Below are positions 1 through 64,000 of a stretch of DNA of 64,000 bases, piece after piece. The stretch comes from Exiguobacterium sp. s122 (GTDB taxonomy: Bacteria; Bacillota; Bacilli; Exiguobacteriales; Exiguobacteriaceae), in the NCBI RefSeq assembly GCF_018618475.1, contig NZ_JACSMD010000001.1, positions 1,426,001-1,490,000 of the forward strand, given 5' to 3'. The first letter of the stretch is position 1. The number at the start of each line of letters is the position of its first letter. Made by a program: the position numbers and the translations under genes. Under the pieces are notes generated by a model. The model did no database searches. It saw only the letters and a program-made list of their open reading frames with translations, and was not told the origin of the DNA.

Positions 1-1477
1 TGTAGACTGGCACGTGGAACGAGTTCGTGTAGAACGCGCGGTCGGTCACGCCTTCAATCATCCCGAACGCTTCCTGATCTTTCACGACGAACTTGCCGGA
101 CAACCCTTCCGCCGGGGTCGCAAGGAGCGAGAAGTTTAGATCATATCGGTCGGCCGCTTCTTTCACCCGCTCGGCTAGATGCGTCACGATCTCTAGGCCA
201 AGTCGTTCAGCTTCTCGCGACTCGGCATGGGTCGACCCCAATAGAACCTGTAACGTCTCGGCCAGCCCGATAAAACCGACCGAGAGTGTACCTTGCTTCA
301 ATACGTCGCGGACCTCGTCATCCGGAGCGAGCGTCTCGCCGCCACGCCAAACATGTTGCGCGTAAAGAAAACGGAATTCATCGGCTCGGCGTTTGCACTG
401 GTATTCGAACCGGTCGCGTAATTGCTCGATTGCGATGTCGAAATAGTCGTTGAGCATACGATAGAACGCTTTGATGTCAGAAGAAACGAGGGCCATCTTC
501 ACCAAGTTCAGTGTCGAAAATGACAAGTTTCCCCGTCCAATCGACGTCTCAGCGCCGTGCCGATTGCCCATCACGCGTGTCCGGCAACCCATATAGGCGA
601 CCTCGGACTCCGGCGTACCGTCATTGTATTGCGCGTTGAACGGGGCGTCGATGAAGGAAAAGTTCGGGAACAGCCGCTTCCCTGTCACTCGACAAGCGAG
701 TTTGAACAAGTCGATGTTTGGGTCTCCCTCATGGAAGTTGACGCCTTCTTTCACTTTAAAAATTTGAATCGGGAAGATCGGTGTCTCGCCATTCCCGAGA
801 CCGCGTTCGGTCGCGCGTAACAGTTCCCGAATAAAAATTCGGCCCCATCGTGACGTATCCGTCCCATAGTTGATGGAAACGAACGGAACTTGCCCACCGC
901 CACGGGAATGCATCGAGTTGGCGTTGTGGATGAACGCCTCGCACGCTTGATACGTCGCCGTAATCGTCTCCTCTTCCGCAATCGTACGCATCTCGGTGTC
1001 CGTCAACTCGACCGGGAGATGACGGAGTCGTTCGAGGTGACGTTCATACGTCTTCTCCACATAGGGAGCTAAATCAACGTCAAACATTGGGAACGCCTGT
1101 CCTCCGTGCTGCATGTTCTGGTTCGCCTGAAGGATAATCGAGGCGAGTGCCATCGCCGACCGGATGTCTTTCGGGGGCCGAATCGTCCCATGTCCGGTGT
1201 GAAAGCCGTTCATTAGCAAGTCTCCGAGCGGAATTTGGCAACACGTCGTTGAGCCCGTCACGTAATAGTCTGCATCGTGAATATACAAGAAATTGTCGAT
1301 GATTGCTCGCCGCGAGCGTTCTGACAACAAGTATGTCGTCGCGAGCTCTTTTGACACTTCCGAGGACAAGCGAGCCAACTTCCCGAGTGGCGACTTGCCA
1401 TCCACGTTCGCATTTTCCTGGACCAAATCCTGGTCAGGGAGGACACAGACATCTTCATACAATCGAATTAAATTCAT
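1..1477 (-). CDS. nrdD: Anaerobic (class III) ribonucleoside-triphosphate reductase, 3' part cut off by window edge
   Basis: Reduces ribonucleoside triphosphates to deoxyribonucleotides without oxygen, using a glycyl radical installed by NrdG. About 492 codons are in the window, open from an ATG preceded by GAGGTG; the C-terminal part with the glycyl radical site lies outside. Visible family signatures are TTCCQIPLGDLL (position of the first active-site Cys), the PPKDIRSAMA stretch, YMGCRTRV (second active-site Cys) and GVTDRAFYTNSFH. The protein begins at the equivalent of NENAN in E. coli NrdD, so the usual N-terminal ATP-cone of about 100 residues is missing, and the 185 bases upstream hold no room for one. 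Two NrdR-box-like sites lie just upstream. The neighbouring formate-transporter gene is functionally suggestive because E. coli-type NrdD uses formate as reductant. Family assignment is firm; the reductant used here is not known. Confidence 0.93.
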   Translation of the reverse strand, partial: MNLIRLYEDVCVLPDQDLVQENANVDGKSPLGKLARLSSEVSKELATTYLLSERSRRAIIDNFLYIHDADYYVTGSTTCCQIPLGDLLMNGFHTGHGTIRPPKDIRSAMALASIILQANQNMQHGGQAFPMFDVDLAPYVEKTYERHLERLRHLPVELTDTEMRTIAEEETITATYQACEAFIHNANSMHSRGGGQVPFVSINYGTDTSRWGRIFIRELLRATERGLGNGETPIFPIQIFKVKEGVNFHEGDPNIDLFKLACRVTGKRLFPNFSFIDAPFNAQYNDGTPESEVAYMGCRTRVMGNRHGAETSIGRGNLSFSTLNLVKMALVSSDIKAFYRMLNDYFDIAIEQLRDRFEYQCKRRADEFRFLYAQHVWRGGETLAPDDEVRDVLKQGTLSVGFIGLAETLQVLLGSTHAESREAERLGLEIVTHLAERVKEAADRYDLNFSLLATPAEGLSGKFVVKDQEAFGMIEGVTDRAFYTNSFHVPVY

Positions 1478-1488
1478 CCCGCAACACC

Positions 1489-1504
1489 TCACTATATATT
1501 GAAT
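1489..1504. promoter_or_regulatory. NrdR-box-like site, proximal to nrdD
   Basis: The core CTATATATTG (1492-1501) matches the NrdR consensus ACACWATATATWGTGT at the central ten positions. It sits 12 to 27 bases before the nrdD start codon. NrdR is the repressor of ribonucleotide reductase genes in many bacteria. A second copy lies 41 bases upstream. Confidence 0.6.
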
Positions 1505-1529
1505 CGATTAGCTAAAACGACAAACAAAT

Positions 1530-1545
1530 CGTCTATATATAGATT
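1530..1545. promoter_or_regulatory. NrdR-box-like site, distal to nrdD
   Basis: The core CTATATATAG (1533-1542) is a perfect palindrome and matches the centre of the NrdR consensus. Its spacing of 41 bases from the proximal box is close to four helical turns, so both face the same side of the DNA, as known for paired NrdR boxes. A CATAAT hexamer directly upstream on the minus strand could be the -10 element. Confidence 0.6.
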
Positions 1546-1607
1546 ATGTCATGGTTTTGTTTTTAGAGGCTCGACGACTTTGTGACATCTTTTCATGTAT
1601 ATTCATC

Positions 1608-1643
1608 AAAAAAACAGCTGAATCCTAGGCGTGGACTCGACTG
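1608..1643 (-). terminator. Intrinsic terminator after the FNT transporter gene
   Basis: On the minus strand an 11-pair stem with one mismatch (CAGTCGAGTCC with GGATTCAGCTG, 7-base loop) is followed by a run of at least seven T. It lies about 20 bases after the transporter stop codon and separates it from nrdD. Confidence 0.7.
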
Positions 1644-1662
1644 TTATGATTCGTGATATAAG

Positions 1663-2505
1663 TCATACTTCTTTAGCAGGTTTGACGATCGTTAACTCGA
1701 CTTCCTCTGACTCTTGAGCTTCGCGTAATCCTTTTGCGTTCAACCACGTATAGATGGCCCCCATGAACAAAGCGCCCCCAATGATGTTCCCGAACGTGGC
1801 CGGAATCAAATTGTGGATGGCTCCGGCAAAACTGATTGTCTCTGGATGTGGGACGACGAGGGTGAGTGCGAACAAAACGAAGTTCGCGATGACATGATCG
1901 AATCCGGAAGCAAAGAAGACCGCGACGAGAAAAATCATCGAAAAGACTTGTGCAAATTCATTCTTCATTTGTTTCGGCAAGAAAATCGCGAGGCACACCA
2001 TCCAGTTACAGAAGATGGCACGGAAGAAAATCTCGACCGACGTATGGTGCATCTTGCTCTCGACGACGGCGAACAACCAGTTGTTCATCCCAAGTTCTTG
2101 AATGATTCCGGTCGGGGCAAGCAATATGGCGAACAAAATTCCGCCGACTGCATTCCCAACAAAGCACAATAACCAGACGAGCATCGTATCACTGAGCGTC
2201 GTATATCCGCGCAACGTCGACGTCGTGAAGTACATCGTATTCCCCGTGAACAGCTCAGCTCCCCCATAAATGATCATGACGAGTGCAATCCCGAACGAAA
2301 AGCCGCCAATGAGCGTCGTGAACGGCGAATCAAGCAGATACATGCCGTTGACGACTTTTAGTGTGAAGATGGCGGCGAACCCGATAAAGATCCCGGCGAG
2401 CATCGCCCGTAAAAAGTATTCCATTGGCCGATAATGAATCATGTGCGATGACGCCTGAGCTTTTTTCCGCAATGATTCGAGTGCATGGATTTCCATTGAT
2501 GCCAT
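1663..2505 (-). CDS. Formate/nitrite transporter (FNT family) channel
   Basis: Predicted pentameric inner-membrane channel of the FocA/NirC family, 280 residues with six hydrophobic segments. The motif GFDHVIANF carries the conserved pore histidine (GFEHxxAN in FocA). The long N-terminal region (MASMEIHALESL and onward) is polar. The start has the SD-like AAGGG nine to ten bases upstream. It has its own promoter at 2570-2598 and a terminator behind it. It lies directly upstream of nrdD on the same strand, so it may export or supply formate for anaerobic metabolism and, if NrdD here uses formate, for deoxynucleotide synthesis; that link is inference. Formate versus nitrite specificity cannot be settled by eye. 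Confidence 0.9.
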   Translation of the reverse strand: MASMEIHALESLRKKAQASSHMIHYRPMEYFLRAMLAGIFIGFAAIFTLKVVNGMYLLDSPFTTLIGGFSFGIALVMIIYGGAELFTGNTMYFTTSTLRGYTTLSDTMLVWLLCFVGNAVGGILFAILLAPTGIIQELGMNNWLFAVVESKMHHTSVEIFFRAIFCNWMVCLAIFLPKQMKNEFAQVFSMIFLVAVFFASGFDHVIANFVLFALTLVVPHPETISFAGAIHNLIPATFGNIIGGALFMGAIYTWLNAKGLREAQESEEVELTIVKPAKEV

Positions 2506-2569
2506 GTCACAAACCCTTCTTTCTGTAAGAACCTATTTAAATAAGAACAATGTATGTGAAATCATTAAC

Positions 2570-2598
2570 AATATAAGCCCGAATCCAATAAATTGCAA
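2570..2598 (-). promoter_or_regulatory. SigA-type promoter of the FNT transporter
   Basis: Minus-strand TTGCAA (2593-2598) and TATATT (2570-2575) are separated by exactly 17 bases. The start point would be near 2563, giving a leader of about 57 bases. Confidence 0.6.
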
Positions 2599-2632
2599 TC
2601 GACCTCTTCCCCTGTTGACATACTTTTCACAT

Positions 2633-2646
2633 CGTAATCGTTTACA
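2633..2646 (-). promoter_or_regulatory. cre-like (CcpA) site upstream of the FNT promoter
   Basis: TGTAAACGATTACG agrees with the cre consensus TGTAARCGYTTACA at all but two positions. It is centred about 75 bases upstream of the inferred start point. Carbon-catabolite control of a formate channel would be sensible, but a single near-match is weak evidence. Confidence 0.35.
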
Positions 2647-2662
2647 TTTGTCAGATTTGTGA

Positions 2663-2696
2663 CGAAAAAAAAACGACCCTCTGCAAAGGGTCGTTT
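2663..2696 (-). terminator. Intrinsic terminator of the L25 gene
   Basis: A nine-pair stem AAACGACCC with GGGTCGTTT and a seven-base loop, followed on the minus strand by a long T run, lies nine bases after the L25 stop codon. Confidence 0.85.
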
Positions 2697-2704
2697 GATC
2701 ATGC

Positions 2705-3373
2705 TTATTCTTTGTCTTCAGATTGCTCTTCAGATGCATCAGAGGCTTCGTCAGCTGATTCTTCTTCAGTCGCTTCCGTTTCACCTTCTGGCGTAGTGTC
2801 TGTGTCGGCTTCGAGTTCTTCAAGTGAGACCGGCTCATTGACCGATGCGATTTGAAGTTCGCCATCTGACACGACTTCGTAGTCTTTGTTTTCTGGAATG
2901 TCCGCTACCGTCACCGAATCACCAATGCCAAGATCTGAGACATCGAGTTCGATGCGTTCTGGAATGTTCGCTGGTGTAGCCGATACCGTGACTTTATAGA
3001 GTGTTTGTGCCAAGAAGCCACCTTCTTTAACACCTTTCGCGTCACCGACGAGCGTAACGTCCGCTTCGACTTCAGTCGCCTCGTCCATCTTCACAGCCAT
3101 GAACTCGACGTGTTTGTACTCGTTCGTGAACGGGTCAACTTCTGTCCCGTGAACGAGCGTGTTTACTTTCTTACCGTCGATGTTGAGTTCGATCAAGGCG
3201 TTATCGCCATGCTCACGAAGGATTTTACGAAGTGCCATCTCTTCAAACGCAACAGGTGTACTTTCGACTTTATAGCCGTAAACAACACCGAGCACTTTCC
3301 CTTCCTTGCGCAAATTCGCACGGACCGAACGTGGTCGTAATTCTCGTTTCGTTACATTAAGCTTGTCTGCCAT
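2705..3373 (-). CDS. rplY: 50S ribosomal protein L25 / general stress protein Ctc
   Basis: L25/Ctc binds 5S rRNA in the large ribosomal subunit. The 222-residue protein has the N-terminal L25 domain (about residues 1-92, beginning [12 protein letters not shown]), the TL5-like C-terminal beta domain (about 93-180, with [17 protein letters not shown]) and an acidic Glu/Asp/Thr-rich tail of about 40 residues typical of the long Ctc form. In Bacillus subtilis ctc is a SigB-dependent general stress gene, and a SigB-like promoter is visible at 3478-3503. The gene stands alone between its own promoter and terminator. Confidence 0.95.
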
Positions 3374-3477
3374 AATCTTTTCCCCCTACTGGTTAATGGA
3401 TCATGTCTACATCTTGAGGGTGAGGCAGTGAAAGAGCCACCTCTCAACCTCGATGCGTTGAGTGACATGTGTATAAT

Positions 3478-3503
3478 GTTCCCACCCGTTGCTGGAGATA
3501 AAC
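3478..3503 (-). promoter_or_regulatory. SigB-like promoter upstream of L25/Ctc
   Basis: On the minus strand GTTTAT (3498-3503), a 14-base spacer and GGGAAC (3478-3483) match the SigB consensus GTTTAA / GGGTAT at nine of twelve positions. The 100-base leader after it can form a hairpin. The same arrangement appears before the osmoprotectant transporter at 34774-34799. Confidence 0.5.
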
Positions 3504-3536
3504 GTTACAGTCCGTTAAAAAAAGATTACAGCCATG

Positions 3537-5348
3537 TCACATGACACGTTTGAACAGCTTCTCAAGTTCGTACGTGCTCCATTTGACGAGAATCGGACGA
3601 CCATGCGGACACGTGTAAGGCGACGCCGTCTCTGACAAGTCCTGAATGAGTTGGCGCATCATCTCGAGGTTCAGCGGATGGTTCGCTTTAATCGAACGTT
3701 TGCACGCCATCAAGATGGACGCTTCTTCCCGGTATTTGGCAAGATCGATGGATCGCTCACGAATCGCCATCTCGACCAAATCGCGAACTGTCCCTTCAAG
3801 GTCGTGTTGCGGATACCACGTCGGAATCTCGCGGACGAGAAACGTGTTCCCCCCGAATGGCTCAAGTTGAATCCCGGCCTCGTCTAAAAGCGGCAGCACT
3901 TCTTCGATGGCGAGCGCCTCTTGTTGAGTGAATTCGAGTGTGAGCGGTAATAACAGGAGTTGATATTCTTTTTCTGGGTTCCCGAGTTGCTCATAAAACA
4001 GTTCATATTTGATTCGTTCTTGAGCGGCGTGTTGGTCGATGACGTACATGCCGTCCTCGCCGCCACAGACGATATAGCTCGCATGGAGTTGCCCGATGAC
4101 ATCGAGCTGTGGGAGCCGCTCCGACTTTTGTTTCACTGGGTCGGCCTCCGGCTCAAGTTCAGGTTCAAGCTTCGGCCGGACTTCCTTGTTTAAAGGCGTC
4201 GGCGCCCACTGACTCGGTGAGGTAATCGGTTCGCGTGGAATCGGATAGTTCCATGCCGGCTCTTCTTTCACTTCAGGCGAGCGCTCGACGGTAAAGTCGA
4301 GCCGTGCTTGCTCCGTCTGGACGCGTTCGACTTTCGGTTTCGGTTGAACCGACGGGATGAGGCGTTGCTCGCGAAGCGTCAGTTGGACCGTGTCTCGAAT
4401 CAATTGGCATAACTCTTTTTCTTTCGAGAGTCGCACTTCACGCTTCGTCGGATGGACGTTGACATCAATCAACATCGGATCCATGTTCACTTCAAGCACA
4501 GCGATTGGGTATCGACCGATTGGGAGCAACGTGTGATACCCCTCAAGGACGCTCTGGGTGAGGGCAAAGTTTTTGATGCTGCGGCCGTTCAGGATGAGCG
4601 TCACGTATTGTTTATTCGAGCGGGTCACTTCCGGACGGACGAGATACGCGCTCAAGCTATAGTCGTGCGTCTTACTCGACGCCGTCACGATTTGAGTAGC
4701 GACTTGACGCCCATAAATGGCAAGCATTACTTGTTTAATATCACCGTTTCCGTTCGTGCGCAATAATTCCTTGTCTTCATGATAGGCCGTTAGGCGAACT
4801 TCTGGATGAGACAAGGCGATGCGGTTCAACGTATCGGTGATGCTCGCAAGCTCGGTCGCCGATGTCTTTAAATACTTCAACCGTGCCGGCGTATTGTAAA
4901 ACAGCTGGCTGACCGTGATTTCTGTACCGACGTTCGTCGCAGCGGGCTTCGTCTCGGTCAAGGTCCCTCCAACGAGTGACATTTCAAAGCCGACCTCTTC
5001 GGCGCGGCGTGACTTGAGCGTGACGTGGCTGACCGAGGCAATGGACGCGAGCGCCTCGCCTCGGAATCCGAGCGTGCGGATGCGGAATAAGTCGTGCTCG
5101 TCACGAATCTTACTCGTCGCATGACGAAGAAAGGCGCGCGGGGCATCATCTTCATAAAACCCATGCCCGTTATCTCGGACTTTGATCAGCTGAATCCCTG
5201 CCTCGACGAGTTCGACCTCAATTTTCGTCGCACCGGCGTCAATCGCGTTCTCTACGAGTTCTTTGACGACCGAGGCAGGTCGTTCGACGACCTCACCTGC
5301 CGCAATCCGGTTCGCTAACTGTTCAGGAAGTTCTTGAATGATTCCCAT
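3537..5348 (-). CDS. mutL: DNA mismatch repair protein MutL
   Basis: 603 residues. N-terminal GHKL ATPase domain with NAIDAG, DNGHG and GFRGEAL. The C-terminal dimerisation/endonuclease domain carries the metal-binding motif DQHAAQERIKYE (about residues 438-449), the ACKRSIKANHPL motif and CPHGRP near the end. This means a self-nicking MutL, as expected for a bacterium without MutH. The ATG giving MGIIQELPEQ is preferred over an upstream in-frame start because AAAGGGTGAG lies just before it and MutL homologues start there. It begins four bases after the mutS stop codon, so the two are cotranscribed. Confidence 0.96.
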   Translation of the reverse strand: MGIIQELPEQLANRIAAGEVVERPASVVKELVENAIDAGATKIEVELVEAGIQLIKVRDNGHGFYEDDAPRAFLRHATSKIRDEHDLFRIRTLGFRGEALASIASVSHVTLKSRRAEEVGFEMSLVGGTLTETKPAATNVGTEITVSQLFYNTPARLKYLKTSATELASITDTLNRIALSHPEVRLTAYHEDKELLRTNGNGDIKQVMLAIYGRQVATQIVTASSKTHDYSLSAYLVRPEVTRSNKQYVTLILNGRSIKNFALTQSVLEGYHTLLPIGRYPIAVLEVNMDPMLIDVNVHPTKREVRLSKEKELCQLIRDTVQLTLREQRLIPSVQPKPKVERVQTEQARLDFTVERSPEVKEEPAWNYPIPREPITSPSQWAPTPLNKEVRPKLEPELEPEADPVKQKSERLPQLDVIGQLHASYIVCGGEDGMYVIDQHAAQERIKYELFYEQLGNPEKEYQLLLLPLTLEFTQQEALAIEEVLPLLDEAGIQLEPFGGNTFLVREIPTWYPQHDLEGTVRDLVEMAIRERSIDLAKYREEASILMACKRSIKANHPLNLEMMRQLIQDLSETASPYTCPHGRPILVKWSTYELEKLFKRVM

Positions 5349-5352
5349 CGTC

Positions 5353-7878
5353 TCACCCTTTCTTCGCAGCTTGTTGGAGCGCATACAGCGCCTGCATCGC
5401 CTCGATCGGGTTCATCGCGAGCAAGTCGAGGGCGAGCAGTTCGTCTTTTAACGAGTCTGTCGACTCGAACAAAGAGAGTTGGGCTACGTCCGTTTCATTT
5501 GACGGTCGCGCTTCAATGGATTCACGCGGCGCTACGTCGGCTTCGAGATGTTCTAAAATCGTTCGAGCCCGGTCGATCAGTTCAGCAGGCAATTCCGCTA
5601 ACTCGGCGACGTGAATCCCATATGACTTATCCGCCTTCCCTGGGTGGACCTCGTGTAAGAAGACGACACGACCGTCGCGCTCGACTGCTCGGACGTGGAC
5701 GTTCTCGAGCGTCGCTATCGTTTCATCTAAGACGGTCAATTCATGATAGTGGGTCGAGAAGAGTGTTTTGGCGCCGATCGTGGACGCGATATATTCCACG
5801 ATCGCCTGGGCGAGTGCCATCCCGTCATACGTCGACGTCCCGCGCCCAATCTCATCGAGCAAGATGAGGCTATGTTCCGTTGCTTCCGTGACGGCTTGCC
5901 GCGTCTCGGTCATCTCGACCATGAACGTCGACTGCCCACTGACTAAATCATCGGCGGCTCCGATTCGTGTGAAGATGCGATCAAAGAGTGGAAGTTCGGC
6001 CGCTTCGGCTGGGACGAACGAGCCGAGTTGATGCATGATGGCAATGAGTGCGAATTGACGCATATACGTCGACTTACCGGACATGTTCGGTCCTGTGATG
6101 AGGAGCATGCGCCGCGTGTCGTCAAGCGTCAAGTCGTTCGCGACATACTCGCCGCGTCCGAGCACCGTCTCGATGACCGGATGACGGCCCCTGTCGATTT
6201 GGACATGTTTCGACGTCGTCGGACGAACGTAATCGCGTTTTTCGGCGACGATGGCGAGACTGAGCAAGACGTCGAGTTCACTAAGCGAACGAGCCAACCG
6301 CTGTAACGGCTTCGTTTCCCGTTTGACCTCGTCTCGAAGTGTTACGAACAAGTCATACTCGAGCGTGCAACTCTTCTCTTCGGCCCCGAGAATGAGCGCC
6401 TCTTTTTCTTTTAATTCCGGTGTGACGTAACGCTCGGCGTTCGTCAGCGTCTGCTTTCGTTCATATCGTCCTTCTTCAAGCAGCTTCGCGTTCGCTTTCG
6501 TCACTTCCAGATAATAGCCGAACACACGGTTATAACCGATTTTGAGCGACTTGATTCCGGTCGCGAGACGCTCTTGTTGTTCAAGATTGGCAATCCACGT
6601 TTTTCCGTTCGCCTTCGCTTCGAGCAGATCGTCGAGCTCGCTCGAATACCCTTCCCGAATCATACCGCCCTCTTTTGTCGAGATCGGCGGTGCGTCGACG
6701 AGCGCCCGGTGAAGCAATTCCGCTAATTCCTCAAACGAATCGAGTTCCGCATCGATTTGACGTAGCCTTGCTGCCGTAACTGATTGTAACAGCGTACGCA
6801 CGTCCGGGATGCGTGATAGTGTATCGCGCAATTGGACGAGGTCGCGGGCGTTCGCCGTCCCGTAGCCGACTTTCGCGACGAGACGCTCGATATCATACAC
6901 ATGCTTCAATTGGTCTCGCAATTGGTCACGTAACATAAAATCGTCGAGCAGGTTCTCGACAGCATCGAGGCGGGCTTCAATCGCCCCTTCCTTATAGAGC
7001 GGTTGTTCGAGCCAGCGCTTTAACAAGCGCCCGCCCATCGCGGTCGTCGTCTCATCTAATAGGGCCAAGAGCGACCCTTTTCGTTCCCCTGAACGTGCCG
7101 AGCGGAACAACTCTAAGTTTCGAGCCGTGTTGGCGTCGAGCTGCATATGTTGCTCAATTTCGTAGGCAACGGCAGGTTGCAGGTGGTCGAGGGACCGTTT
7201 TTGTGTCCGCGTTAAATACGCGTACAGCAAAGAGAACGCATCTCGTTGCGCCTCGTCTTTTGCGCCCAGCGCCAAGTCACTTTCAATCCGATCGGTTTGA
7301 ACCGAGAGTGGGATGCCGAGCGGGGCCAACATCTCTTTCAAGCGCTCGTCCGAGACGAGCACTTCGTTTGGGAGTAGCCCTTCCATCTCACGACGTACGG
7401 CTTCACGTGTCGGGAGAGTCGTGAGCCAGGATTCCCCTGTCGTCACATCGCCGCGCGCCACACCGTAGCCGAGCGGATGGTTCGTGACCGCGACGAGATA
7501 ACGGTTCTCCTTGTCCCCGAGGGCGGCCATATACGTCCCAGGTGTAATGACTTGGATGACTTCTCGTTTGACGAGTCCTTTCGTCGCTTTTGGATCTTCC
7601 ATCTGTTCGCAGATTGCGACGTTAAACCCTTTCTCAATCAATTGCTCAATGTAGATAGCGGCCGAGTGATGAGGAACCCCACACATTGGAATAGGATGTT
7701 CCGCGTTCTTCCCGTTCTTCGACGTGAGCGTCAATTCGAGCTCTTTCGCTACGATTTGTGCGTCTTCAAAGAACAGCTCATAAAAATCGCCAAGCCGATA
7801 GAACAAAAAGGCGTCTGGATGGTCCGCCTTGATTGAGAAGTATTGTTTCATCATCGGGGTTTGATGTATCGTTTCCAT
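5353..7878 (-). CDS. mutS: DNA mismatch repair protein MutS
   Basis: 841 residues, close to the B. subtilis length. It recognises mismatches and recruits MutL. The mismatch-recognition Phe-X-Glu is seen in GDFYELF near residue 32; the Walker A motif GPNMSGKST is near residue 596, followed by [12 protein letters not shown] and [13 protein letters not shown] nine bases upstream is in frame but lies inside the Shine-Dalgarno sequence AGAGGTG; the ATG giving [10 protein letters not shown] has correct spacing and is chosen. ricA lies 49 bases upstream on the same strand. Confidence 0.97.
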
Positions 7879-7927
7879 TCGTTTCACCTCTAGAAATTAG
7901 AACAGCTGACCAGAGGCCAGCTGTTTG

Positions 7928-8356
7928 TTAGTATCCGCAACCGCCGCGTGATTTCTCGGCCGCCATGCCACTACCTGTTTTACCAGCGAGCACGTCGCCG
8001 TCTGTCGATTCGATGATACGATCGGTCACTGAGTTCGCGAGCGTCACCGTCACGTATTGAAGCAAATCGTTCACCTCAACTTGCGTCTCTTGAAACGCTT
8101 GAACGACCGGGATCGCGTCGAGCTCGTCCATCGCCTTGTCAATCTTTTGTTCGACTTTCGCGAGGGCTTCTGTCTTTCCGTAATGCTGACAGTTGACTGC
8201 TTCTTTTTGCAAGAACTTGATGCGTTTAATGAGCGTTTGCACGCGTTCGCTTTCGTTCACTTTCGTCTCTGCTTCTTTGAAACGCGCCACTTCTGGCGTC
8301 TTCGCTAAAAGCTCAGCCAATTCTTTTGCTTTTTCAATCACTTGTTGGTCAGTCAC
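7928..8356 (-). CDS. ricA: RicA/YmcA, YlbF-family regulator
   Basis: 142 residues, helical YlbF/YmcA family. In B. subtilis RicA forms a complex with RicF and RicT that carries iron-sulfur clusters and affects RNase Y activity and hence competence, biofilm and sporulation control. The protein aligns end to end with B. subtilis RicA (TETEE/KTPEV region, LQKEAVNCQHYGKTEAL, DLLQYVTVTLANSVTDRI) and keeps a C-terminal cysteine (GGCGY). The start is GTG with AAAGGGG nine bases upstream. In B. subtilis cotE separates ymcA from mutS; here nothing does. Confidence 0.9.
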   Translation of the reverse strand: MTDQQVIEKAKELAELLAKTPEVARFKEAETKVNESERVQTLIKRIKFLQKEAVNCQHYGKTEALAKVEQKIDKAMDELDAIPVVQAFQETQVEVNDLLQYVTVTLANSVTDRIIESTDGDVLAGKTGSGMAAEKSRGGCGY

Positions 8357-8389
8357 GTTCGTAAACCCCTTTGCTGTCTATAATGTGAT

Positions 8390-8404
8390 CGCACGAATCG
8401 TGCG
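8390..8404. promoter_or_regulatory. 15-base perfect inverted repeat upstream of ricA
   Basis: CGCACGAATCGTGCG is a perfect inverted repeat around a single central base, so it suits a dimeric DNA-binding protein better than a hairpin. It lies 34-48 bases before the ricA start codon, in the expected promoter region of the ricA-mutS-mutL unit. The regulator is unknown. Confidence 0.3.
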
Positions 8405-8463
8405 CGAGTGTTCTCCATCATTCTACCATGAACGAATTCGGAAAGGTACATCATGGATTCGGA

Positions 8464-8886
8464 TCACGCTTGGCTTTTTCGTACCATATCGACATGAGGA
8501 ATCCCGTCCTCACCGTATTCATCACTCGTCCGTTCAAACCCAAAGCGCGCGTAAAACGATTCGACGTATGTCTGCGCTTGTAAGTAAAGGTCTTCATTCC
8601 CGTAATCTTCGACCGCAGCCTGCATCAATTGACGCGAATGCCCGTTGCCACGATACCTCGGGCTCGTCACGACCCGACCGATCGCCACAGGTGTAGCGTG
8701 AATCAAAACTCGTAAGGCGGCGACAACTTCGCCTTCCTCCTCCACCCAGTAATGGATAGCATCGAGGTCTTTCCCGTCGACTTCTTGATACGCACATCCC
8801 TGCTCGACGACGAACACTTCCGTCCGTAGAGCCAGTAGCGCATACAGTTCACGCGTCGTCAGTTCATCAAATCGTTTTTTCATCAT
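8464..8886 (-). CDS. ElaA-type GNAT acetyltransferase
   Basis: 140 residues, GNAT fold of the ElaA subfamily. The motifs ALRTEVFVVEQGC, the acetyl-CoA loop region IGRVVTSPRYRGNGHSRQLM and FYARFGFERTSDEY are typical of it. Substrate unknown. It begins 14 bases after the stop codon of the FAD oxidoreductase gene and is probably cotranscribed with it; GGAG lies about ten bases before the start. Confidence 0.85.
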   Translation of the reverse strand: MMKKRFDELTTRELYALLALRTEVFVVEQGCAYQEVDGKDLDAIHYWVEEEGEVVAALRVLIHATPVAIGRVVTSPRYRGNGHSRQLMQAAVEDYGNEDLYLQAQTYVESFYARFGFERTSDEYGEDGIPHVDMVRKSQA

Positions 8887-8900
8887 TGTTCATCGACTCC

Positions 8901-10364
8901 TTATAACGTCACGCCGAGCGCCCGGGCCACATGTAGCCCGCTCGTCATTGCGCCGATCGTCCCTGCACCCGGAAACACCGTATCCCCGCAGACAAACAAA
9001 TGCGGAAGGTCTGTCCGATAGCTTGCGGCATGAAACAACGCTTGGCCCGGCGTCTGCGCATAACCGCCGACGGCACCGTTCGGTCGTTTCGTATATTTCA
9101 CCCAAGCACCAGGTCCTCCCGGGAGCACGATATTCGCTTGGCCCGTCCAATCCGGGAATCCTATGCGCACAGCCTCAATCAAACGCTCGGTCCATTCATG
9201 CTCCAGTTTCTCATAGACGACGCGCTGTTTCCAATCAATCCATTCCGAAAGGTCGACGTGGGTCGACACCGTCACCGTCCGCTCGGGCTTTTCGGTACGC
9301 AACATGTCGTCGCCTGCTGACATCGAAAGAAACGCATGGCCGCTCGGTAGATGTTTTGTATACACTTGTTGGAACAATGGACGGTCTAAACAAACGTGTT
9401 CTGGGAGCGTAACATATAGACTAAACGTCCCCCACTGTGAACGACGCAAATGACGCCGATATTGGCGTGTGAACGTTTCGGCATCGTGACCGTCCAGTAA
9501 TTGACTTGTCGCCTCGAGCGGGATCGCTGATACGACTGTATCGACGATATCGAGGCGGCCGCGTCGATCCGTCAACATCCACCCGTCACTTACTCGTTTG
9601 ACAGATGTGATGTGACGACCGAGTAACGCCTTTCCCCCATCGCGACGAAGAGCGCGTTCGAGCGCGTGGGCGAGTTGATACAGGCCGCCCTCGACGTAAA
9701 ATGCGCCTTCGTGGTAAATCGACAAGGCGACCGAAGCGAGCAGATGGCTCGCGTCTTTTGCCCCTGTTTGCAGACTGTCGAGCAAGATTCCATCAATAAA
9801 CTGTTCGAACACTGTACCGTTCAGATGATGACGAGCAAGCGTCTTTTGCAACGGACGATAGAGCTTCGGCGCGATCGCGACCATATTTGGTCGAAATCCT
9901 TCCACCGCGACGAGGACATCTTGTAAAGTGCGAAACGGCAAGGCCAGCAATCGTTCAAATAATGGCCGGAGCGTCTCAAAGTCACGCCACATCTCTTTCA
10001 TGAACGCGCGGATTTGATTTGCTTCGATTGGGAACTTCGTTTCGAGTTCACGTAGAAATCGGTCGCGGTCCTGATCATAGACGACGGTCCGGTCGAACAA
10101 GTGAACCGCCATGACTTCTTGTAACGGTCGAACAGGGACCGTCTCCTCTAAATGGCGCAGCACCCGGTCATGAAGCCCTCCCTGCTCAAACCCCATGCCG
10201 AGTGTCGCCCCGGCTGGAAACAAATACTCGCCACGCTCAAACTTTCCGGCGCAGCCCCCCCATTCTCGTGACGCTTCATATACTATCACCTCATGACCGC
10301 TCCGTTGTGCGAGCGCGGCAGCAGTCAAACCGGCAATCCCGCCTCCAATGACTCCGATACGCAT
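8901..10364 (-). CDS. FAD-dependent oxidoreductase, CrtI/CrtISO (phytoene desaturase-like) family
   Basis: 487 residues. The N-terminal dinucleotide-binding motif is GVIGGGIAGLTAAALA followed by the acidic VYEAS and GGCAGKFERG, as in carotenoid desaturases and isomerases. The C-terminal CrtI-type motif is FVCGDTVFPGAGTIGAMTSG. Exiguobacterium is pigmented, so a carotenoid desaturase, isomerase or saturase role is likely, but no other carotenoid gene is present here and the exact reaction cannot be assigned. The second ATG (giving MRIGVIGGG) is chosen because AGGAGG is only two bases from the first ATG and eight from the second. Confidence 0.85.
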   Translation of the reverse strand: MRIGVIGGGIAGLTAAALAQRSGHEVIVYEASREWGGCAGKFERGEYLFPAGATLGMGFEQGGLHDRVLRHLEETVPVRPLQEVMAVHLFDRTVVYDQDRDRFLRELETKFPIEANQIRAFMKEMWRDFETLRPLFERLLALPFRTLQDVLVAVEGFRPNMVAIAPKLYRPLQKTLARHHLNGTVFEQFIDGILLDSLQTGAKDASHLLASVALSIYHEGAFYVEGGLYQLAHALERALRRDGGKALLGRHITSVKRVSDGWMLTDRRGRLDIVDTVVSAIPLEATSQLLDGHDAETFTRQYRRHLRRSQWGTFSLYVTLPEHVCLDRPLFQQVYTKHLPSGHAFLSMSAGDDMLRTEKPERTVTVSTHVDLSEWIDWKQRVVYEKLEHEWTERLIEAVRIGFPDWTGQANIVLPGGPGAWVKYTKRPNGAVGGYAQTPGQALFHAASYRTDLPHLFVCGDTVFPGAGTIGAMTSGLHVARALGVTL

Positions 10365-10504
10365 GTCCATCCCCTCCTATGTCCATCATACATGGCAGAC
10401 GTTCAATCGTGATGATTCGACGTGTCGTTCGATGTTTTTCAGACAAGAGGCAGGGTTCTTTCGATCGATGGCGAAAAAAATCGATAAAGGACAGGTGAAG
10501 GCAT

Positions 10505-11005
10505 ATGCGAAGTCGGGTCATCATTTACTTATTGATTCCAATCTTGATCTTTATCGGCATACTGATCACACCCGCATCAGAAGAATCACAAAAAGTCGCC
10601 ACGATGACCGCAGTCAACGTTCAGGAGATGATTCCGTATGAACGTGAGTACACATCACAAAAAGTGTTACTAGAAAAGACAAACGATGGGCGTGAAGCGA
10701 TGATTGAAGAATGGCGACTCGAACGAGGGGCCCGTACGACGTATAGCTACGTTCTTAGACTGCAAGGGTTCGAGACGGTCATTCAAGTCGATGCGGGGGC
10801 AGCCAATACACGTTCGGACGGTTATTATGCCATGCAGGCGCACAGCCCCGTTTTCGAGGCGGACGAGCCGCTGTCGACCGGTTATCCCATCATCCTATTC
10901 GCAACGGAGCAACGGCTCGTATTGAATCAAATGGAAGTGCGGGTCTTATACGAAGAGGACGGTGTCATTGAGAAATGGCGGATCCTAGAATCAGAAGAAT
11001 CATGA
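10505..11005 (+). CDS. Membrane-anchored protein of unknown function
   Basis: 166 residues. One hydrophobic segment at residues 5-21 (VIIYLLIPILIFIGILI) without a lipobox, then a soluble, presumably extracytoplasmic domain with beta-rich character (WRLERGARTTYSYVLRL, PIILFATEQRLVLNQMEVRVLYEED). No family recognised. A good Shine-Dalgarno AGGTGAAGG precedes the ATG. It is the first gene of a plus-strand run to 13195, diverging from the FAD oxidoreductase across 140 bases. It could be a signal-anchored sensor or cell-surface protein; this is not supported beyond topology. Confidence 0.7.
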   Translation: MRSRVIIYLLIPILIFIGILITPASEESQKVATMTAVNVQEMIPYEREYTSQKVLLEKTNDGREAMIEEWRLERGARTTYSYVLRLQGFETVIQVDAGAANTRSDGYYAMQAHSPVFEADEPLSTGYPIILFATEQRLVLNQMEVRVLYEEDGVIEKWRILESEES

Positions 11006-11031
11006 TATTCACATGTGAGAGGTAATTTCTA

Positions 11032-11292
11032 ATGCAAAGAATCATTCTCATCGGCTCGGGTGGCTCGGGCAAATCGACGCTCGCCCGCGAGTTAGGCGCC
11101 CGTCTTGGCATCGACGTCCACCATCTGGATGCCTTGTTCTGGAAACCGAATTGGACACCCGCCACACGGCAAGAACAACTGGGCATACAGTCAGCATGGA
11201 TTGAACGCGAGTCGTGGATTAAAGTTATAATCTTTCGTTCACGGGCGGAGGTCCGCCTTTTCGTAGCGAATCAACTGGAGGCGAATACATGA
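11032..11292 (+). pseudogene. FlaR-type adenylate-kinase-like protein with internal deletion
   Basis: 86 residues where the family (often annotated DNA topology modulation protein) has about 170. The N-terminal part is intact: IILIGSGGSGKSTLARELG is a P-loop, followed by DVHHLDALFWKPNW. At ESWI, where relatives continue with DGNYGG and the lid and arginine-rich part, the sequence jumps to KVIIFRSRAEVRLF, which corresponds to the extreme C-terminus of the family. The simplest reading is an in-frame deletion of roughly 80 codons that keeps the frame and the stop-start overlap (ATGA) with the VOC gene. It should lack a complete active site. Family comparison is from memory. Confidence 0.65.
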
Positions 11293-11639
11293 ATCCAATT
11301 CTTGCAGAAATCGGGACCGTCTTTATTCCCGTCCGAGACGTTGCGACGTCCCGGGATTGGTACTGTCAGCTGTTTGATTTAGCGGCAGATGGAGACATCC
11401 TGTTCGGTCACCTCTATGTTATTCCGTTAAACGGACCAAATCTCGTACTCGATAGTAAGATTTGGTCCGAAGCGAACATCATTCAGACGCCACTTTTCCA
11501 TTTAAATACGCCGGATATCCACCAAGCATACGCGCATATGGTGCAACGACAAATTGACGTTTTAACGCCGATTGAACACGACCATTGGTTTCATTTCAAA
11601 GACCCGGATGGAAACGTCCTGATGATGTGCCAATGCTGA
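11289..11639 (+). CDS. VOC/glyoxalase-fold protein
   Basis: 116 residues with one vicinal-oxygen-chelate module pair: EIGTVFIPVRDVATSRDWYCQLF at the N-terminus and HFKDPDGNVLMMCQC at the C-terminus are classic family sequences. Members include glyoxalases, dioxygenases and drug-binding resistance proteins; substrate unknown. The start codon overlaps the stop of the deleted kinase gene (ATGA). Metal ligands cannot be assigned with confidence. Confidence 0.85.
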   Translation: MNPILAEIGTVFIPVRDVATSRDWYCQLFDLAADGDILFGHLYVIPLNGPNLVLDSKIWSEANIIQTPLFHLNTPDIHQAYAHMVQRQIDVLTPIEHDHWFHFKDPDGNVLMMCQC

Positions 11640-11647
11640 CGGGAGAT

Positions 11648-11918
11648 ATGGAAAGGACAAGGATCAAATTCAGCGCATCAATCAGACGGACGGCTCCGTC
11701 ACTCCATTGAGTGACTTGTTAATACGAGTCGTCGTGAACAAGACGTTTGGCTTCATACCAAGGAGCATATGGTTCTTCAGATTGAAGAAACCGTCCTCGG
11801 TCTCTTCTCCGGCTTCTCCGACGAGGAGGTGAACGTTTATTGGAACCGCGTTTTGTCCCCCGATGTCCATTTGTTGGTTCCTCGTATTCAAGTACAGTTA
11901 CATGAAAGGAATGCATGA
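11648..11918 (+). pseudogene. Frameshifted remnant of a small coding sequence
   Basis: Two open stretches in different frames read as one disrupted protein. Frame 1 from about 11656 gives DKDQIQRINQTDG...LSDLLIRVVVNK; frame 2 from about 11757 gives KEHMVLQIEETVLGLFSGF and then SDEEV, ending at the TGA at 11916-11918. A GGGAG and an ATG (11648) stand at the front but in a third phase, so at least two indels are needed. The second part resembles the C-terminal helix of MarR-type regulators, but it is too short to assign. The final TGA overlaps the ATG of the next gene, as between intact neighbours, which supports a former gene here. Confidence 0.45.
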
Positions 11919-12640
11919 TGCCTTTAAAAATTAAACCACTCGAAGCAGCGATTCACTTTATCTCCACACATTTCCCCCATTGTCGGGCCGCACTGCTCGC
12001 CGGGAGCGTCGTCCGTGGTGAAGCGACCGCGACGTCGGATTTAGACATCATCATCTTCGACGACACCCTCGTCTCGTCTTATCGGGAATCGTTCATTGAG
12101 TCCGGATGGGCTATCGAGCTGTTCGCCCATAACTTGACATCGTATCGCCCGTTCTTTGAACAAGATTGCCGACGTGCCATTCCATCGTTACCGAGGATGG
12201 TCACCGAAGGCATCGTCTTGAAGGATACGAACATTGTCGAAGACATCAAACGTGAAGCGAGAACTTTGCTCGACAACGGACCGGAAGCTTGGTCGGACGA
12301 GACGATTGAGATGAAGCGATATTTTCTGACCGATACGCTTGATGACTTGATTGGTTACAAAACTCGGGCAGAAGGCTTATTCATCGCGGGTACGCTCGCC
12401 ACGTTAGTCTGCGAGTTCATCTTACGTACGAATCGACAATGGACGGGATCCTCCAAATGGTCATACCGTGCTCTCGAGCGCTACGATCCACTAGCAGCCC
12501 AAGAACTCGTCGCTGTCCTTGAAGAGTATTATCAAATGAATGAAACCGACGCGCTCATCCGTTACGTCGATAAGACGCTCTCTCCATTCGGCGGGCGGTT
12601 GTTCGCCGGATTCAGCCTCGGAAAATTAAACGAAACGTGA
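11918..12640 (+). CDS. Nucleotidyltransferase-domain protein
   Basis: 240 residues. The N-terminal polymerase-beta-type nucleotidyltransferase motif is LLAGSVVRGEATATSDLDII (about residues 26-45), with the GS and DLD catalytic positions intact. The rest is helical, with no recognised domain. Relatives include aminoglycoside nucleotidyltransferases and MNT-type proteins; the target is unknown. AAGGA precedes two adjacent ATGs; the second (giving MPLKIK) has the better spacing. It lies in line with the kinase gene nine bases downstream. Confidence 0.8.
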   Translation: MPLKIKPLEAAIHFISTHFPHCRAALLAGSVVRGEATATSDLDIIIFDDTLVSSYRESFIESGWAIELFAHNLTSYRPFFEQDCRRAIPSLPRMVTEGIVLKDTNIVEDIKREARTLLDNGPEAWSDETIEMKRYFLTDTLDDLIGYKTRAEGLFIAGTLATLVCEFILRTNRQWTGSSKWSYRALERYDPLAAQELVAVLEEYYQMNETDALIRYVDKTLSPFGGRLFAGFSLGKLNET

Positions 12641-12649
12641 GGATACCCT

Positions 12650-13195
12650 ATGTTTTTTCTTCAAATGTCCGGCTTTCCCGGGTCAGGCAAATCGACGCTG
12701 TCTCGCGAAATCGCCAGACGACTGGATGTGGTCATCGTCGATCACGATGTCACGAAGACGGCACTGCTCGAATCGACTTCGCAACATTCACTAGATGGTG
12801 TACTGGCCGGAAAACTTGCTTATGATATCGATTGGGCGCTCGTCGAGTTCCATTTGTCTTTAGGCCGAAACGTTATTTTGGATAGCCCATGTCTATATGA
12901 CGTGATGATTGAGCGCGGTTTAACGATTGCGTCAAATAGCGGAGCCACGTATCGATACGTCGAGTGTGTCGTCGATGACATCGATGAAATCAATCGCCGG
13001 CTACGGGAGCGAGACCGGAAACTTAGTCAAATCAAAAGCGTGTCACCAGAAGATTTTCATCGGACTGTCGCAGGCAGTAAAAAACCAGTGCATATGCATA
13101 CGCTTACAATCGACACGAACCGCCCGCTTGTGACGTATATTTCTGACGTCACCGCCTATCTTCAAGCGATTGATGGACCACCTGATGCATCTTGA
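12650..13195 (+). CDS. P-loop kinase-like ATPase
   Basis: 181 residues. Walker A is GFPGSGKSTLSREIA (about residues 8-22), then a DHDVTK segment and an arginine-rich stretch INRRLRERDRKLSQ typical of the lid of small-molecule kinases (zeta-toxin/chloramphenicol-phosphotransferase-like AAA_33 proteins). Substrate unknown. It ends the accessory run and overlaps the start of the terminator at 13185. Partnering with the nucleotidyltransferase is suggested only by position. Confidence 0.8.
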   Translation: MFFLQMSGFPGSGKSTLSREIARRLDVVIVDHDVTKTALLESTSQHSLDGVLAGKLAYDIDWALVEFHLSLGRNVILDSPCLYDVMIERGLTIASNSGATYRYVECVVDDIDEINRRLRERDRKLSQIKSVSPEDFHRTVAGSKKPVHMHTLTIDTNRPLVTYISDVTAYLQAIDGPPDAS

Positions 13196-13222
13196 GCCTT
13201 CAGACCGGATGCATTTTTTTTA
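13185..13222 (+). terminator. Terminator of the accessory cassette
   Basis: ATGCATC (13185-13191) pairs with GATGCAT (13208-13214) around a 16-base loop, followed by an eight-base T run. The stop codon of the kinase gene lies inside the stem-loop. Confidence 0.75.
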
Positions 13223-13243
13223 ATCTTTTTTGTATTTTTATAC

Positions 13244-13272
13244 TTTACAATTAATAATTATACATATACACT
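13244..13272 (+). promoter_or_regulatory. Candidate promoter of the binding-protein/hisC pair
   Basis: TTTACA (13244-13249), a 17-base spacer and TACACT (13267-13272), in very AT-rich DNA 32 bases before the start codon. An ACTTTA half-site overlapping the -35 equals one arm of the his operator at 25260-25277, but the second arm is poorly matched. Confidence 0.4.
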
Positions 13273-13303
13273 TAGTCTCATATCTTGAAGGAGGAATTAT
13301 TAT

Positions 13304-14065
13304 ATGAAGAAATGGTTTTTAACAGGAGCACTCGTTATGAGTGTCATCGTACTAGGAGCTTGTAGTCAAGAGACGACCGGAGAAGAGAAAAAGACACTCG
13401 TCATGGGGACGAGCGCCGATTACTTCCCATATGAATTCGTTGACACGGCCAACGGGGACGCCATCGTCGGATTTGATATCGAGATTGCTGAAACAATCTC
13501 GGAACGTCTCGGGTATGAATTGAAAATCGAGGACATGGACTTCGGGAGTCTACTCGGTGCACTTAACGCCGGTCGTGTCGACTTTGTCATGGCAGGCATG
13601 ACGCCGACCGAAGAGCGGAAACAAAACGCCGCCTTCTCAGACATTTATCTTTCTGCGACAAACTTGATTATGTCAAAAGACGAATCGTTACAATCGATCG
13701 AAGCGCTCGCCGGCAAAAAGATTGGCGTCCAAACGGCTTCGATTCAAGAAAATATCGCCAAAGAACAAGCACCTGACGCAGAACTCGTCTCATTGAACAA
13801 GATTCCAGAAATCGTACAAGAACTGAACACAGGTCGAATCGATGCGATGGTCATCGAAGACACGGTCGCTCAAAAATACTTGGACCAGGATCAAGGATTT
13901 TACACGTTCGCATTGAAAGAAGATGGCGAGAAAGGTTCAGCGGCCGCCTTCAAGTTAGAGGATGACTTGCGTGACCAGTTTAATGACGAATTGAAGAAGA
14001 TGATGGAGTCAGGTGAAATCGATGAATTGACGAAGAAATGGTTCTCAATGGAGCCAACGGAATGA
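13304..14065 (+). CDS. Amino-acid-type ABC transporter substrate-binding lipoprotein
   Basis: 253 residues. A lipoprotein signal with LGAC lipobox (Cys at about 20) is followed by a family 3 extracellular binding domain: FDIEIAETISERLGYEL, DFGSLLGALNAGRVDFVMAG and MTPTEERKQN are characteristic. It should bind a polar amino acid or derivative outside the membrane. No permease or ATPase gene is next to it. Instead its stop codon overlaps the start of a hisC homologue (ATGA), so the two are translated together. GGAGG precedes the start. Ligand unknown; histidine or an aromatic amino acid is an inference from the partner. Confidence 0.9.
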   Translation: MKKWFLTGALVMSVIVLGACSQETTGEEKKTLVMGTSADYFPYEFVDTANGDAIVGFDIEIAETISERLGYELKIEDMDFGSLLGALNAGRVDFVMAGMTPTEERKQNAAFSDIYLSATNLIMSKDESLQSIEALAGKKIGVQTASIQENIAKEQAPDAELVSLNKIPEIVQELNTGRIDAMVIEDTVAQKYLDQDQGFYTFALKEDGEKGSAAAFKLEDDLRDQFNDELKKMMESGEIDELTKKWFSMEPTE

Positions 14066-15066
14066 GACCTGTCTCACTGCCAATCTATCCAATTACCTAT
14101 CCAACCGGTTTTCGCTTGAATCAAAACGAAAGCCAATTCCCGGTCCCGGACCGCATCAAGCAGCAACTGTCAGCCATTTCGTTTGATGACTTGCACGAGT
14201 ATCCGGTACAGCCAATCGATGAGCTGTTCACGCGTTACGCCGCCTACGCTGGGGTCGAACCGAATCAGCTCCTCGTCGGATGCGGCAGTGACGAAATGAT
14301 TCATGTCGTCACGCAGGCGCTCTTGTCACCTGAAGACGTCGTCTTGTCTCCAAATCCGGATTTCGCCCTCTATCCGATTTTTACAACGATTGCGCACGGA
14401 CGTCACCTTCAAACGAATGATTTGTCGTTCGACGGTCTCGTCGCATCGGTGACGGAACATGAACCAAAGCTACTAATGCTGTCAAACCCGAACAATCCGA
14501 CCGGAAAACAATGGTCAGTCGCTGAGTTGAGCGACCTCGCTGGACGAGTGCCCTACCTTGTCGTCGATGAGGCCTATATCGATTTCACGCCGGACGCGAG
14601 TATGGTTTCACATCTCGATGCTTTTCCGAACGTGATCGTGCTCCGGACGTTATCAAAGGCGTTCGGTCTCGCCAACATCCGTCTCGGTTTCATGGTGACA
14701 AACAGCGACTCGGCGAGTTACTTCCGCCAGTTCGTGCCGCCATTTAACGTAAGTGGCTTTAGCGCTAAAATTGCGAATCTGTTTTTAGCGGATGCGTCAT
14801 ACGTGCAAGAGGCCATCACGTGGCATCACCGCCTGCGCGAGCAGTGGCTTGAATTGCTGTCAGAAGTGGGTGACGTCTATCCGTCTGAGGCGAACTTCCT
14901 CTATGTGACGGTTAACGAGCCTGAAGCGTTGTGGCAACATCTCGCTTCACATGGGATTCACGTCTCGCGTCAAGCGACTGGGATTCGATTCACACTCGGT
15001 AACGTGGATGCACTCGAGGCGACTCGCGAAGCATTGACGACATGGAACGTCACCGCCCATTCTTAA
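14062..15066 (+). CDS. Histidinol-phosphate aminotransferase paralogue (second HisC)
   Basis: 334 residues, class I/II PLP aminotransferase of the HisC group. [24 protein letters not shown], the PLP-lysine motif [18 protein letters not shown] and the C-terminal substrate arginine GIRFTLG are all present. It is clearly paralogous to the hisC of the his operon at 21482-22498, sharing long identical blocks, but differs at both ends. The start ATG overlaps the stop of the binding protein; a GGAG lies 11 bases upstream, and the longer in-frame start lies inside the upstream gene. In vivo it may act on histidinol phosphate or on an aromatic keto acid. Confidence 0.88.
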   Translation: MRPVSLPIYPITYPTGFRLNQNESQFPVPDRIKQQLSAISFDDLHEYPVQPIDELFTRYAAYAGVEPNQLLVGCGSDEMIHVVTQALLSPEDVVLSPNPDFALYPIFTTIAHGRHLQTNDLSFDGLVASVTEHEPKLLMLSNPNNPTGKQWSVAELSDLAGRVPYLVVDEAYIDFTPDASMVSHLDAFPNVIVLRTLSKAFGLANIRLGFMVTNSDSASYFRQFVPPFNVSGFSAKIANLFLADASYVQEAITWHHRLREQWLELLSEVGDVYPSEANFLYVTVNEPEALWQHLASHGIHVSRQATGIRFTLGNVDALEATREALTTWNVTAHS

Positions 15067-15072
15067 AACATG

Positions 15073-15119
15073 CCCGAAACCGTCGGAATCCAATCGACGC
15101 GTTCGGGTGTTTTTGTTTT
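15073..15119 (+). terminator. Terminator after the second hisC
   Basis: CCCGAA pairs with TTCGGG and CGTCG with CGACG inside, followed by TGTTTTTGTTTT. The stem has small internal mismatches. Confidence 0.7.
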
Positions 15120-15153
15120 AGGTCAATGTTTTGAGAGCATTACATTTCTCTAG

Positions 15154-15229
15154 TTGACTTTCATCACAAAGGTCGTCAAAATTCTTTTTGTTATGCTGCA
15201 CTTCGTTGCATTCTGTGCAAATTTACACA
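15154..15229 (+). promoter_or_regulatory. Candidate promoter and CRP/FNR-like palindrome before the glycosyltransferase
   Basis: TTGACT (15154-15159) with CAAAAT 17 bases on is a weak SigA-type promoter. Downstream, TGTGCAAATTTACACA (15214-15229) matches the TGTGA-N6-TCACA pattern of CRP/FNR-family operators at eight of ten positions. It lies 57-72 bases before the start codon. Confidence 0.35.
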
Positions 15230-15285
15230 ATTTTTAAAGCGCAATATGTTCACATTTACAATTCAATAATATGGAGGAATTTTTT

Positions 15286-16644
15286 ATGGTGTCACGAAAT
15301 GAACCAGTCGAGACAAAATGGGGAAGAAATCGAATCGGCAATCGATGGTACTGGACCATTATGACTCGATTTTGGTTGTCCCACAGCTTCTCACTCGTCT
15401 GGCTACTCTTCTCAGTCTACATCTCACTACCTTGGCTCATGGATTTAGCCAAACTGACCAATCTCCCACTCGCACTCTTTATTATCGGAGGTATCGCCTA
15501 CATACCTGGATATTTGATGGCGTTTCTTCTCGCAAGTCTCGTCCTCGATCGTCAACCTCCGTTCAAGGAAGAACATCCAAATGAAGCTGTAACAGTTATG
15601 ATTGCAGCATATAATGAGGAGTCTTCTATCTACGAGACAATCCGTTACGTTGCAACGCAAGATTATACAGGTCCCCTTCACTTGCTTGTCATCGATAACA
15701 ACTCAAATGACAACACGTCATCCGAAGTGTTACGAGCAAAAGAAGACTTTTCACTTCCGATCACATTACTGCATGAACAAAAACCTGGAAAGTTTCAAGC
15801 ACTCAACTTTGGATTGACCCATGTCACAACACCATATGTCATCACACTTGATGCGGATACGTTGATTCACCCTTCTGCCGTTCGTTTTTTAGTAGCTCGC
15901 CTCGTGAGCAGTCCTAAAGATGTCTGTGCCGTAGCAGGAAGTATGCTCGTTCGGAACAGTCGCCGCTCGTTTTGGACACGGCTTCAAGAATGGGATTATT
16001 TCTTAGGAATCGCTTCTATAAAACGACTTCAAGGACTTTATCAAGGAACGCTCGTCGCACAAGGCGCGTTTAGTTTATATGAAACAGCGGCCGTTCAAGA
16101 AGTCGGTGGCTGGCCTGATGCAATCGGAGAAGACATCGTGTTGACGTGGCGGTTACTTGAAACAAAACGACGCGTATATTTCGAGCCGCTCGCGGTCGCG
16201 TTCACGGATGCGCCTGAGTCATTTCAACATTTTGCCCGTCAACGTTCTCGTTGGGCGCGTGGCATGGTTGAAGGGTTGCAGGAAGTGAAACCCTGGCGTC
16301 AACCTCAGCTCTATACGAAGTATTTAACAGGTGTCAACTTGATTATGCCGTATTTAGACATCGCCTATACGTTCTTCTGGATCCCAGGTCTAATTTTAGC
16401 TTTGTTCGGTCATTACTGGATTGTAGGTCCGATGACATTGCTCGTGTTACCGTTGACTGTTTTGAGTTACGGGTTACTTTACTTCTATCAACGTGATTAT
16501 GTATTTAAGAACTTGAACTTGCGTGTACGTAAAAACTTATTTGGTTTTATCTTTTTCGTATTGAGCTATCAATTGTTTATGTCACCGATTTCTGTATGGG
16601 GCTATGCGCAAGAAACGTTCAAATTGAAGCGAGTTTGGGAATAA
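15286..16644 (+). CDS. Membrane glycosyltransferase family 2 (PgaC/hyaluronan-synthase-like)
   Basis: 452 residues. Two N-terminal hydrophobic segments, a cytoplasmic GT2 catalytic domain and about three C-terminal membrane segments. Catalytic motifs are VIDNNSND, LDADT, GEDIVLTWRL and the processive-synthase motif QRSRW. Such enzymes polymerise and export N-acetylglucosamine or related polysaccharide; product unknown. No deacetylase or accessory gene is adjacent, so it could act alone. An in-frame ATG 15 bases upstream overlaps the Shine-Dalgarno GGAGG; the ATG after it (giving MVSRNEP) is chosen. Codon composition is more AT-rich in the N-terminal third than in its neighbours. Confidence 0.88.
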   Translation: MVSRNEPVETKWGRNRIGNRWYWTIMTRFWLSHSFSLVWLLFSVYISLPWLMDLAKLTNLPLALFIIGGIAYIPGYLMAFLLASLVLDRQPPFKEEHPNEAVTVMIAAYNEESSIYETIRYVATQDYTGPLHLLVIDNNSNDNTSSEVLRAKEDFSLPITLLHEQKPGKFQALNFGLTHVTTPYVITLDADTLIHPSAVRFLVARLVSSPKDVCAVAGSMLVRNSRRSFWTRLQEWDYFLGIASIKRLQGLYQGTLVAQGAFSLYETAAVQEVGGWPDAIGEDIVLTWRLLETKRRVYFEPLAVAFTDAPESFQHFARQRSRWARGMVEGLQEVKPWRQPQLYTKYLTGVNLIMPYLDIAYTFFWIPGLILALFGHYWIVGPMTLLVLPLTVLSYGLLYFYQRDYVFKNLNLRVRKNLFGFIFFVLSYQLFMSPISVWGYAQETFKLKRVWE

Positions 16645-16647
16645 ACA

Positions 16648-16680
16648 GTGCCCCGCAATTCTCATTGCGGGGCACTTTCT
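16648..16680. terminator. Bidirectional terminator between the glycosyltransferase and maa-like genes
   Basis: A perfect 12-pair stem GTGCCCCGCAAT / ATTGCGGGGCAC with a four-base TCTC loop lies between two convergent stop codons. T runs are short on both sides (TTTCTT on plus). Confidence 0.8.
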
Positions 16681-17234
16681 TATGGAATGAGTTTGAGCAC
16701 ACGTGCCGGGTTACCGCCGACGACCGCTTTAGCCGGAACGTCCTTCGTGACGACCGCGCCAGATGCAATCACGGCATCGTCCCCAATCGTCACTCCCGGA
16801 TTGAGGATGGCGCCTCCACCAATCCAGACCCGATGCCCAACTGTCACTGGTTTCCCGAATTCGACGCCGGAAATGCGCTCGGTCGGGTCGAGTGGATGGG
16901 TCGCCGTATACACATGCACACCCGGTCCGAGCATACAATCATCACCGAAACGTATCGGACAAATATCTAACAAGACGCAATCGAAATTCGCAAAAAAGCG
17001 CTCACCGAGATGAATGTTGTAGCCATAGTCACATTTAAACGTCGGTTCGACATAATACGATTCCCCGGTGGATCCGAGCAATTCTTTCAATGCGGCTTTG
17101 CGCGTCTCCAATTCGTCAATCCCAGCCGAATTGAAGCGTTCTGTCAGGCGTCTCGCGTGTTTCCGGTCCGCTACGAGTTCTTTGTCGCCTGCAATGTATC
17201 GTTCGCCACGAATCATCTTCTCTTTTTCCGTCAA
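16680..17234 (-). CDS. maa: Maltose O-acetyltransferase-like hexapeptide acetyltransferase
   Basis: 184 residues, left-handed beta-helix acetyltransferase of the Maa/LacA/NodL group. [48 protein letters not shown] (catalytic His) and [10 protein letters not shown] match Maa throughout. It transfers acetyl from acetyl-CoA to sugars such as maltose or glucose. The likely start is TTG at 17232-17234 (MTEKEK), seven bases after GGGGGAG. Longer ATG starts would add residues not found in the family. Confidence 0.88.
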
Positions 17235-17321
17235 TCTGATCTCCCCCATTTCCATTTTAGTATAGAGGATTTTATGGAAAAACGGGGAATAGAGTGATGA
17301 CGACATAGAGGAGGAAGCGAT

Positions 17322-18245
17322 ATGAAACGGATTCTTGATTGCAAAGCCAGTGATTTTTTAACGTTCAACCGTCACGACTTAATTGCCTCGATTCAAAAAG
17401 CTGAAGGACGGACCGTCCTCGCAGAGGTCATCCCGACGGTCCAACCGCTCTATCCGGAAGTGACGAACGCGGAACTCGCTCGCGCATTCGGCGCCGACAT
17501 GATTCTATTAAACATGCTCGACGTGTTCCACCCGTACATTAAAGGACTAGAAAGTCACGCCTTATTCGGGAACGTTCCCGGTGAGTCGATGTCCGACAAT
17601 CCGATTCTCGAATTGAAACGGCTTGTCGGCCTACCAATCGGTGTCAATTTGGAGCCCGTTGACTTCTCTGAGAAGTCAACGGATATGTATGATGTGAAAC
17701 AAGGACGGCTCGCGACACGAGAGGCGTTCCAGAAAGCTTCAGAACTCGGGATCGACTTTATCTGTCTGACCGGCAATCCGAACACCGGTGTGACGAACGA
17801 AGCGATTGAGCAAGCCATCATCAGTGCCCGGCAAGAGTTCGCTGGCGTTATCATCGCAGGTAAAATGCATCAAGCCGGGGTCGGTCGAGTGCTCGACCGC
17901 GAGGCGTACACGCGCTTCGCTGAAGCCGGCGCGGACATCATCCTTATTCCAGCCCCAGGTACCGTCCCTGGTGTTCGCGAGGACGAGTTTTTCGAAGTCA
18001 CCCGCGACATTCAAGCGCTCCATAAGCTCGTCGTCGCCGCTATCGGGACTTCGCAAGAAGGAGCCGACGAGGCGACGATTCGGGAAATCGCCTTGTCCTC
18101 GAAACGTGGCGGGACGGACGTGTTTCATATCGGGGACGCCGGACTTTCTGGCATCGCCACACCGGAAAATATTCAAGCGTTATCGATTGCCATCCGCGGT
18201 CGACGTCATACGTACATCCGCATGGCCGCCTCGGTCAATCGCTGA
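17322..18245 (+). CDS. TIM-barrel-like protein of uncertain function (DUF7916-like)
   Basis: 307 residues. Alternating hydrophobic strands and loops suggest a (beta/alpha)8 barrel: [84 protein letters not shown] and [13 protein letters not shown] are the phosphate-loop-like ends. Relatives are annotated variously as haloacid dehalogenase-like or PEP-phosphonomutase-like, but the HAD motifs are absent here. GAGGAGG precedes the ATG. It stands alone between maa and the his operon, converging on the latter. Function unknown. Confidence 0.7.
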
Positions 18246-18286
18246 AAAAAGGAACGCAGCCTCACGGCTTCGTTCCTTTTTGTTTT
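18245..18286. terminator. Bidirectional terminator at the end of the his operon
   Basis: AAAAGGAACG (18247-18256) pairs with CGTTCCTTTT (18271-18280), with AGC/GGCT pairing inside, and A/T runs on both sides. It serves the barrel gene on plus and hisE on minus. Confidence 0.8.
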
Positions 18287-18595
18287 TCACCAGTCTTCAA
18301 CGTCACGCCGTGGTTTCGCCGGCGTCGTCGTACCGTGCCGCTCCCTGAGGAGCGTCTCGACGTCTTCAAGCGAGACGCCTTTTGCCGCGAGCAAGACGAG
18401 CATGTGATAAATCACGTCGGCCGCTTCTTCGACGACGTTCTCATCCTGCAAGGCCGCAATCACGACTTCAAACGATTCTTCGCCGAATTTCTTCGCGATT
18501 TTATCGACGCCGGACTCGAACAAATACGTCGTATACGATCCGTCTTTCGGTGTCGTCTTCCGTTCTTGAATCAACTTCTCGAGTTCGTGAATCAT
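18287..18595 (-). CDS. hisE: Phosphoribosyl-ATP pyrophosphohydrolase
   Basis: 102 residues, all-helical MazG-like fold. Second step of histidine synthesis (PRATP to PRAMP). The motif KFGEESFEVVIAA, with the acidic metal ligands, and VEEAADVIYHMLVLL are characteristic. The ATG overlaps the stop codon of hisI (ATGA). In B. subtilis hisI and hisE are one fused gene; here they are separate but translationally coupled. Last gene of the his operon. Confidence 0.93.
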   Translation of the reverse strand: MIHELEKLIQERKTTPKDGSYTTYLFESGVDKIAKKFGEESFEVVIAALQDENVVEEAADVIYHMLVLLAAKGVSLEDVETLLRERHGTTTPAKPRRDVEDW

Positions 18596-18924
18596 CCTTC
18601 CACCTCCGTAAAAAAGCAACTGCGATTGCCCGTATGACACGTTGGCCCATTGGCACGGACGCGGATGAGAAGCGCGTCTTGATCGCAGTCGACATGAATG
18701 CTCTCGAGTTCGAGCGTATTCCCGCTCGATTCGCCTTTCATCCAAAGTCGGCCTTTCGAGCGCGACCAGAATGTGACCGTGTTCGTCTCAAGCGTCTGTT
18801 GAATCGCCTTATCGTTCATATAGCCGAGCATGAGCACGGCGTTATCTTCCGTCGATACGATGATGGCTGGAATCAGTCCGCTATCGTCGTAACGAACCGC
18901 ATCGGCAAGTTGTGTTCGCTGCAT
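18592..18924 (-). CDS. hisI: Phosphoribosyl-AMP cyclohydrolase
   Basis: 110 residues. Opens the purine ring of PRAMP in the third step of histidine synthesis. Zinc-binding cysteines are seen in HVDCDQDALLIRV and CHTGNRSCF; MLGYMNDKA and WSRSKGRLWMKGE are conserved. The ATG lies 52 bases inside hisF and is supported by GAAGAGGTG eight bases upstream and by the natural N-terminus of the family. The 52-base overlap is unusually long. Confidence 0.93.
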   Translation of the reverse strand: MQRTQLADAVRYDDSGLIPAIIVSTEDNAVLMLGYMNDKAIQQTLETNTVTFWSRSKGRLWMKGESSGNTLELESIHVDCDQDALLIRVRANGPTCHTGNRSCFFTEVEG

Positions 18925-19640
18925 ACGTGCTTCACCTCTTCCACTGTCGTTTTTCGGTCATGAAGAATCGAAGCGAGTAGCGCCGCGTCGACACGTTCGA
19001 GCGCATCGACGACGTGATTCGCGTTACCTGCCCCACCCGACGCGATAATTGGAATATCGACCGCATCGCGCAGAAGTTCGAGAATCGCTAAATCATAGCC
19101 GCTCTGTTTCCCATCTTGGTTCATTGACGTGACGAGCAGCTCTCCCGCCCCGAGTTCGGTGACTCGTCTCGCCCAGTCAATCGCACGGAGTTCTGTCTTT
19201 TGTTTCCCACCATACGTGTACACGAAGTACTCGCCATCTTCGAAACGGACGTCAATGGCGACGACGATACATTGTGACCCGAAACGTTCGGCCGCCTGTT
19301 TAATCAAATCCGGTGATTCGACGGCGAGGGTATTGAGCGATACTTTGTCCGCCCCTGCTTTTAAAAGTGAAGAGATGTCTTCAAGCGAACGGATGCCGCC
19401 ACCGACCGTGAGCGGAATAAACACTTTTCGGGCGACGGCGCTGACGACATCGAGCATCGTCTGACGGCGTTCGGTGCTCGCCGTGATATCTAAAAAGACG
19501 AGCTCGTCGGCACCAGACGCATCATAATATTTCGCGATTTCGACAGGATCTCCGATGTCGCGTAGCGCGACAAACTCGACGCCTTTGACGACACGGCCTT
19601 CTTTTACATCGAGGCATGGAATGATGCGTCGTTTAAGCAT
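18873..19640 (-). CDS. hisF: Imidazole glycerol phosphate synthase, cyclase subunit
   Basis: 255 residues, (beta/alpha)8 barrel. It starts MLKRRIIPCLDVKEGRVVKG and has VGGGIRSLED and IIASGGAGNA phosphate-binding loops. With HisH it converts PRFAR and ammonia to IGP and AICAR. The ATG at 19638-19640 overlaps the end of hisA by eight bases; a longer in-frame start lies outside the family norm. Confidence 0.96.
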   Translation of the reverse strand: MLKRRIIPCLDVKEGRVVKGVEFVALRDIGDPVEIAKYYDASGADELVFLDITASTERRQTMLDVVSAVARKVFIPLTVGGGIRSLEDISSLLKAGADKVSLNTLAVESPDLIKQAAERFGSQCIVVAIDVRFEDGEYFVYTYGGKQKTELRAIDWARRVTELGAGELLVTSMNQDGKQSGYDLAILELLRDAVDIPIIASGGAGNANHVVDALERVDAALLASILHDRKTTVEEVKHVCSEHNLPMRFVTTIAD

Positions 19641-20346
19641 AGCGCGCCTCCCACTCAATCAATTGATCGAGGCTGACTTTCCCTGAAAGCAACGCCTTCC
19701 CGACGACGGCCTCGTCAATCTGGGCGTCGCTGAGTGCCTCGACGTCCGCCTCTGTCGTCACCCCGCCTGAAGCGATGAGTGTGACGGAGACGGCCTCACG
19801 AAGTGCGCGCATCCGTTCGAGGTTCGGCCCGTTCAACTTCCCGTCTGACCCGATATCGGTGTAGAGAATCGTCTTCACACCACGGGCGACCAAATCGTTC
19901 GCGGCATCGATATCGCGTAACGTCGTCGCCTCTTGCCAGCCGTTGACGGCAACAATCCCATCATAGGCGTCGAGCGCGACGGCGATGCGGTCGCCGTATT
20001 TGGCGAGCGCCGCATCCAAGAAATCGGGATCCGTAAACGCCTTCGTCCCGAGTAGGACCCGGTCGGCCCCAGTCTCCATGACGGCATCGAGTGCTTCGAC
20101 TGAACGGATGCCCCCGCCCGTCTGGACGAAAAAGCCGCATGCTTTCGCAAAACGAACGACGTCGAGATGTCTCGGTTCCCCCGCTTTTGCCCCTTCGAGA
20201 TCAATCAAGTGGAGCATCGGGACGCGCCCTTGCCACTCTTTCAACTTTACATACGGATCCCCGTACTGTTCTTCTGTATTAAAATCCCCTTCTGTCAGAC
20301 GGACGATTTGACCATCGATTAAATCAATTGCCGGTAGTAATCTCAC
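19633..20346 (-). CDS. hisA: ProFAR isomerase
   Basis: 237 residues, barrel paralogue of His[18 protein letters not shown] carries the catalytic aspartate; QTGGGIRSVEAL, VLLGTKAF and LIASGGVTTEADV are phosphate-binding segments. Converts ProFAR to PRFAR. The start overlaps the end of hisH by 23 bases. Confidence 0.96.
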   Translation of the reverse strand: MRLLPAIDLIDGQIVRLTEGDFNTEEQYGDPYVKLKEWQGRVPMLHLIDLEGAKAGEPRHLDVVRFAKACGFFVQTGGGIRSVEALDAVMETGADRVLLGTKAFTDPDFLDAALAKYGDRIAVALDAYDGIVAVNGWQEATTLRDIDAANDLVARGVKTILYTDIGSDGKLNGPNLERMRALREAVSVTLIASGGVTTEADVEALSDAQIDEAVVGKALLSGKVSLDQLIEWEARYA

Positions 20347-20911
20347 GTTCGACCGACTCCTTCCATTCTTTTAATAAACGTAATCCGAACGTCCCGCTCT
20401 TCTCCGGGTGGAACTGCATCCCCGTGACGAGACCGTCATGGACGATGGCAGGGACGCGCTCGCCCATATAATCGGCTGATGCAACGATATGCGCCTCATC
20501 CGTCACGACGTGATACGAATGGACGAAATACACGTCCTCATCGCGTAAAATCGAGTTCCATCCGACGTGTGGCAACCGCTTCGCCCGCATCCGTTCGACC
20601 CGTCCTTCGATGAGCCCGAGTCCTTCAGTCAACACGCCTTCCGTACTCGAGTTGAACAATAACTGCATCCCGAGGCAAATGCCGAGGAACGGTTTCTCCG
20701 TCGCCATCTGTTTCAGCAGTGGCACGAGCCCCGTCGCATGGAGCGATGCCATCGCTTGTGGGAAAGCACCGACACCAGGCAACAAGATGGCATCCGCCGC
20801 CTCAATCTCAATTGGATCGTTCGTGATGACGACGTGACAACCGATCGCCTTTAATGCCCGCTCGACGTTGAAGACGTTCCCCATCCCATAATCAATGACC
20901 GCGACGTTCAT
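20324..20911 (-). CDS. hisH: Imidazole glycerol phosphate synthase, glutaminase subunit
   Basis: 195 residues, class I glutamine amidotransferase. The nucleophile is in [12 protein letters not shown] and the His-Glu pair in [10 protein letters not shown]. It starts [16 protein letters not shown]. Supplies ammonia to HisF. The ATG overlaps the hisB stop. Confidence 0.96.
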
Positions 20912-21495
20912 CCTTCAATCCGTCCTTTCGTTGAAGGCAGACGGTTCGATCCATCCTGTCCAATTGCCTCGGCGAGTGAGCGACCGAACGCCTTGAATAA
21001 TCCTTCGACCATATGGTGCGAATTCGAACCGTAGAGCACCTCAAGATGGAGCGTCAAGCGGGCGTTCATCGCGACAGCGCGGAAGAACTCTTCGGCGAGC
21101 TCTGTATCAAAATCGCCAAGCTTTGGATTTTTGATGTCGGCGTTAAATACGAGGAACGGCCGGCCCGAGACGTCGACGACACTGCGTGCGAGCGTCTCGT
21201 CCATCGGCAGGTAGCTCGTCCCGTAACGACGAATCCCGACCTTGTCACCGAGCGCCTCCAAAATCATCTGGCCGAGGGCGATCCCAACGTCTTCGACCGT
21301 ATGGTGGGCATCGACCCACGTATCTCCTTCGACTTGGACCGCTAAATCGATTTGGCTATGGAAGGCGAACAACGTCAGCATGTGATCGAAGAACCCAACA
21401 CCCGTTTGGATGTCACTTTGTCCCGTCCCGTTCAAATCTAGCTTCAGTTCAATCTTTGTCTCTTTTGTCTCGCGTTTCGTCTCAGCTGTTCTCAA
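20908..21495 (-). CDS. hisB: Imidazole glycerol phosphate dehydratase
   Basis: 195 residues, dehydratase only (no histidinol phosphatase domain; that activity is the separate PHP gene at 25345). Metal-binding histidine motifs [24 protein letters not shown] and [14 protein letters not shown] are intact. The start overlaps hisC by 14 bases. Confidence 0.96.
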
Positions 21496-22498
21496 GTGAA
21501 CTCACCTCTTCTATCGTTTGTTGAATCAATCGATACGCCTCATCCGTCCCCGCACTGACTCGGATGCCGTCGGAAAAGGCCCGGACGTGGACACCGTGTC
21601 GGAGGAATCGTTCGGCCCACATCTCACTGTCCGGTGTTTGGACGTATAAGAAGTTGGACCGGCTCGGAAGGATTGTCCCGACCGGTCGTAACAGCTCAGC
21701 CAATTTTTCACGTTGCGCGTTATGGAACACGACCGCGTCACGGATGTATGTCGAATCCTCTAACACGACGGCAGCGACGGCGGCACTTAAGCCGCTCACG
21801 TTGAACGGGGAACGGAAGCGATCGACGTTCGCGATTAACGTCTCGTCTGCGATCATGAATCCGATCCGTAAGTTCGCCAAGCCGAACGCTTTCGAGAGTG
21901 TCCGTAGGATGATGACGTTCGGGTACGCCTCGAGTTTTGACGTGAAGGCATCCGTCATCGTGAAGTCGATATACGCCTCATCGACGACGAGATACGGCAC
22001 GCGCGAAGCGAGCGTCTCGAGCTCGTCATGCGTCCACATTTTTCCGGTCGGGTTATTCGGGTTCGAGACGAGGACAAGCTTCGGCTCGTTCGCCTCAATC
22101 GTCCGAATAAGCGAGTCGAACGACAACCCGTCTTGATCCGGTTGAATGAACTGTCCCCGGGCGATTTGTGTATATATCCCATACATTGAAAAGTCCGGGA
22201 GCGGTGCGACGACACGGTCTTCGACGTCGAGCAGTGCTTGGCAAAGGATGGCGAGCAACTCATCACTACCGCTCCCGACCATGAGTTGGTTCGCGTCCAC
22301 ACCCGCATATTTGGCATAATTCTGTTTCAAGCGCGTCAACTCTTCAACCGGATATCGGCTTAAGCCCGTCAAATCGATTGAACGAATCTTGTCTTGAATT
22401 CGCTCGGGAAGCTCGTATTGGCTCTCGTTTTGATTTAACGCATGTCCCTTGACCGCATGCGGGACGTAACGCGGAATCGTTTCGTATCGTTGTCTCAT
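21482..22498 (-). CDS. hisC: Histidinol-phosphate aminotransferase
   Basis: 338 residues, PLP-dependent. [26 protein letters not shown] and the lysine motif [18 protein letters not shown] are present. This copy is embedded in the biosynthetic operon and is the presumed pathway enzyme; a second copy lies at 14062-15066. The ATG overlaps the hisD stop codon. Confidence 0.95.
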
Positions 22499-23709
22499 AC
22501 GTCCTCCAATCGGGCCGCCATCGCTCGAGCATGCCCTTCTAACTGTTCTTGTTTGGCGATCCGGATAGCAGCACGCGTCACCGTCTCGTCGAGTTCCGTC
22601 ATTTGTAGAAATGTCTGGCGCCGATAGAAGTCGTCGACTGAAAGGCCGCTCGAGAATCGGGCCGTCCCGCTCGTCGGCAAGACGTGGTTCGGTCCAGCGA
22701 TATAGTCACCGAACGCTTCGGCCGCCTCGTGACCAAGGAAGAATGAACCGCCGTGACGAATTTGTTTCATATAATCGTCTGGGTTTTCGACGGCGAGTTG
22801 GACGTGTTCAGCCGCCATCTCGTTCGCCTGACGAATCGCCTCATCTTTCGACTTCACGACTACGCCACCGCGTTTAAGCGCCTCAATGGCGATGTCTCGT
22901 CGCGGCAGGTCGTCGAGTTGACGCGCGAGTTCTTCGTTGATGGCGCGAGCCATCCGATCCGACGTGACGAGCGCGAGCGCTGTCGCCTCGACGTCATGCT
23001 CGGCTTGGGCGAGAAGATCGGCGGCGACCCATTTCGGATTGGCCGTCTCGTCGGCGATGATGAGTACTTCGGAAGGTCCGGCCACCGAATCGATGCCAAC
23101 GATATGGGAGACGAGCGCCTTCGCTGTGGCGACGTAAGCGTTCCCCGGTCCGACGATTTTATCGACCGGTCGAATCGTTTCCGTGCCGAACGCGAGCGCC
23201 GCGACCGCTTGGGCGCCACCGACGAGGTAGCATTCATCGGCCCCGGCAATTTTTGCGGCAATCAATAGAGAGACGTCAATCCCGTCTGATTTAGGTGGCG
23301 TCACCATGACGACACGTTTGACACCGGCTACTTTTGCCGGAATGACGTTCATGAGGACGCTAGACGGATAGACGGCCGTCCCTCCAGGAACGTACACACC
23401 GACCGAGTCGAGCGGCATGTAACGCCGGCCGAGTCGGAACATCTCGTCTTCGAAGACGTCGTCGTCTCGGCGTTGGCGTTCGTGAAACGCTCGAATCCTT
23501 CCTACGGCGAGCGTCAATGCGTCCGTCAACTCCTCGTAAGCTGCCGGTGGAGTGAAAGAAGCCAAATCGACAACTTCGATTCGGTTGACGCCATCAAACT
23601 TCACCGTGTATTCGAGGAGCGCTTCGTCTCCTCTCGTCTCGATGGCCTCAAGGATCGGTTTGACCGCTTCGGCCCACGTTTCCCGTCGTGTCCGATTTTC
23701 TGAGCTCAT
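22495..23709 (-). CDS. hisD: Histidinol dehydrogenase
   Basis: 404 residues. Two-step NAD-dependent, zinc-containing oxidation of histidinol to histidine. The signature runs through KIVGPGNAYVATAKALV, AGPSEVLIIADET and LAQAEHD, with the C-terminal GPNHVLPTSGTARF. The start is the ATG after AAGGAGGAGGG (protein MSSENRTRRE), overlapping the hisG stop as ATGA; an upstream in-frame start would lie within hisG. Confidence 0.96.
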   Translation of the reverse strand: MSSENRTRRETWAEAVKPILEAIETRGDEALLEYTVKFDGVNRIEVVDLASFTPPAAYEELTDALTLAVGRIRAFHERQRRDDDVFEDEMFRLGRRYMPLDSVGVYVPGGTAVYPSSVLMNVIPAKVAGVKRVVMVTPPKSDGIDVSLLIAAKIAGADECYLVGGAQAVAALAFGTETIRPVDKIVGPGNAYVATAKALVSHIVGIDSVAGPSEVLIIADETANPKWVAADLLAQAEHDVEATALALVTSDRMARAINEELARQLDDLPRRDIAIEALKRGGVVVKSKDEAIRQANEMAAEHVQLAVENPDDYMKQIRHGGSFFLGHEAAEAFGDYIAGPNHVLPTSGTARFSSGLSVDDFYRRQTFLQMTELDETVTRAAIRIAKQEQLEGHARAMAARLEDV

Positions 23710-24314
23710 GCGCCCTCCTCCTTGCTGAGACGACGAATCCATGCCTTCAATTCGTCCGGATCGTTCGCGAGCGCCGTCTCACTCGTGATGAACTTGGCGT
23801 TAATATCAAAAATTGTCTCATATTCTTCGAGGTCGTTTGCCCGAAGCGTCGCGCCCGTCTCGACGATGTCGACGATGCAGTCGGCAAGGCCGGTTAAGGG
23901 TGCCAGTTCGACCGACCCGTTCAAGGCGATCACTTCGACGTTTTGCCGTTTCGATGCGAAATGCGAGATGGCGATATTCGGATATTTGCTCGCGACTTTC
24001 AACTTCTTCGTCCCGTTCTTTCTCTCTTTCGGGCCACACACCGCCATCCGACAGCGGCCGAATGGCAAGTCGACGACTTCAAGGACACCAGGTGTCTTCT
24101 CACGTAAAATATCGCCCCCGACGACACCGACGTCTGCCGCGCCGTGCATGACATATTTATAGACATCATCGCCTTTGACGAAGATGAACTCGTGCCCGTC
24201 GACTGCGACCGTCAACTCACGGCCTCGTTTCTCCGGCCAGACGGTCAGTCCGACTTGTTCGAAATAGTCTCGTGCCGCTTTTTCGATGCGACCTTTCGCG
24301 ATTGCTACTTTCAT
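23706..24314 (-). CDS. hisG: ATP phosphoribosyltransferase, short catalytic subunit
   Basis: 202 residues, the short form that lacks the regulatory C-terminal domain and needs HisZ. It catalyses the committed first step (ATP plus PRPP). It starts MKVAIAKGRIEKAA; DVGVVGGDILRE and the PRPP loop VDIVETGATLRANDL are visible. The ATG overlaps the hisZ stop. Confidence 0.96.
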   Translation of the reverse strand: MKVAIAKGRIEKAARDYFEQVGLTVWPEKRGRELTVAVDGHEFIFVKGDDVYKYVMHGAADVGVVGGDILREKTPGVLEVVDLPFGRCRMAVCGPKERKNGTKKLKVASKYPNIAISHFASKRQNVEVIALNGSVELAPLTGLADCIVDIVETGATLRANDLEEYETIFDINAKFITSETALANDPDELKAWIRRLSKEEGA

Positions 24315-25243
24315 ATAACCACCTCACCTAACTGTTCTAAATCGAGTGATAATCCGAACGCTCGACGCGATTGGCCAAAGTGACCGTAAAGCGAATCATA
24401 GCGTCCGCCAGAAAAGACACGGCGACCGTCCATCGTTCCGGTGACGGTCAGTCCCGAATAGTAATCGAAGTCGCCTGTCTGTCCGAAATCGTAGGAAGCG
24501 TTCAAGCCGATGGCCCGTAAATGCTCGACAGCACGCTCGACACCTGCAATGTTATCCATCAGACTCGTGTCGGCTGCTTGCTTCAATTCTTCGACGGCCG
24601 AATCGCCAATTAAGAATGGCAACTTGGCGATAAGTGGATAGTCGTATGTCACGGCAAGCTCGCGGAGCGACTCGAGGTTGCGGAGCGCCAAATATTGTCT
24701 GAGCGTCCGTTCCGGTATACCGGCCGTCTCGGCGATCGTCGCGACGAGTGCCGCCGAACCGACTTGGATACGTAATCCTTGGCGAGGCATGATGTCTTTT
24801 GTCATCGACAAGAACGATTCAATCAATTCCGTGTCAGCTGCCTCACCGTCAATCCATTCGAGCCCGAGCTGTTGCCGTTCGTGTGGCTGGCCCGAGTGCT
24901 TCGGGGTCCGGCGATATACGGCACCGGCATAGGCGACGCGCATCGGCTCGTTCCCGTCTGCAAGTTTCCGTGCGATTTGAAGCGTATAGTCCGGTCGCAT
25001 GACGAGCAACTCCCCATCGTTGCCGAACAACCGATAATACGCCGATTCATCGAACAAAGCGAGATCTTGGTAATGTGAATAGTATTCGACAAGCGGCGGC
25101 TCGATGACACGATATCCGTTCGTCGTCGCCTGTTCGAGAAAAGAGAGCATCCATCGTTTCGGACGTACGACGTCCGCGTCTTCTAATTCATGCCATCCTT
25201 CTGGGATGGAACCTTTCGTATTGAACCAAATCATCTGTATCAC
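24311..25243 (-). CDS. hisZ: ATP phosphoribosyltransferase regulatory subunit
   Basis: 310 residues, a histidyl-tRNA-synthetase catalytic-core paralogue without aminoacylation activity. It binds HisG and gives histidine feedback control. RPDYTLQIARKLA, YRRTPKHSGQPHERQQLGLEW and FSGGRYDSLYGHFG are the HisRS-like motifs 2 and 3 region. The protein is shorter than the roughly 390 residues of B. subtilis HisZ and ends after motif 3, so the C-terminal part is missing. First gene of the operon, 37 bases after the inferred start point. Confidence 0.93.
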   Translation of the reverse strand: MIQMIWFNTKGSIPEGWHELEDADVVRPKRWMLSFLEQATTNGYRVIEPPLVEYYSHYQDLALFDESAYYRLFGNDGELLVMRPDYTLQIARKLADGNEPMRVAYAGAVYRRTPKHSGQPHERQQLGLEWIDGEAADTELIESFLSMTKDIMPRQGLRIQVGSAALVATIAETAGIPERTLRQYLALRNLESLRELAVTYDYPLIAKLPFLIGDSAVEELKQAADTSLMDNIAGVERAVEHLRAIGLNASYDFGQTGDFDYYSGLTVTGTMDGRRVFSGGRYDSLYGHFGQSRRAFGLSLDLEQLGEVVI

Positions 25244-25259
25244 CCTTTATCTTATTATC

Positions 25260-25277
25260 ACTTTACCAAACTAAAGT
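25260..25277. promoter_or_regulatory. 18-base operator-like inverted repeat in the his/hisK divergent region
   Basis: ACTTTA, six bases, TAAAGT: perfect six-base arms. It covers the start-point region of the his promoter and lies between the -35 and -10 of the opposite promoter, so one bound repressor could silence both. A TrpR-family regulator (YerC/HisR) is known for his genes in Bacillales and is the obvious candidate; its exact motif was not checked. Confidence 0.55.
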
Positions 25278-25290
25278 AGTGTGTTAAATT
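25262..25290 (+). promoter_or_regulatory. Promoter of the histidinol-phosphatase gene, overlapping the his promoter
   Basis: Plus-strand TTTACC (25262-25267), 17-base spacer, TAAATT (25285-25290). Its -10 hexamer shares the palindromic TAAATTTA with the -10 of the divergent his promoter, so the two promoters should compete for polymerase. Confidence 0.55.
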
Positions 25291-25315
25291 TATCAAACGA
25301 AGCCGGTGTTGTCAA
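25287..25315 (-). promoter_or_regulatory. SigA promoter of the his operon
   Basis: Minus-strand TTGACA (25310-25315), 17-base spacer, TAAATT (25287-25292). The leader is only about 37 bases, too short for a T-box or attenuator. Confidence 0.75.
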
Positions 25316-25344
25316 CCGGTGAAACGGAAAGGAGATGTCACTTG

Positions 25345-26160
25345 ATGATTGACTTTACCCATGATGGCCACATCCATACTCCCTTTTGTCCGCACGGTTC
25401 GACGGACGCGTTCGAGGCGTACGTCGCGGCTGCCCGTGCCCGCGGTTTGAAGACGATCACGTTCACAGAGCACGCACCGTTTCCGGCCAGATTCATCGAT
25501 CCGACGCCAGAGCAAGACTCGGCGATGTCGCTTGAGCTGCTCCCCGATTATCTGGCTCAAGTCGAACGGCTGAAAGATGCTTACGCCAACGTCCTTAACA
25601 TTCGAGTCGGTCTCGAAATCGACTACCTCCCTGGTTTTGCAGAAGAGACGATCGCCTTGCTCGCACCGTTCGCAAACCGGCTGGACGAGACGATTCTGTC
25701 TCAACACTTCCTATTCGATGACGGGAAGTATTTACCGGTCGATTTCTCACTTGAGAAGTTTGACGTGCTCGTGAAACGGTTCGGCTCGTTCGAGGCGGTC
25801 GTGCACGCCTATTACGAATCACTCGAGACCGGGCTTAAATTTGAATGGGAACGATTGAACGTGCGGCGAATCGGACATTTGGATTTACCGATCAAGTACG
25901 AAAAACAATATGAATGGGAACGTGAACGTGTCAAAGACATGGAGACGCGTCTGTTAAAAACGATTCAAGCCCGCAGTTTCGGTCTTGACTTGAATACGGC
26001 TGGCCTTCGAAAAATAGACTGCGGTCGCGTGTACGCGGAAGCCGTCGCCTTAGAAGCAATTGCGCTCGGCATCCCGCTCGTCCTCGGTTCAGACGCCCAC
26101 GTCGCAATCGATGTCGGTCGTGATTTTGAAGATATACAAAAAAAAGCCACGTTCCGTTGA
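25345..26160 (+). CDS. hisK: Histidinol-phosphatase, PHP family
   Basis: 271 residues. Dephosphorylates histidinol phosphate, the step missing from the dehydratase-only HisB. PHP metal-binding motifs are DGHIHTPFCPHG, FTEHAPF, GLEIDYLP, SQHF and LGSDAHV. The ATG giving MIDFTHDGHIH has AAAGGAG upstream; the longer in-frame start is not supported. Transcribed divergently from the his operon, so all ten pathway activities are encoded within 8 kb. Confidence 0.93.
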   Translation: MIDFTHDGHIHTPFCPHGSTDAFEAYVAAARARGLKTITFTEHAPFPARFIDPTPEQDSAMSLELLPDYLAQVERLKDAYANVLNIRVGLEIDYLPGFAEETIALLAPFANRLDETILSQHFLFDDGKYLPVDFSLEKFDVLVKRFGSFEAVVHAYYESLETGLKFEWERLNVRRIGHLDLPIKYEKQYEWERERVKDMETRLLKTIQARSFGLDLNTAGLRKIDCGRVYAEAVALEAIALGIPLVLGSDAHVAIDVGRDFEDIQKKATFR

Positions 26161-26175
26161 ACGTGGCTTCTTTAA
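26138..26175 (+). terminator. Terminator of the histidinol-phosphatase gene
   Basis: AAGCCACGTT (26144-26153) pairs perfectly with AACGTGGCTT (26160-26169) around a six-base loop, with A and T runs outside. It overlaps the stop codon. Confidence 0.85.
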
Positions 26176-26476
26176 CAGCGATCTAGCTATCTAGATCCCC
26201 ATGTTTGGTTGTCGATAACGATATGGCGTTCCATTTCTTCATCTATTGATAATAGTAACACACTGAATGCGTGTTGCAAGTAAAAAATGAAAAATAATCA
26301 TTCCTATCGAAAAATGGGGAAATACACTCGTTCTACCTTTGTGCTCGACCTTTTCGATAACGAGAAGTAAACCCTGACTTAGCCTTTATTCATTAAACCA
26401 GAAATGAACGAATTTCAGACTGGCCAAACAAGAGATGAAAGCATAGAGGAGAAATATGCCCCAATATACGGATGAT
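26176..26476. other. Gene-free stretch with an 18-base palindrome
   Basis: AT-rich DNA with no convincing gene. It contains the perfect inverted repeat GATCTAGCTATCTAGATC (26180-26197). On the minus strand a short open run ends IVIDNQTWGSR at a TAG inside that palindrome, but it has no Shine-Dalgarno sequence. Nothing else is recognised. Confidence 0.4.
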
Positions 26477-26668
26477 CTACGAATACGGGTTATAGCTCAC
26501 CGTAAAAAAGGTTATGATTATGGATACAAGAGGCGCCCAATAAAATGCGGACAATACAAGATGGGCAACGTCCTCTGTCGGAATCAATAATATTAGCCAA
26601 AAGGACAATACGCACCATGTAATCAATGAAAAGAAGATCAACATCAACTCTTTCAAATGGCTCCCCAC
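26477..26668 (-). CDS. Possible small membrane protein
   Basis: 63 codons from a GTG. Two hydrophobic segments (about residues 8-28 and 36-57) are separated by a short polar loop, a composition that would be unusual by chance. GGGGAG lies between the GTG and an in-frame TTG, so the true start may be the TTG (about 59 residues) or a later ATG. No family is recognised and the surrounding DNA is AT-rich. Could be a spurious ORF. Confidence 0.35.
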   Translation of the reverse strand: MGSHLKELMLIFFSLITWCVLSFWLILLIPTEDVAHLVLSAFYWAPLVSIIITFFTVSYNPYS

Positions 26669-26807
26669 TTTCAGTTTTTCATTTTAAACGTTGCCTGTTG
26701 AAACTTCGTACTCATGCTACTCATTATATCAAGTCGATTTCATGTGAGTCACTTTTTCCATAGGGGGTTTCTGATTCCCGCCCTACCTTCCCTTCATACG
26801 GTTAGAC

Positions 26808-26848
26808 ATAAAAAACGAATCGAGTCGTCTCATGCGAATCGATTCGTT
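26808..26848 (-). terminator. Terminator of the 118-residue protein gene
   Basis: AACGAATCGA (26814-26823) pairs with TCGATTCGTT (26839-26848), followed on the minus strand by a T run, 26 bases after the stop codon. Confidence 0.8.
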
Positions 26849-26873
26849 AATATTCTAAGATAAACCGTGTCTT

Positions 26874-27230
26874 TTATACACCCATCAAAGCATACAAGTC
26901 TTTTAACTCTTCCGTGGCCGCCTCGTCCATTTGTAATGCCACGAGTTCGACGAATTGTAAGGCCGGGTCTGTATCGCCTGACATGCGGACGATTTCGGCT
27001 GCCGCATCATCGAGTGCGAGCAAGATGCCCGATACACCGAGTGTCGGGTAGTAACGGAGTAGCGCGCGAACGTGTTTCATTTCTGAAATGTCGTTCCCGT
27101 TAATGTTGAGCGCTTTGACTGCCAATTCTTTATGTGTTCCAATCGCGAATTTATCTTCCCACACTTCTTCGAGTGTGATCACCGCTTCGACTTCATAGGC
27201 ACCGTCTGTGAAACGAACTTGTTTTTCCAT
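26874..27230 (-). CDS. Protein of unknown function, 118 residues
   Basis: Soluble, acidic protein with alternating strands and helices: MEKQVRFTDGAYEVEAVIT, LEEVWEDKFAIGTHKELAVK, ALDDAAAEIVRMSG and a helical C-terminus. No signal peptide, membrane segment or recognised domain. A strong GGGGATAAGGA precedes the ATG and a clear terminator follows, so it is a genuine single-gene unit. Role unknown. Confidence 0.75.
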   Translation of the reverse strand: MEKQVRFTDGAYEVEAVITLEEVWEDKFAIGTHKELAVKALNINGNDISEMKHVRALLRYYPTLGVSGILLALDDAAAEIVRMSGDTDPALQFVELVALQMDEAATEELKDLYALMGV

Positions 27231-27353
27231 GTTCCTTATCCCCTCTCGTTAATCTACTTTCATTATAAAAGAGGAAGAAGCGAATAGTTTGTGAAATATT
27301 GAACATTATGTGTAAAGTTTGTCTCACTCGATGGACACAATTGAAGCGAAGAC

Positions 27354-27379
27354 AAAAAAAGGCCCCTCCAAAGAGGGGC
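27354..27379 (-). terminator. Terminator downstream of the dCMP deaminase gene
   Basis: GCCCCTC (27362-27368) pairs with GAGGGGC (27373-27379) around CAAA; on the minus strand a T run follows. It lies about 65 bases after the stop codon. Confidence 0.75.
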
Positions 27380-27433
27380 GAATAATGGAAGAGTAAAACA
27401 CCATTGGCAGTACATTAATAATATAACACCGAA

Positions 27434-27447
27434 TGTAAACGTTTACA
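27434..27447. promoter_or_regulatory. Perfect cre-like palindrome overlapping the dCMP deaminase stop codon
   Basis: TGTAAACGTTTACA is a perfect palindrome that fits the CcpA cre consensus (TGTAARCGYTTACA) without mismatch. It straddles the 3' end of the gene, where a roadblock rather than initiation control would be expected. Confidence 0.45.
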
Positions 27448-28018
27448 ATGTGTTTTTGAAACTTTTTTCAAGCGGCAGGTGGAGGACTTCGATGCCGCTC
27501 TCTCGCATCAAATCAAGCCCATCGCCGTGCTCATACCCAACGGCATAGACGACACGAGCGACACGCGCCGCAATCAGTGCGAGCGAACAGGCGTGGCAAG
27601 GCGAGTGTGTGACGTACGCCGTCGCCCCGAACGCATTCGTCGAATCGGCAGCGAGTTTCCCGATCGCATTGATTTCGGCATGAATCTCATGTTGTTTCGA
27701 CCAGTTATGATGCTCATATGGGTCGTGGCATTTAACAAATGTCACACCGTCATGAACGAGTTGTACCGAGGGATTCATTAAATCGACGGCCTCGTCGCGC
27801 ACATACTCCGCCCGTTTGTAAAAGCCGTCCTCTCGCTTCAAAAAGATCTCGTTACAGTTCGTATGTCCTGGTGGGGTCCCGTTCAAGCCAATCGAAATCG
27901 GCTTCTCCTCTTTCACGATGACACAAGCGACACTTTTAGAAGCGCATTTCGAATGTCTTTCCGCCATCATGTCTGCAAACTGTAACCACGTCTCGTCCCA
28001 CAATCGTTGCTTCTCCAT
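27443..28018 (-). CDS. dCMP deaminase family protein (ComEB-like)
   Basis: 191 residues, zinc cytidine/deoxycytidylate deaminase fold. Catalytic HAEINAI supplies His and Glu, and SPCHACSLALI supplies the two zinc cysteines. Deaminates dCMP to dUMP for thymidylate synthesis. Longer than the minimal family because of an insertion around GVTFVKCHDPYEHHNW. AAGGAGG precedes the ATG. It lies just after the TelA terminator; read-through from that operon is possible. Confidence 0.88.
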   Translation of the reverse strand: MEKQRLWDETWLQFADMMAERHSKCASKSVACVIVKEEKPISIGLNGTPPGHTNCNEIFLKREDGFYKRAEYVRDEAVDLMNPSVQLVHDGVTFVKCHDPYEHHNWSKQHEIHAEINAIGKLAADSTNAFGATAYVTHSPCHACSLALIAARVARVVYAVGYEHGDGLDLMRESGIEVLHLPLEKSFKNTL

Positions 28019-28033
28019 ATGTATCCTCCTTAA

Positions 28034-28065
28034 GGAAAAGGAAAGTCCGATTGCTCAGACTTTCC
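28034..28065 (-). terminator. Terminator after telA
   Basis: GGAAAGTC (28040-28047) pairs with GACTTTCC (28058-28065); TTTTCCTT follows on the minus strand. It sits within the short gap to the dCMP deaminase gene. Confidence 0.65.
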
Positions 28066-28069
28066 CCGG

Positions 28070-29299
28070 TCAATATCCTGTGTCTTTCGGTAACTCTTTG
28101 TTTTTTGCGGCGATTTCGATGACTTTCTCTTTCAATTCATGCTCCATCCGATCGAGTTCACGTTCAGCGTCACGACGCTTCTGCTTCCCTTCTTGCTGAA
28201 TCCGGAGCGTCTCGTCAAGTGTCGATAAGAGGTTCTCATGAGCCACTTTAAGCGACTCAACGGAGACGATCCCCTTCTCGTTCTCTTGAGCGATTTCAAT
28301 CGAAGAATCTTTTAGCATCTTCGAGTTCTGCTCGAGCAGTTGGTTCGTCGTTTTCGTCACATCCTGTTGCATTCGGAGTGCCGTCTTCTGACGCGTCAAG
28401 CTGAGCGCGAGGACGACTTGGTTCTTCCAGAGCGGGATCGTGTTGACGACGGCCGACTCAATTTTCTCCGCTAAAATCTGGTTGTTTTGTTGAATGACGC
28501 GGATTTGCGGCGCCATCTGTAAACTGATCGTACGACTCAGTTTCAAGTCATGCAACTTTTTCTCAAAACGGTCAGATAATTGAATCATATCGTTCAACTG
28601 TTGCAACTTCACTTGATCTTTCGATACTTCGACTTCTTGACGGAGCGGCGCAATCTCATACTCACGGACGTGATCGAGCTTTGTCTCCCCGGCTGCGATA
28701 TAGACGTTCAATTCCTCGAAGTAACGTTTGTTCTTATCATACATTTGATCGAGCATCGTGATATCTTTCATCAAACCGAATTTGGCCCGGTCCAAGTTAT
28801 GGATGACTTCCTCCAGATAAACATTCATCTTCTCAAATTGCAGTTTATAGTTCTCAGCTTTCTTTTTAGCACGACCGATGAGTGGCAAGTTATCGACAAA
28901 GCTCTTTTTCTCAGGTTGAAGCATATCCGGGTCCATCTTGCGTACGTTTTGCATCAAGTCAGACAATAACTTTCCAGCATCGCCACCGTCTTTCATACGA
29001 ACCTCTGTCAAAATTTGATCTGAAAATTGCGAGAGTTCACGTTGGACGTTCGAACCGAACAACATGACGGAATCCGTCTTCTTTATATCAATCGATTCAG
29101 CGAGGCGGGTAATCCGCTCACGGTGCTGATCCGGCACGTCCGGTTTCGCTTGGATGGCAGGTACCTCGTGTTTTGCCGTCATCGCAGACCAATCCATCGA
29201 TGGGTCAGAAAATGATTCTGTCTCGGTCTTTGTTTTTGTCTCTGACGTGAGTTCTTCTTCTGGCCAAGACTGCCAGTTCGTTTCATTCGATGAAGTCAT
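28070..29299 (-). CDS. TelA/YceH family toxic-anion-resistance-like protein
   Basis: 409 residues, soluble and strongly helical/coiled-coil, with the TelA core from about residue 60: SQFSDQILTEVRMKDGG, NLPLIGRAKKKAENY, KFGLMKDITMLDQMYDKN, IPLWKNQVVLALSL. An acidic Ser/Thr/Glu-rich N-terminus of about 50 residues precedes it. TelA proteins are associated with tellurite and bacteriocin/cell-envelope stress tolerance; the mechanism is not settled. It overlaps xpaC by 17 bases. GAAGGGAG precedes the start. Confidence 0.9.
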   Translation of the reverse strand: MTSSNETNWQSWPEEELTSETKTKTETESFSDPSMDWSAMTAKHEVPAIQAKPDVPDQHRERITRLAESIDIKKTDSVMLFGSNVQRELSQFSDQILTEVRMKDGGDAGKLLSDLMQNVRKMDPDMLQPEKKSFVDNLPLIGRAKKKAENYKLQFEKMNVYLEEVIHNLDRAKFGLMKDITMLDQMYDKNKRYFEELNVYIAAGETKLDHVREYEIAPLRQEVEVSKDQVKLQQLNDMIQLSDRFEKKLHDLKLSRTISLQMAPQIRVIQQNNQILAEKIESAVVNTIPLWKNQVVLALSLTRQKTALRMQQDVTKTTNQLLEQNSKMLKDSSIEIAQENEKGIVSVESLKVAHENLLSTLDETLRIQQEGKQKRRDAERELDRMEHELKEKVIEIAAKNKELPKDTGY

Positions 29300-29999
29300 G
29301 CTTTTTTCTCCCTTCAGGTTGATCGGCCAATACGCGTTCCATCATAATCAACTCGCGTTCAAAATCAACGGCGTCATCTTCTAACAGACGGCCTCGTTGT
29401 TCTTGGAACTTGTCGACAATCAGACGCATATTCGTGATCAGTTGCTCTCGTGTCTCTTCTTGAATGACGACACGTTTTCCTTCTAGCTCTTTAAACTTTA
29501 AGACGACAGACACCAGTGAGTCCAAATAGAACGTGAACAAGTCACGCACATGTTTGGCGTCTTGTGGGTTTTCGAATAGCTCGGCAAACAACTCGTGCGC
29601 TTCTTTCGAGACCGCCTTCATTTCACGACGCACCTCAAGGTCTTTTATGTCTGGGAGCACGCGGTCGATTTGTTGCAACTTCTCGTAGCCTTGTTCGATG
29701 GTGCGCTGTAAGAACTGTAACTCTAAGTCGTCCGTCGCTTCGAATTGACGGACTGGTGCTGGCTCTTCGATCGGCTTTAAAATACGTGATCCGACGAATG
29801 TCTCTTCTTCGTCAAGTAGTAGTTTCTTTTTCGCTCGTTTGGCTATCGGCGCTGGATTTCGGTTCCGTCGCTTATTCGTCGACCATACTTCGTTCAAAAC
29901 GAGCGCTCCGACAATGATGAATAGCCAAGAAAAATCGAATACACTGATGGCAAAATATAAAACTGCCCCGGTCAGGGCCCATTTCATCCATGTCTTCAT
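29283..29999 (-). CDS. xpaC: XpaC-like membrane protein
   Basis: 238 residues. N-terminal hydrophobic hairpin (about residues 7-36), then a basic linker and a helical cytoplasmic domain (LQFLQRTIEQGYEKLQQID, RDLFTFYLDSLVSVVLKF). XpaC was named for 5-bromo-4-chloroindolyl phosphate hydrolysis and is almost always paired with TelA. An in-frame GTG nine bases upstream lies inside the Shine-Dalgarno GAGGTG; the ATG giving MKTWMKWAL is preferred. Confidence 0.87.
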   Translation of the reverse strand: MKTWMKWALTGAVLYFAISVFDFSWLFIIVGALVLNEVWSTNKRRNRNPAPIAKRAKKKLLLDEEETFVGSRILKPIEEPAPVRQFEATDDLELQFLQRTIEQGYEKLQQIDRVLPDIKDLEVRREMKAVSKEAHELFAELFENPQDAKHVRDLFTFYLDSLVSVVLKFKELEGKRVVIQEETREQLITNMRLIVDKFQEQRGRLLEDDAVDFERELIMMERVLADQPEGRKKHDFIE

Positions 30000-30116
30000 T
30001 CGTTTCACCTCATCTCGTGATACTTCTATTGTACCTTACGTCACCATTCAAAAAAAGTTTCGTCATCTTTATAAGCTTACCATAATACACTTTTCACCTT
30101 CCTCGGTCGCAAGGAC

Positions 30117-30145
30117 GAAAAAAAGCAAGGGAAATCCCCTTGCTT
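30117..30145 (-). terminator. Terminator of the sodium symporter gene
   Basis: AAGCAAGGG pairs with CCCTTGCTT, followed by a seven-base T run on the minus strand. The stop codon overlaps the stem. Confidence 0.85.
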
Positions 30146-31496
30146 ACATGTTAAACCACGTCGACACCATGACGATGGCGACCGTGACTGGAATGACATA
30201 ACGAATCAAGAAACGCCATACCGGATAGAGTTTTTTGCCTGTGTCTGACGTTTGAATCTCTTCTTGTAAAATGCGTTGGTCGACGATATAACCAACGAAA
30301 ATGGATGTGAGTAACGCACCTGTTGGCATTAAAATGTAGCTGACAACGTAATCCATCACATCGAAGAACGTCATTCCATCAAAGAATTGCAACTCGCTCA
30401 TCACACCGAACGAGAGTGCAGACGGAATACCGACGGCGAAGACGCTCGCTGCAGCTAAAAGCGTCACGTTTCGTTTCGAAATAATCTCTTTCTTCTCATT
30501 CAGGCGGTCCGTCACCCCTGCGACGACGACTTCGAGCATCGCAATCGACGACGTGATTGAAGCAAACGTGAACAAGAGGAAGAACAAGACCATGAAGAAT
30601 CCGCCGAGCGGCACTTGATTGAAGACGGCCGGCAAGACGACGAACAACAACGCTGGGCCTTCAGCCGGATCGAGTCCTGATGCGAACACCGCTGGGAAGA
30701 TTGCAAGACCAGCAAGCAACGAGACCATAATATTCAACAGGACGATCATATTAGCCGAGCGATTAAGTGTGCCTTTCGTCTGGATGTAAGAGGCATACGT
30801 CAACATCGCCGCCACACCGAGCGAGAGCGAGAAGAACGCTTGACCGAGGGCAAACAATACCGAATCTCCTGTCAGGGCCGAGAAGTCCGGCTGCAAGAAG
30901 AAACGGACCCCTTCCATCGCCCCGTCAAGCGTCAACGAACGGATGACGAGCACGATGAAGCTGACGAAGAGAAGCGGCATCAAAATCTTGCTCATACGCT
31001 CGATTCCAGCTTCGACACCTTTTAAGACGATTAACAGCGTGATGAATAAGAATAAAAATTGTCCGAAGACCGCAATGCCTGGTGATGAGACGACGTCCCC
31101 GAAGACGGCACCAAACTCGTCAGGCGAACGACCGTTGAGCGTTCCACTTAAGCCGAGACCGACATAAATGAGTACCCAGCCGCCGATGACACTGTAGAAT
31201 GAGAGCAGTAAGAAACATGCGATGACACCTAAGTACCCAATCAAGGACCAACGGCCGTGACCAAGTTTTTTGAAGGCGAGCAACGCCGTACGTTGTGTCG
31301 AGCGTCCGACGATGAATTCGCCGATTAATAGTGGTAGTCCGAGCAAGAGCGTAAATGCCAAAAACATGAGCAAAAAGGCGCCGCCTCCACTTGTGCCGGT
31401 TACGTATGGAAATTTCCAAATCGCTCCGAGACCGATTGCCGACCCTGCGGCCGCTAAGATGAATCCAATTTTTGAGGCGAACGAGTTTTGCGCCAT
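30144..31496 (-). CDS. Sodium:neurotransmitter symporter (SNF/NSS) family transporter
   Basis: 450 residues with about 11-12 membrane segments, a LeuT-like Na+-coupled amino-acid transporter. The family signature is at the N-terminus: SKIGFILAAAGSAIGLGAIWKFPY, with the unwound TM1 Na+-site glycines and TSGGGAFLL next. Substrate unknown (amino acids in bacterial members). Single gene with its own terminator; AGGGATAGGA precedes the start. Confidence 0.92.
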   Translation of the reverse strand: MAQNSFASKIGFILAAAGSAIGLGAIWKFPYVTGTSGGGAFLLMFLAFTLLLGLPLLIGEFIVGRSTQRTALLAFKKLGHGRWSLIGYLGVIACFLLLSFYSVIGGWVLIYVGLGLSGTLNGRSPDEFGAVFGDVVSSPGIAVFGQFLFLFITLLIVLKGVEAGIERMSKILMPLLFVSFIVLVIRSLTLDGAMEGVRFFLQPDFSALTGDSVLFALGQAFFSLSLGVAAMLTYASYIQTKGTLNRSANMIVLLNIMVSLLAGLAIFPAVFASGLDPAEGPALLFVVLPAVFNQVPLGGFFMVLFFLLFTFASITSSIAMLEVVVAGVTDRLNEKKEIISKRNVTLLAAASVFAVGIPSALSFGVMSELQFFDGMTFFDVMDYVVSYILMPTGALLTSIFVGYIVDQRILQEEIQTSDTGKKLYPVWRFLIRYVIPVTVAIVMVSTWFNM

Positions 31497-31574
31497 TCCT
31501 ATCCCTACTTCCTGTTTTCATTTCATTTTCATAATAATATTGAAATACTAACATGGTTCCCATATGAGAACAAC

Positions 31575-31610
31575 AAAAAAAAAGAGAAAAGTCTGAATTC
31601 TTTTCTCTTT
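31575..31610 (-). terminator. Terminator of the opuC-dgk operon
   Basis: AAAGAGAAAAG (31581-31591) pairs perfectly with CTTTTCTCTTT (31600-31610); a T run follows on the minus strand. Confidence 0.8.
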
Positions 31611-31614
31611 CCGT

Positions 31615-32496
31615 CTATGCTTCGCCTGCGACAAGAAACGTCAATTCTCTCGGGAGGACAGCGATCTGCAGTTCATTCGCCTCAAAATGTTCCCCATCCA
31701 CATCGATGATTTGTGTATCCCGTAATCGCACGATCAAGTTATTCATTTGAAGGTGTACCCATTCATCCGATGCCTGTTCGAGACCGAACTGTTGCGCCAA
31801 TAACTGCCGAATCATCGGAAAACCGATGGCAGAACTATGGACGACCTCGACGAAGCCGTCATTGAACGACTGCGTCTGCAGTTTTGTCGGAACGGTACCG
31901 AGATAGGCGCCATTGCCGATGTAGAGAAAACTGACCGGACCCTCATGAACGATCTTCCCATCCTGTTCGATTTGAAGGTCGAACGGGTCGGCTTCTCGAA
32001 ACTGGCGAATCGTCGCTAAAAAATAACCGATGGACCCGAGCGATTCTTTTTGTAACGGATCGATTTGGCGTGATGCATCTGCAATTAAACCGACGCCGAT
32101 AAAATTAAGTCCGTACCGGTCATTCACACGCATGACGTCGACAGGTTCGGCGTGACTCATCTTCAAGATACGCGCGGCTTCGACGGGTTCGACCGGTAAA
32201 TCCAGGGCACGGGCAAAGTCATTGCACGTGCCTCCTGGAATCAATCCGATTTTCGGTCGATCTTCGTAATCGACCTGCATCAAGCCATTGACGACCTCAT
32301 GGAGCGTCCCGTCGCCACCGATGACGAGCAAGTGGTCGTAACCACCGCTCGCTTTGGCGAAGCGATACGCATCCCCTTCCGAAGCTGTTTTTAAAATCTG
32401 AATCTCTGAATAGAGCGACTCCACCGTGGCAATGACTTCGCCGAGCATCGTCTCATGCGTACCGGATGTCGGGTTTGAGATGACGAGCGCATTCAT
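31615..32496 (-). CDS. Diacylglycerol/lipid kinase family protein
   Basis: 293 residues, DAGK catalytic fold (YegS/DgkB/BmrU group). The nucleotide-binding motif is VIGGDGTLHEVVNGL and GLIPGGTCNDFARAL follows. It starts MNALVISNPTSG. DgkB-type enzymes recycle diacylglycerol from lipoteichoic acid synthesis; BmrU is a paralogue of unknown role, and this one cannot be placed. The ATG overlaps the stop codon of the osmoprotectant transporter gene (ATGA), which is an unusual coupling. Confidence 0.88.
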   Translation of the reverse strand: MNALVISNPTSGTHETMLGEVIATVESLYSEIQILKTASEGDAYRFAKASGGYDHLLVIGGDGTLHEVVNGLMQVDYEDRPKIGLIPGGTCNDFARALDLPVEPVEAARILKMSHAEPVDVMRVNDRYGLNFIGVGLIADASRQIDPLQKESLGSIGYFLATIRQFREADPFDLQIEQDGKIVHEGPVSFLYIGNGAYLGTVPTKLQTQSFNDGFVEVVHSSAIGFPMIRQLLAQQFGLEQASDEWVHLQMNNLIVRLRDTQIIDVDGEHFEANELQIAVLPRELTFLVAGEA

Positions 32497-33998
32497 AAGA
32501 GCCCCGCTTGTTCTAAGAAATCTTTGGCGACATCATAGGCGCGCTCGTTTCCATAGGCGACGCGTCGGTTAAGTTCAGACATCTCCTCATCCGAAATGAG
32601 CCCGGCAAGCTGATTAAGCGCATCCTCGATTTCTGGATGTTCTTCGAGCGTCTCCGCCTTCATAAGAGGTGCCCCTTGATACGGCGGGAAGAACTGTTGA
32701 TCGTCTTCTAAAACGACGAGGTCGTTCTCCGCGATATCCGGGTCGGTCGCATACGCATCGACTAAATTGACGTCCCCTCGCGAAATCGCCCGGTAACGCA
32801 GTTTTTGTTCCATTGATGTGACCGATGGGAAGTCAAGGCCGTACGCTTGTTGTAAACCCGGATAGCCGTCTTCTCGATCCGTGAATTCGAGGGTGAAACC
32901 GGCACGGATGTCATTTTGGACGTTACGCAAATCTGAAATCGTATTGATGCTTTCCGACTCTGCATAGTCACGAGGAATCGCGATGGCATACGTATTGTTG
33001 AACTGCATCGGTTCGAGTAACACGTACCCGTCATCGGCGAGGGCGTCGCGTGCCTGCTCATACACTTCTTGTGCATCGTTCGAGTTCGGCGTCTCATCGA
33101 CGAGGCTTGCCAATACCGTACCTGTAAATTCAGGATAAATATCGACATCACCACTCCGAAGCGCGCCCCATACGAACGTCGTCTCGCCAAAGTTTGGACG
33201 GACCGAGACGCTGAGGTCCGTCTCTTCTTCGATAAGCAACTTATACATATTCATGAGAATCTCTGGTTCAGGACCTAGTTTACCTGCTACGACGAGGTCG
33301 GTTTGTTGCGTGCGTCCGAACGCGAGCGGTGCCGCGATGATGAGGACGAGGACTGTTGAGACGGCAATTAGTTTCGTCCGATTGCGTGTCGCCGTCGCGC
33401 CTTCCATTTGTCGTAGCAAGAAATCAAATAAGAGTGCCAAGATGGCGGCCGGAATCGCACCAAGTAAAATCAAATAATTATCATTTCGGTTAATCCCAAG
33501 TAAAATGAGCGTTCCAAGACCACCTGCCCCGACCAATGCTGCGAGCGTGGCCGTCCCGACGATCAGGACCATCGCCGTTCGAATACCGGCCATAATGACA
33601 GGTAGCGCGAGTGGCAGTTCGACCTTCATTAAACTCTGGTTCGGTTTCATCCCGCAAGCACGTGCTGCCTCGAGGAGCGATTTATCGACTTCATTCAATC
33701 CTGTGAAGGTATTGCGAAGAATCGGTAGTAAAGCGTACAACACGAGCGCAATCGTGGCCGGTAACGCCCCGATGCCGACGAGTGGGATCATGAGACCAAG
33801 TAATGCCAAGGAAGGAATCGTCTGAATGACGGCTGTGACACCGATCGCCGTCTCGGCGACTTTTTTGCGTCGCGTCAACCAGATGCCGAGCGGCACGGCA
33901 ATTAAGACCGCAATTAAAAGCGAGACGACTGATAGCTGTAAGTGCTCGACGAGCGCTTCAAGCAACTCTCCGCGTCGATTTTGAAACGTTTCAAGCAT
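32493..33998 (-). CDS. Osmoprotectant ABC transporter, fused permease and substrate-binding protein
   Basis: 501 residues. Residues about 1-215 are an OpuCB/ProW-type permease (five to six membrane segments; the EAARACGMKPNQSLMKVELP loop contacts the ATPase). After a transmembrane link the C-terminal 275 residues are an OpuCC/ProX-like binding domain (VVAGKLGPEPEILMNMYK, GDVDIYPEFTGT, AYATDPDIAENDLVVLEDD). Such fusions tether the receptor to the outer membrane face. Likely substrates are glycine betaine, carnitine or choline. The start is the ATG giving MLETFQNRRG with GAGGTGAGG upstream; it overlaps the ATPase gene by eight bases. Confidence 0.92.
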   Translation of the reverse strand: MLETFQNRRGELLEALVEHLQLSVVSLLIAVLIAVPLGIWLTRRKKVAETAIGVTAVIQTIPSLALLGLMIPLVGIGALPATIALVLYALLPILRNTFTGLNEVDKSLLEAARACGMKPNQSLMKVELPLALPVIMAGIRTAMVLIVGTATLAALVGAGGLGTLILLGINRNDNYLILLGAIPAAILALLFDFLLRQMEGATATRNRTKLIAVSTVLVLIIAAPLAFGRTQQTDLVVAGKLGPEPEILMNMYKLLIEEETDLSVSVRPNFGETTFVWGALRSGDVDIYPEFTGTVLASLVDETPNSNDAQEVYEQARDALADDGYVLLEPMQFNNTYAIAIPRDYAESESINTISDLRNVQNDIRAGFTLEFTDREDGYPGLQQAYGLDFPSVTSMEQKLRYRAISRGDVNLVDAYATDPDIAENDLVVLEDDQQFFPPYQGAPLMKAETLEEHPEIEDALNQLAGLISDEEMSELNRRVAYGNERAYDVAKDFLEQAGLL

Positions 33999-34725
33999 CG
34001 ACCTCACCTCTTCTTCGTTGAGTAAATTCAAGCACGAACGGATCATCACTCGCACGCATCTCAGCAGGCGTACCGACGACGACCAGTTGTCCCTCTCGCA
34101 TGAGCGCAATCCGGTCACCGAGTTTCATGGCTTCGTCAATGTCATGTGTGACAAATAAAATCGTCTTCCCAAGTTCGTCATTCAATCGTTTGACGTCATT
34201 TTGGAGTTGTCCTCGGCTAATCGGATCGAGCGCGGAAAACGGTTCGTCCATTAAAATGACTTCTGGGTCAGCCGCTAGCGCCCGGAGGACACCGACGCGT
34301 TGTTGTTGACCTCCGGACAGTTCCGTTGGCTTTTTCTCACGAAGGACAGGATCGAGTCCAGCAATGTTCATCAATTCCGTGACGCGATCTTTCGTTTTTT
34401 GTTTCGGCCACTTCAATAAATCTGGAACGACTGAGATGTTTTCTTCAACTGTTAAATGAGGGAATAAAGCAATCTGTTGAAGCACATAGCCAATGTTTCG
34501 TCGCAACTCAAAAATATCAAACTGATAAATCTCTTTTCCGTCGATTAAGATTTTACCATCCGTATGATCGATGAGACGATTCACCATCTTCATCGTCGTT
34601 GTTTTTCCACACCCTGACGGACCGATCAATACAAATATTTCTCCTTTTTCGACCGTTAAGTCTAAGTCTTTCACGGCCAATGTCCCATCGTCGTAACGCT
34701 TGGAAACATTTTGAAATTCTATCAA
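33991..34725 (-). CDS. Osmoprotectant ABC transporter ATP-binding protein
   Basis: 244 residues. Walker A GPSGCGKTTT, Q-loop, signature LSGGQQQRVGVLRAL, Walker B VILMDEPFSALD and H-loop FVTHD. Closest to OpuCA/ProV, but it stops right after the nucleotide-binding domain: the C-terminal CBS pair that senses ionic strength in OpuA-type transporters is absent. The start is TTG seven bases after GAGGAGG; GTG three bases earlier is the alternative. A SigB-like promoter lies about 50 bases upstream. Confidence 0.92.
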   Translation of the reverse strand: MIEFQNVSKRYDDGTLAVKDLDLTVEKGEIFVLIGPSGCGKTTTMKMVNRLIDHTDGKILIDGKEIYQFDIFELRRNIGYVLQQIALFPHLTVEENISVVPDLLKWPKQKTKDRVTELMNIAGLDPVLREKKPTELSGGQQQRVGVLRALAADPEVILMDEPFSALDPISRGQLQNDVKRLNDELGKTILFVTHDIDEAMKLGDRIALMREGQLVVVGTPAEMRASDDPFVLEFTQRRRGEVDA

Positions 34726-34773
34726 CACAACCCCTCCTCAGCTCATTCCTGTTATGGAAAGTCAAATATTAGT

Positions 34774-34799
34774 TTGCCCGAATATTGTCTACTTTAAAC
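34774..34799 (-). promoter_or_regulatory. SigB-like promoter of the osmoprotectant transporter operon
   Basis: Minus-strand GTTTAA (34794-34799, perfect SigB -35), 14-base spacer, GGGCAA (34774-34779, four of six). Osmoprotectant uptake is a common SigB target in Bacilli. The arrangement matches the L25/Ctc promoter at 3478-3503. Confidence 0.5.
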
Positions 34800-34838
34800 A
34801 ACAAAAGGTTCTCCCGTGAAGGAAGAACCTGTTTTTTT
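34800..34838. terminator. Terminator of the 3D-domain gene
   Basis: AGGTTCT (34806-34812) pairs with AGAACCT (34824-34830). T-rich sequence follows on both strands, stronger on plus. Confidence 0.6.
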
Positions 34839-34842
34839 AAAT

Positions 34843-35550
34843 TTAGTTGACGGTCACTTGGATATGACGGCGTCCCCACTGAATCGCTTCTTCTTTTGTA
34901 TCGACGAGCAAGTCCACGATGTTACCTTTGATCCGTCCTCCGGTATCGAGTGCAATCGCATCACCAATCCCTTCAAGGTGCACGATGGTACCGAGCGGGA
35001 TGACAGAAGGGTCAACTGCGATAATTCGCATACCGTTATAGAGAATCGAGTCCGTCACGTCATGTCCTGTCGCTGTCAAGACACGGCCGCTGTAAGTACC
35101 GTTGTCAGCGGCATCGTTCGTATAGGCCGTCGACTCGACTTGGATGACGTGACGACTTGCTTTTGTTGAAACGGGTTGCGCGACAGGCGTCGTCTGTTCC
35201 TCTGCCGCTTTTTTTGCTTCAGCTACTCGCGCAGCTTCCGCTTGCTTTGCCGCTTCTTCGAGTCGTTTTGTCTCGAGCTCCGCCTTCTCTTTGGCGACTC
35301 GTTTCGCTTCTTCCGCTTCGCGTTTTGCTCGTTCTGCCGCACGACGCTTCTCTTCTGCAAGCCGTGCCTCGCGCTCTTCTTTTTGCTTCGCTTCACGTTC
35401 AATCGCTTGTCGTTCAAGTTCTAGCGGATTTTGGACGATTTTTTGTTCCGTACCGATTCCGATTTGAGCAGCCTCTGTAGCCGAAGAAACGGCAAACACG
35501 CCAGTCATCGAAATGAACAAGACGAACATATATTTAATCAATGGTTTCAT
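34843..35550 (-). CDS. Secreted 3D-domain cell-wall protein with coiled-coil (YocH-like)
   Basis: 235 residues. Signal peptide (about 1-28, ending near SSATEAA), then a 90-residue Lys/Glu/Ala/Arg-rich coiled coil (about 40-125), and a C-terminal 3D domain with the three-aspartate motif: STAYTNDAADNG, AVDPSVIPLGT and LDTGGRIKGNIVDLLVDT. 3D domains are double-psi barrels like lytic transglycosylase MltA. The coiled coil replaces the LysM repeats of YocH and resembles PcsB-type tethers. GAAAGGTG precedes the ATG giving MKPLIKYMF; the earlier GTG lies in that sequence. WalR-box-like sites lie upstream. Confidence 0.88.
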   Translation of the reverse strand: MKPLIKYMFVLFISMTGVFAVSSATEAAQIGIGTEQKIVQNPLELERQAIEREAKQKEEREARLAEEKRRAAERAKREAEEAKRVAKEKAELETKRLEEAAKQAEAARVAEAKKAAEEQTTPVAQPVSTKASRHVIQVESTAYTNDAADNGTYSGRVLTATGHDVTDSILYNGMRIIAVDPSVIPLGTIVHLEGIGDAIALDTGGRIKGNIVDLLVDTKEEAIQWGRRHIQVTVN

Positions 35551-35648
35551 AGTAGTTAACACCTTTCGCGTTATGTAACGAACAGGTGTTAATTTACCAT
35601 GAGTGAGCGCATGCGTGTGCGGATTGACAGGAAGTGAAATATTTCTGC

Positions 35649-35682
35649 AATGTATCGATGGAATTCGTTACAGATTGTAACA
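35649..35682 (-). promoter_or_regulatory. Candidate promoter with imperfect WalR-like site before the 3D-domain gene
   Basis: Minus-strand TGTTAC, four bases, TGTAAC (35667-35682) followed 12 bases on by a -10-like TACATT (35649-35654). WalR boxes are TGTWAH-N5-TGTWAH, so the spacer here is one base short. The position over the -35 fits an activator. Confidence 0.35.
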
Positions 35683-35714
35683 TTTAATAGGAACGGCTCT
35701 ATAAAGCCATTGCA

Positions 35715-35763
35715 TTAAAAAATTACAGAACCGTTACAAAGAAAGGTGTAACGAATCTGTAAT
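35715..35763 (-). terminator. Long terminator of the DUF2157/GDYXXLXY operon, arms matching WalR boxes
   Basis: Arms 35722-35738 and 35747-35763 pair at 16 of 17 positions around an eight-base loop and are followed by six T on the minus strand, 14 bases after the stop codon. Each arm also reads TGTAAC-N5-TGTAAT, an exact WalR box, one on each strand. Confidence 0.85.
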
Positions 35764-35776
35764 CTGTTTGCAAAAC

Positions 35777-36235
35777 TTATTCGGTTTCAATCGGACGTAA
35801 ATCATGGGCCCGAACCATGCCCCACGGTGCGATATCCACTTCGACTTCAAACGTTTTCGCACCCCGAATGACTTCGGCCTCTTCATCGGTTACCCGATAA
35901 GAACTTAAATCGTCGACATAAACTTGGCGATCAAAATAGTTCGCCCGAATGCCGCCAAAGAAAGGTCTCGAATTGACCCGGTCAACCGTCGCATATCCAT
36001 CTTCTCCGTCTTTAAACGTCACATAAACGGTACCCGACTCCACGTCCTGCCGCCCTCGAAACGTATCGTACTCGAGGTAAATCGAGTCGCCAAAGAACGG
36101 GTCATACGGTTCATACGTGGTCGCCTTGAACGTATACGTCTGCCCGAACCAGGAGACCGCATAGACGAGCAACACGAAGCCGACGGCAATGAGCACTTGA
36201 ATGATTGGCAACAGCCAAGGTGTCATGCGTTTCAT
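35777..36235 (-). CDS. GDYXXLXY-type membrane protein
   Basis: 152 residues. One N-terminal membrane segment (about 8-27), then an extracytoplasmic beta-rich domain with YDPFFGDSIYLEYD, the GDYXXLXY-like motif (here GDSIYLEY), and a C-terminal PWGMVRAHDLRPIETE. Such proteins are found next to DUF2157 membrane proteins in many bacteria; the function of the pair is unknown. The ATG overlaps the DUF2157 stop codon. Confidence 0.82.
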   Translation of the reverse strand: MKRMTPWLLPIIQVLIAVGFVLLVYAVSWFGQTYTFKATTYEPYDPFFGDSIYLEYDTFRGRQDVESGTVYVTFKDGEDGYATVDRVNSRPFFGGIRANYFDRQVYVDDLSSYRVTDEEAEVIRGAKTFEVEVDIAPWGMVRAHDLRPIETE

Positions 36236-37407
36236 GTCCGTACATCCCCTCTCGTCCGGCTACGCCACCACAAAGCGAGCGACAATCCGAATACGATGAG
36301 CGCCCCGATCAAGAAGAAGAGCGAGATGTCGAGACGATCCCATACATAGATGAAGTAAATGGTCATCTGGACGACTAAGAAATAAATGAAAGCGAGTACG
36401 ATCGGTTTGCGTTGATGATCTTGCCAAACGAGATAACCGAGTGCGACGACTTCGAGGAATATGGCGAGTAAGATGCCTGAGTCGTCATACAACGAGAACG
36501 GGATGACAGCGAGTAGGCTCACCCACATCAGCTCCGCGCGTCGATGCAGTAAATACATCGCGACGAGTGCGGCTGATAAGACCGTCGCTTCGATGACGGA
36601 CGGCGGTCGTTGAGACAACCAACCTTCTGTCGCATTGATAAGGTACCCGATCGAGAGGACAGCCGCTACGAATAAATACAAATAGTTCCATTGTGCTCGT
36701 TCGCGGTATATGACAAATAAGACATGCATGATGACGAGTGCCCAAAGTGGCCAGAACCGTCCTTCATAGTTCGCGTATTGCCCGATGATGACGATCAGGC
36801 CGTAAAAGCTGAACCAAGCAAAAATACGGTCGAGCTCATTGTCCACAAAATGAAACCAAGCCCACGTGATGATGAGCCCGAGTAAGATAAGTGTCAAACC
36901 GATGCCTTGAAAGCTGTTCGTGATTGCCAAAAAGCCTCCGAGTGCGGCAATGAACGTGAAAATCGGATGTTGATAAATTAACTTATGCAAGACGGCGACG
37001 CCGAACATGAGCCAAAACAGGAGTGGCACTTGGGAAGTAAGATTATATGTGGTAAAGATGACGATCATCGTAGCGACGAAGAAGACGATACCGAAGACAC
37101 GAAACAGCGTCACGAAGCGCGGTGCACGCGTTTTTACTTGCTCGGCCGCTACATACATTCCGACCATGAACACGAGAAAAATCGCCACTTTCAGAAGGTC
37201 CGGGATGGCCTGCCAATTCGCAGCGACAAAACTGAACAGACTGAGGGCGAGCAAGATGGACCCGATGATCACGAGGATTGGCGGTTTGTGTTCCGATTTC
37301 TCACGTAGCGCCAATCGCTCATGCTCATATGCGACAAGTCGTTGCCCTGTCGCGTCATCTAACAACCCAGCCTCTTTCCATTCACGTACTTTGTTATCAA
37401 TGGACAT
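36232..37407 (-). CDS. DUF2157 polytopic membrane protein
   Basis: 391 residues. The DUF2157 N-terminal cytoplasmic domain (about 1-45, VREWKEAGLLDDATGQRLVAYE) is followed by about eleven hydrophobic segments. The function of the family is unknown. The second ATG (giving MSIDNK) is chosen because AAAGGG abuts the first. Upstream lies the DUF2187 gene on the same strand, 27 bases away. Confidence 0.85.
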   Translation of the reverse strand: MSIDNKVREWKEAGLLDDATGQRLVAYEHERLALREKSEHKPPILVIIGSILLALSLFSFVAANWQAIPDLLKVAIFLVFMVGMYVAAEQVKTRAPRFVTLFRVFGIVFFVATMIVIFTTYNLTSQVPLLFWLMFGVAVLHKLIYQHPIFTFIAALGGFLAITNSFQGIGLTLILLGLIITWAWFHFVDNELDRIFAWFSFYGLIVIIGQYANYEGRFWPLWALVIMHVLFVIYRERAQWNYLYLFVAAVLSIGYLINATEGWLSQRPPSVIEATVLSAALVAMYLLHRRAELMWVSLLAVIPFSLYDDSGILLAIFLEVVALGYLVWQDHQRKPIVLAFIYFLVVQMTIYFIYVWDRLDISLFFLIGALIVFGLSLALWWRSRTRGDVRT

Positions 37408-37434
37408 CGGAATCATCCCTTTCGATTCAAAAGG

Positions 37435-37635
37435 TCAGCTAGCGCGTTCGATCAATTCCAATTCTGATTTAAGTAAAACTTGTTTTTCAAATTCAAGTCC
37501 TAGTTGCTGAAATTCTTCCATGATGGAAACGTCTCCGATGACGGTATTCGTCAATACGGCAGTCACTTCTGCGACCCATCCTTCACGCGTTGATTTCACG
37601 ATATCACCTACAACGAATTCTATAGACACAACCAT
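37435..37635 (-). CDS. DUF2187 family small protein (YkvS-like)
   Basis: 66 residues, small SH3/KOW-like beta-barrel pattern: VVGDIVKSTREGWVAEVTAV, TVIGDVS, then a helical tail (EEFQQLGLEFEKQVLL). Related to B. subtilis YkvS. Function unknown. GGAAGTGA precedes the start. Confidence 0.8.
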   Translation of the reverse strand: MVVSIEFVVGDIVKSTREGWVAEVTAVLTNTVIGDVSIMEEFQQLGLEFEKQVLLKSELELIERAS

Positions 37636-37676
37636 TCACTTCCAATCTTAAATTTGTTTCTATCATTATAACGAAA

Positions 37677-38303
37677 TTATATCCGTTTGAATACGTTTTC
37701 TTTTATGTGTTTAATGAATTGTGACAATATTTTTCCAGTAAGTCCCCAAATAATGTAGTCGCCGTGTTCATAAAAAGGCTCTTTCATTTTAATTACCCGT
37801 TTTTCATACGCTTTAGCATTCGCCATCCGGTCAAACGGAATATTTTGATCCGGATTCATCGTCCATTCCATTTCGCCATGGAACGGGTCGATATACAGCA
37901 ACGTGTCGACTGGGACAGTGAAAAGATGATCGACTTCATCTGTCAATTTGACGTTCGGCACGATGGGAATGATGCCGACGAACGGATAGATTAATTGTCG
38001 GTGCGGCGTCGCTAGTGGCTGCAATCGGCCGATGACTTCGATGTCTGAAAGTGGGAGCGTCAACTCTTCACTCGTTTCTCGGATGGCTGCCTCGAGCGGT
38101 GTCTCACCTTGATCTAAACGTCCGCCCGGGAACGCGATTTCACCTGGTTGCCGACGCATCTTATGGGAACGGACTTCGAAGACGACGTGCCACTCGCCAT
38201 CGATTTCGGTCAATGGAATCAAGACCGCTGCCGTCTGTTCATAATTTTCTTCCATTGAAAAGCTTTCACGCAACTGGTTTTCATTAATTGATGATTCCTT
38301 CAT
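37677..38303 (-). CDS. NUDIX hydrolase, CoA-pyrophosphatase type
   Basis: 208 residues. The NUDIX box GGRLDQGETPLEAAIRETSEEL is split as GGRLDQGET and REtsEEL with all acidic ligands. Upstream, RSHKMRRQPGEIAFPGG is the NuCoA motif that marks CoA diphosphatases (LLTKRS...GQISFPGG type). The start is the ATG giving MKESSINENQ, preceded by GAGGTGA; the longer in-frame start would overlap the divergent monooxygenase gene. Likely removes oxidised CoA or other nucleotide derivatives. Confidence 0.88.
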   Translation of the reverse strand: MKESSINENQLRESFSMEENYEQTAAVLIPLTEIDGEWHVVFEVRSHKMRRQPGEIAFPGGRLDQGETPLEAAIRETSEELTLPLSDIEVIGRLQPLATPHRQLIYPFVGIIPIVPNVKLTDEVDHLFTVPVDTLLYIDPFHGEMEWTMNPDQNIPFDRMANAKAYEKRVIKMKEPFYEHGDYIIWGLTGKILSQFIKHIKENVFKRI

Positions 38304-38408
38304 GCGGGTCACCTCACTCCTTATGTTTTCTACACTTCCACCCTTCTCTCCTCGTTTAAACGTGTCCAATGTCGGAAATATCATTATTAACGATAGGAGA
38401 TGGTAGAT

Positions 38409-39941
38409 GTGGATCAACAAGTAGACGTATTGATTGTCGGTGCGGGCCCGACCGGCCTCACTCTCGCCTTGACCCTTGCTCGCTATGGCATCTCGTTTGA
38501 GATTATCGACCGGAAGACGACTCCGTCAAATAATTCACGGGCAATCGGCATACAACCGCGCACGATTGAGGTGTTCTCGCGCCTAGACGTCGCCAAAGAA
38601 GTCCTTCGTCGCGCGCGAACGATTGAGAAAGGGAACTTATATTTTTCTGGACAGTGGACGGCCAAGCTCGAGTTCTCACGGCTCGTCACGCCTTACCCGT
38701 TCGTGACGCTACTTCGTCAAAATGAAACAGAGGCGATTCTCGAGCAGGCGCTCAATCGTCATGGCCATCACGTTCGACGTGGGGAATCACTCATCTCCCT
38801 CACACATTATCCGTCCCGCGTGCTCGCTCATCTCGAAGGGGACACGTCACGCACGATTGAAGCCAAATACGTCGTCGCGGCCGATGGTGCGAACAGCTCG
38901 ATTCGACGGATGCTCGCCTTGCCGTTCAGTGGAAAATCGTTCAAAGAATCTTGGGTGCTCGCAGACATGAAAGCGAAATGGAACATCTCACGTGAAGAAG
39001 TGCATATTTTCTTTTCAAATCGCGGAGTACTTGAAGTGTTTCCGTTGACGGATGATACGATTCGGATTACAGGAAATCTAGCCAATGATGCGGCGTTCGA
39101 TGAATCGAAATTGCGCGAATTGGTTGAACAACGTAGCCATATGCCCGTTGAGATCGAGGAGGTCGAATGGTTCTCATTATTCCGGGTGCATAATCGGATG
39201 GTGGACGCGTTCATTCATAACCGGGTTATTTTGATGGGAGATGCGGCGCATATCAACTCACCTGTCGGGGGACAAGGGATGAACACAGGAATCGCCGACT
39301 CGTTCAACCTCGGTTGGAAACTATGGCTTCATATAAAAGCGGGCGCTTCTTTCGGTGTCGTTTCGACGTATCGAGACGAACGGGAGCACGTCGCCCGAAA
39401 TGTCCTTCAAACGACAAACGTCGCGACGGAGGTGCTACAGACGACGTTGCCGATGCTGTTACCGTTTCAGGCGCTCGGCGCGGATGTGTTTACCCGCGTC
39501 AACTTGATTAATCAAAAAATCACGGAACGGATTGCCCAACTCCACCTCTCCTATCCGTCCCATTCCCGCGTCCCGTTCCAACGTGTGGCGGAAGGCAAGA
39601 TTTTTCCTGAGATTGAAATGATTCGGACGGACGATGGGATGCGTCAAAAAATCTCTGAAGTCGCGGACGGCCGGTTTCAAGTGCTTGTCCTCGACGACGA
39701 ATCACGCGACGCGACAGAACTGTACGACTATTTAAATCAGCATCAAGCCTTTTTCCAAATCATCACGCTGTCGAAAACGAGCCGTCCCTTCTTTGACCAA
39801 GGTAACGAGCTCGCCAAGTCGTTCTTCATGCGACGTGGTGTCCTCGTCATACGTCCAGATGGTTACCTTCTCCATAAACAACGTCATTTACGGCTCGCTC
39901 CGCTCCAAGAGAAAATGGGCGACTGGCTTCCATTCGAATAA
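38409..39941 (+). CDS. FAD-dependent aromatic monooxygenase (PheA/TfdB/MhpA group)
   Basis: 510 residues. FAD motifs: VDVLIVGAGPTGLTLALTLA with DRK at the ribose site, VVAADGANSSIRRML (DG motif) and VILMGDAAHINSPVGGQGMN (GD motif). A thioredoxin-like C-terminal domain of about 110 residues (FQVLVLDDESRD to the end) is typical of phenol hydroxylase-like enzymes. Substrate unknown. The start is GTG nine bases after AGGAG; an ATG directly on the Shine-Dalgarno is unlikely. Alone between a divergent NUDIX gene and convergent small genes. Confidence 0.9.
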   Translation: MDQQVDVLIVGAGPTGLTLALTLARYGISFEIIDRKTTPSNNSRAIGIQPRTIEVFSRLDVAKEVLRRARTIEKGNLYFSGQWTAKLEFSRLVTPYPFVTLLRQNETEAILEQALNRHGHHVRRGESLISLTHYPSRVLAHLEGDTSRTIEAKYVVAADGANSSIRRMLALPFSGKSFKESWVLADMKAKWNISREEVHIFFSNRGVLEVFPLTDDTIRITGNLANDAAFDESKLRELVEQRSHMPVEIEEVEWFSLFRVHNRMVDAFIHNRVILMGDAAHINSPVGGQGMNTGIADSFNLGWKLWLHIKAGASFGVVSTYRDEREHVARNVLQTTNVATEVLQTTLPMLLPFQALGADVFTRVNLINQKITERIAQLHLSYPSHSRVPFQRVAEGKIFPEIEMIRTDDGMRQKISEVADGRFQVLVLDDESRDATELYDYLNQHQAFFQIITLSKTSRPFFDQGNELAKSFFMRRGVLVIRPDGYLLHKQRHLRLAPLQEKMGDWLPFE

Positions 39942-39943
39942 CG

Positions 39944-39978
39944 TAAAAAAACGCTCGACTCTCATTTAGAGTCGAGCG
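39944..39978 (-). terminator. Terminator between the monooxygenase and an 87-residue protein gene
   Basis: CGCTCGACTC (39952-39961) pairs perfectly with GAGTCGAGCG (39969-39978). The T run is on the minus strand; the plus side is weaker. Confidence 0.75.
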
Positions 39979-40225
39979 ATTCCTTGTTGTAATACAAGAC
40001 GCCTGGCGCCGACAACGTCAAATCGTAAAACGCTTCAAACGCCTCGATGTCTTCGAGCTTTCGGAAATCGACTTTATTCGTCTCGCTGTTCGGGATGGCG
40101 ACGATAATCCCTTCGGCGGTCGATTTGATCATGCCGGTCTGACCGTTATGAATTCGGATATAAAGCACTTGCTCTTTCTCGAGCAATTGAACCGCTTCGC
40201 GGCGTGATTGAATGGACGTTTTCAC
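39962..40225 (-). CDS. Small protein of unknown function, 87 residues
   Basis: Soluble. A basic N-terminal helix (TSIQSRREAVQLLEKE) then strands YIRIHNG, GMIKSTAEGIIVAIP and a C-terminal FYDLTLSAPGVLYYNK. No known domain. The start is GTG after GAGGGGGA. It diverges from the 102-residue membrane protein gene by 94 bases. Function unknown. Confidence 0.65.
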   Translation of the reverse strand: MKTSIQSRREAVQLLEKEQVLYIRIHNGQTGMIKSTAEGIIVAIPNSETNKVDFRKLEDIEAFEAFYDLTLSAPGVLYYNKESLDSK

Positions 40226-40319
40226 AAAATCCCCCTCTTCTTCTTTGAGTATAACGGGGAAAGTCGGTTGCTTTCAAGCGTCGTCCCCGATAAAATATTG
40301 TAAAGAAGGAGTGGACGCT

Positions 40320-40628
40320 TTGGATATGGTTTGGAATGATATGAGGACGTTATTGATTGTTATACTCGGTGCACTGTTTCTAATTCTCGTGACCGTTCGA
40401 ACGATTCGGAATCTACGTTGGATTCGATTCGGAGAGGCATTCGGGAAGCAAGGCGAGGCACTGCTCGAGGATTACGCATACTTGTCCGAAAAAGGGATCG
40501 AGTGCCGAGTTGAACAAGGTTTACCGACGGGACGGTTGTTCCGACCACTCGCAAAAAACCTCGATGATCGAGTCGCCCTGTTTGTCCATCGAAAAGATGC
40601 AGCAGCGGCGCGAAAATTACTTCAATAA
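40320..40628 (+). CDS. Small single-span membrane protein, 102 residues
   Basis: The start is TTG eight bases after AAGGAG (protein MDMVWND); an ATG six bases later is the alternative. One membrane segment (about 9-26: LLIVILGALFLILVTV) and a cytoplasmic tail whose end (GIECRVEQ ... VALFVHRKDAAAARKLL) recalls the strand-helix end of DUF2007-type putative signalling domains. That resemblance is faint. Function unknown. Confidence 0.65.
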   Translation: MDMVWNDMRTLLIVILGALFLILVTVRTIRNLRWIRFGEAFGKQGEALLEDYAYLSEKGIECRVEQGLPTGRLFRPLAKNLDDRVALFVHRKDAAAARKLLQ

Positions 40629-40684
40629 CAACAACACCCTATAACAGCGGGCCCAGGACGTCCGACTGCTATAGGGTGTTGTCA
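40629..40684. terminator. Bidirectional terminator
   Basis: ACAACACCCTATA (40631-40643) pairs perfectly with TATAGGGTGTTGT (40670-40682), with a CAG/CTG extension. It lies between convergent stop codons. Confidence 0.75.
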
Positions 40685-41257
40685 TTTATGTACCTGTCGC
40701 TCTGAACAGTAATACGCAATTTGTTTGATTGTCGGTTCTGTCAGAAGCTCAAGCTTTGTTCGAGAAATGACATCATCGATGATCTCAAATGAAGACGAAC
40801 AGTTCGCGCGAAGTCGTTCGACCTTCAAGCGGCTCGTCTCTGGGAAGATTAAAAAGGATGTGACCGGAACGGGTTGCCCACACTGTCTCTTTAATCGTCC
40901 ACGAATCTGTTTCGTGATTTCATCGAGCTCGTGAATCGGATGTGGGTGGATGGTCTTCCAACCGAGCGATGTTTCGTGACGGCATTCGCGATTCGACATG
41001 TGAACAGCTGACGTCGTCCGATTGATTTTAACTAAAAACACGCCTTTTGGCCCAGCGAGAACATAATCAAACAACGTCGCGTCGATTTTGACATGCTCGA
41101 TCATCATCCAGTCAAAACGGCACGTCTGTCGTAAAACTTCAACGAGCTCCTCGGTATACGATTTAGCCGGTTCAATCACTTCCACTTTCGTGCGAAACAA
41201 ACCCTTCGTCTGGCGTTTTTCTGGTTCTTTCGGTGCGGCCGTCAACACGTGTAACAT
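40682..41257 (-). CDS. NERD-like domain protein with altered catalytic motif
   Basis: 191 residues. The central FDYVLAGPKGVFLVKINR lines up with the NERD (nuclease-related) strand pattern DHVVVGPFGVFVIEVKN, keeping the Asp, Gly-Phe and strand spacing. The ExK dyad is replaced (FLVKIN), so nuclease activity is doubtful. The remainder (HELDEITKQIRGRLKRQ, VTSFLIFPET) also follows NERD order. The start is the ATG giving MLHVLTAAPK, eight bases after AGGAGG; an in-frame GTG overlaps it. It directly follows gpsB. The assignment is by eye only. Confidence 0.55.
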   Translation of the reverse strand: MLHVLTAAPKEPEKRQTKGLFRTKVEVIEPAKSYTEELVEVLRQTCRFDWMMIEHVKIDATLFDYVLAGPKGVFLVKINRTTSAVHMSNRECRHETSLGWKTIHPHPIHELDEITKQIRGRLKRQCGQPVPVTSFLIFPETSRLKVERLRANCSSSFEIIDDVISRTKLELLTEPTIKQIAYYCSERQVHK

Positions 41258-41275
41258 CGCATCCACCTCCTCTCC

Positions 41276-41572
41276 TTATTCGCTCGGTCCGACTTGTTTG
41301 CCGAAGACAGCTTTCTCCAAGTTTGAAATACGTCGTAACATATCATAATTGGAGGCGACCGGTTGTGACTGTTTCACCGGTTCAGCCTGCTCGCTCGACC
41401 CGCGACGTAATGACTCATTTTCTTGACGCAGGCGCTCGATTTCTTTCGCCATCTTTTCGTAGTCGCGGATGACAACGTCAAGAAATTGATCGACTTCTTC
41501 TTGTGAATATCCACGGAGGGCTGTTTTGAATTCTTGTTTATAAATCGCTTCTGCTGTTAATTCCGTTTGCAT
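41276..41572 (-). CDS. gpsB: Cell-cycle/cell-wall protein GpsB
   Basis: 98 residues, DivIVA-like N-terminal domain (IYKQEFKTALRGYSQEEVDQF) with coiled coil to about residue 65 and the short trimerising C-terminal helix (YDMLRRISNLEKAVFGKQ). GpsB shuttles PBP1 between side wall and septum; a PBP1 gene lies 5 kb away. The start is the ATG giving MQTELTAE with GGGAGTGAA upstream. It follows ypsA with a five-base gap, as in Bacillus. Confidence 0.95.
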   Translation of the reverse strand: MQTELTAEAIYKQEFKTALRGYSQEEVDQFLDVVIRDYEKMAKEIERLRQENESLRRGSSEQAEPVKQSQPVASNYDMLRRISNLEKAVFGKQVGPSE

Positions 41573-41577
41573 CGTCT

Positions 41578-42123
41578 TCACTCCCATTGTTGTTCCCATT
41601 GTTTTTCTTCTTCAATGACACGTAAGTCCTCAGGTGTAATCATAAATAACGTCATATCGTGCTTTCGTTTCGCCCCATCGACAAGAAACCGGGGGCTTCC
41701 TCCCGTCTCTTCGTCAAACAAGGTGATGAGTCCTGCCGCTTTATCCAAAAAGAATGCGGTTTTTGCGCGAAGTTGGCTCGGATCCTCATATGGACGTTGC
41801 GTCAACGGCTCAAAGAAATCCGCTTCGAGTTGTAGCTGCATGAATAGTTCCTGCTCGTATGGCTTGTATCGCTCCTCCATTTCCAAAAATGGAGGGAATA
41901 CAGCAATTTTGATTGGGTACGTTTCCCTTAACTCTAACAATACTTGTCCGGCCCATAATTCACAACCGTTTGTCCCGCTAAAGATGAACCATTCCCCACC
42001 TAGTTCTATCGCCTCTAAGATTTTACGACGATACGCTTCCTGAATGATTTCAATACCCGGATGATCGGCTTTGAAAATCCCGAGCTCATGCGGACGATAG
42101 CCGGTAATCGCAACGACTTTCAT
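41578..42123 (-). CDS. ypsA: YpsA, SLOG-family protein (DUF1273)
   Basis: 181 residues. SLOG/Rossmann nucleotide-binding fold: MKVVAITGYRPHELGIF, FIFSGTNGCELWAGQVLLEL, AGLITLFDEETGGSPRF. In Firmicutes YpsA affects cell division and lies next to gpsB (ypsB). The start overlaps mrfB (ATGA). Confidence 0.93.
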   Translation of the reverse strand: MKVVAITGYRPHELGIFKADHPGIEIIQEAYRRKILEAIELGGEWFIFSGTNGCELWAGQVLLELRETYPIKIAVFPPFLEMEERYKPYEQELFMQLQLEADFFEPLTQRPYEDPSQLRAKTAFFLDKAAGLITLFDEETGGSPRFLVDGAKRKHDMTLFMITPEDLRVIEEEKQWEQQWE

Positions 42124-43277
42124 AAGCGCTTCCTTTCTAACCGGGCGAGCCGGTGTTGTAACTCACGTTGTGCCCGGAATGCCGTCTGCTTCAGAATCGT
42201 ACATCTCGCTTCGAGAAGTTCGAGCGCGCGTTCCGTATATGCGTAAGCTTGGTCAATGTCTTTTTGCTTATGCTCCGCGTATTTGGCAAGTTCCGTCAAC
42301 GCTTCGATCGAGTCGACTTGCTCAAATAAAGGGAGCGCTTCTTCCATTCTTCCGGCGCGCTTTAATAACAGCGCTTGACGCATTTTCGCCTGTTTCGATG
42401 GATTATCGAGTTGCGCATACGTCTTTAAGGCCGCTTCTTCATTGCCGAGGTCACTCAACCAGTGAGCGCGTTCCTCTCCGAACGTTAAGCTGTCCCCTTC
42501 GACGAGATACGTGAGTCGCGTATAGAGCGAGACGAGACTCAAGCAGTCGGCGTGATGGTGTTCGATGACCGGTCGTAAAATATCTGGTTCTCGTTCTTTC
42601 ACGTATTGGAAATAATGCATTGGTGCCAAGAATCCCGGTAAGTCGTCAACCCGCTCGTGGCCAAAGTGCGCTTCGACCGCTTTTAACGACACGGATTCGA
42701 GCGTCGGTTTCAACAACCGTCTCGACGCGTGCAACAAATCAACGTGCCCGACTGCCGGGAGCCCCTTTACTTTCGACTTCACGAACGTGTGGCGGGTCTT
42801 GATTTGTGGCCAATCGAATGATTTCCCGTTATACGTAACGAAACGGACCTCGTCGCCGATATCGTTTAAGAAGTGATAATAAAACGCCGTCTCAAACGCC
42901 GGATGCGGCAATACGTATTGCACCATCTCGAGATGTCCTTCCTGAATGCGGGCAAACCCAATTAAAAAGATTGACGTCCCCGACCCTCGTAGTCCGGTCG
43001 TCTCCGTATCCATGAATAGGACGCGATCGATTGGAACGTCTACCGCGAAAAACGGATGGGTCGCCTGACGGACCGCATGTCTCGCTTCGGCATACGTAAA
43101 ATCATGATAGATCGCTTCGAGCGGGTAAATTGCTTTCAAGCGGACACACCACTCTTTTTCAAACTTCAAGATTTCACCACCGAGCGCCGTCCATTTCGCT
43201 TGTTCGACCTCGTCTGGGGTCTTTGTCTGACGTGTGGGTTCTGTCGTTTTAATCAAACGTGCTAATTTTGCTTTCAT
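42120..43277 (-). CDS. mrfB: MrfB/YprB, RNase H-like exonuclease of mitomycin repair
   Basis: 385 residues. DEDD-type exonuclease domain (about 85-250): FMDTETTGLRGSGTSIFLIG, FVTYNGKSFDWPQIKTR, ADCLSLVSLYTRL. C-terminal TPR-like helices (about 270-385). In B. subtilis MrfA and MrfB act in a UvrABC-independent pathway that repairs mitomycin C damage. The ATG overlaps the mrfA stop codon, matching a working pair. Confidence 0.93.
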   Translation of the reverse strand: MKAKLARLIKTTEPTRQTKTPDEVEQAKWTALGGEILKFEKEWCVRLKAIYPLEAIYHDFTYAEARHAVRQATHPFFAVDVPIDRVLFMDTETTGLRGSGTSIFLIGFARIQEGHLEMVQYVLPHPAFETAFYYHFLNDIGDEVRFVTYNGKSFDWPQIKTRHTFVKSKVKGLPAVGHVDLLHASRRLLKPTLESVSLKAVEAHFGHERVDDLPGFLAPMHYFQYVKEREPDILRPVIEHHHADCLSLVSLYTRLTYLVEGDSLTFGEERAHWLSDLGNEEAALKTYAQLDNPSKQAKMRQALLLKRAGRMEEALPLFEQVDSIEALTELAKYAEHKQKDIDQAYAYTERALELLEARCTILKQTAFRAQRELQHRLARLERKRL

Positions 43278-45523
43278 ATCGTTCCTTTCAAGGCATTCAA
43301 CTGATTAACAACTTGCTGTTTGAAATCGCCATAACCAATCGTACCGACACAGCTCGGACAACCGCTCACGCAAGGGCAATCCTCGACAGTGCGCACCGCT
43401 GCCTGAAGGACAGCGTCGGCGTCACGATAGAGCGCCTCACTCAAGCCGATCCCACCTGGGTAACGGTCGTACAAGAAGACGGTCGGCTTCGACGTATGGG
43501 TCGCTTTCATTTGAAGCGTCGTGAACAAGTCGTGACTATCACACATGAGATACAGCGGAGCCAAACGGCGCAACAAATCGCTCACCGCCTCGAGCTGGTC
43601 TTCCATATCCGCTTCCGAGTAGGCGTAACGCTCATCGAGCGTGAACCATGTCGCTGTCGTGTGAAGTTCACGTTCCGGTAAGTGAATCGGACCAGAGCCG
43701 ATATTCTCATGCGTCCCGAACTTGATTTTTTTAAACAATGTTGCCATCGCGATGACCGATACTTCACCGAACGTCTTGACCCCGTCTGACTTGTTCTCTT
43801 CTAACACTTTCAACTCAACAGCCAAGTTCGCATCCGTGTAGTAATCGACGTCGACTTGACGCACATACGCCTTCTTCTCTTCGAAATCGAGCTTCTCGAC
43901 TTGATACTGCTCGGCCCCGTGCAAATAAATCGCCTCGTCATGTAACAACGTCATCGCGCTGAACGTGTCCATCTCACCGATGACGGCGTGTTTAGCCGTC
44001 TGGTCGACGATGACGACATTTTCTTGGTCGGACGTGCGGAGCGAGATTTCATGAGCTGGGAACGAGTCCGTCATCCAGTAGTACTTGTCGGCCCGCTCAT
44101 GTAGTACTTGCGCATCCGTCAAAAAGTCGAGAATGTCTTCCGTCTCGACCGTCCCGAACCGTTCACCTTTATGGAACGGCAACTCGAAAGCTGCACACTT
44201 CAAATGGTCGACGAGAATGATTAAATTGTTTGGGTCGAGACGCGCCGCTTCCGGCGAACGATCTAAAATCAGATCAGGTTGCTCGACGACGAGCTGGTCG
44301 AGCGAGGAGGAGGAGGCGACGAAGATGACGAGCGCCTCCGAATGTCGACGTCCGGCTCGGCCGGCCTGTTGCCAAAGGGAAGCGACTGTCCCTGGATAAC
44401 CGTTCAAGACACACGCTTCCAATTGGCCGATATCGACACCGAGTTCGAGCGCGTTCGTCGAAACGACCGCCCGGATCTCCCCGTCTCGGAGCCTTCGTTC
44501 GATTTCACGCCGTTCGGATGGCAAGTAGCCACCCCGATAGCCGACAATCGACTTCGGTCCGAGTTCACGCCGTGTCAGTTCTTGTAAATACGTCAATAAT
44601 ACTTCGACGCGAACACGCGAGCGCGCAAACACGATCGTTTGAATGTCGGCCTCGACGAGCTTTGACGCAATCCGTTTCGTCTCGAGCGTGGCGCTTCGAC
44701 GGATGCCGAGCGCTTCGTTGACGACAGGCGGATTATAAAAGATTAAATGCTTTCTTCCTTGCGGTGCGCCGTTTTGGTCGACGAGGACGACTTCTTCCTC
44801 GGTCAGGCGTTCAGCTAGCTCGACCGGGTTCGCAATCGTCGCCGACGTCATGATCCACTTCGGATGGCTCCCGTAATAGGCACAGATTCGTTTCAATCGT
44901 CGGAAGACGTTCGCGACGTGACTGCCGAATACACCCCGATACGTGTGCAACTCATCGACGACAATATATTCGAGGTTTTCAAATAGCCGAATCCACTTCG
45001 TATGGTGTGGCAAAATACCTGAATGAAGCATATCCGGATTCGTGATGACGATATTTCCGGCATCTCGCACTTTGGTTCGCGCCGCCGGCGACGTGTCCCC
45101 ATCATACGTGAAGCAGCGCAAGTCGCCTTCGAGCGCCTCGACCATCGACATGAGGTCGGTGTTTTGATCTTGGGCAAGTGCTTTAGTCGGATATAAATAA
45201 AGGGCGCGCACGGTCGGTTTCTCAATCATTTTTGAGAGGACGGGCAAATTATAACAGAGGGTCTTCCCGGAAGCGGTCGGGGTGACGACGACCGTCGAAT
45301 GGCCGCGTGCCGTTTGTGTAATCGCTTCGGCTTGGTGCGTATACAATCGATCGATGCCACGCTCGTTCAAGACGCGGACGAGGTCAGCGGGCACGCTTGC
45401 CGGGATCTCGGCGTACTTAGCCGGACGGGCATCAACCGTGTGCCAGTGTGTGACATGGCTCGCGAAAGCCGGGTCGGTTTTTAGCGTGTCAATCATCTCT
45501 TCGACGGAACGCTTCTTGCGCAT
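43274..45523 (-). CDS. mrfA: MrfA/YprA, DEAD/DEAH-type helicase of mitomycin repair
   Basis: 749 residues. Helicase motifs: TPTASGKTLCYNLPVL (I), VVDELHTYRGVFGSH (II), TSATIANP (III), STNALELGVDIG and WQQAGRAGRR (VI). The C-terminal DUF1998 zinc-binding domain has the four-cysteine cluster DCPCVSGCPSCVG near residue 730. The start is the ATG giving MRKKRSVEEM with GAAGGTGA upstream. It begins 17 bases after the stop of an unknown gene on the same strand. Confidence 0.95.
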   Translation of the reverse strand: MRKKRSVEEMIDTLKTDPAFASHVTHWHTVDARPAKYAEIPASVPADLVRVLNERGIDRLYTHQAEAITQTARGHSTVVVTPTASGKTLCYNLPVLSKMIEKPTVRALYLYPTKALAQDQNTDLMSMVEALEGDLRCFTYDGDTSPAARTKVRDAGNIVITNPDMLHSGILPHHTKWIRLFENLEYIVVDELHTYRGVFGSHVANVFRRLKRICAYYGSHPKWIMTSATIANPVELAERLTEEEVVLVDQNGAPQGRKHLIFYNPPVVNEALGIRRSATLETKRIASKLVEADIQTIVFARSRVRVEVLLTYLQELTRRELGPKSIVGYRGGYLPSERREIERRLRDGEIRAVVSTNALELGVDIGQLEACVLNGYPGTVASLWQQAGRAGRRHSEALVIFVASSSSLDQLVVEQPDLILDRSPEAARLDPNNLIILVDHLKCAAFELPFHKGERFGTVETEDILDFLTDAQVLHERADKYYWMTDSFPAHEISLRTSDQENVVIVDQTAKHAVIGEMDTFSAMTLLHDEAIYLHGAEQYQVEKLDFEEKKAYVRQVDVDYYTDANLAVELKVLEENKSDGVKTFGEVSVIAMATLFKKIKFGTHENIGSGPIHLPERELHTTATWFTLDERYAYSEADMEDQLEAVSDLLRRLAPLYLMCDSHDLFTTLQMKATHTSKPTVFLYDRYPGGIGLSEALYRDADAVLQAAVRTVEDCPCVSGCPSCVGTIGYGDFKQQVVNQLNALKGTI

Positions 45524-45540
45524 AAAGTCACCTTCTTCTA

Positions 45541-46101
45541 TCAAGATTTCGAAGGTACAAGACGCTCCACGATTTCTTTTACTTGCCCGATCCGTTCATC
45601 GTGAACGAGACGGTGGACGGCCGGAAGCCGGAGCACTTCCATCGACTTGAAGGCGGCCGCCACATGTTCGTTCTCTTCTTCGAGCCGCCGAATCGCATCA
45701 TCAAACATGAGATGGGTCGACCGGCCGAACAAGACGATGGTATGTAGCTTCGTACATTTCGAATGGACCGCCTGTAAATGTTTCGTGTAGCGTTGCACCG
45801 CTTTATAGTAATCATCCTGCGCTGAAAGCGTACGACGCCTCCCGCGCAAAAGTTCAGGGTAATAAGGTTCGTCACCGAGAAACATCGTCTCGATGCCGAT
45901 TTTCTTCAAATGCGAATGGCCCGCTGCAAGTGCAACGTCTCGGTCGTCAAGAAGCCGTCCAAACGGAATGGACTCTTTCAGGACGAGGCGCCCCATCTTC
46001 AAACCGTTGACGCCTTGAAGGGGAAGACCTGCGTCATCGTCTTGCAGCCGATCGATTACAAATAACACTTTCATCTTACGTTTAAGAGAGAGCTGTACCA
46101 T
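45541..46101 (-). CDS. Unknown protein in the mrfAB operon, faint uracil-DNA-glycosylase-fold pattern
   Basis: 186 residues, no family recognised with certainty. The order of elements recalls family 4/5 uracil-DNA glycosylases: VLFVIDRLQDDDAG then LPLQGVNGLKMGRLVL (compare LFVGEAPG...GRPFVGxxGRLL), a middle part, HTIVLFGRSTHLMF (compare IVALGRxA) and VLRLPAVHRLVHDERI (compare HPSP). The catalytic residues are not conserved, so it would be a divergent or inactive relative. AGGATGG supports the ATG at 46101; MKVLFVIDR 27 bases later is an alternative start. It precedes mrfA by 17 bases, so a role with MrfAB is plausible but unproven. Confidence 0.6.
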   Translation of the reverse strand: MVQLSLKRKMKVLFVIDRLQDDDAGLPLQGVNGLKMGRLVLKESIPFGRLLDDRDVALAAGHSHLKKIGIETMFLGDEPYYPELLRGRRRTLSAQDDYYKAVQRYTKHLQAVHSKCTKLHTIVLFGRSTHLMFDDAIRRLEEENEHVAAAFKSMEVLRLPAVHRLVHDERIGQVKEIVERLVPSKS

Positions 46102-46145
46102 TTGTCACCATCCTATTCGCTTTCTTTTCATTATAACAAACGGAA

Positions 46146-46176
46146 AAGAAAAACAGGGCGATTGAAATCGCCCTGT
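46146..46176 (-). terminator. Terminator of the recU-pbp1 operon
   Basis: ACAGGGCGAT (46153-46162) pairs perfectly with ATCGCCCTGT (46167-46176) around a four-base loop, with a T-rich minus-strand tail. Five bases after the stop codon. Confidence 0.85.
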
Positions 46177-46181
46177 ACGTA

Positions 46182-48818
46182 TTATTCGTTGTTGCCATTT
46201 TCACGGCCACCGTTCCCGTTGCCACGGTTTCCGTTCGACTCAGAGGAATTGGAATCGGATTGACGATCAAGGCTCGTCCCTGACTCATCCTCCGCCGGCG
46301 GTTCTTCCTCAGTCGCCGGTTCTTCTGTCGTCTCTCCAGAGTCGTTTTCATTCCCATTGTTATTGCCATTATTACCGGTATTGCCGTTATTGCCGTTGTT
46401 ATTGTTATTGCCGTTGTTCTCGTTACCGTCGTTCGACTGCTCGTCTTCAGCCGGTTCATCAGTCGGTTGTTCTGTCTCGGGTTCCTCTTCTTCTTCAGCC
46501 GGTTCCTGGTTTCGCTCGACCGTATACTGGGTTTGAAGTGGGCTCGACTGTTGCTCGCCGACGAGCGGATTCGTCGCCGTCGCGACAATCGTGAACGTGG
46601 TCGTCCCGTTCGTCAGACCTGAAATGTCCACCCGCGTGTCCGACGTTGTGGCGACGACACGTTCACTGCCGTCTGGTCGCTTCTCCGTCACAGTGAAGGA
46701 AAGGTTTTGATACCCGTCCGCTTGCACCGCTTCCGTATTATACGACCAAGTCAACGTGCCGCGATCCGCCGGGATGTCGTAATTGATTGATGCGCCCGTC
46801 GGTGCCGGAAGCTTGTCCGGCTCGAGATCTTTCGGCTTCGTCCCTTTAACGTACAGCTCGTTTCCGAGTGAGAGCACCGAATCTGGTTGCTGGAACGCTG
46901 CCGGACGGCCGTTCGCATTCGTTACTTCTTGCATCATATACTCGAAGTAGTATTGGGCGTAGTTTGGTTTCATAACCGATTCAGTCGTATTGTTTGAACG
47001 TCCGGTCCAGACGGAAATCGAGTAATCGGTCGTATAACCGGTGAACCATTTATCCATATCCTTGTTCGTCGTACCGGTTTTCCCGGCGACGTCATACGGG
47101 AAGGCACCCGGCTGATACGTTCCATTTGCACCGCTGACGACGTCACGGAGCATGTCGGTCAACATATACGCTGTATAGTCTTCCATCGCCTGCTTCGCTT
47201 TCACCGGCGAGTTAATCGTAGAGCCGTCGTTGAACTCGATTTTTTGAATCAAATGTGGCTTCGTGTACATCCCGTTCGTCCCGAGCGCAGCGTAAGCGGC
47301 CGCCATTTGCGACGTGCTCGCCTCAGCCGTACCGAGTGCGTTCGAGGCGTCCATCTCGTCGCCTGACATCGACGGCTCGATGCCGACATTTTTCACGAAC
47401 GACTCAATCGCACCTTGGCCGAACTCATCACGCACCTCATAGAATGCACGAACGGCCGGTGTGTTCGCTGAAATCGTCAAGAAATAACGCATCGTGTTGT
47501 TGCCACGGAATCCTTGGTAGTAGTTTCCTGGATTGTATTCGCCTTCTTCAAACGGAGCATCGCGGAGCACTTTCCCCGTCGACCATTGTCCGTTTTCGAT
47601 TCCCGGACCGTAATCAAAGAACGGTTTCGCCGTTGATCCGATTTGACGTGTCTCACGCGAATAATCGCGATAATTCTTCTCGCCTTGTTCGGCTTGTTGG
47701 CTATCAATCAAGGCGATGATTTCACCCGTCTTCGTATTGAGGACGGTCGCCCCCATACGAAGGTCTTCCGGGAAAGCACCGTTCGGGATGTTTACATTAT
47801 CTGATTTGATGTCGTTATTGAACTTCGTATGCAATTCTTTGTCGATTGACGTATACACTTTGAGACCTGCTCCGTAAATGTCTGCCTGTTCGAGGCCATA
47901 GTCTTCCTCGAGTTCGGCTTGGACACGGGCGTAAATTGCACGCGTATACGACTCGCCGTCCGTTTGTGGAGCCGGCGAGATGACGTCCGCGATTTCGACG
48001 TTCAGCGCTTGATTGTATTGTTCTTCCGAAATATGACCGTCACGCTTCATCGCAGCGAGCACTTGCTCTTGGCGATAACGCGTCAGTTCTTGGTCCCCAC
48101 TGATTGGATCATATGCGCTCGGACGTTGCGGCAAACCTGCGAGGATTGCGGCTTCCTGGTAGTTCACTTCCGATACAGGCTTGTTGAAGTACGCTTTTGA
48201 AGCCGACTGCACGCCGTACCCGCCTGACCCGTAGTAGTTGATGTTCAAGTACATTTCGAGAATCTGTTCTTTCGAATACTCACGTTCGAGTTTAATCGCG
48301 AGCCACTGTTCTTGAATCTTCCGTTTCATACTCTTCTCACTCGTGAGCATTGATTGCTTGATCAGCTGTTGCGTGATCGTCGAGCCACCTTCTGACCCGA
48401 ACCCCCCCGTCAAGTTAGCGAGGACGGCCCCGCCAATCCGGCGGATGTCAATCCCGTTATGTTCGTAGAAACGACGGTCTTCAATCGAGACGACCGCTTG
48501 TTGCATCACTTCAGAGATGTCGTTAATTGAAACGTACTCCCGCACTTGCCCACTCTCGAGTGGTTCCCCGTTCGATGAGATCAATTGAATCGGATACGTC
48601 TTCACCAACTTTTCTTCGTCAAGCGGTGGTGCGGTCGCGATTGCATAGGCTGAGTAAGCACCCGCCACGACAACGCCGATCAAGAATAATAGGGTTGCAA
48701 TTAAAAGAATGCGGCGCCAAAGCGGCTTCTTCGTTTTCGGTTTTTTTGACTGTTTCGTCGTCTGTTTACGTTTATTGGTCGTCGTATCTTGCCGACGTGC
48801 CACTCGACTTCGTTCCAT
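46182..48818 (-). CDS. ponA: Bifunctional penicillin-binding protein 1A
   Basis: 878 residues. Basic cytoplasmic tail, one membrane anchor (about 35-62), glycosyltransferase domain (EDRRFYEHNGID, GGSTITQQLIKQ), transpeptidase domain with STAK at 395-398, SAN at 450-452 and KTGTT at 580-584. A fibronectin type III-like domain follows (about 680-765), then a roughly 100-residue tail of Glu/Pro and Asn/Gly repeats (NNGNN runs). Polymerises and crosslinks peptidoglycan outside the membrane. AAGGAGTGA precedes the start. recU lies 21 bases upstream, as in B. subtilis. Confidence 0.95.
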   Translation of the reverse strand: MERSRVARRQDTTTNKRKQTTKQSKKPKTKKPLWRRILLIATLLFLIGVVVAGAYSAYAIATAPPLDEEKLVKTYPIQLISSNGEPLESGQVREYVSINDISEVMQQAVVSIEDRRFYEHNGIDIRRIGGAVLANLTGGFGSEGGSTITQQLIKQSMLTSEKSMKRKIQEQWLAIKLEREYSKEQILEMYLNINYYGSGGYGVQSASKAYFNKPVSEVNYQEAAILAGLPQRPSAYDPISGDQELTRYRQEQVLAAMKRDGHISEEQYNQALNVEIADVISPAPQTDGESYTRAIYARVQAELEEDYGLEQADIYGAGLKVYTSIDKELHTKFNNDIKSDNVNIPNGAFPEDLRMGATVLNTKTGEIIALIDSQQAEQGEKNYRDYSRETRQIGSTAKPFFDYGPGIENGQWSTGKVLRDAPFEEGEYNPGNYYQGFRGNNTMRYFLTISANTPAVRAFYEVRDEFGQGAIESFVKNVGIEPSMSGDEMDASNALGTAEASTSQMAAAYAALGTNGMYTKPHLIQKIEFNDGSTINSPVKAKQAMEDYTAYMLTDMLRDVVSGANGTYQPGAFPYDVAGKTGTTNKDMDKWFTGYTTDYSISVWTGRSNNTTESVMKPNYAQYYFEYMMQEVTNANGRPAAFQQPDSVLSLGNELYVKGTKPKDLEPDKLPAPTGASINYDIPADRGTLTWSYNTEAVQADGYQNLSFTVTEKRPDGSERVVATTSDTRVDISGLTNGTTTFTIVATATNPLVGEQQSSPLQTQYTVERNQEPAEEEEEPETEQPTDEPAEDEQSNDGNENNGNNNNNGNNGNTGNNGNNNGNENDSGETTEEPATEEEPPAEDESGTSLDRQSDSNSSESNGNRGNGNGGRENGNNE

Positions 48819-48839
48819 TCACGATTCACTCCTTCTATT

Positions 48840-49430
48840 TCAATCGAGCCATGCTTCCAGTGCCGCCAAATAATCGACGGCCGGCATCGCCCGGGTTGGA
48901 ACTTCGATTGCGTGTTGTTCGATAAAACTGAGCGGAATCGATTTTCGACCCGTCTCACGCTGTGCCCACCAGTCTAACAGCTGGTCTGCTGACAGCACAT
49001 ATTGCGTATTATAGCGGCTAAAGCGGATGATGACAAAGCAAATTCCTCCATGTTTCATACAATCACGCATATGTGTGATTTGATGGTCATGGAAGTTACC
49101 GAGCGGAAACGAAGTTTTGTTGTTCGTCTCTTTCGCTTCGAAATCGATATATTTGCCGCGGTAGACCCCGTTATAGTCGGTCGTCGAGGCTTGTTTGAAA
49201 TAGGCCTCCGTCACTTTCGCGGCACTCCGTTTCGGATAGTCGACTTTGACGATTTGAAGCGGTGTCGGTTTTTTATGAATGACTGCCTTGCCATGGATTC
49301 GATAATATTCGTTCGTCTCATTGAGTAACGTCTCTAAGTTCATGCCTCGATTCGCATACGTTGGACGCTCGGATCGAATCGGTGCCTGACTGTTCGTCGT
49401 TGCTTTCTTTCCGTTCGGATAGTGGAACAT
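48840..49430 (-). CDS. recU: Holliday junction resolvase RecU
   Basis: 196 residues. Nuclease core: NRGMNLETLLNETNEYY, the metal site DYNGVYRGKYIDFEAKET, and FPLGNFHDHQITHM. Cleaves four-way junctions during recombination and segregation. The start is the ATG giving MFHYPNGKKAT with AGGGGTGA upstream; longer in-frame starts extend beyond the family N-terminus. Confidence 0.95.
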   Translation of the reverse strand: MFHYPNGKKATTNSQAPIRSERPTYANRGMNLETLLNETNEYYRIHGKAVIHKKPTPLQIVKVDYPKRSAAKVTEAYFKQASTTDYNGVYRGKYIDFEAKETNNKTSFPLGNFHDHQITHMRDCMKHGGICFVIIRFSRYNTQYVLSADQLLDWWAQRETGRKSIPLSFIEQHAIEVPTRAMPAVDYLAALEAWLD

Positions 49431-49750
49431 GTCGTCACCCCTACAACTCATTTTAGCAGGTTGGCCCACTCGTTCCTTCCGTCTAAGGTCTGATTGTCGA
49501 GTTCTGTCGCTCGACTGTCTCGTGGATTTTCCGCAATGCATATCGTACCAAACTCTTGTATGTTAAACTAGTATGTAGTGTATTGTGTAGTCAAATTGAC
49601 ACAAGCTTGTTATCATGCTACTAAATACTTTTCTACAATAAGTCTTCTACTAGTTAACCTTTTCATCAATCCGATAAACGCGATTGATGAAACTTTTAAA
49701 AAATAGAGGCGCTTGAGATGAAAGAGATAAAGCTGCGTTGGAGGGGTACG
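49431..49750. promoter_or_regulatory. Divergent recU / DUF3800 intergenic region with palindromic -35
   Basis: GTCAAATTGAC (49590-49600) is a perfect palindrome that supplies TTGACA to the plus strand and TTGACT to the minus strand. The plus promoter could be TTGACA (49596-49601), 17 bases, TACTAA. The minus -10 is weak. Just downstream is a second palindrome ACAAGCTTGT (49601-49610). Near-inverted copies of GTTAAACTAGTA (49562) and TACTAGTTAAC (49648) flank this, and a CATCAAT/ATTGATG hairpin lies at about 49670-49690. No gene is seen. Confidence 0.45.
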
Positions 49751-50602
49751 ATGGATAACGGAAAGAAGTACGTGATGTTCGTCGACGAGACGGGGACACC
49801 AAAAGGGAATACGCAATTCAATTTGACAGGCGTCCTGATGGAATACAAGTATGCGATTGACGCCGACGAGGCCGGAATGCCGTGCGAGTTGAAACGTAAA
49901 CTCCATGCGTTCAAACGGGACGTGTTTAAAACACAAAACATCCCGTTACATTTAAAAGAGATTTTGAAGGCCGAGCATCCATATGGGAAAGAGGATGGAA
50001 TCACGATCGACATGCTCCGCGACTTCTGGAACAAGTTGCCGGACTTCTTGCGTGATATCGACTGTACAATCGTCAGCGTCGAAGTCGATAAACAGAAGTT
50101 ACAAGACTTTTACTCGACACCGAAAGATCCTTATGTCGTCGCGTTCGCGCACTTGATGAAGTCGTTTTACGCGTTTTTAGAAGAGACCGAGGCGGTCAGT
50201 GCTCGCGTCGTACTCGAATCGCGTGACGATTATCAAAATTTGCTCATTCAAAAGGCATTCTTTGACATTTTTAACTCTGGAACGGTTCACCTGGATGTCG
50301 AAAAAAGTCGACAAAAAATCAAAGGGTTCATCTTCTCTGAGAAGCAAAATACGATTTATCAGTCCGGTCTCGAAATCGCAGATCTCGTCTGTCTGCCACT
50401 CTCGCGCGTTCGCCGCGGGGTGATCGAGGTCAAACCACGGTTCGTCCATTATGGGGATGAGAACCGCATCTTTAAAGCAATCAAGGACAAGATTTACATC
50501 CGTAAAGAAAGTCCGGACCAAGATTTCCGCAACTGGGGCTTCAAAAAAGTCCCGATTACGAAAAAACGCCGCGAATGGAGCGACCATCCGTGGAATCACT
50601 AA
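49751..50602 (+). CDS. DUF3800 domain protein
   Basis: 283 residues. The DUF3800 N-terminal strand motif is YVMFVDETGTPKG (Asp and Glu of the presumed RNase-H-like fold); further acidic residues occur in RVVLESRDDYQN and LEIADLVCLPLSRV. The family is of unknown function, widespread on mobile elements and near defence genes. The start is the ATG giving MDNGKKYV after GGAGGGG; the upstream in-frame ATG has no Shine-Dalgarno. It is the only plus-strand gene between 40.6 kb and the end of the window, placed where Bacillus has ypoC. Confidence 0.85.
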   Translation: MDNGKKYVMFVDETGTPKGNTQFNLTGVLMEYKYAIDADEAGMPCELKRKLHAFKRDVFKTQNIPLHLKEILKAEHPYGKEDGITIDMLRDFWNKLPDFLRDIDCTIVSVEVDKQKLQDFYSTPKDPYVVAFAHLMKSFYAFLEETEAVSARVVLESRDDYQNLLIQKAFFDIFNSGTVHLDVEKSRQKIKGFIFSEKQNTIYQSGLEIADLVCLPLSRVRRGVIEVKPRFVHYGDENRIFKAIKDKIYIRKESPDQDFRNWGFKKVPITKKRREWSDHPWNH

Positions 50603-50636
50603 AAACTGCCTCGTAGCAAGCTACGAGGCAGTTTTT
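50601..50636. terminator. Bidirectional terminator between DUF3800 and nth
   Basis: A perfect 16-pair stem AAAAACTGCCTCGTAG / CTACGAGGCAGTTTTT with CAAG loop overlaps both convergent gene ends. Confidence 0.9.
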
Positions 50637-51294
50637 ATGTCGCTTTTACCGACTTCATCCGCTTCTTGCCTTCCCGGCACATGTGCAGGAGTGGACACGT
50701 CTCACAAGCCGGGCGTTGCGCCTTACAGTGATACCGTCCAAAGAAAATGAATTGATGATGGAGCTGCGACCATTCTTCACGTGGGAATTTTTTCATGAGC
50801 GTGTCTTCGACTTGGCGGACGTTGTCTTTCCAACGACAGATGCCAAGCCGTTTCGAGACGCGTTCGACGTGCGTATCGACCGCAAACGCCGGCTCATGAA
50901 ACGCGACCGATAAAACGACGTTCGCCGTCTTACGACCAACGCCAGGCAACGCCTCGAGCGATGCGCGGTCGTCCGGGACAATCCCGTCGTGTAGTGTCAC
51001 GATTTGCATCGATAACGCCTTCACGTTCTTCGCTTTGTTCCGATACAATCCAATCCGTTTGATGAGCGACTCGATTTCTGAAACGTCGGCCGCTGCCATC
51101 GCTTCGACAGTCGGGAACGCCTCAAAAAGCCCTGGTGTCACTTTGTTGACGAGCGCGTCTGTCGCTTGAGCGGATAACGCGACGGCGACGACAAGCTCGA
51201 ACGGATTCCGGTGCGTCAGTTCACAGTGTGCATCCGGAAACATGTGTCGCATCGTTTCTGATACTTCGTTTAGTTGGGCCCGGGTCAACATCAT
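50635..51294 (-). CDS. nth: Endonuclease III (DNA glycosylase/AP lyase)
   Basis: 219 residues. Helix-hairpin-helix LPGVGRKTANVVLS with the catalytic lysine, catalytic aspartate in AVDTHVERV, and the C-terminal iron-sulfur cluster cysteines CKAQRPACETCPLLHMC in C-X6-C-X2-C-X5-C spacing. Removes oxidised pyrimidines. The start overlaps dnaD (ATGA). Confidence 0.96.
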   Translation of the reverse strand: MMLTRAQLNEVSETMRHMFPDAHCELTHRNPFELVVAVALSAQATDALVNKVTPGLFEAFPTVEAMAAADVSEIESLIKRIGLYRNKAKNVKALSMQIVTLHDGIVPDDRASLEALPGVGRKTANVVLSVAFHEPAFAVDTHVERVSKRLGICRWKDNVRQVEDTLMKKFPREEWSQLHHQFIFFGRYHCKAQRPACETCPLLHMCREGKKRMKSVKAT

Positions 51295-51878
51295 TTGTTC
51301 CTCCGTTGATACTCGACAACATCCTCAAGCGACTGGACGTTATGGTCTTGCCAGACGCGCAAGATTTTGTCCATATACTTGAAGTTACGTACGTTGCGAA
51401 GTTTCGCTTCTCGAAGCGCGGCCAAGACCAACTCTTCGCTAAACCCATCCTCCGTCAACCATCCGACAATCTGCTCGATTTCAAACGGGGTGATCGTCCC
51501 GAATTCACGCTCAAACGTATGAATCAAATTCTCATTCAATGCGTGCGGTGTCTTCGCGGTCACGGCCTCTTCCTCGAGCGCTTCAAACAATGGCAACAAA
51601 CTGTATCGCTCCCCTTCCGCCGAGGCATCAATGGCAATCAATTCTTTTTGCAGCAAGCCGAGCAAAACGGCTCTCGCCTCATGTTCAGCGACGTTCATCC
51701 GCTCCCCGAGCTCGCTCGGAAGCGGCATCTCAATCCCTTCCCCGGTCATTTCGAGCAAGTGTACGATGAGACAAAACTCAACCGGACTAAGGTTCAATCG
51801 GCGTGCGTCCGTGAACAATTTACGTGGCACGACGACCGGGCTCTGTTCAAACAGTTTGATTAGACTATGTGCATTCAT
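51291..51878 (-). CDS. dnaD: Replication initiation/primosome protein DnaD
   Basis: 195 residues. N-terminal winged-helix domain (SPVEFCLIVHLLEMTGEG, PSELGERMNVAEHEARAVL) and the DnaB2-like C-terminal domain (FEREFGTITPFEIEQI, YMDKILRVWQDHNVQ with the YxxxIxxxW motif). Works with DnaB and DnaI in helicase loading. The start is the ATG giving MNAHSLIK after AAAGGATGTG. Confidence 0.95.
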   Translation of the reverse strand: MNAHSLIKLFEQSPVVVPRKLFTDARRLNLSPVEFCLIVHLLEMTGEGIEMPLPSELGERMNVAEHEARAVLLGLLQKELIAIDASAEGERYSLLPLFEALEEEAVTAKTPHALNENLIHTFEREFGTITPFEIEQIVGWLTEDGFSEELVLAALREAKLRNVRNFKYMDKILRVWQDHNVQSLEDVVEYQRRNK

Positions 51879-51903
51879 GGCGCACATCCTTTCTAAACAC
51901 ATC

Positions 51904-51936
51904 AATCGGGGAAGACGTCAAACGTCATCCCCGATT
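51904..51936 (-). terminator. Hairpin between asnS and dnaD
   Basis: AATCGGGG pairs with CCCCGATT and GACGT with ACGTC inside, with a symmetric two-base internal loop. No real T run follows, so it may be an RNA-processing or attenuating hairpin rather than a full stop. Confidence 0.5.
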
Positions 51937-51945
51937 CGGCGATTA

Positions 51946-53247
51946 TTATGGGTGAATGCGGTTCAATAGGCGTGGGAATGGGATGGCTTCACGGATATGT
52001 TCGATGCCGCTAATCCAAGCGACTGTCCGCTCGAGACCGAGCCCAAATCCTGAGTGCGGCACTGAACCGTACTTGCGGAGCTCGAGATACCAGTCGTAGG
52101 CGTCTGTCTCGTCGAGTCCTTCTTTAATGATTTCTTCTTTCAAGCGGTCGTAATCGTCTTCACGTTCCGAGCCACCGATAATCTCGCCATACCCTTCCGG
52201 CGCGATCAAATCGGCACAGAGGACGAGCTCCGGGTTCTCCGGGTCGACTTTCATGTAAAACGGCTTGATTTCTTTTGGCCAGTGGGTGATGAAGACCGGC
52301 TTGTCATGCGCATTTGCGATGGCCGTCTCATGCGGCGCACCGAAGTCGTCTCCGTACTCGATGTCGTCAAATCCTTCAGCCTTCAAGAAGGCAATCGCAT
52401 CCTTATAACGGATTCGCGGGAACGGTGCTTGAACTTTCTCAAGTTTCGACAAGTCACGCCCGAGTAGTTCGAGCTCGACACGGCAGTTATCAAGCGCTGA
52501 CTTGGCGAGGTAGGCCACGTAACGCTCTTGAAGCTCAAGACTCATGTCATGATCGAAAAATGCCATCTCCGGCTCAATCATCCAAAACTCAATCAAGTGA
52601 CGACGTGTCTTCGATTTCTCGGCACGGAACGTCGGTCCGAATGAGAAGACTTTTCCGAGCGCCATCGACGCGGCTTCCATATAGAGCTGTCCTGTTTGAG
52701 ACAAGTAAGCCGGTTGACCGAAGTAGTCCGTCTCGAACAATTCTGTCGTCCCTTCCGGAGCGCTTGACGTGATGATTGGCGGATCGATTTTGACGAATCC
52801 TTCTTGGTTGTAGAACTCGTAGGTCGCCCGGATTAATTCGTTACGCACTTTCATGATCGCATGTTGACGACGTGAGCGGAGCCAGAGGTGACGGTTGTCC
52901 ATCAAAAACTCTGTTCCGTGCTCTTTCGGCGTGATTGGGTAGTCGACCGACTCGGCAATCACTTCCATGTCCGTCACTTCGAGCTCGAAGCCGAGCGGTG
53001 TGCGGCCACCATCTGACTTGACCTTCCCGGTTACCCAGACCGACGTTTCTTGCGTCACACCTTTCGCACGTGCGAACAAATCTTCGGCCACATCCGCTTT
53101 GACGACGACGGCTTGAGCGAACCCGCTCCCGTCACGCAATTGGAGGAACGCGATTTTCCCGCTCGAGCGTTTGTTGGCAATCCACGCCCCAACGCGGACC
53201 GTTTGTCCTTCGTAATCTTTAAATTGGTTGATTGAAATAGTTGTCAT
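51946..53247 (-). CDS. asnS: Asparaginyl-tRNA synthetase
   Basis: 433 residues, class IIb. OB-fold anticodon domain (about 1-105), class II motif 2 around [21 protein letters not shown] and motif 3 [13 protein letters not shown] near the C-terminus. Charges tRNA-Asn. AAAGGA stands eleven bases before the ATG giving MTTISIN; the earlier in-frame ATG lies inside it. No T-box is present upstream, as the gene is internal to an operon. Confidence 0.96.
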
Positions 53248-53267
53248 TGTCGTTTCCATCCTTTCGC

Positions 53268-54455
53268 TTACCGAGCGTTCTCTTTAATGAATGTCTCTAC
53301 TCGATCAAGCGCTTCTAATACTCGCTTTAACTCCGTCGCATAAGAGAGTCGTACGTAGTCCTCTTGACCAAAGCCTGAGCCCGGGACGAGCGCGACGAAC
53401 GCTTCGCCGAGGACTGCCTCACACCAAGCATCGACTGAGTCGTAGCCGCTCATCAATGCCGCTTCTTTGGCGTTGGCATATAAGTAAAATGCGCCTTGCG
53501 GTTTCAAGCAGGTGATTCCTGGGATTTGAATCAATCGGTTATAGACGATGTCGAGTCGTTCCTCGAACGAAACCCGCATCATCTCGACGTCATCTTGCGG
53601 TCCGTTATACGCTTCGACCGCCGCCGCTTGCGCGATGGACGTCGGGTTCGACGTCGAATGTGACGCGAGGTTCGTCATCGCTTCAATAATCGTGCGGTCA
53701 CCGACAGCATAGCCGATCCGCCATCCTGTCATCGCGTGCGACTTCGACACCCCGTTGATGATGATCGTACGATCACGCATACCTGGAAGTGTGGCAATCG
53801 AGACGAAACGGTCATCGCCATAGACGAGTTTTTCGTAAATCTCATCGCTGACGACGAGTAAATCGTGACGTTTGACAACGTCCGCCAATTCCGCGAGTTC
53901 ATGTTCGGTATAAATCATACCGGTCGGGTTGGACGGGCTGTTTAAAATGACGGCTTTCGTCCGATCCGTAATGGCCGCTTCGAGCGATGCCGGCGTCAAT
54001 TTGAACGACGTCTCTTCCGTCGTCTCGACGTATACGGGTTCTCCGTCCGCGAGTTTCACTTGTTCTGGATAACTGACCCAATATGGGACCGGGATGATGA
54101 CTTCGTCTCCTTCGTCAAGGATCGCTTGGAACAGCGCATATAAGGCATGCTTCGCCCCTGACGCGACCATGACCTCATTCCGTTCAAAGACGAGATTGCT
54201 ATCACGCTTCGTCTTGTCGATAATCGCATCTTTAAGCTCAACCGTACCGCCTGAAGGTGTATATTTTGTATCTCCTTCGCGCGCTGCACGGCAAGCCGCG
54301 TCGATAATTCGGTCGGGCGTATTGAAATCTGGCTCTCCCGCTCCAAGACCGATGACATCTTGTCCTGATGCTTTTAGTGCCTTCGCTTTCGCCGTGATGG
54401 CAAGTGTTGTCGACGGCGTCAATTGTTTAACCCGTTTTGCTAATAGATGTTCCAT
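53268..54455 (-). CDS. aspB: Aspartate aminotransferase AspB-type
   Basis: 395 residues, PLP class I subgroup Ib. [36 protein letters not shown] lysine [15 protein letters not shown] and the C-terminal arginine VRLSYA are all present. Makes aspartate from oxaloacetate. The second ATG (giving MEHLLAKRV) is six bases from AAAGGGGG and preferred. Order ypmB-aspB-asnS-dnaD-nth as in B. subtilis. Confidence 0.95.
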
Positions 54456-54471
54456 CGTCATCCCCCTTTGA

Positions 54472-54954
54472 TTATAACGACGCGTCCGTCAATTCGACCC
54501 GTCGGATGAATTCGCCTGTTTGAAGCGTGTAATATGAATACGTATAGGACGCGTTCGCTTTCGTCACGACCTCGACTAAAGCCCGCTCATCAAAACCGTA
54601 TTTGCAACTGACGAGCGTCCCGCCTGTCTCCGCGACAGACGCGTTACAAATTTGATTCAAATCAACGTTCGTTAAGTCCCGAACAACAATAGGTAGGTCT
54701 TCGTCGACCGGAACGAATAAGAGGCGATCGTCGTTCTCGAAGACGACGTACGGCTCTGTACCGTTATAAAGTGTCGCTTGATTCACGACTTCACCAGGTT
54801 GTTCACTGTCAAGACGTTCCCTCGCCTCAACGATCATAGCTTCTTTCGCGCGTTCCGTGTGCCCAATTGTGAACCAATACATACCAGTAAAGACGATGAC
54901 GACACCAATCAGTGCCGTCACGAGTGCGACCACTACTTTTGACTTGCGTGTCAT
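54472..54954 (-). CDS. ypmB: YpmB, DUF5590 membrane-anchored protein
   Basis: 160 residues. Membrane segment at about 8-29 (VVALVTALIGVVIVFTGMYWF), then an extracytoplasmic domain with a PepSY-like look (ERAKEAMIVEARERL, ANASYTYSYYTLQTGEFIRR). Function unknown; the conserved position before aspB identifies it. The ATG overlaps the ypmA stop. Confidence 0.85.
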   Translation of the reverse strand: MTRKSKVVVALVTALIGVVIVFTGMYWFTIGHTERAKEAMIVEARERLDSEQPGEVVNQATLYNGTEPYVVFENDDRLLFVPVDEDLPIVVRDLTNVDLNQICNASVAETGGTLVSCKYGFDERALVEVVTKANASYTYSYYTLQTGEFIRRVELTDASL

Positions 54955-55136
54955 TCCGTCCGATAGATGGTGAATACCATCTCTTCTTTCTTCGGATCAT
55001 TTACTTTTTTCTCTAACGCCAAACCGAACATTAAGTCTTGGCTCTTGAGCGTACGATTTAGCAAGTCGACGATTTTATATACGTCTGCCGTCGGCTCGAT
55101 TCGCACGGTCGCGAGCGTCTCGATATTTGAATTCAT
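54951..55136 (-). CDS. ypmA: YpmA, DUF4264 small protein
   Basis: 61 residues beginning MNSNIETLATVRI after a strong GAAGGAGGATGG. Conserved DUF4264 features: VYKIVDLLNRTLKSQDLMFGLAL and a C-terminal VFTIYRTE. Function unknown. Between dinG and ypmB as in B. subtilis. Confidence 0.85.
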   Translation of the reverse strand: MNSNIETLATVRIEPTADVYKIVDLLNRTLKSQDLMFGLALEKKVNDPKKEEMVFTIYRTE

Positions 55137-55199
55137 GGTCCATCCTCCTTCAAACACTATACCCATCATTATAAAACGATAATTTCTTCATGCCTAGCG

Positions 55200-58010
55200 T
55201 TATCTGTCATTTCCTAGACTGGTGTTTGCTTTGTCGTCCAAAAAAAGTTCAAGTTCGGCGAGCGCCGTCTCAATCGGACCCTCAATGCGGTCGACGGCAG
55301 GCAGACTGTTCAAGAACTGTTTACCGTAACGTGTCGTCTCGACACGTCGATCGAAGACAAAGATCGCACCGTAATCATCTTTTGAACGAATCAGGCGGCC
55401 GACGCCTTGTTTGAAGCGAATGACGGCTTGCGGTAGAGACAGTTCAAAAAATGAGGACTTTCCGGTCGCCTCAATCTTCTCGGCCCGGGCTTGCATGACC
55501 GGTTGGTCCGGCGGTGCGAACGGGAGTCGGACAATGATGAGACACGTGAGCGCTTCACCTGGAATATCAACGCCCTCCCAAAAGCTCGCTGTTCCAAATA
55601 AAATCGATTGGTCGATGCGCTTGAACTGTTTCGTCAAGCGACTTCTTGACCCGCCACTGACACCTTGGGCGAGGAGCGTGTATGCTTCGTCGAGTTGGTC
55701 TTTCACCGCCTCATGTGTCAGACGCAACAGCTCGTTAGAGGTGAATAAGACGAGCATGCGCCCTTTCGTGACGTTGGCGATTTTCGCGATGGCGTCCGCC
55801 GTCTGTTCGACGAACTGCGGGAGCGGGACCTCATTGATGAGCGGGAGGTCGGACGGGACGAACAGTTTCGCCTGTCGTTTGAAGTCAAACGGTGAAGGCA
55901 AGACGATTCGCCGTACGTCTTCGCCGTCTAATCCGAGTCGACGCTCGATAAAACCGAATCGACCCGAGACGGTCATCGTCGCCGACGTCAAAATCGTCGG
56001 ACGTTTGTTGAACAGGCGCTCATGGAGCAGCGGTCCAATCTCGACCGGTTGCGTGTAAACCGAAGTCAGTTTTCGGTTCGCTAGGTTCAGCTCGACCCAA
56101 CTGACTGAATCATCATCCCGGGCGAGCATCGTCTCGAACACGACGCTCTCAAGTTCGCGCACATCCCCGATGAATGCCTTAAAATCGGCGATGACGGCCC
56201 GTTGCTTGAACGTCATATGTTCTTTGTGTTCGTCGAGGAGACGGTGCATTTGCCGCAACGACATCCGTAGCGTCCGCAGTTTTGATTCAAGTCGTTTCGC
56301 GACCTCGCGAATCGGCTGGAACACGATTCCTTCCCGTTCGAAGCGTACCGTTTGGCGCTGCTCTTTCTTCTTGCCAAGTGAATGGAGCGCCGTCAATAAA
56401 TCATCGAGTTCTGCCTCGACGCCCGCGAGTGCGACGTCCGTGTCGCGGCTGAACGCCTCCGTCTCTTCAGACACCGACGTCAAATCGGCGAGTTGCAACA
56501 GGCGGGAATGGAACTTCGCGTCCGCCCCGTATCCGAACCATTTGAAGACGCGGTCGAATTGAAGCGCATCGAACGTCACCCCAAAGTGGTGCGATGCGAC
56601 TTCTTCTACTTGATGCGCCTCATCGAGGACGAGCGGCGTATCGGTCGGTAAAATTCCAGCCTGGTGTTGCAAGTCAGAAAATAAGAGCGCATGGTTTGTC
56701 ACGATGATGTCCGCTTCTTTCGAACGCAAGACGGCACGCGTGAAGAAGTCACGGCTATACCATGGATCGAAGCGGCCAAATTCCGAGGCAGCGTCCGCTT
56801 GAATGAGGCGCTTAAAGGAGGCGGGCCCTTGCGTGGCCGCTCCAGGAAGAGACAACTCTTCCAAATCCCCTGTTTCCGTTTCCGTCAACCAAACAAGCAC
56901 CATCGCCTTGCACATGCCCGTGAGAAGTCCATCCGTCTTCTCTTCAAGGATTGCCTCGAATTTCCGTAAATCGATGTAATTGCGGCGACCTTTCAACAGC
57001 GTGAACGCCACTTCTGGGAAAATCGCCTGTAAAATCGGCAAGTCCCGCGTGAGTAGTTGTTCTTGCAATTGAATCGTATGTGTACTGACGACGACGGGAC
57101 GTTTCGTCTCGAGCGCGTGGTGCGCGCTCGGAATCAAATAGGCGAGCGTTTTACCTGTACCGGTTCCTGCCTCGACCAACAGCGTCGCCTCGTCGTCAAG
57201 TGCTTTATAAACGTGGCGCATCATCTCGAACTGGCTTTGTCGCGGCTCGAACTGATGGAACAACGCCGGAAGCGTCTCTTCAATCGTTCGATGTAAAAAC
57301 GGCTCGAACGGTTCACGCTCGACGGCTTCGACGTGCGAATCGATCAGACGGCGAAGCGCGATTTTCCGATGAATGTCATAATTCGTCTCATCCTCCGGTC
57401 GGATGCCGACCTCGACAATCAGATCGTCTAATAGCGGTTCGACGTTGCTCGTCCACGATTCCGACAGGCGACGGAGTTGTTTGAGTGTCACGACCGGCAA
57501 TGCACGGAGCCGCTCCACTTGGCGAATGAATAGCTCCGCCGTCGCCTCGGCGTCACTGAGTGCACGGTGCGCATCTGTGTGGACAAGATCGAACGTCTCG
57601 GCGAGCGCCTCGAGGGCGTGGCTCTCTAACGTCGGGTACAGGATGCGAGCCAGCTCGACCGTGTCGATGGCGCGTCCTTCAAAGCGCATATACCCGGCTT
57701 GTTCCATGCATTCATTCAAAAAATTCAAATCAAAGGTCACGTTGTGGGCGACAAAAATACGACCGTCCAAACGCTTCCATATTTCAGGGATCACTTCTTC
57801 AAATGTCGGGGCATCCGCCACATCATCATCGGTGATCGTCGTCAACTGCGTGATAAAGGGTGGGATTGGACGACTCGGTCGAATCAAGGTACTGTAGCGC
57901 TCAATCACTTCACTCCCTTGTACGACTACCGCCGCGAACTCAATCAGTTCGTCGCCCGATTTGACGGAATGACCGGTCGTCTCTAAATCCACTATCACAT
58001 AAGTGTCCAT
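55200..58010 (-). CDS. dinG: DinG-type ATP-dependent helicase with 3'-5' exonuclease domain
   Basis: 936 residues. DEDDh exonuclease domain first (about 1-170: YVIVDLETTG, HNVTFDLNFL, HRALSDAEAT), then an XPD/DinG-like helicase: EAGTGTGKTLAYLIP (I), LVLDEAHQVEEVA (DEAH), GTASFWEGVDIPG and QGVGRLIRSKDDYG (VI). No four-cysteine iron-sulfur insertion is evident, as in other Firmicute DinG. The start is uncertain: ATG at 58010 with GGGATGG upstream is preferred over the ATG nine bases earlier. Confidence 0.94.
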   Translation of the reverse strand: MDTYVIVDLETTGHSVKSGDELIEFAAVVVQGSEVIERYSTLIRPSRPIPPFITQLTTITDDDVADAPTFEEVIPEIWKRLDGRIFVAHNVTFDLNFLNECMEQAGYMRFEGRAIDTVELARILYPTLESHALEALAETFDLVHTDAHRALSDAEATAELFIRQVERLRALPVVTLKQLRRLSESWTSNVEPLLDDLIVEVGIRPEDETNYDIHRKIALRRLIDSHVEAVEREPFEPFLHRTIEETLPALFHQFEPRQSQFEMMRHVYKALDDEATLLVEAGTGTGKTLAYLIPSAHHALETKRPVVVSTHTIQLQEQLLTRDLPILQAIFPEVAFTLLKGRRNYIDLRKFEAILEEKTDGLLTGMCKAMVLVWLTETETGDLEELSLPGAATQGPASFKRLIQADAASEFGRFDPWYSRDFFTRAVLRSKEADIIVTNHALLFSDLQHQAGILPTDTPLVLDEAHQVEEVASHHFGVTFDALQFDRVFKWFGYGADAKFHSRLLQLADLTSVSEETEAFSRDTDVALAGVEAELDDLLTALHSLGKKKEQRQTVRFEREGIVFQPIREVAKRLESKLRTLRMSLRQMHRLLDEHKEHMTFKQRAVIADFKAFIGDVRELESVVFETMLARDDDSVSWVELNLANRKLTSVYTQPVEIGPLLHERLFNKRPTILTSATMTVSGRFGFIERRLGLDGEDVRRIVLPSPFDFKRQAKLFVPSDLPLINEVPLPQFVEQTADAIAKIANVTKGRMLVLFTSNELLRLTHEAVKDQLDEAYTLLAQGVSGGSRSRLTKQFKRIDQSILFGTASFWEGVDIPGEALTCLIIVRLPFAPPDQPVMQARAEKIEATGKSSFFELSLPQAVIRFKQGVGRLIRSKDDYGAIFVFDRRVETTRYGKQFLNSLPAVDRIEGPIETALAELELFLDDKANTSLGNDR

Positions 58011-58055
58011 AACATCCATCCCATCTTCGGCACGCGCGTGCTTGCTATCTGTCTC

Positions 58056-58064
58056 ATCTTACCA
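58056..58064 (-). promoter_or_regulatory. Extended -10 promoter of the dinG operon
   Basis: Minus-strand TGGTAAGAT is an extended -10 element (TG-N-TATAAT-like) placed after the panD terminator and about 46 bases before dinG. No good -35 is visible. Confidence 0.4.
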
Positions 58065-58075
58065 TAGAACGAAAG

Positions 58076-58114
58076 ACGAAAAAACGGGGACGCCTCTACT
58101 AGACACCCCCGTTT
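58076..58114 (-). terminator. Terminator of the panBCD operon
   Basis: AAACGGGG (58082-58089) pairs with CCCCGTTT (58107-58114), with partial pairing inside and a six-base T run on the minus strand. Confidence 0.75.
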
Positions 58115-58117
58115 GCC

Positions 58118-58501
58118 TCACAATACTGTATGTGCAATCTCTTCATAGAGTAGCTGGTCAACCTCGTTGCGCTCATTCAAGACGGCTACTTTTGGACGAT
58201 GCGTTTTCGCTTCTTCCGCTGTCATTTGACCGTACGCCATGATGATGACGACGTCACCGACTTGGAAATGGCGGGCAGCGGCACCGTTCAAACAAATGAC
58301 ACCCGAGCCCCGTTCACCTTTGATGACGTACGTCTCGATGCGGGCGCCATTATGGTTGTTCGTGATGTGGACGTGTTCATTTTCCATGATGCCGACCGCA
58401 TCCATCAAATCCTCATCGATAGTGATGGAGCCGACGTAATGCAAGTTCGCCTCCGTAACGGTCGCTTTGTGCAATTTCGCGTGCATAAATGTTCGAATCA
58501 T
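58118..58501 (-). CDS. panD: Aspartate 1-decarboxylase proenzyme
   Basis: 127 residues, the B. subtilis length. Makes beta-alanine for pantothenate. Self-cleavage at Gly-Ser in [16 protein letters not shown] creates the pyruvoyl group on Ser25. [14 protein letters not shown] is conserved. The ATG giving MIRTFMHAK is nine bases after GAGAGG; earlier in-frame starts overlap that sequence. Five bases after panC. Confidence 0.96.
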
Positions 58502-58506
58502 TCGAT

Positions 58507-59337
58507 TCATCCTCTCTTCCAAATCACGTTATCAATCAGGCGGGCCCGTTCGAACTGCACCGCCACAGCAATCAATAGTTCGGCCGATGCCGAGGTCGCC
58601 TCGGTCAACGTCGGATAGTCTTTCACTTCGACGTAGTCGATCGCGCTGTTCGGAATCGTGCGCAATCGGTCTTCAAGGCGTGCTTTCACTAGTTGAATCG
58701 TCTGCCCGTTTGCAAGCGCCTCGCGCGCGTCGGTCAAGGCGCGGTTGATTTCGCTCGCATCTGACTTCTCGGCGTCTGAGAGATAGACGTTACGAGACGA
58801 TTTCGCTAGGCCGGACGGTTCACGAATAATTGGACAGCGTCGAATCTCGACCGGGACGAAATAGTCCCGGACGTAACCTTCAATCAAGGCGACTTGTTGC
58901 GCATCTTTCAATCCGAAATAAGCGCGCGTTGGACGGACGAGATTAAACAGTTTCGACACAACGGTCAAGACGCCATCGAAATGACCGGGACGACTCGCGC
59001 CGCATAACACATCCGCACCCGTCCGTACCGTCACACGTGCCATGTCGAGCGGATACATCGTCTCCGTGTTCGGGTAGAACAAGACGTCGACACCCGCCTC
59101 ACGGGCAAGCGCTTCGTCCCGCTTAAAGTCACGCGGGTAACGGTCAAGGTCTTCGTTTGGTCCGAACTGGGTCGGGTTGACGAAGATGCTCATGACGACG
59201 AAATCGTTCTCGGCTTTGGCCGCCTCGACGAGACTAAGGTGCCCTTCATGTAAATAACCCATCGTTGGGACAAAACCGATTGTACCGACATCTGTCAACA
59301 ATGTTTGTAACGCGTTCGGGGTCGTGACAATCTTCAT
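58507..59337 (-). CDS. panC: Pantothenate synthetase
   Basis: 276 residues. Nucleotidyltransferase fold with [15 protein letters not shown] (HIGH-like), [27 protein letters not shown] and [15 protein letters not shown] (KMSKS-like). Joins pantoate and beta-alanine with ATP. The ATG overlaps the panB stop. Confidence 0.97.
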
Positions 59338-60170
59338 GCTTTGCCCCCATAGAGCGAATCAAGGAGCGTCTCATCCATCGTGAACGTATGGCGCTCGAGC
59401 GGGAACGACCCGTCCTTCGTTGACTCGACGTAATGACGGATTGCCGTCGTCGCCACTTCGTTTACATCCGCATACGCTTCGACGAACTTCGGCAGCCGGT
59501 CGACTCCGTATTTCAAGATGTCGTGATATACGAGCACTTGCCCGTCCACATCGGCACCGGCACCGATTCCGATGACCGGGATTGTAAGTGCTTCCGCAAT
59601 CTTCTTCGCGAGCTGGTGCGGCACACATTCCAACACGAGCATCTTCGCACCGACGCGCTCAGCCTCGAGACTATCGGCAATCAATTGCTCGGCATCTTCG
59701 AGTGACTTACCCTGTACTTTATAGCCTTCGAGCACGCCGACGGATTGCGGCGTCAAGCCGAGATGGGCAACACACGGCATGCCGACTTTCGTCAGCCGTT
59801 CGATCGTCTCGAGTACTTCGCCCGCTCCTTCGAGTTTGACAGCGTCGGCTTGGCCGTCTTGGAACAAGGATGCGGCCGCTTGGAGCGTCCGGTCAAAATC
59901 CCCGTGATAAGTCGCAAACGGCATATCGACAACGACGAACGTGTCACGTGCCCCGCGGCGTACCGCCTTGGCGTGATGAATCATGTCTGCCGTCGTTACC
60001 GGAATCGTCGAGTCATAGCCGAGCACGACCATCCCGAGTGAATCCCCGACCAAGATGATGTCGACACCAGCGGCCTCGGCGAGTTTTGCCGACGGATAGT
60101 CGTAGGCGGTCAACATGACCAATTTCTCTTCTTGTTTCATCTTTTTGAGTAGTGATGTCATCGTGTGCAT
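59334..60170 (-). CDS. panB: 3-methyl-2-oxobutanoate hydroxymethyltransferase
   Basis: 278 residues, TIM barrel. [28 protein letters not shown] and [11 protein letters not shown] carry the magnesium aspartates; [21 protein letters not shown] is conserved. First step of pantoate synthesis. GGAGGAG precedes the ATG giving [10 protein letters not shown]. First gene of panBCD behind a leader of about 180 bases. Confidence 0.97.
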
Positions 60171-60202
60171 AAGTTCTCCTCCTAAATGGGAGACAGGAAA
60201 GT

Positions 60203-60232
60203 AAAAGCGCCTTCTTATCGACAAGAAGGCGC
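60203..60232 (-). terminator. Terminator-like hairpin directly before panB
   Basis: GCGCCTTCTT (60207-60216) pairs perfectly with AAGAAGGCGC (60223-60232) around a six-base loop, followed on the minus strand by TTTTAC. It ends 33 bases before the panB start codon, inside the leader transcript, so it looks like the output switch of an attenuator. Confidence 0.65.
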
Positions 60233-60319
60233 ACGAAAGCAAACTCAATGATTGAGTGTCCTTCTGTCCCTGTCAAAATGATCAAGGCAGACAATAAAAT
60301 GTGAGTGACGGTCTGCAGT

Positions 60320-60349
60320 CCGGTACACTTCGCGAGCGATAGCGTCCGG
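60320..60349 (-). ncRNA. Candidate pan RNA motif hairpin in the panBCD leader
   Basis: On the minus strand the RNA folds as an outer CCGG/CCGG stem, a middle ACGCU/AGUGU stem, an inner UCG/CGA stem and a CUCG loop. One single adenosine is bulged on each side. A stem-loop with two conserved bulged adenosines upstream of panB is the description of the published pan motif in Firmicutes and other phyla. It lies at the very start of the predicted transcript and a terminator-like hairpin follows. A second tandem copy was not seen. Confidence 0.55.
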
Positions 60350-60356
60350 CACATTC

Positions 60357-60385
60357 ATTATAGACCACGCACCGCTTTCATTCAA
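60357..60385 (-). promoter_or_regulatory. SigA promoter of the panBCD operon
   Basis: Minus-strand TTGAAT (60380-60385), 17-base spacer, perfect TATAAT (60357-60362). It overlaps the birA stop codon. Transcription would start near 60350, at the foot of the candidate pan hairpin. Confidence 0.75.
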
Positions 60386-61344
60386 TCATTCCAAACTGCG
60401 ATTTCCGCTGAGTAAATCGGTTCGACTCCGGCTTCCGTCTCAAGTAGTAGCGCGCCTTCTGGTGAGATGCCACGCATGACGCCAGTCTTCGTCTTTCCAG
60501 CCGTCTTTAAAGAGATGGTCTCGTTGAGATAGGCGGCGTTTTGGAGCCAATGTTCCTGGATTGGACGAAATCCCGTCTCAAGAAACAGCTCGTACTCGGA
60601 CTCGAGATCTTCTAACAAACGAGCGAGCAATTCGCTCCGACGATGGATGACGCCTGTCTCTCGCTTCAGTGACGTTGCCCGATGAAGCAGTTCCTCTGGA
60701 ATCGTGTCACCGTTGACGTTGAAGCCGAAGCCGAGGATGACGGCTTGAATCCGGTCGCCCTCCGTCTGCATTTCGGTCAGGATGCCTCCGATTTTTTTCC
60801 CGTTCAACAGCAGGTCGTTGGGCCACTTGATCGTCGCGTCGATGCCTTCCCGTTGGAGTGAACGCGCGAACGCGCTCGCTGCCATGAGGGTCAACTTCGA
60901 CGCGTCACGAATCGGTAATTCCGGGCGCAAGATGATACTCGCTGCGATGTTGACTCGGCTCGGATTGTACCAGTTGCGACCGAGTTGCCCCCGGCCGGCC
61001 GTCTGTTCTTCACTGATGACAATCGTTCCTTCCATCGCTCCGCGTTGAGCAAGTTCATGTGCGATCCGTTGCGTCGTGTCGACTTGGTCGTAGGCATGAA
61101 CGTGTTGCCCGAAGCGTCCCCGTCGAACGGACACGAACGCCGTCTCGTCAAAACGGTCATTTTGTTCAAGTAATTGATACCCTTTTCGTGGAATCGTCTC
61201 GATGGCGTAACCGTCTTGTTTTAACGTTTCGATATGCTTCCAAATAGTGGTACGTGAAATATTTAATTGCCGGGCCAATTCTTGCCCGCTCCAGACCGCC
61301 CCGTCTTGTAAGAGGCTTAAGACTCTACCTCGTGTCGAAGCCAT
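60382..61344 (-). CDS. birA: Biotin protein ligase / biotin operon repressor
   Basis: 320 residues, group II with an N-terminal winged helix (about 1-60: GQELARQLNISRTTIWKHIETLKQ), catalytic domain with biotin loop GRGQLGRNWYN and KWPNDLLLNGKKIGGIL, and a C-terminal SH3-like domain. Biotinylates carboxylases and represses biotin genes. The ATG giving MASTRGRV is seven bases after AGGAGG. It overlaps cca by 28 bases. Confidence 0.96.
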   Translation of the reverse strand: MASTRGRVLSLLQDGAVWSGQELARQLNISRTTIWKHIETLKQDGYAIETIPRKGYQLLEQNDRFDETAFVSVRRGRFGQHVHAYDQVDTTQRIAHELAQRGAMEGTIVISEEQTAGRGQLGRNWYNPSRVNIAASIILRPELPIRDASKLTLMAASAFARSLQREGIDATIKWPNDLLLNGKKIGGILTEMQTEGDRIQAVILGFGFNVNGDTIPEELLHRATSLKRETGVIHRRSELLARLLEDLESEYELFLETGFRPIQEHWLQNAAYLNETISLKTAGKTKTGVMRGISPEGALLLETEAGVEPIYSAEIAVWND

Positions 61345-62456
61345 GCACACGCCTCCTTCCGTAATTTCGTCGCTTCGTTCGGCAGCTCCCCATGAAGCAC
61401 CGCCCGCTCCAAGTAGGCCAGTAAGTGTTTGATCGTCGCCCCGCTCGCTCCGATGTCGAGGGCGTCACGCCCATTAAAGCGAAGTTCGCTCCGGTGCTGA
61501 ATCGGAAGTTGTCGTTTCAAATCGCTCGCTTGCTCGGTCCGTCCTACCATCTGTAAGTATGTGTCGAGCGTCGCGACAGGCGTGTCGTAGACGGCAAACG
61601 TGTCGAGACCGGTCCTAAGCAGATTGGCCAAACGAGCCGCCTCCCGTTTCGTCGCGTTCGAGCGTTTCCAGGCGATGAGCCAGTTCGCGTCACCGACATG
61701 GTGAAGGAAGAGCGCCCAGCCGCCGAGCGCGTTGACCGGTTTCCGGTCGTCGTCGATGACCTGTTGCAGTAAGCCGCGGTCGACGTCCGGCAAGTAATCG
61801 TGGATTCCAGTACTCAGGAGTGACTGGAGCGCACGTCTATAGGCCGGACCCGCCATCAGCTTCTCGAACTCGATGGCGATGCGCTCCATGGCGATGTGGC
61901 GAAGTTTATGACCGAGCGCCTCGGCGGCTCGAACGAGCTCCTCGTCAAGTGTGAAGTCGAGCTGGGCCATGAACCGGAACGCCCGCATGATGCGGAGCGC
62001 GTCCTCGTCGAACCGCTCGTACGGACTCCCGACGGTGCGGATGATTTTCGCCTCGAGGTCGAGCCGCCCGCCGAACAAGTCGACGACGTTGCCGTCGTGA
62101 AACGCCATCGCGTTCATCGTGAAATCGCGTCGAAGTAAATCTTCTTCGAGTGAGACACCAAGGGCGACGTGGTCAGGTCGGCGTGAGTCTGAATACGTGC
62201 CTTCTGAACGGAACGTCGTCACTTCAAACGGGTGATGGTCTAAGATGACCGTCACCGTACCGTGGTCAATCCCGGTCGGTACCGCCTTCGGGAACAAGGC
62301 GAGTACCTCGTCCGGAAAGAGCGACGTCGCGATGTCGATGTCGTCTGGCAAGTGCCCGAGCATATAGTCTCGGACGGCACCGCCGACGATATACGCCTCC
62401 CCGCCACGACGGTTAATCGTCTCGATAATTTGTTTTGCGTACTCCCACTCTGTCAT
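61317..62456 (-). CDS. cca: CCA-adding tRNA nucleotidyltransferase
   Basis: 379 residues, class II enzyme. GGAVRDYMLGHLPDDIDIAT contains the catalytic DxD; DLLRRDFTMNAMA, FDEDALRIMRAFRF and ERIAIEFEKLM are the nucleotide-selecting and neck motifs. Adds or repairs the CCA end. The ATG overlaps the bshA stop. Confidence 0.96.
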   Translation of the reverse strand: MTEWEYAKQIIETINRRGGEAYIVGGAVRDYMLGHLPDDIDIATSLFPDEVLALFPKAVPTGIDHGTVTVILDHHPFEVTTFRSEGTYSDSRRPDHVALGVSLEEDLLRRDFTMNAMAFHDGNVVDLFGGRLDLEAKIIRTVGSPYERFDEDALRIMRAFRFMAQLDFTLDEELVRAAEALGHKLRHIAMERIAIEFEKLMAGPAYRRALQSLLSTGIHDYLPDVDRGLLQQVIDDDRKPVNALGGWALFLHHVGDANWLIAWKRSNATKREAARLANLLRTGLDTFAVYDTPVATLDTYLQMVGRTEQASDLKRQLPIQHRSELRFNGRDALDIGASGATIKHLLAYLERAVLHGELPNEATKLRKEACAWLRHEVES

Positions 62457-63574
62457 GCGCGCACCACCCGTTCATAAAGGGACTCGTAAGCCGAGACGAT
62501 GTCCGTTGATGCGAACTGCCGGGCCCGCTTCAACCCGTTCTCGCGTAGCTTCGTCTGTAACGTTTTGTCGAGTAAGATGTGCTCGAGCGCTTTTGTCGCC
62601 GCTTCGACGTCACCGCGAGCGACGACGAAGCCTTCTTCCCCGTCTGTGATCACTTCCGGCAAGCCGCCGGCATCCGAGACGACCGATGGAATCCCTGTCG
62701 CCATCGCTTCGAGCGCGACGAGTCCGAACGCTTCTTTGTCTGAGAGCAGGACGTGCACGTCACTGATTGACAACAGTTCCGCGACTTGTTCTTGTTTTCC
62801 GGCGAAGATGACGTCTTGCTCAAGCGCCAACTCACTCACTTGGCGCCGCATCGCACCCATGAGCGGTCCGTCCCCGACGAGGAGCAGTTTTTTGTTCGGC
62901 ACGTTCATTCGTTCGAACGCTTCGAGGACGAGATCGATTCGTTTCACTTGGCGGAAATTCGAGACGTGGATGACGACGCGATCCGACTCCTTCAAGCCGT
63001 AGCGCTCCCGAAGCGACAAATCGTCGAGCGGACGGTACACCGATTCGTCGATGAAGTTGTGGATGACATCGATCGACAAATCGCTTCCGATTCGGTCGAG
63101 CGTCTCTTGTCGCAAGCTCGCCGATACGGCCGTGATGGCGTCCGATTGCCGGAGTCCATACAAGATGGCTGGCTTTAGCTCCTCATCTTCCCCGAGCACG
63201 GTAATATCGGTCCCGTGTAACGTCGAGACGATCGGGATGTTCGTGCCGGCCATCTCGCGACCGAGCGCGGCACAGACGGCATGTGGCACGGCGTAATGGG
63301 CATGGATGACGTCGAGGCCGAACGCCTGGATGACGCTTGCGATTTTCGATGCGAGCGTGATGTCGTACGGCGGATAACGGAACACCGAGTACTGATTGAT
63401 TTCGACCTGATGGAACGTGATGTTCGGATGATACGCATTCAAGCGGAACGGAATGCTCGATGTAATAAAGTGAACGTCATGCCCACGGTCCGCAAGCTTC
63501 ATGCCGAGCTCGGTCGCAAGAATGCCCGACCCGCCGACCGATGGATAACAGAGAACACCAATCCGGAGCTTCAT
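62453..63574 (-). CDS. bshA: N-acetyl-alpha-D-glucosaminyl L-malate synthase
   Basis: 373 residues, GT4 fold. Makes GlcNAc-malate, first step of bacillithiol. GVLCYPSVGGSGILATELG, STLHGTDITVLG, HVSNFRQVKRIDLV and KEAFGLVALEAMATGIPSVV (with the EX7E glutamates) are diagnostic. Overlaps bshB1 by four bases. Confidence 0.96.
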   Translation of the reverse strand: MKLRIGVLCYPSVGGSGILATELGMKLADRGHDVHFITSSIPFRLNAYHPNITFHQVEINQYSVFRYPPYDITLASKIASVIQAFGLDVIHAHYAVPHAVCAALGREMAGTNIPIVSTLHGTDITVLGEDEELKPAILYGLRQSDAITAVSASLRQETLDRIGSDLSIDVIHNFIDESVYRPLDDLSLRERYGLKESDRVVIHVSNFRQVKRIDLVLEAFERMNVPNKKLLLVGDGPLMGAMRRQVSELALEQDVIFAGKQEQVAELLSISDVHVLLSDKEAFGLVALEAMATGIPSVVSDAGGLPEVITDGEEGFVVARGDVEAATKALEHILLDKTLQTKLRENGLKRARQFASTDIVSAYESLYERVVRA

Positions 63575-64000
63575 GCGAGTCCACCCGCCTTCATGACGGC
63601 GTAAGGCTTGACGGTCATCAGGCCTTCGGCGTACGTCGTCCCGATCAAACTGCCGAAGTGACGCTCCCGAGCCCGCACGCGCTCGATGTACGCGTCCGTC
63701 AGCGGCGTGCTGACGCCGTCGACGGGCATGAACTGGCTCTCATACGCAGACAAGGCCCGCAGCTTCGTCTCCATCGTCTTACTGATGTCGATGCAGACGT
63801 CAGGCGTCTCGAGCGCATTAATCATATATTGATAGACGCTGTCCGGTCGATACGCCGGTACGTCCGGTAAGTATTTACGAATCCCGGCGTTAAAGAGCGC
63901 CTCCTCGACGAGCCGGGCACAGGCCCGATGATCAGGATGGCGGTCGACGCCGTACGGATAGAATATATGCGTCGGACGCTCGGTCCGAATCAAGCGGACG
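63571..64000 (-). CDS. bshB1: Bacillithiol biosynthesis deacetylase, 5' end outside window
   Basis: The C-terminal 142 codons or so of the GlcNAc-malate deacetylase (LmbE/PIG-L fold). HIFYPYGVDRHPDHRACARLVEEALF holds the zinc/catalytic HPDH motif; GLMTVKPYAVMKAGGLA is the family C-terminus. The frame is open to the window edge and the N-terminal PHPDD zinc motif lies beyond it, so any start inside the window is internal. Second step of bacillithiol synthesis, coupled to bshA. Confidence 0.93.
   Translation of the reverse strand, partial: VRLIRTERPTHIFYPYGVDRHPDHRACARLVEEALFNAGIRKYLPDVPAYRPDSVYQYMINALETPDVCIDISKTMETKLRALSAYESQFMPVDGVSTPLTDAYIERVRARERHFGSLIGTTYAEGLMTVKPYAVMKAGGLA

Follow-up and report, generated by a model that had tools for sequence, protein, structure and literature searches.

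A pan RNA leader before panBCD is a probable transcription attenuator that may sense a late product of the CoA pathway

Introduction

The panBCD genes of the window (the whole 64-kb stretch of DNA that was analysed) are preceded by a pan RNA that probably works as an attenuator sensing a late product of the CoA pathway, a reading for which we infer both the mechanism and the effector. Sequence comparison supports the membership of this leader in the pan family, its predicted promoter and terminator, two seemingly exclusive pairings that recur among relatives, and the set of genes placed under its control. In the model that we propose, the panBCD mRNA would carry pan at its 5′ end as a transcription attenuator. 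If CoA is in short supply, a switching strand at the 3′ end of pan would pair with the nascent 5′ arm of a terminator, and this antiterminator pairing would delay or block the terminator, so that panBCD would be transcribed. A plentiful effector would instead hold both pan hairpins folded and leave the 5′ arm free; the terminator would then form and transcription would stop. The effector would most likely be a compound made after pantothenate kinase, namely, CoA, a late precursor, or an acyl-CoA.

The pan motif RNA was described in 2010 by Weinberg et al. (PMC2864571), where its riboswitch status is marked with a question mark and where the simple, dimeric hairpins led to the suggestion of a motif bound by a dimeric protein. 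The pan paragraph of that paper names no antiterminator or effector, and the operons it gives are limited to those of panB, panC, and aspartate decarboxylase. Two transcriptome papers (PMC5670726 and PMC4342826) also list pan before panB, and according to a 2022 review (PMC10043782) CoA and its acyl derivatives have no validated riboswitch class. Among the papers listed from open-licence full texts, main articles only, we saw no report of an effector, an antiterminator, or kinase or transporter operons for pan. Likewise, open-licence full texts gave no match for a panBCD leader together with pantothenate in Bacillus subtilis, and neither a survey of premature terminators nor a review of riboswitches that were once orphans uses the words pan or pantothenate.

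Results

The window locus is a genuine and ordinary member of the described pan family. The original prediction of a pan RNA, made from the letters alone, was upheld by the Rfam pan model (RF01749), which matched positions 60260 to 60348 on the minus strand at 53.9 bits against a gathering score of 36.2. The match spans the full model (positions 1 to 92 of 92; E-value of 1.4e-6 for 64 kb against 4227 families) and is the sole gathering-level Rfam match in the window. A search of the whole genome found a single pan copy, and pan occurs once in each of 38/38 genomes of the order, which represent two genera. The leader folds better than most shuffled versions (z = -3.05; 2/200 shuffles fold equally well). 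It lies on the minus strand between the end of birA (60382) and the panB start codon (ATG at 60170), in the position of a 5′ untranslated region, with a promoter-like site just upstream and three Pfam-confirmed genes downstream: panB (ketopantoate hydroxymethyltransferase, 59334 to 60170, PF02548, 344.9 bits), panC (pantoate-beta-alanine ligase, 58507 to 59337, PF02569, 336 bits), and panD (aspartate decarboxylase, 58118 to 58522 with an approximate start codon, PF02261, 175.4 bits), all on the minus strand. Upstream, Pfam recognised a poly(A)-polymerase-type gene (cca) in addition to birA. Among named PanB proteins, those from Exiguobacterium came out nearest, with 99% to E. alkaliphilum 12/1, in a search that may omit the window's own record. 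Like the motif set out in the pan paragraph of PMC2864571, the window locus has two tandem hairpins with two bulged A's each, before panB, panC, and panD.

A sigma-70/A-type promoter is predicted directly before the RNA (TTGAAT-17 nt-TATAAT, 60357 to 60385, minus strand, 10/12 consensus matches), and its -35 box overlaps the end of birA. This agrees with the suggestion that a promoter fires straight into the hairpin, and a -10 box (≥5/6 matches) is conserved 7 to 8 nt before pan in 38/38 loci of the family. Among the other pan genera, a -10 box lay no more than 24 nt upstream of pan in 93/122, compared with 12/122 control windows some 300 nt upstream (each genus, the window's own included, being represented once). 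Since the box stands close before pan in most genera, pan is usually near the start of the RNA.

The first pan hairpin (P1, 60321 to 60348, minus strand) is supported by the Rfam match and the predicted fold; it has 10 pairs and one bulged A on each strand, at 60340 and 60324. These are the two opposite bulges of the original prediction, which took P1 for the whole structure and missed a second hairpin (P2, 60264 to 60290, minus strand) placed by the Rfam match, with bulged A's at 60282 and 60267. The conserved tail AAGG (60260 to 60263, minus strand) follows P2 directly. In an alignment of 37 leaders of the order (36 of them distinct; L028 of the 38 was omitted), none of the four bulged-A columns varies, and the 3′ motif around the bulged A of P2 is retained in 114/124 genera.

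Covariation of the stems within the order gave a mixed picture across measures. Among the 36 distinct leaders, 94.2% of P1 cells were paired, with changes on both sides at 3/10 pairs, while the outermost pair was broken in 13/36 leaders and one inner pair in 7/36. P2 was 100% paired and yet invariant, so it gives no covariation evidence. Over both hairpins, the number of cells changed on both sides (34, versus 13.2 in shuffles) and the covariation score each exceeded all 500 shuffles. In contrast, 140/500 shuffles were as high for the tally of doubly changed pairs (3, every one in P1), and 373/500 for that of further pair types (9 over both hairpins). Covariation among related leaders was seen to some extent in P1, and of the four measures over both hairpins two beat the shuffles and two did not. 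As a separate observation, an alternative helix, GCAGAC...GUCUGC (60316 to 60287, minus strand), would capture the 5′ strand of P2; this motif is found in 19/19 loci of the window's genus and 0/19 of the neighbouring genus.

Downstream of pan, the transcript contains the predicted elements of an attenuator. Its order is promoter, P1, P2, the AAGG tail, a small hairpin, the terminator, UUUU, the Shine-Dalgarno sequence, and panB. The predicted intrinsic terminator hairpin (GCGCCUUCUUGUC/GAUAAGAAGGCGC, 60207 to 60232, minus strand) is followed by UUUU at 60206 to 60203. All 10 pairs of its stem are perfect Watson-Crick pairs (the scan counted 11). This is the terminator-like stem that had been proposed before the panB ribosome-binding site, and it was confirmed at that position, ahead of the Shine-Dalgarno sequence AGGAGGAG (60176 to 60183, minus strand). 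The proposed 5′ strand of the antiterminator is the switching strand GACAGAAGG (60260 to 60268, minus strand), which is made up of the 3′ side of P2 and the tail. Its proposed partner, CCUUCUUGUC (60220 to 60229, minus strand), lies inside the 5′ arm of the terminator, and the small hairpin CUCAA-UCA-UUGAG (60244 to 60256, minus strand) would lie in the loop between them. By eye, this small hairpin was not seen in the second genus of the order. The duplex of GACAGAAGG with CCUUCUUGUC has an energy of -12.5 kcal/mol with one bulged U, a value equalled by 8/646 terminator-like hairpins with E ≤ -11 taken from the same genome (window plus 200 kb, on either strand and within genes as well) and by 7/564 such hairpins flanking the sampled loci in 123 genera.

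Folding of the nascent and complete RNAs was consistent with a competition for this strand. Before the 3′ arm of the terminator is made, the last 9 nt of pan in the window RNA paired with the 5′ arm with a probability of 0.81 to 0.97, and the best nascent fold contained the antiterminator and retained the upper part of P2. At equilibrium, the full leader formed pan and the terminator and lacked the antiterminator; its energy was -51.3 kcal/mol, versus -40.1 with the 3′ arm of the terminator blocked. Since equilibrium favors the terminator, whatever control there is must be kinetic and exerted during RNA synthesis. Taken together, the sequence and the nascent folding make the antiterminator very probable, and its pairing and the folded pan would exclude each other. 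Since the tail and the 3′ side of P2 are needed by both structures, stabilizing pan should favor termination and folded pan should mean OFF, which agrees with feedback repression. We regard this direction of switching, and kinetic rather than equilibrium control, as presumptive. Purine and SAM-I riboswitches of the terminating type share an aptamer strand with the antiterminator in the same manner. The leader described here would resemble them in that a pan strand appears to compete for the 5′ arm of the terminator, with the folded sensor predicted to be OFF.

We asked how far the same arrangement extends over the family in a sample of 200 pan loci. Of these, 91 (L001-L091) were the best matches of searches, and 109 (L092-L200) were chosen by hand among the matches listed above the gathering score, a choice that favored new families and two-copy genomes. 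Two large, overlapping searches covered 398 genomes of the class (222 matched) and 398 of the phylum (152 matched). Statistics use one locus per genus unless stated otherwise, giving 124 genera, of which 58 belong to the class and 66 do not. A terminator-like hairpin, defined as one with an energy of ≤ -7 kcal/mol that is followed by a U run, lay no more than 180 nt after pan in 114/124 genera and 186/200 loci; none was found within 180 nt of pan in 10/124 genera.

It might be argued that the hairpin before panB merely limits read-through and that its complementarity to the pan tail is incidental. The hairpin alone is a good terminator and the full leader folds with both pan and terminator, as this view would expect. 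However, complementarity is far commoner in pan terminators than elsewhere: the motif CCTT[CT] was present in the 5′ arm of 84/114 pan terminators, against 24/646 control hairpins in the window's genome and 21/564 in the sampled genera (73/95 pan terminators when the energy cut of the controls was applied). Moreover, the complementarity of the terminator arm tracks changes of the pan tail between lineages, such that GACAG tails average -10.1 with other GACAG-type arms but -9.3 with arms of the GACGG type, while for GACGG tails the preference is reversed (-9.9 with GACGG-type arms, -9.2 with those of the GACAG type). We thus consider a coincidental complementarity very unlikely.

Other family-wide tests addressed the proposed antiterminator directly. 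The duplex of the pan tail with its own arm had a mean of -10.8 kcal/mol, compared with -6.8 and -6.3 for control arms, and the own arm ranked among the best 5% of controls in 48 or 53 of 114 genera, depending on the control set. When arms were permuted among tails, 0/5000 permutations were as good over 114 genera and 0/5000 over 74 families; with one locus per genus or per family, these tests leave kinship above the family level in place. Split by group, 129/5000 permutations were as good in the window's class (52 genera) and 0/5000 in the rest (62), so that the strength of the swap test inside the window's class is only moderate. Nascent pairing of the last 9 nt of pan had a mean probability of 0.41 over the 114 genera, versus 0.10 with control arms (0.51 versus 0.09 in the class; 0.32 versus 0.12 in the rest), and it exceeded 0.5 in 50/114 genera, compared with 177/2850 control draws. 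This probability was below 0.1 in 33/114 genera, which makes the antiterminator a family trend rather than a universal feature in the nascent-fold calculation. A plain duplex test of the pan tail against the next 120 nt, since superseded by the terminator-arm test, gave mean z values of -1.39 (58 genera) and -1.18 (66), while a control strand from hairpin 1 gave 0.21 and -0.07. The candidate attenuator, originally read from one hairpin and one terminator, thereby gains support from sequence, in that a terminator 5′ arm complementary to the 3′ half and tail of pan recurs in the sampled family.

The genes behind pan share one pathway. Within about 1.5 kb downstream (shorter at contig ends), BLAST with the window's own proteins as queries found PanB, PanC, or PanD homologues in 186/200 loci, and ten more carry a pantothenate kinase. 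A wider reference set matched 198/200 loci, a result that is in part circular since some proteins of the set came from pan loci. Most often the targets are panB-panC, or a gene for a DUF2520 protein (which we take to be ketopantoate-reductase-like) followed by panB or panC. Besides the ten kinase operons, which were recognised in longer downstream stretches, the remaining loci comprised one with an ECF S gene only (L181), two with a DUF2520/Rossmann oxidoreductase gene only, and L151. In four genera, the first gene after pan codes for a PanS-like transporter and lies beside panC. The names PanT and PanS were partly assigned here: Pfam gives only an ECF S component and the bile-acid-symporter family, and the NCBIfam PanS model scored 299.6 against a cut-off of 400. 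For B. subtilis, PMC11487621 gives PanU as the pantothenate ECF S component and CoaA and CoaX as kinases, functions similar to those of genes that follow pan in other lineages; neither "riboswitch" nor "RNA motif" is used in its main text.

Each of four genomes of one genus holds two separate pan copies (L092-L099); in the loci read by eye, panB comes first after one copy and panC after the other. Such paired copies before panB and panC support a regulon. Elsewhere, one locus (L151/L228) combines a gathering-level pan and a matching terminator with no recognisable pathway gene; the 78-aa open reading frame that follows has no Pfam match, and this may be a free-standing or decayed copy.

The kinase operons are of several kinds. 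CoaX follows genes for a BioY-family protein and an ECF S component (L211, L212, and L213), an ECF S component alone (L217), BirA and an ECF S component (L223 and L224), or an amidohydrolase, BirA, and an ECF S component (L222), and CoaW follows an OPT transporter gene (L219, L220, and L221). The type III kinase was confirmed by PF03309 in 7/7 CoaX loci, which represent seven genera and six families. The type II kinase scored above the PF03630 cut-off in all three CoaW loci, which come from two genera of one family; L220, the sole locus scanned with NCBIfam, also passed the NF009842 cut-off. The remaining genes were identified with Pfam in some loci and BLAST in others. The kinase gene occupies the second, third, or fourth place after pan, so cotranscription is presumed. 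The amidohydrolase gene (L167/L222:4875-6257; PF07969/PF01979) is the first after pan in its locus. An OPT gene also follows pan in two other loci (L311 and L312), and OPT-family transporters behind pan are candidate importers of a CoA precursor.

We searched 19 genomes for PanB and PanC; most have odd or unresolved downstream genes, and the window's genome was included. PanB was not found in 4/19 (G732, G712, G699, and G430) and PanC was not found in 6/19 (the same four plus G663 and G471), absences that rest on six genomes with a listed completeness of 95 to 100%. In the four genomes in which neither was found, the only pan detected precedes a transporter-kinase or BirA-transporter-kinase operon.

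Discussion

These kinase operons bear most directly on what pan senses. An intermediate of biosynthesis (ketopantoate, pantoate, or beta-alanine) as the signal would suit the sampled pan loci, most of which precede panB, panC, panD, or a DUF2520 oxidoreductase gene, and would suit the PanS-like transporter gene found first, beside panC, in four genera. The retention of pan before transporter-kinase operons in the four genomes without detected PanB or PanC speaks against such a signal, which we judge highly improbable. If the RNA were a riboswitch whose ligand is pantothenate and not a later product, the dominance of synthesis genes in the sampled loci, with uptake genes present too, would fit; both routes lead to pantothenate. 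However, pan also heads type III and type II kinase operons, and turning a kinase OFF at high pantothenate would be poor feedback; a pantothenate riboswitch is thus unlikely.

The placement of pan before kinase operons, together with the four genomes without detectable PanB or PanC, points instead to a post-kinase effector, and a switch that silences synthesis, uptake, and the first committed step toward CoA would be sensible if it reads a later product. On this gene content, we consider it likely that the effector lies downstream of pantothenate kinase, with CoA or a late precursor as the leading candidates. The original prediction had offered only a pantothenate-pathway compound; the pathway genes agree with this, and the kinase operons would narrow the signal to post-kinase products.

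Such a product could be sensed by the RNA itself or by a protein. The same attenuator could be worked by a dimeric RNA-binding protein that holds pan folded and reports CoA or pantothenate status. Tandem simple hairpins are what led the discoverers to their suggestion in the pan paragraph of PMC2864571, and the antiterminator and gene evidence fit a protein equally well. No candidate protein is known to us, however, and since the RNA serves lineages with differing downstream genes, such a protein would need to be conserved throughout these lineages. We view this alternative as a serious one that falls somewhat short of probable. It overlaps the attenuator model that we favor, in which the sensor may be RNA or protein, and for direct binding of the effector by the RNA we see the case as evenly balanced. 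Guanidine-II (mini-ykkC) RNAs are small tandem hairpins that resembled protein sites and proved to bind a small molecule. The pan RNA is likewise two small, simple tandem hairpins, although its sequence is unrelated and it conserves bulged A's where guanidine-II conserves loops. The most specific form of the hypothesis, that pan is a riboswitch for CoA or a CoA precursor whose bulged-A hairpins bind directly, feed an antiterminator from the aptamer's own 3′ strand, and shut off pantothenate synthesis, uptake of pantothenate or a precursor, and two unrelated kinds of pantothenate kinase, is one that we put forward tentatively and think less likely than not.

Beyond the published pan paragraph (PMC2864571), the present analysis adds the predicted pairing with the terminator and the operons with transporter and pantothenate-kinase genes. 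The presence of pan before kinase operons in genomes without detected PanB or PanC would narrow the signal to late products, and the leaders of these operons are small natural leaders for testing it. The defined switching strand, in turn, tells which bases to alter and what read-through to expect.

We also considered a second switch at the ribosome-binding site, where CUCC before the Shine-Dalgarno sequence could sequester that sequence or pair with the pan tail, and set it aside because family-wide support was weak. With one locus per genus, and only loci in which both a start codon and a terminator were found, pairing of the Shine-Dalgarno sequence was 0.65 versus 0.58 in shuffles for the class (9/51 at p ≤ 0.05) and 0.46 versus 0.42 for the rest (3/43); in the window's own locus it was below shuffles (0.62 versus 0.70). 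Pairing of the pan tail with the stretch after the terminator was -10.3 versus -9.1 in the class (5/51 at p ≤ 0.05) and -7.5 versus -7.4 outside it (4/43). Within the neighbouring genus (L020-L037 and L200), CCTTTTGTCCT follows the terminator in 18/19 leaders and can form 11 contiguous pairs with the pan tail, which suggests a lineage-specific second contact ahead of the ribosome-binding site. Finally, at the locus with only an ECF S gene (L181/L218), where no terminator was found, the tail GGGAGG was placed by eye as a possible Shine-Dalgarno sequence before that gene, whose start codon is ambiguous, an arrangement that hints at translational control.
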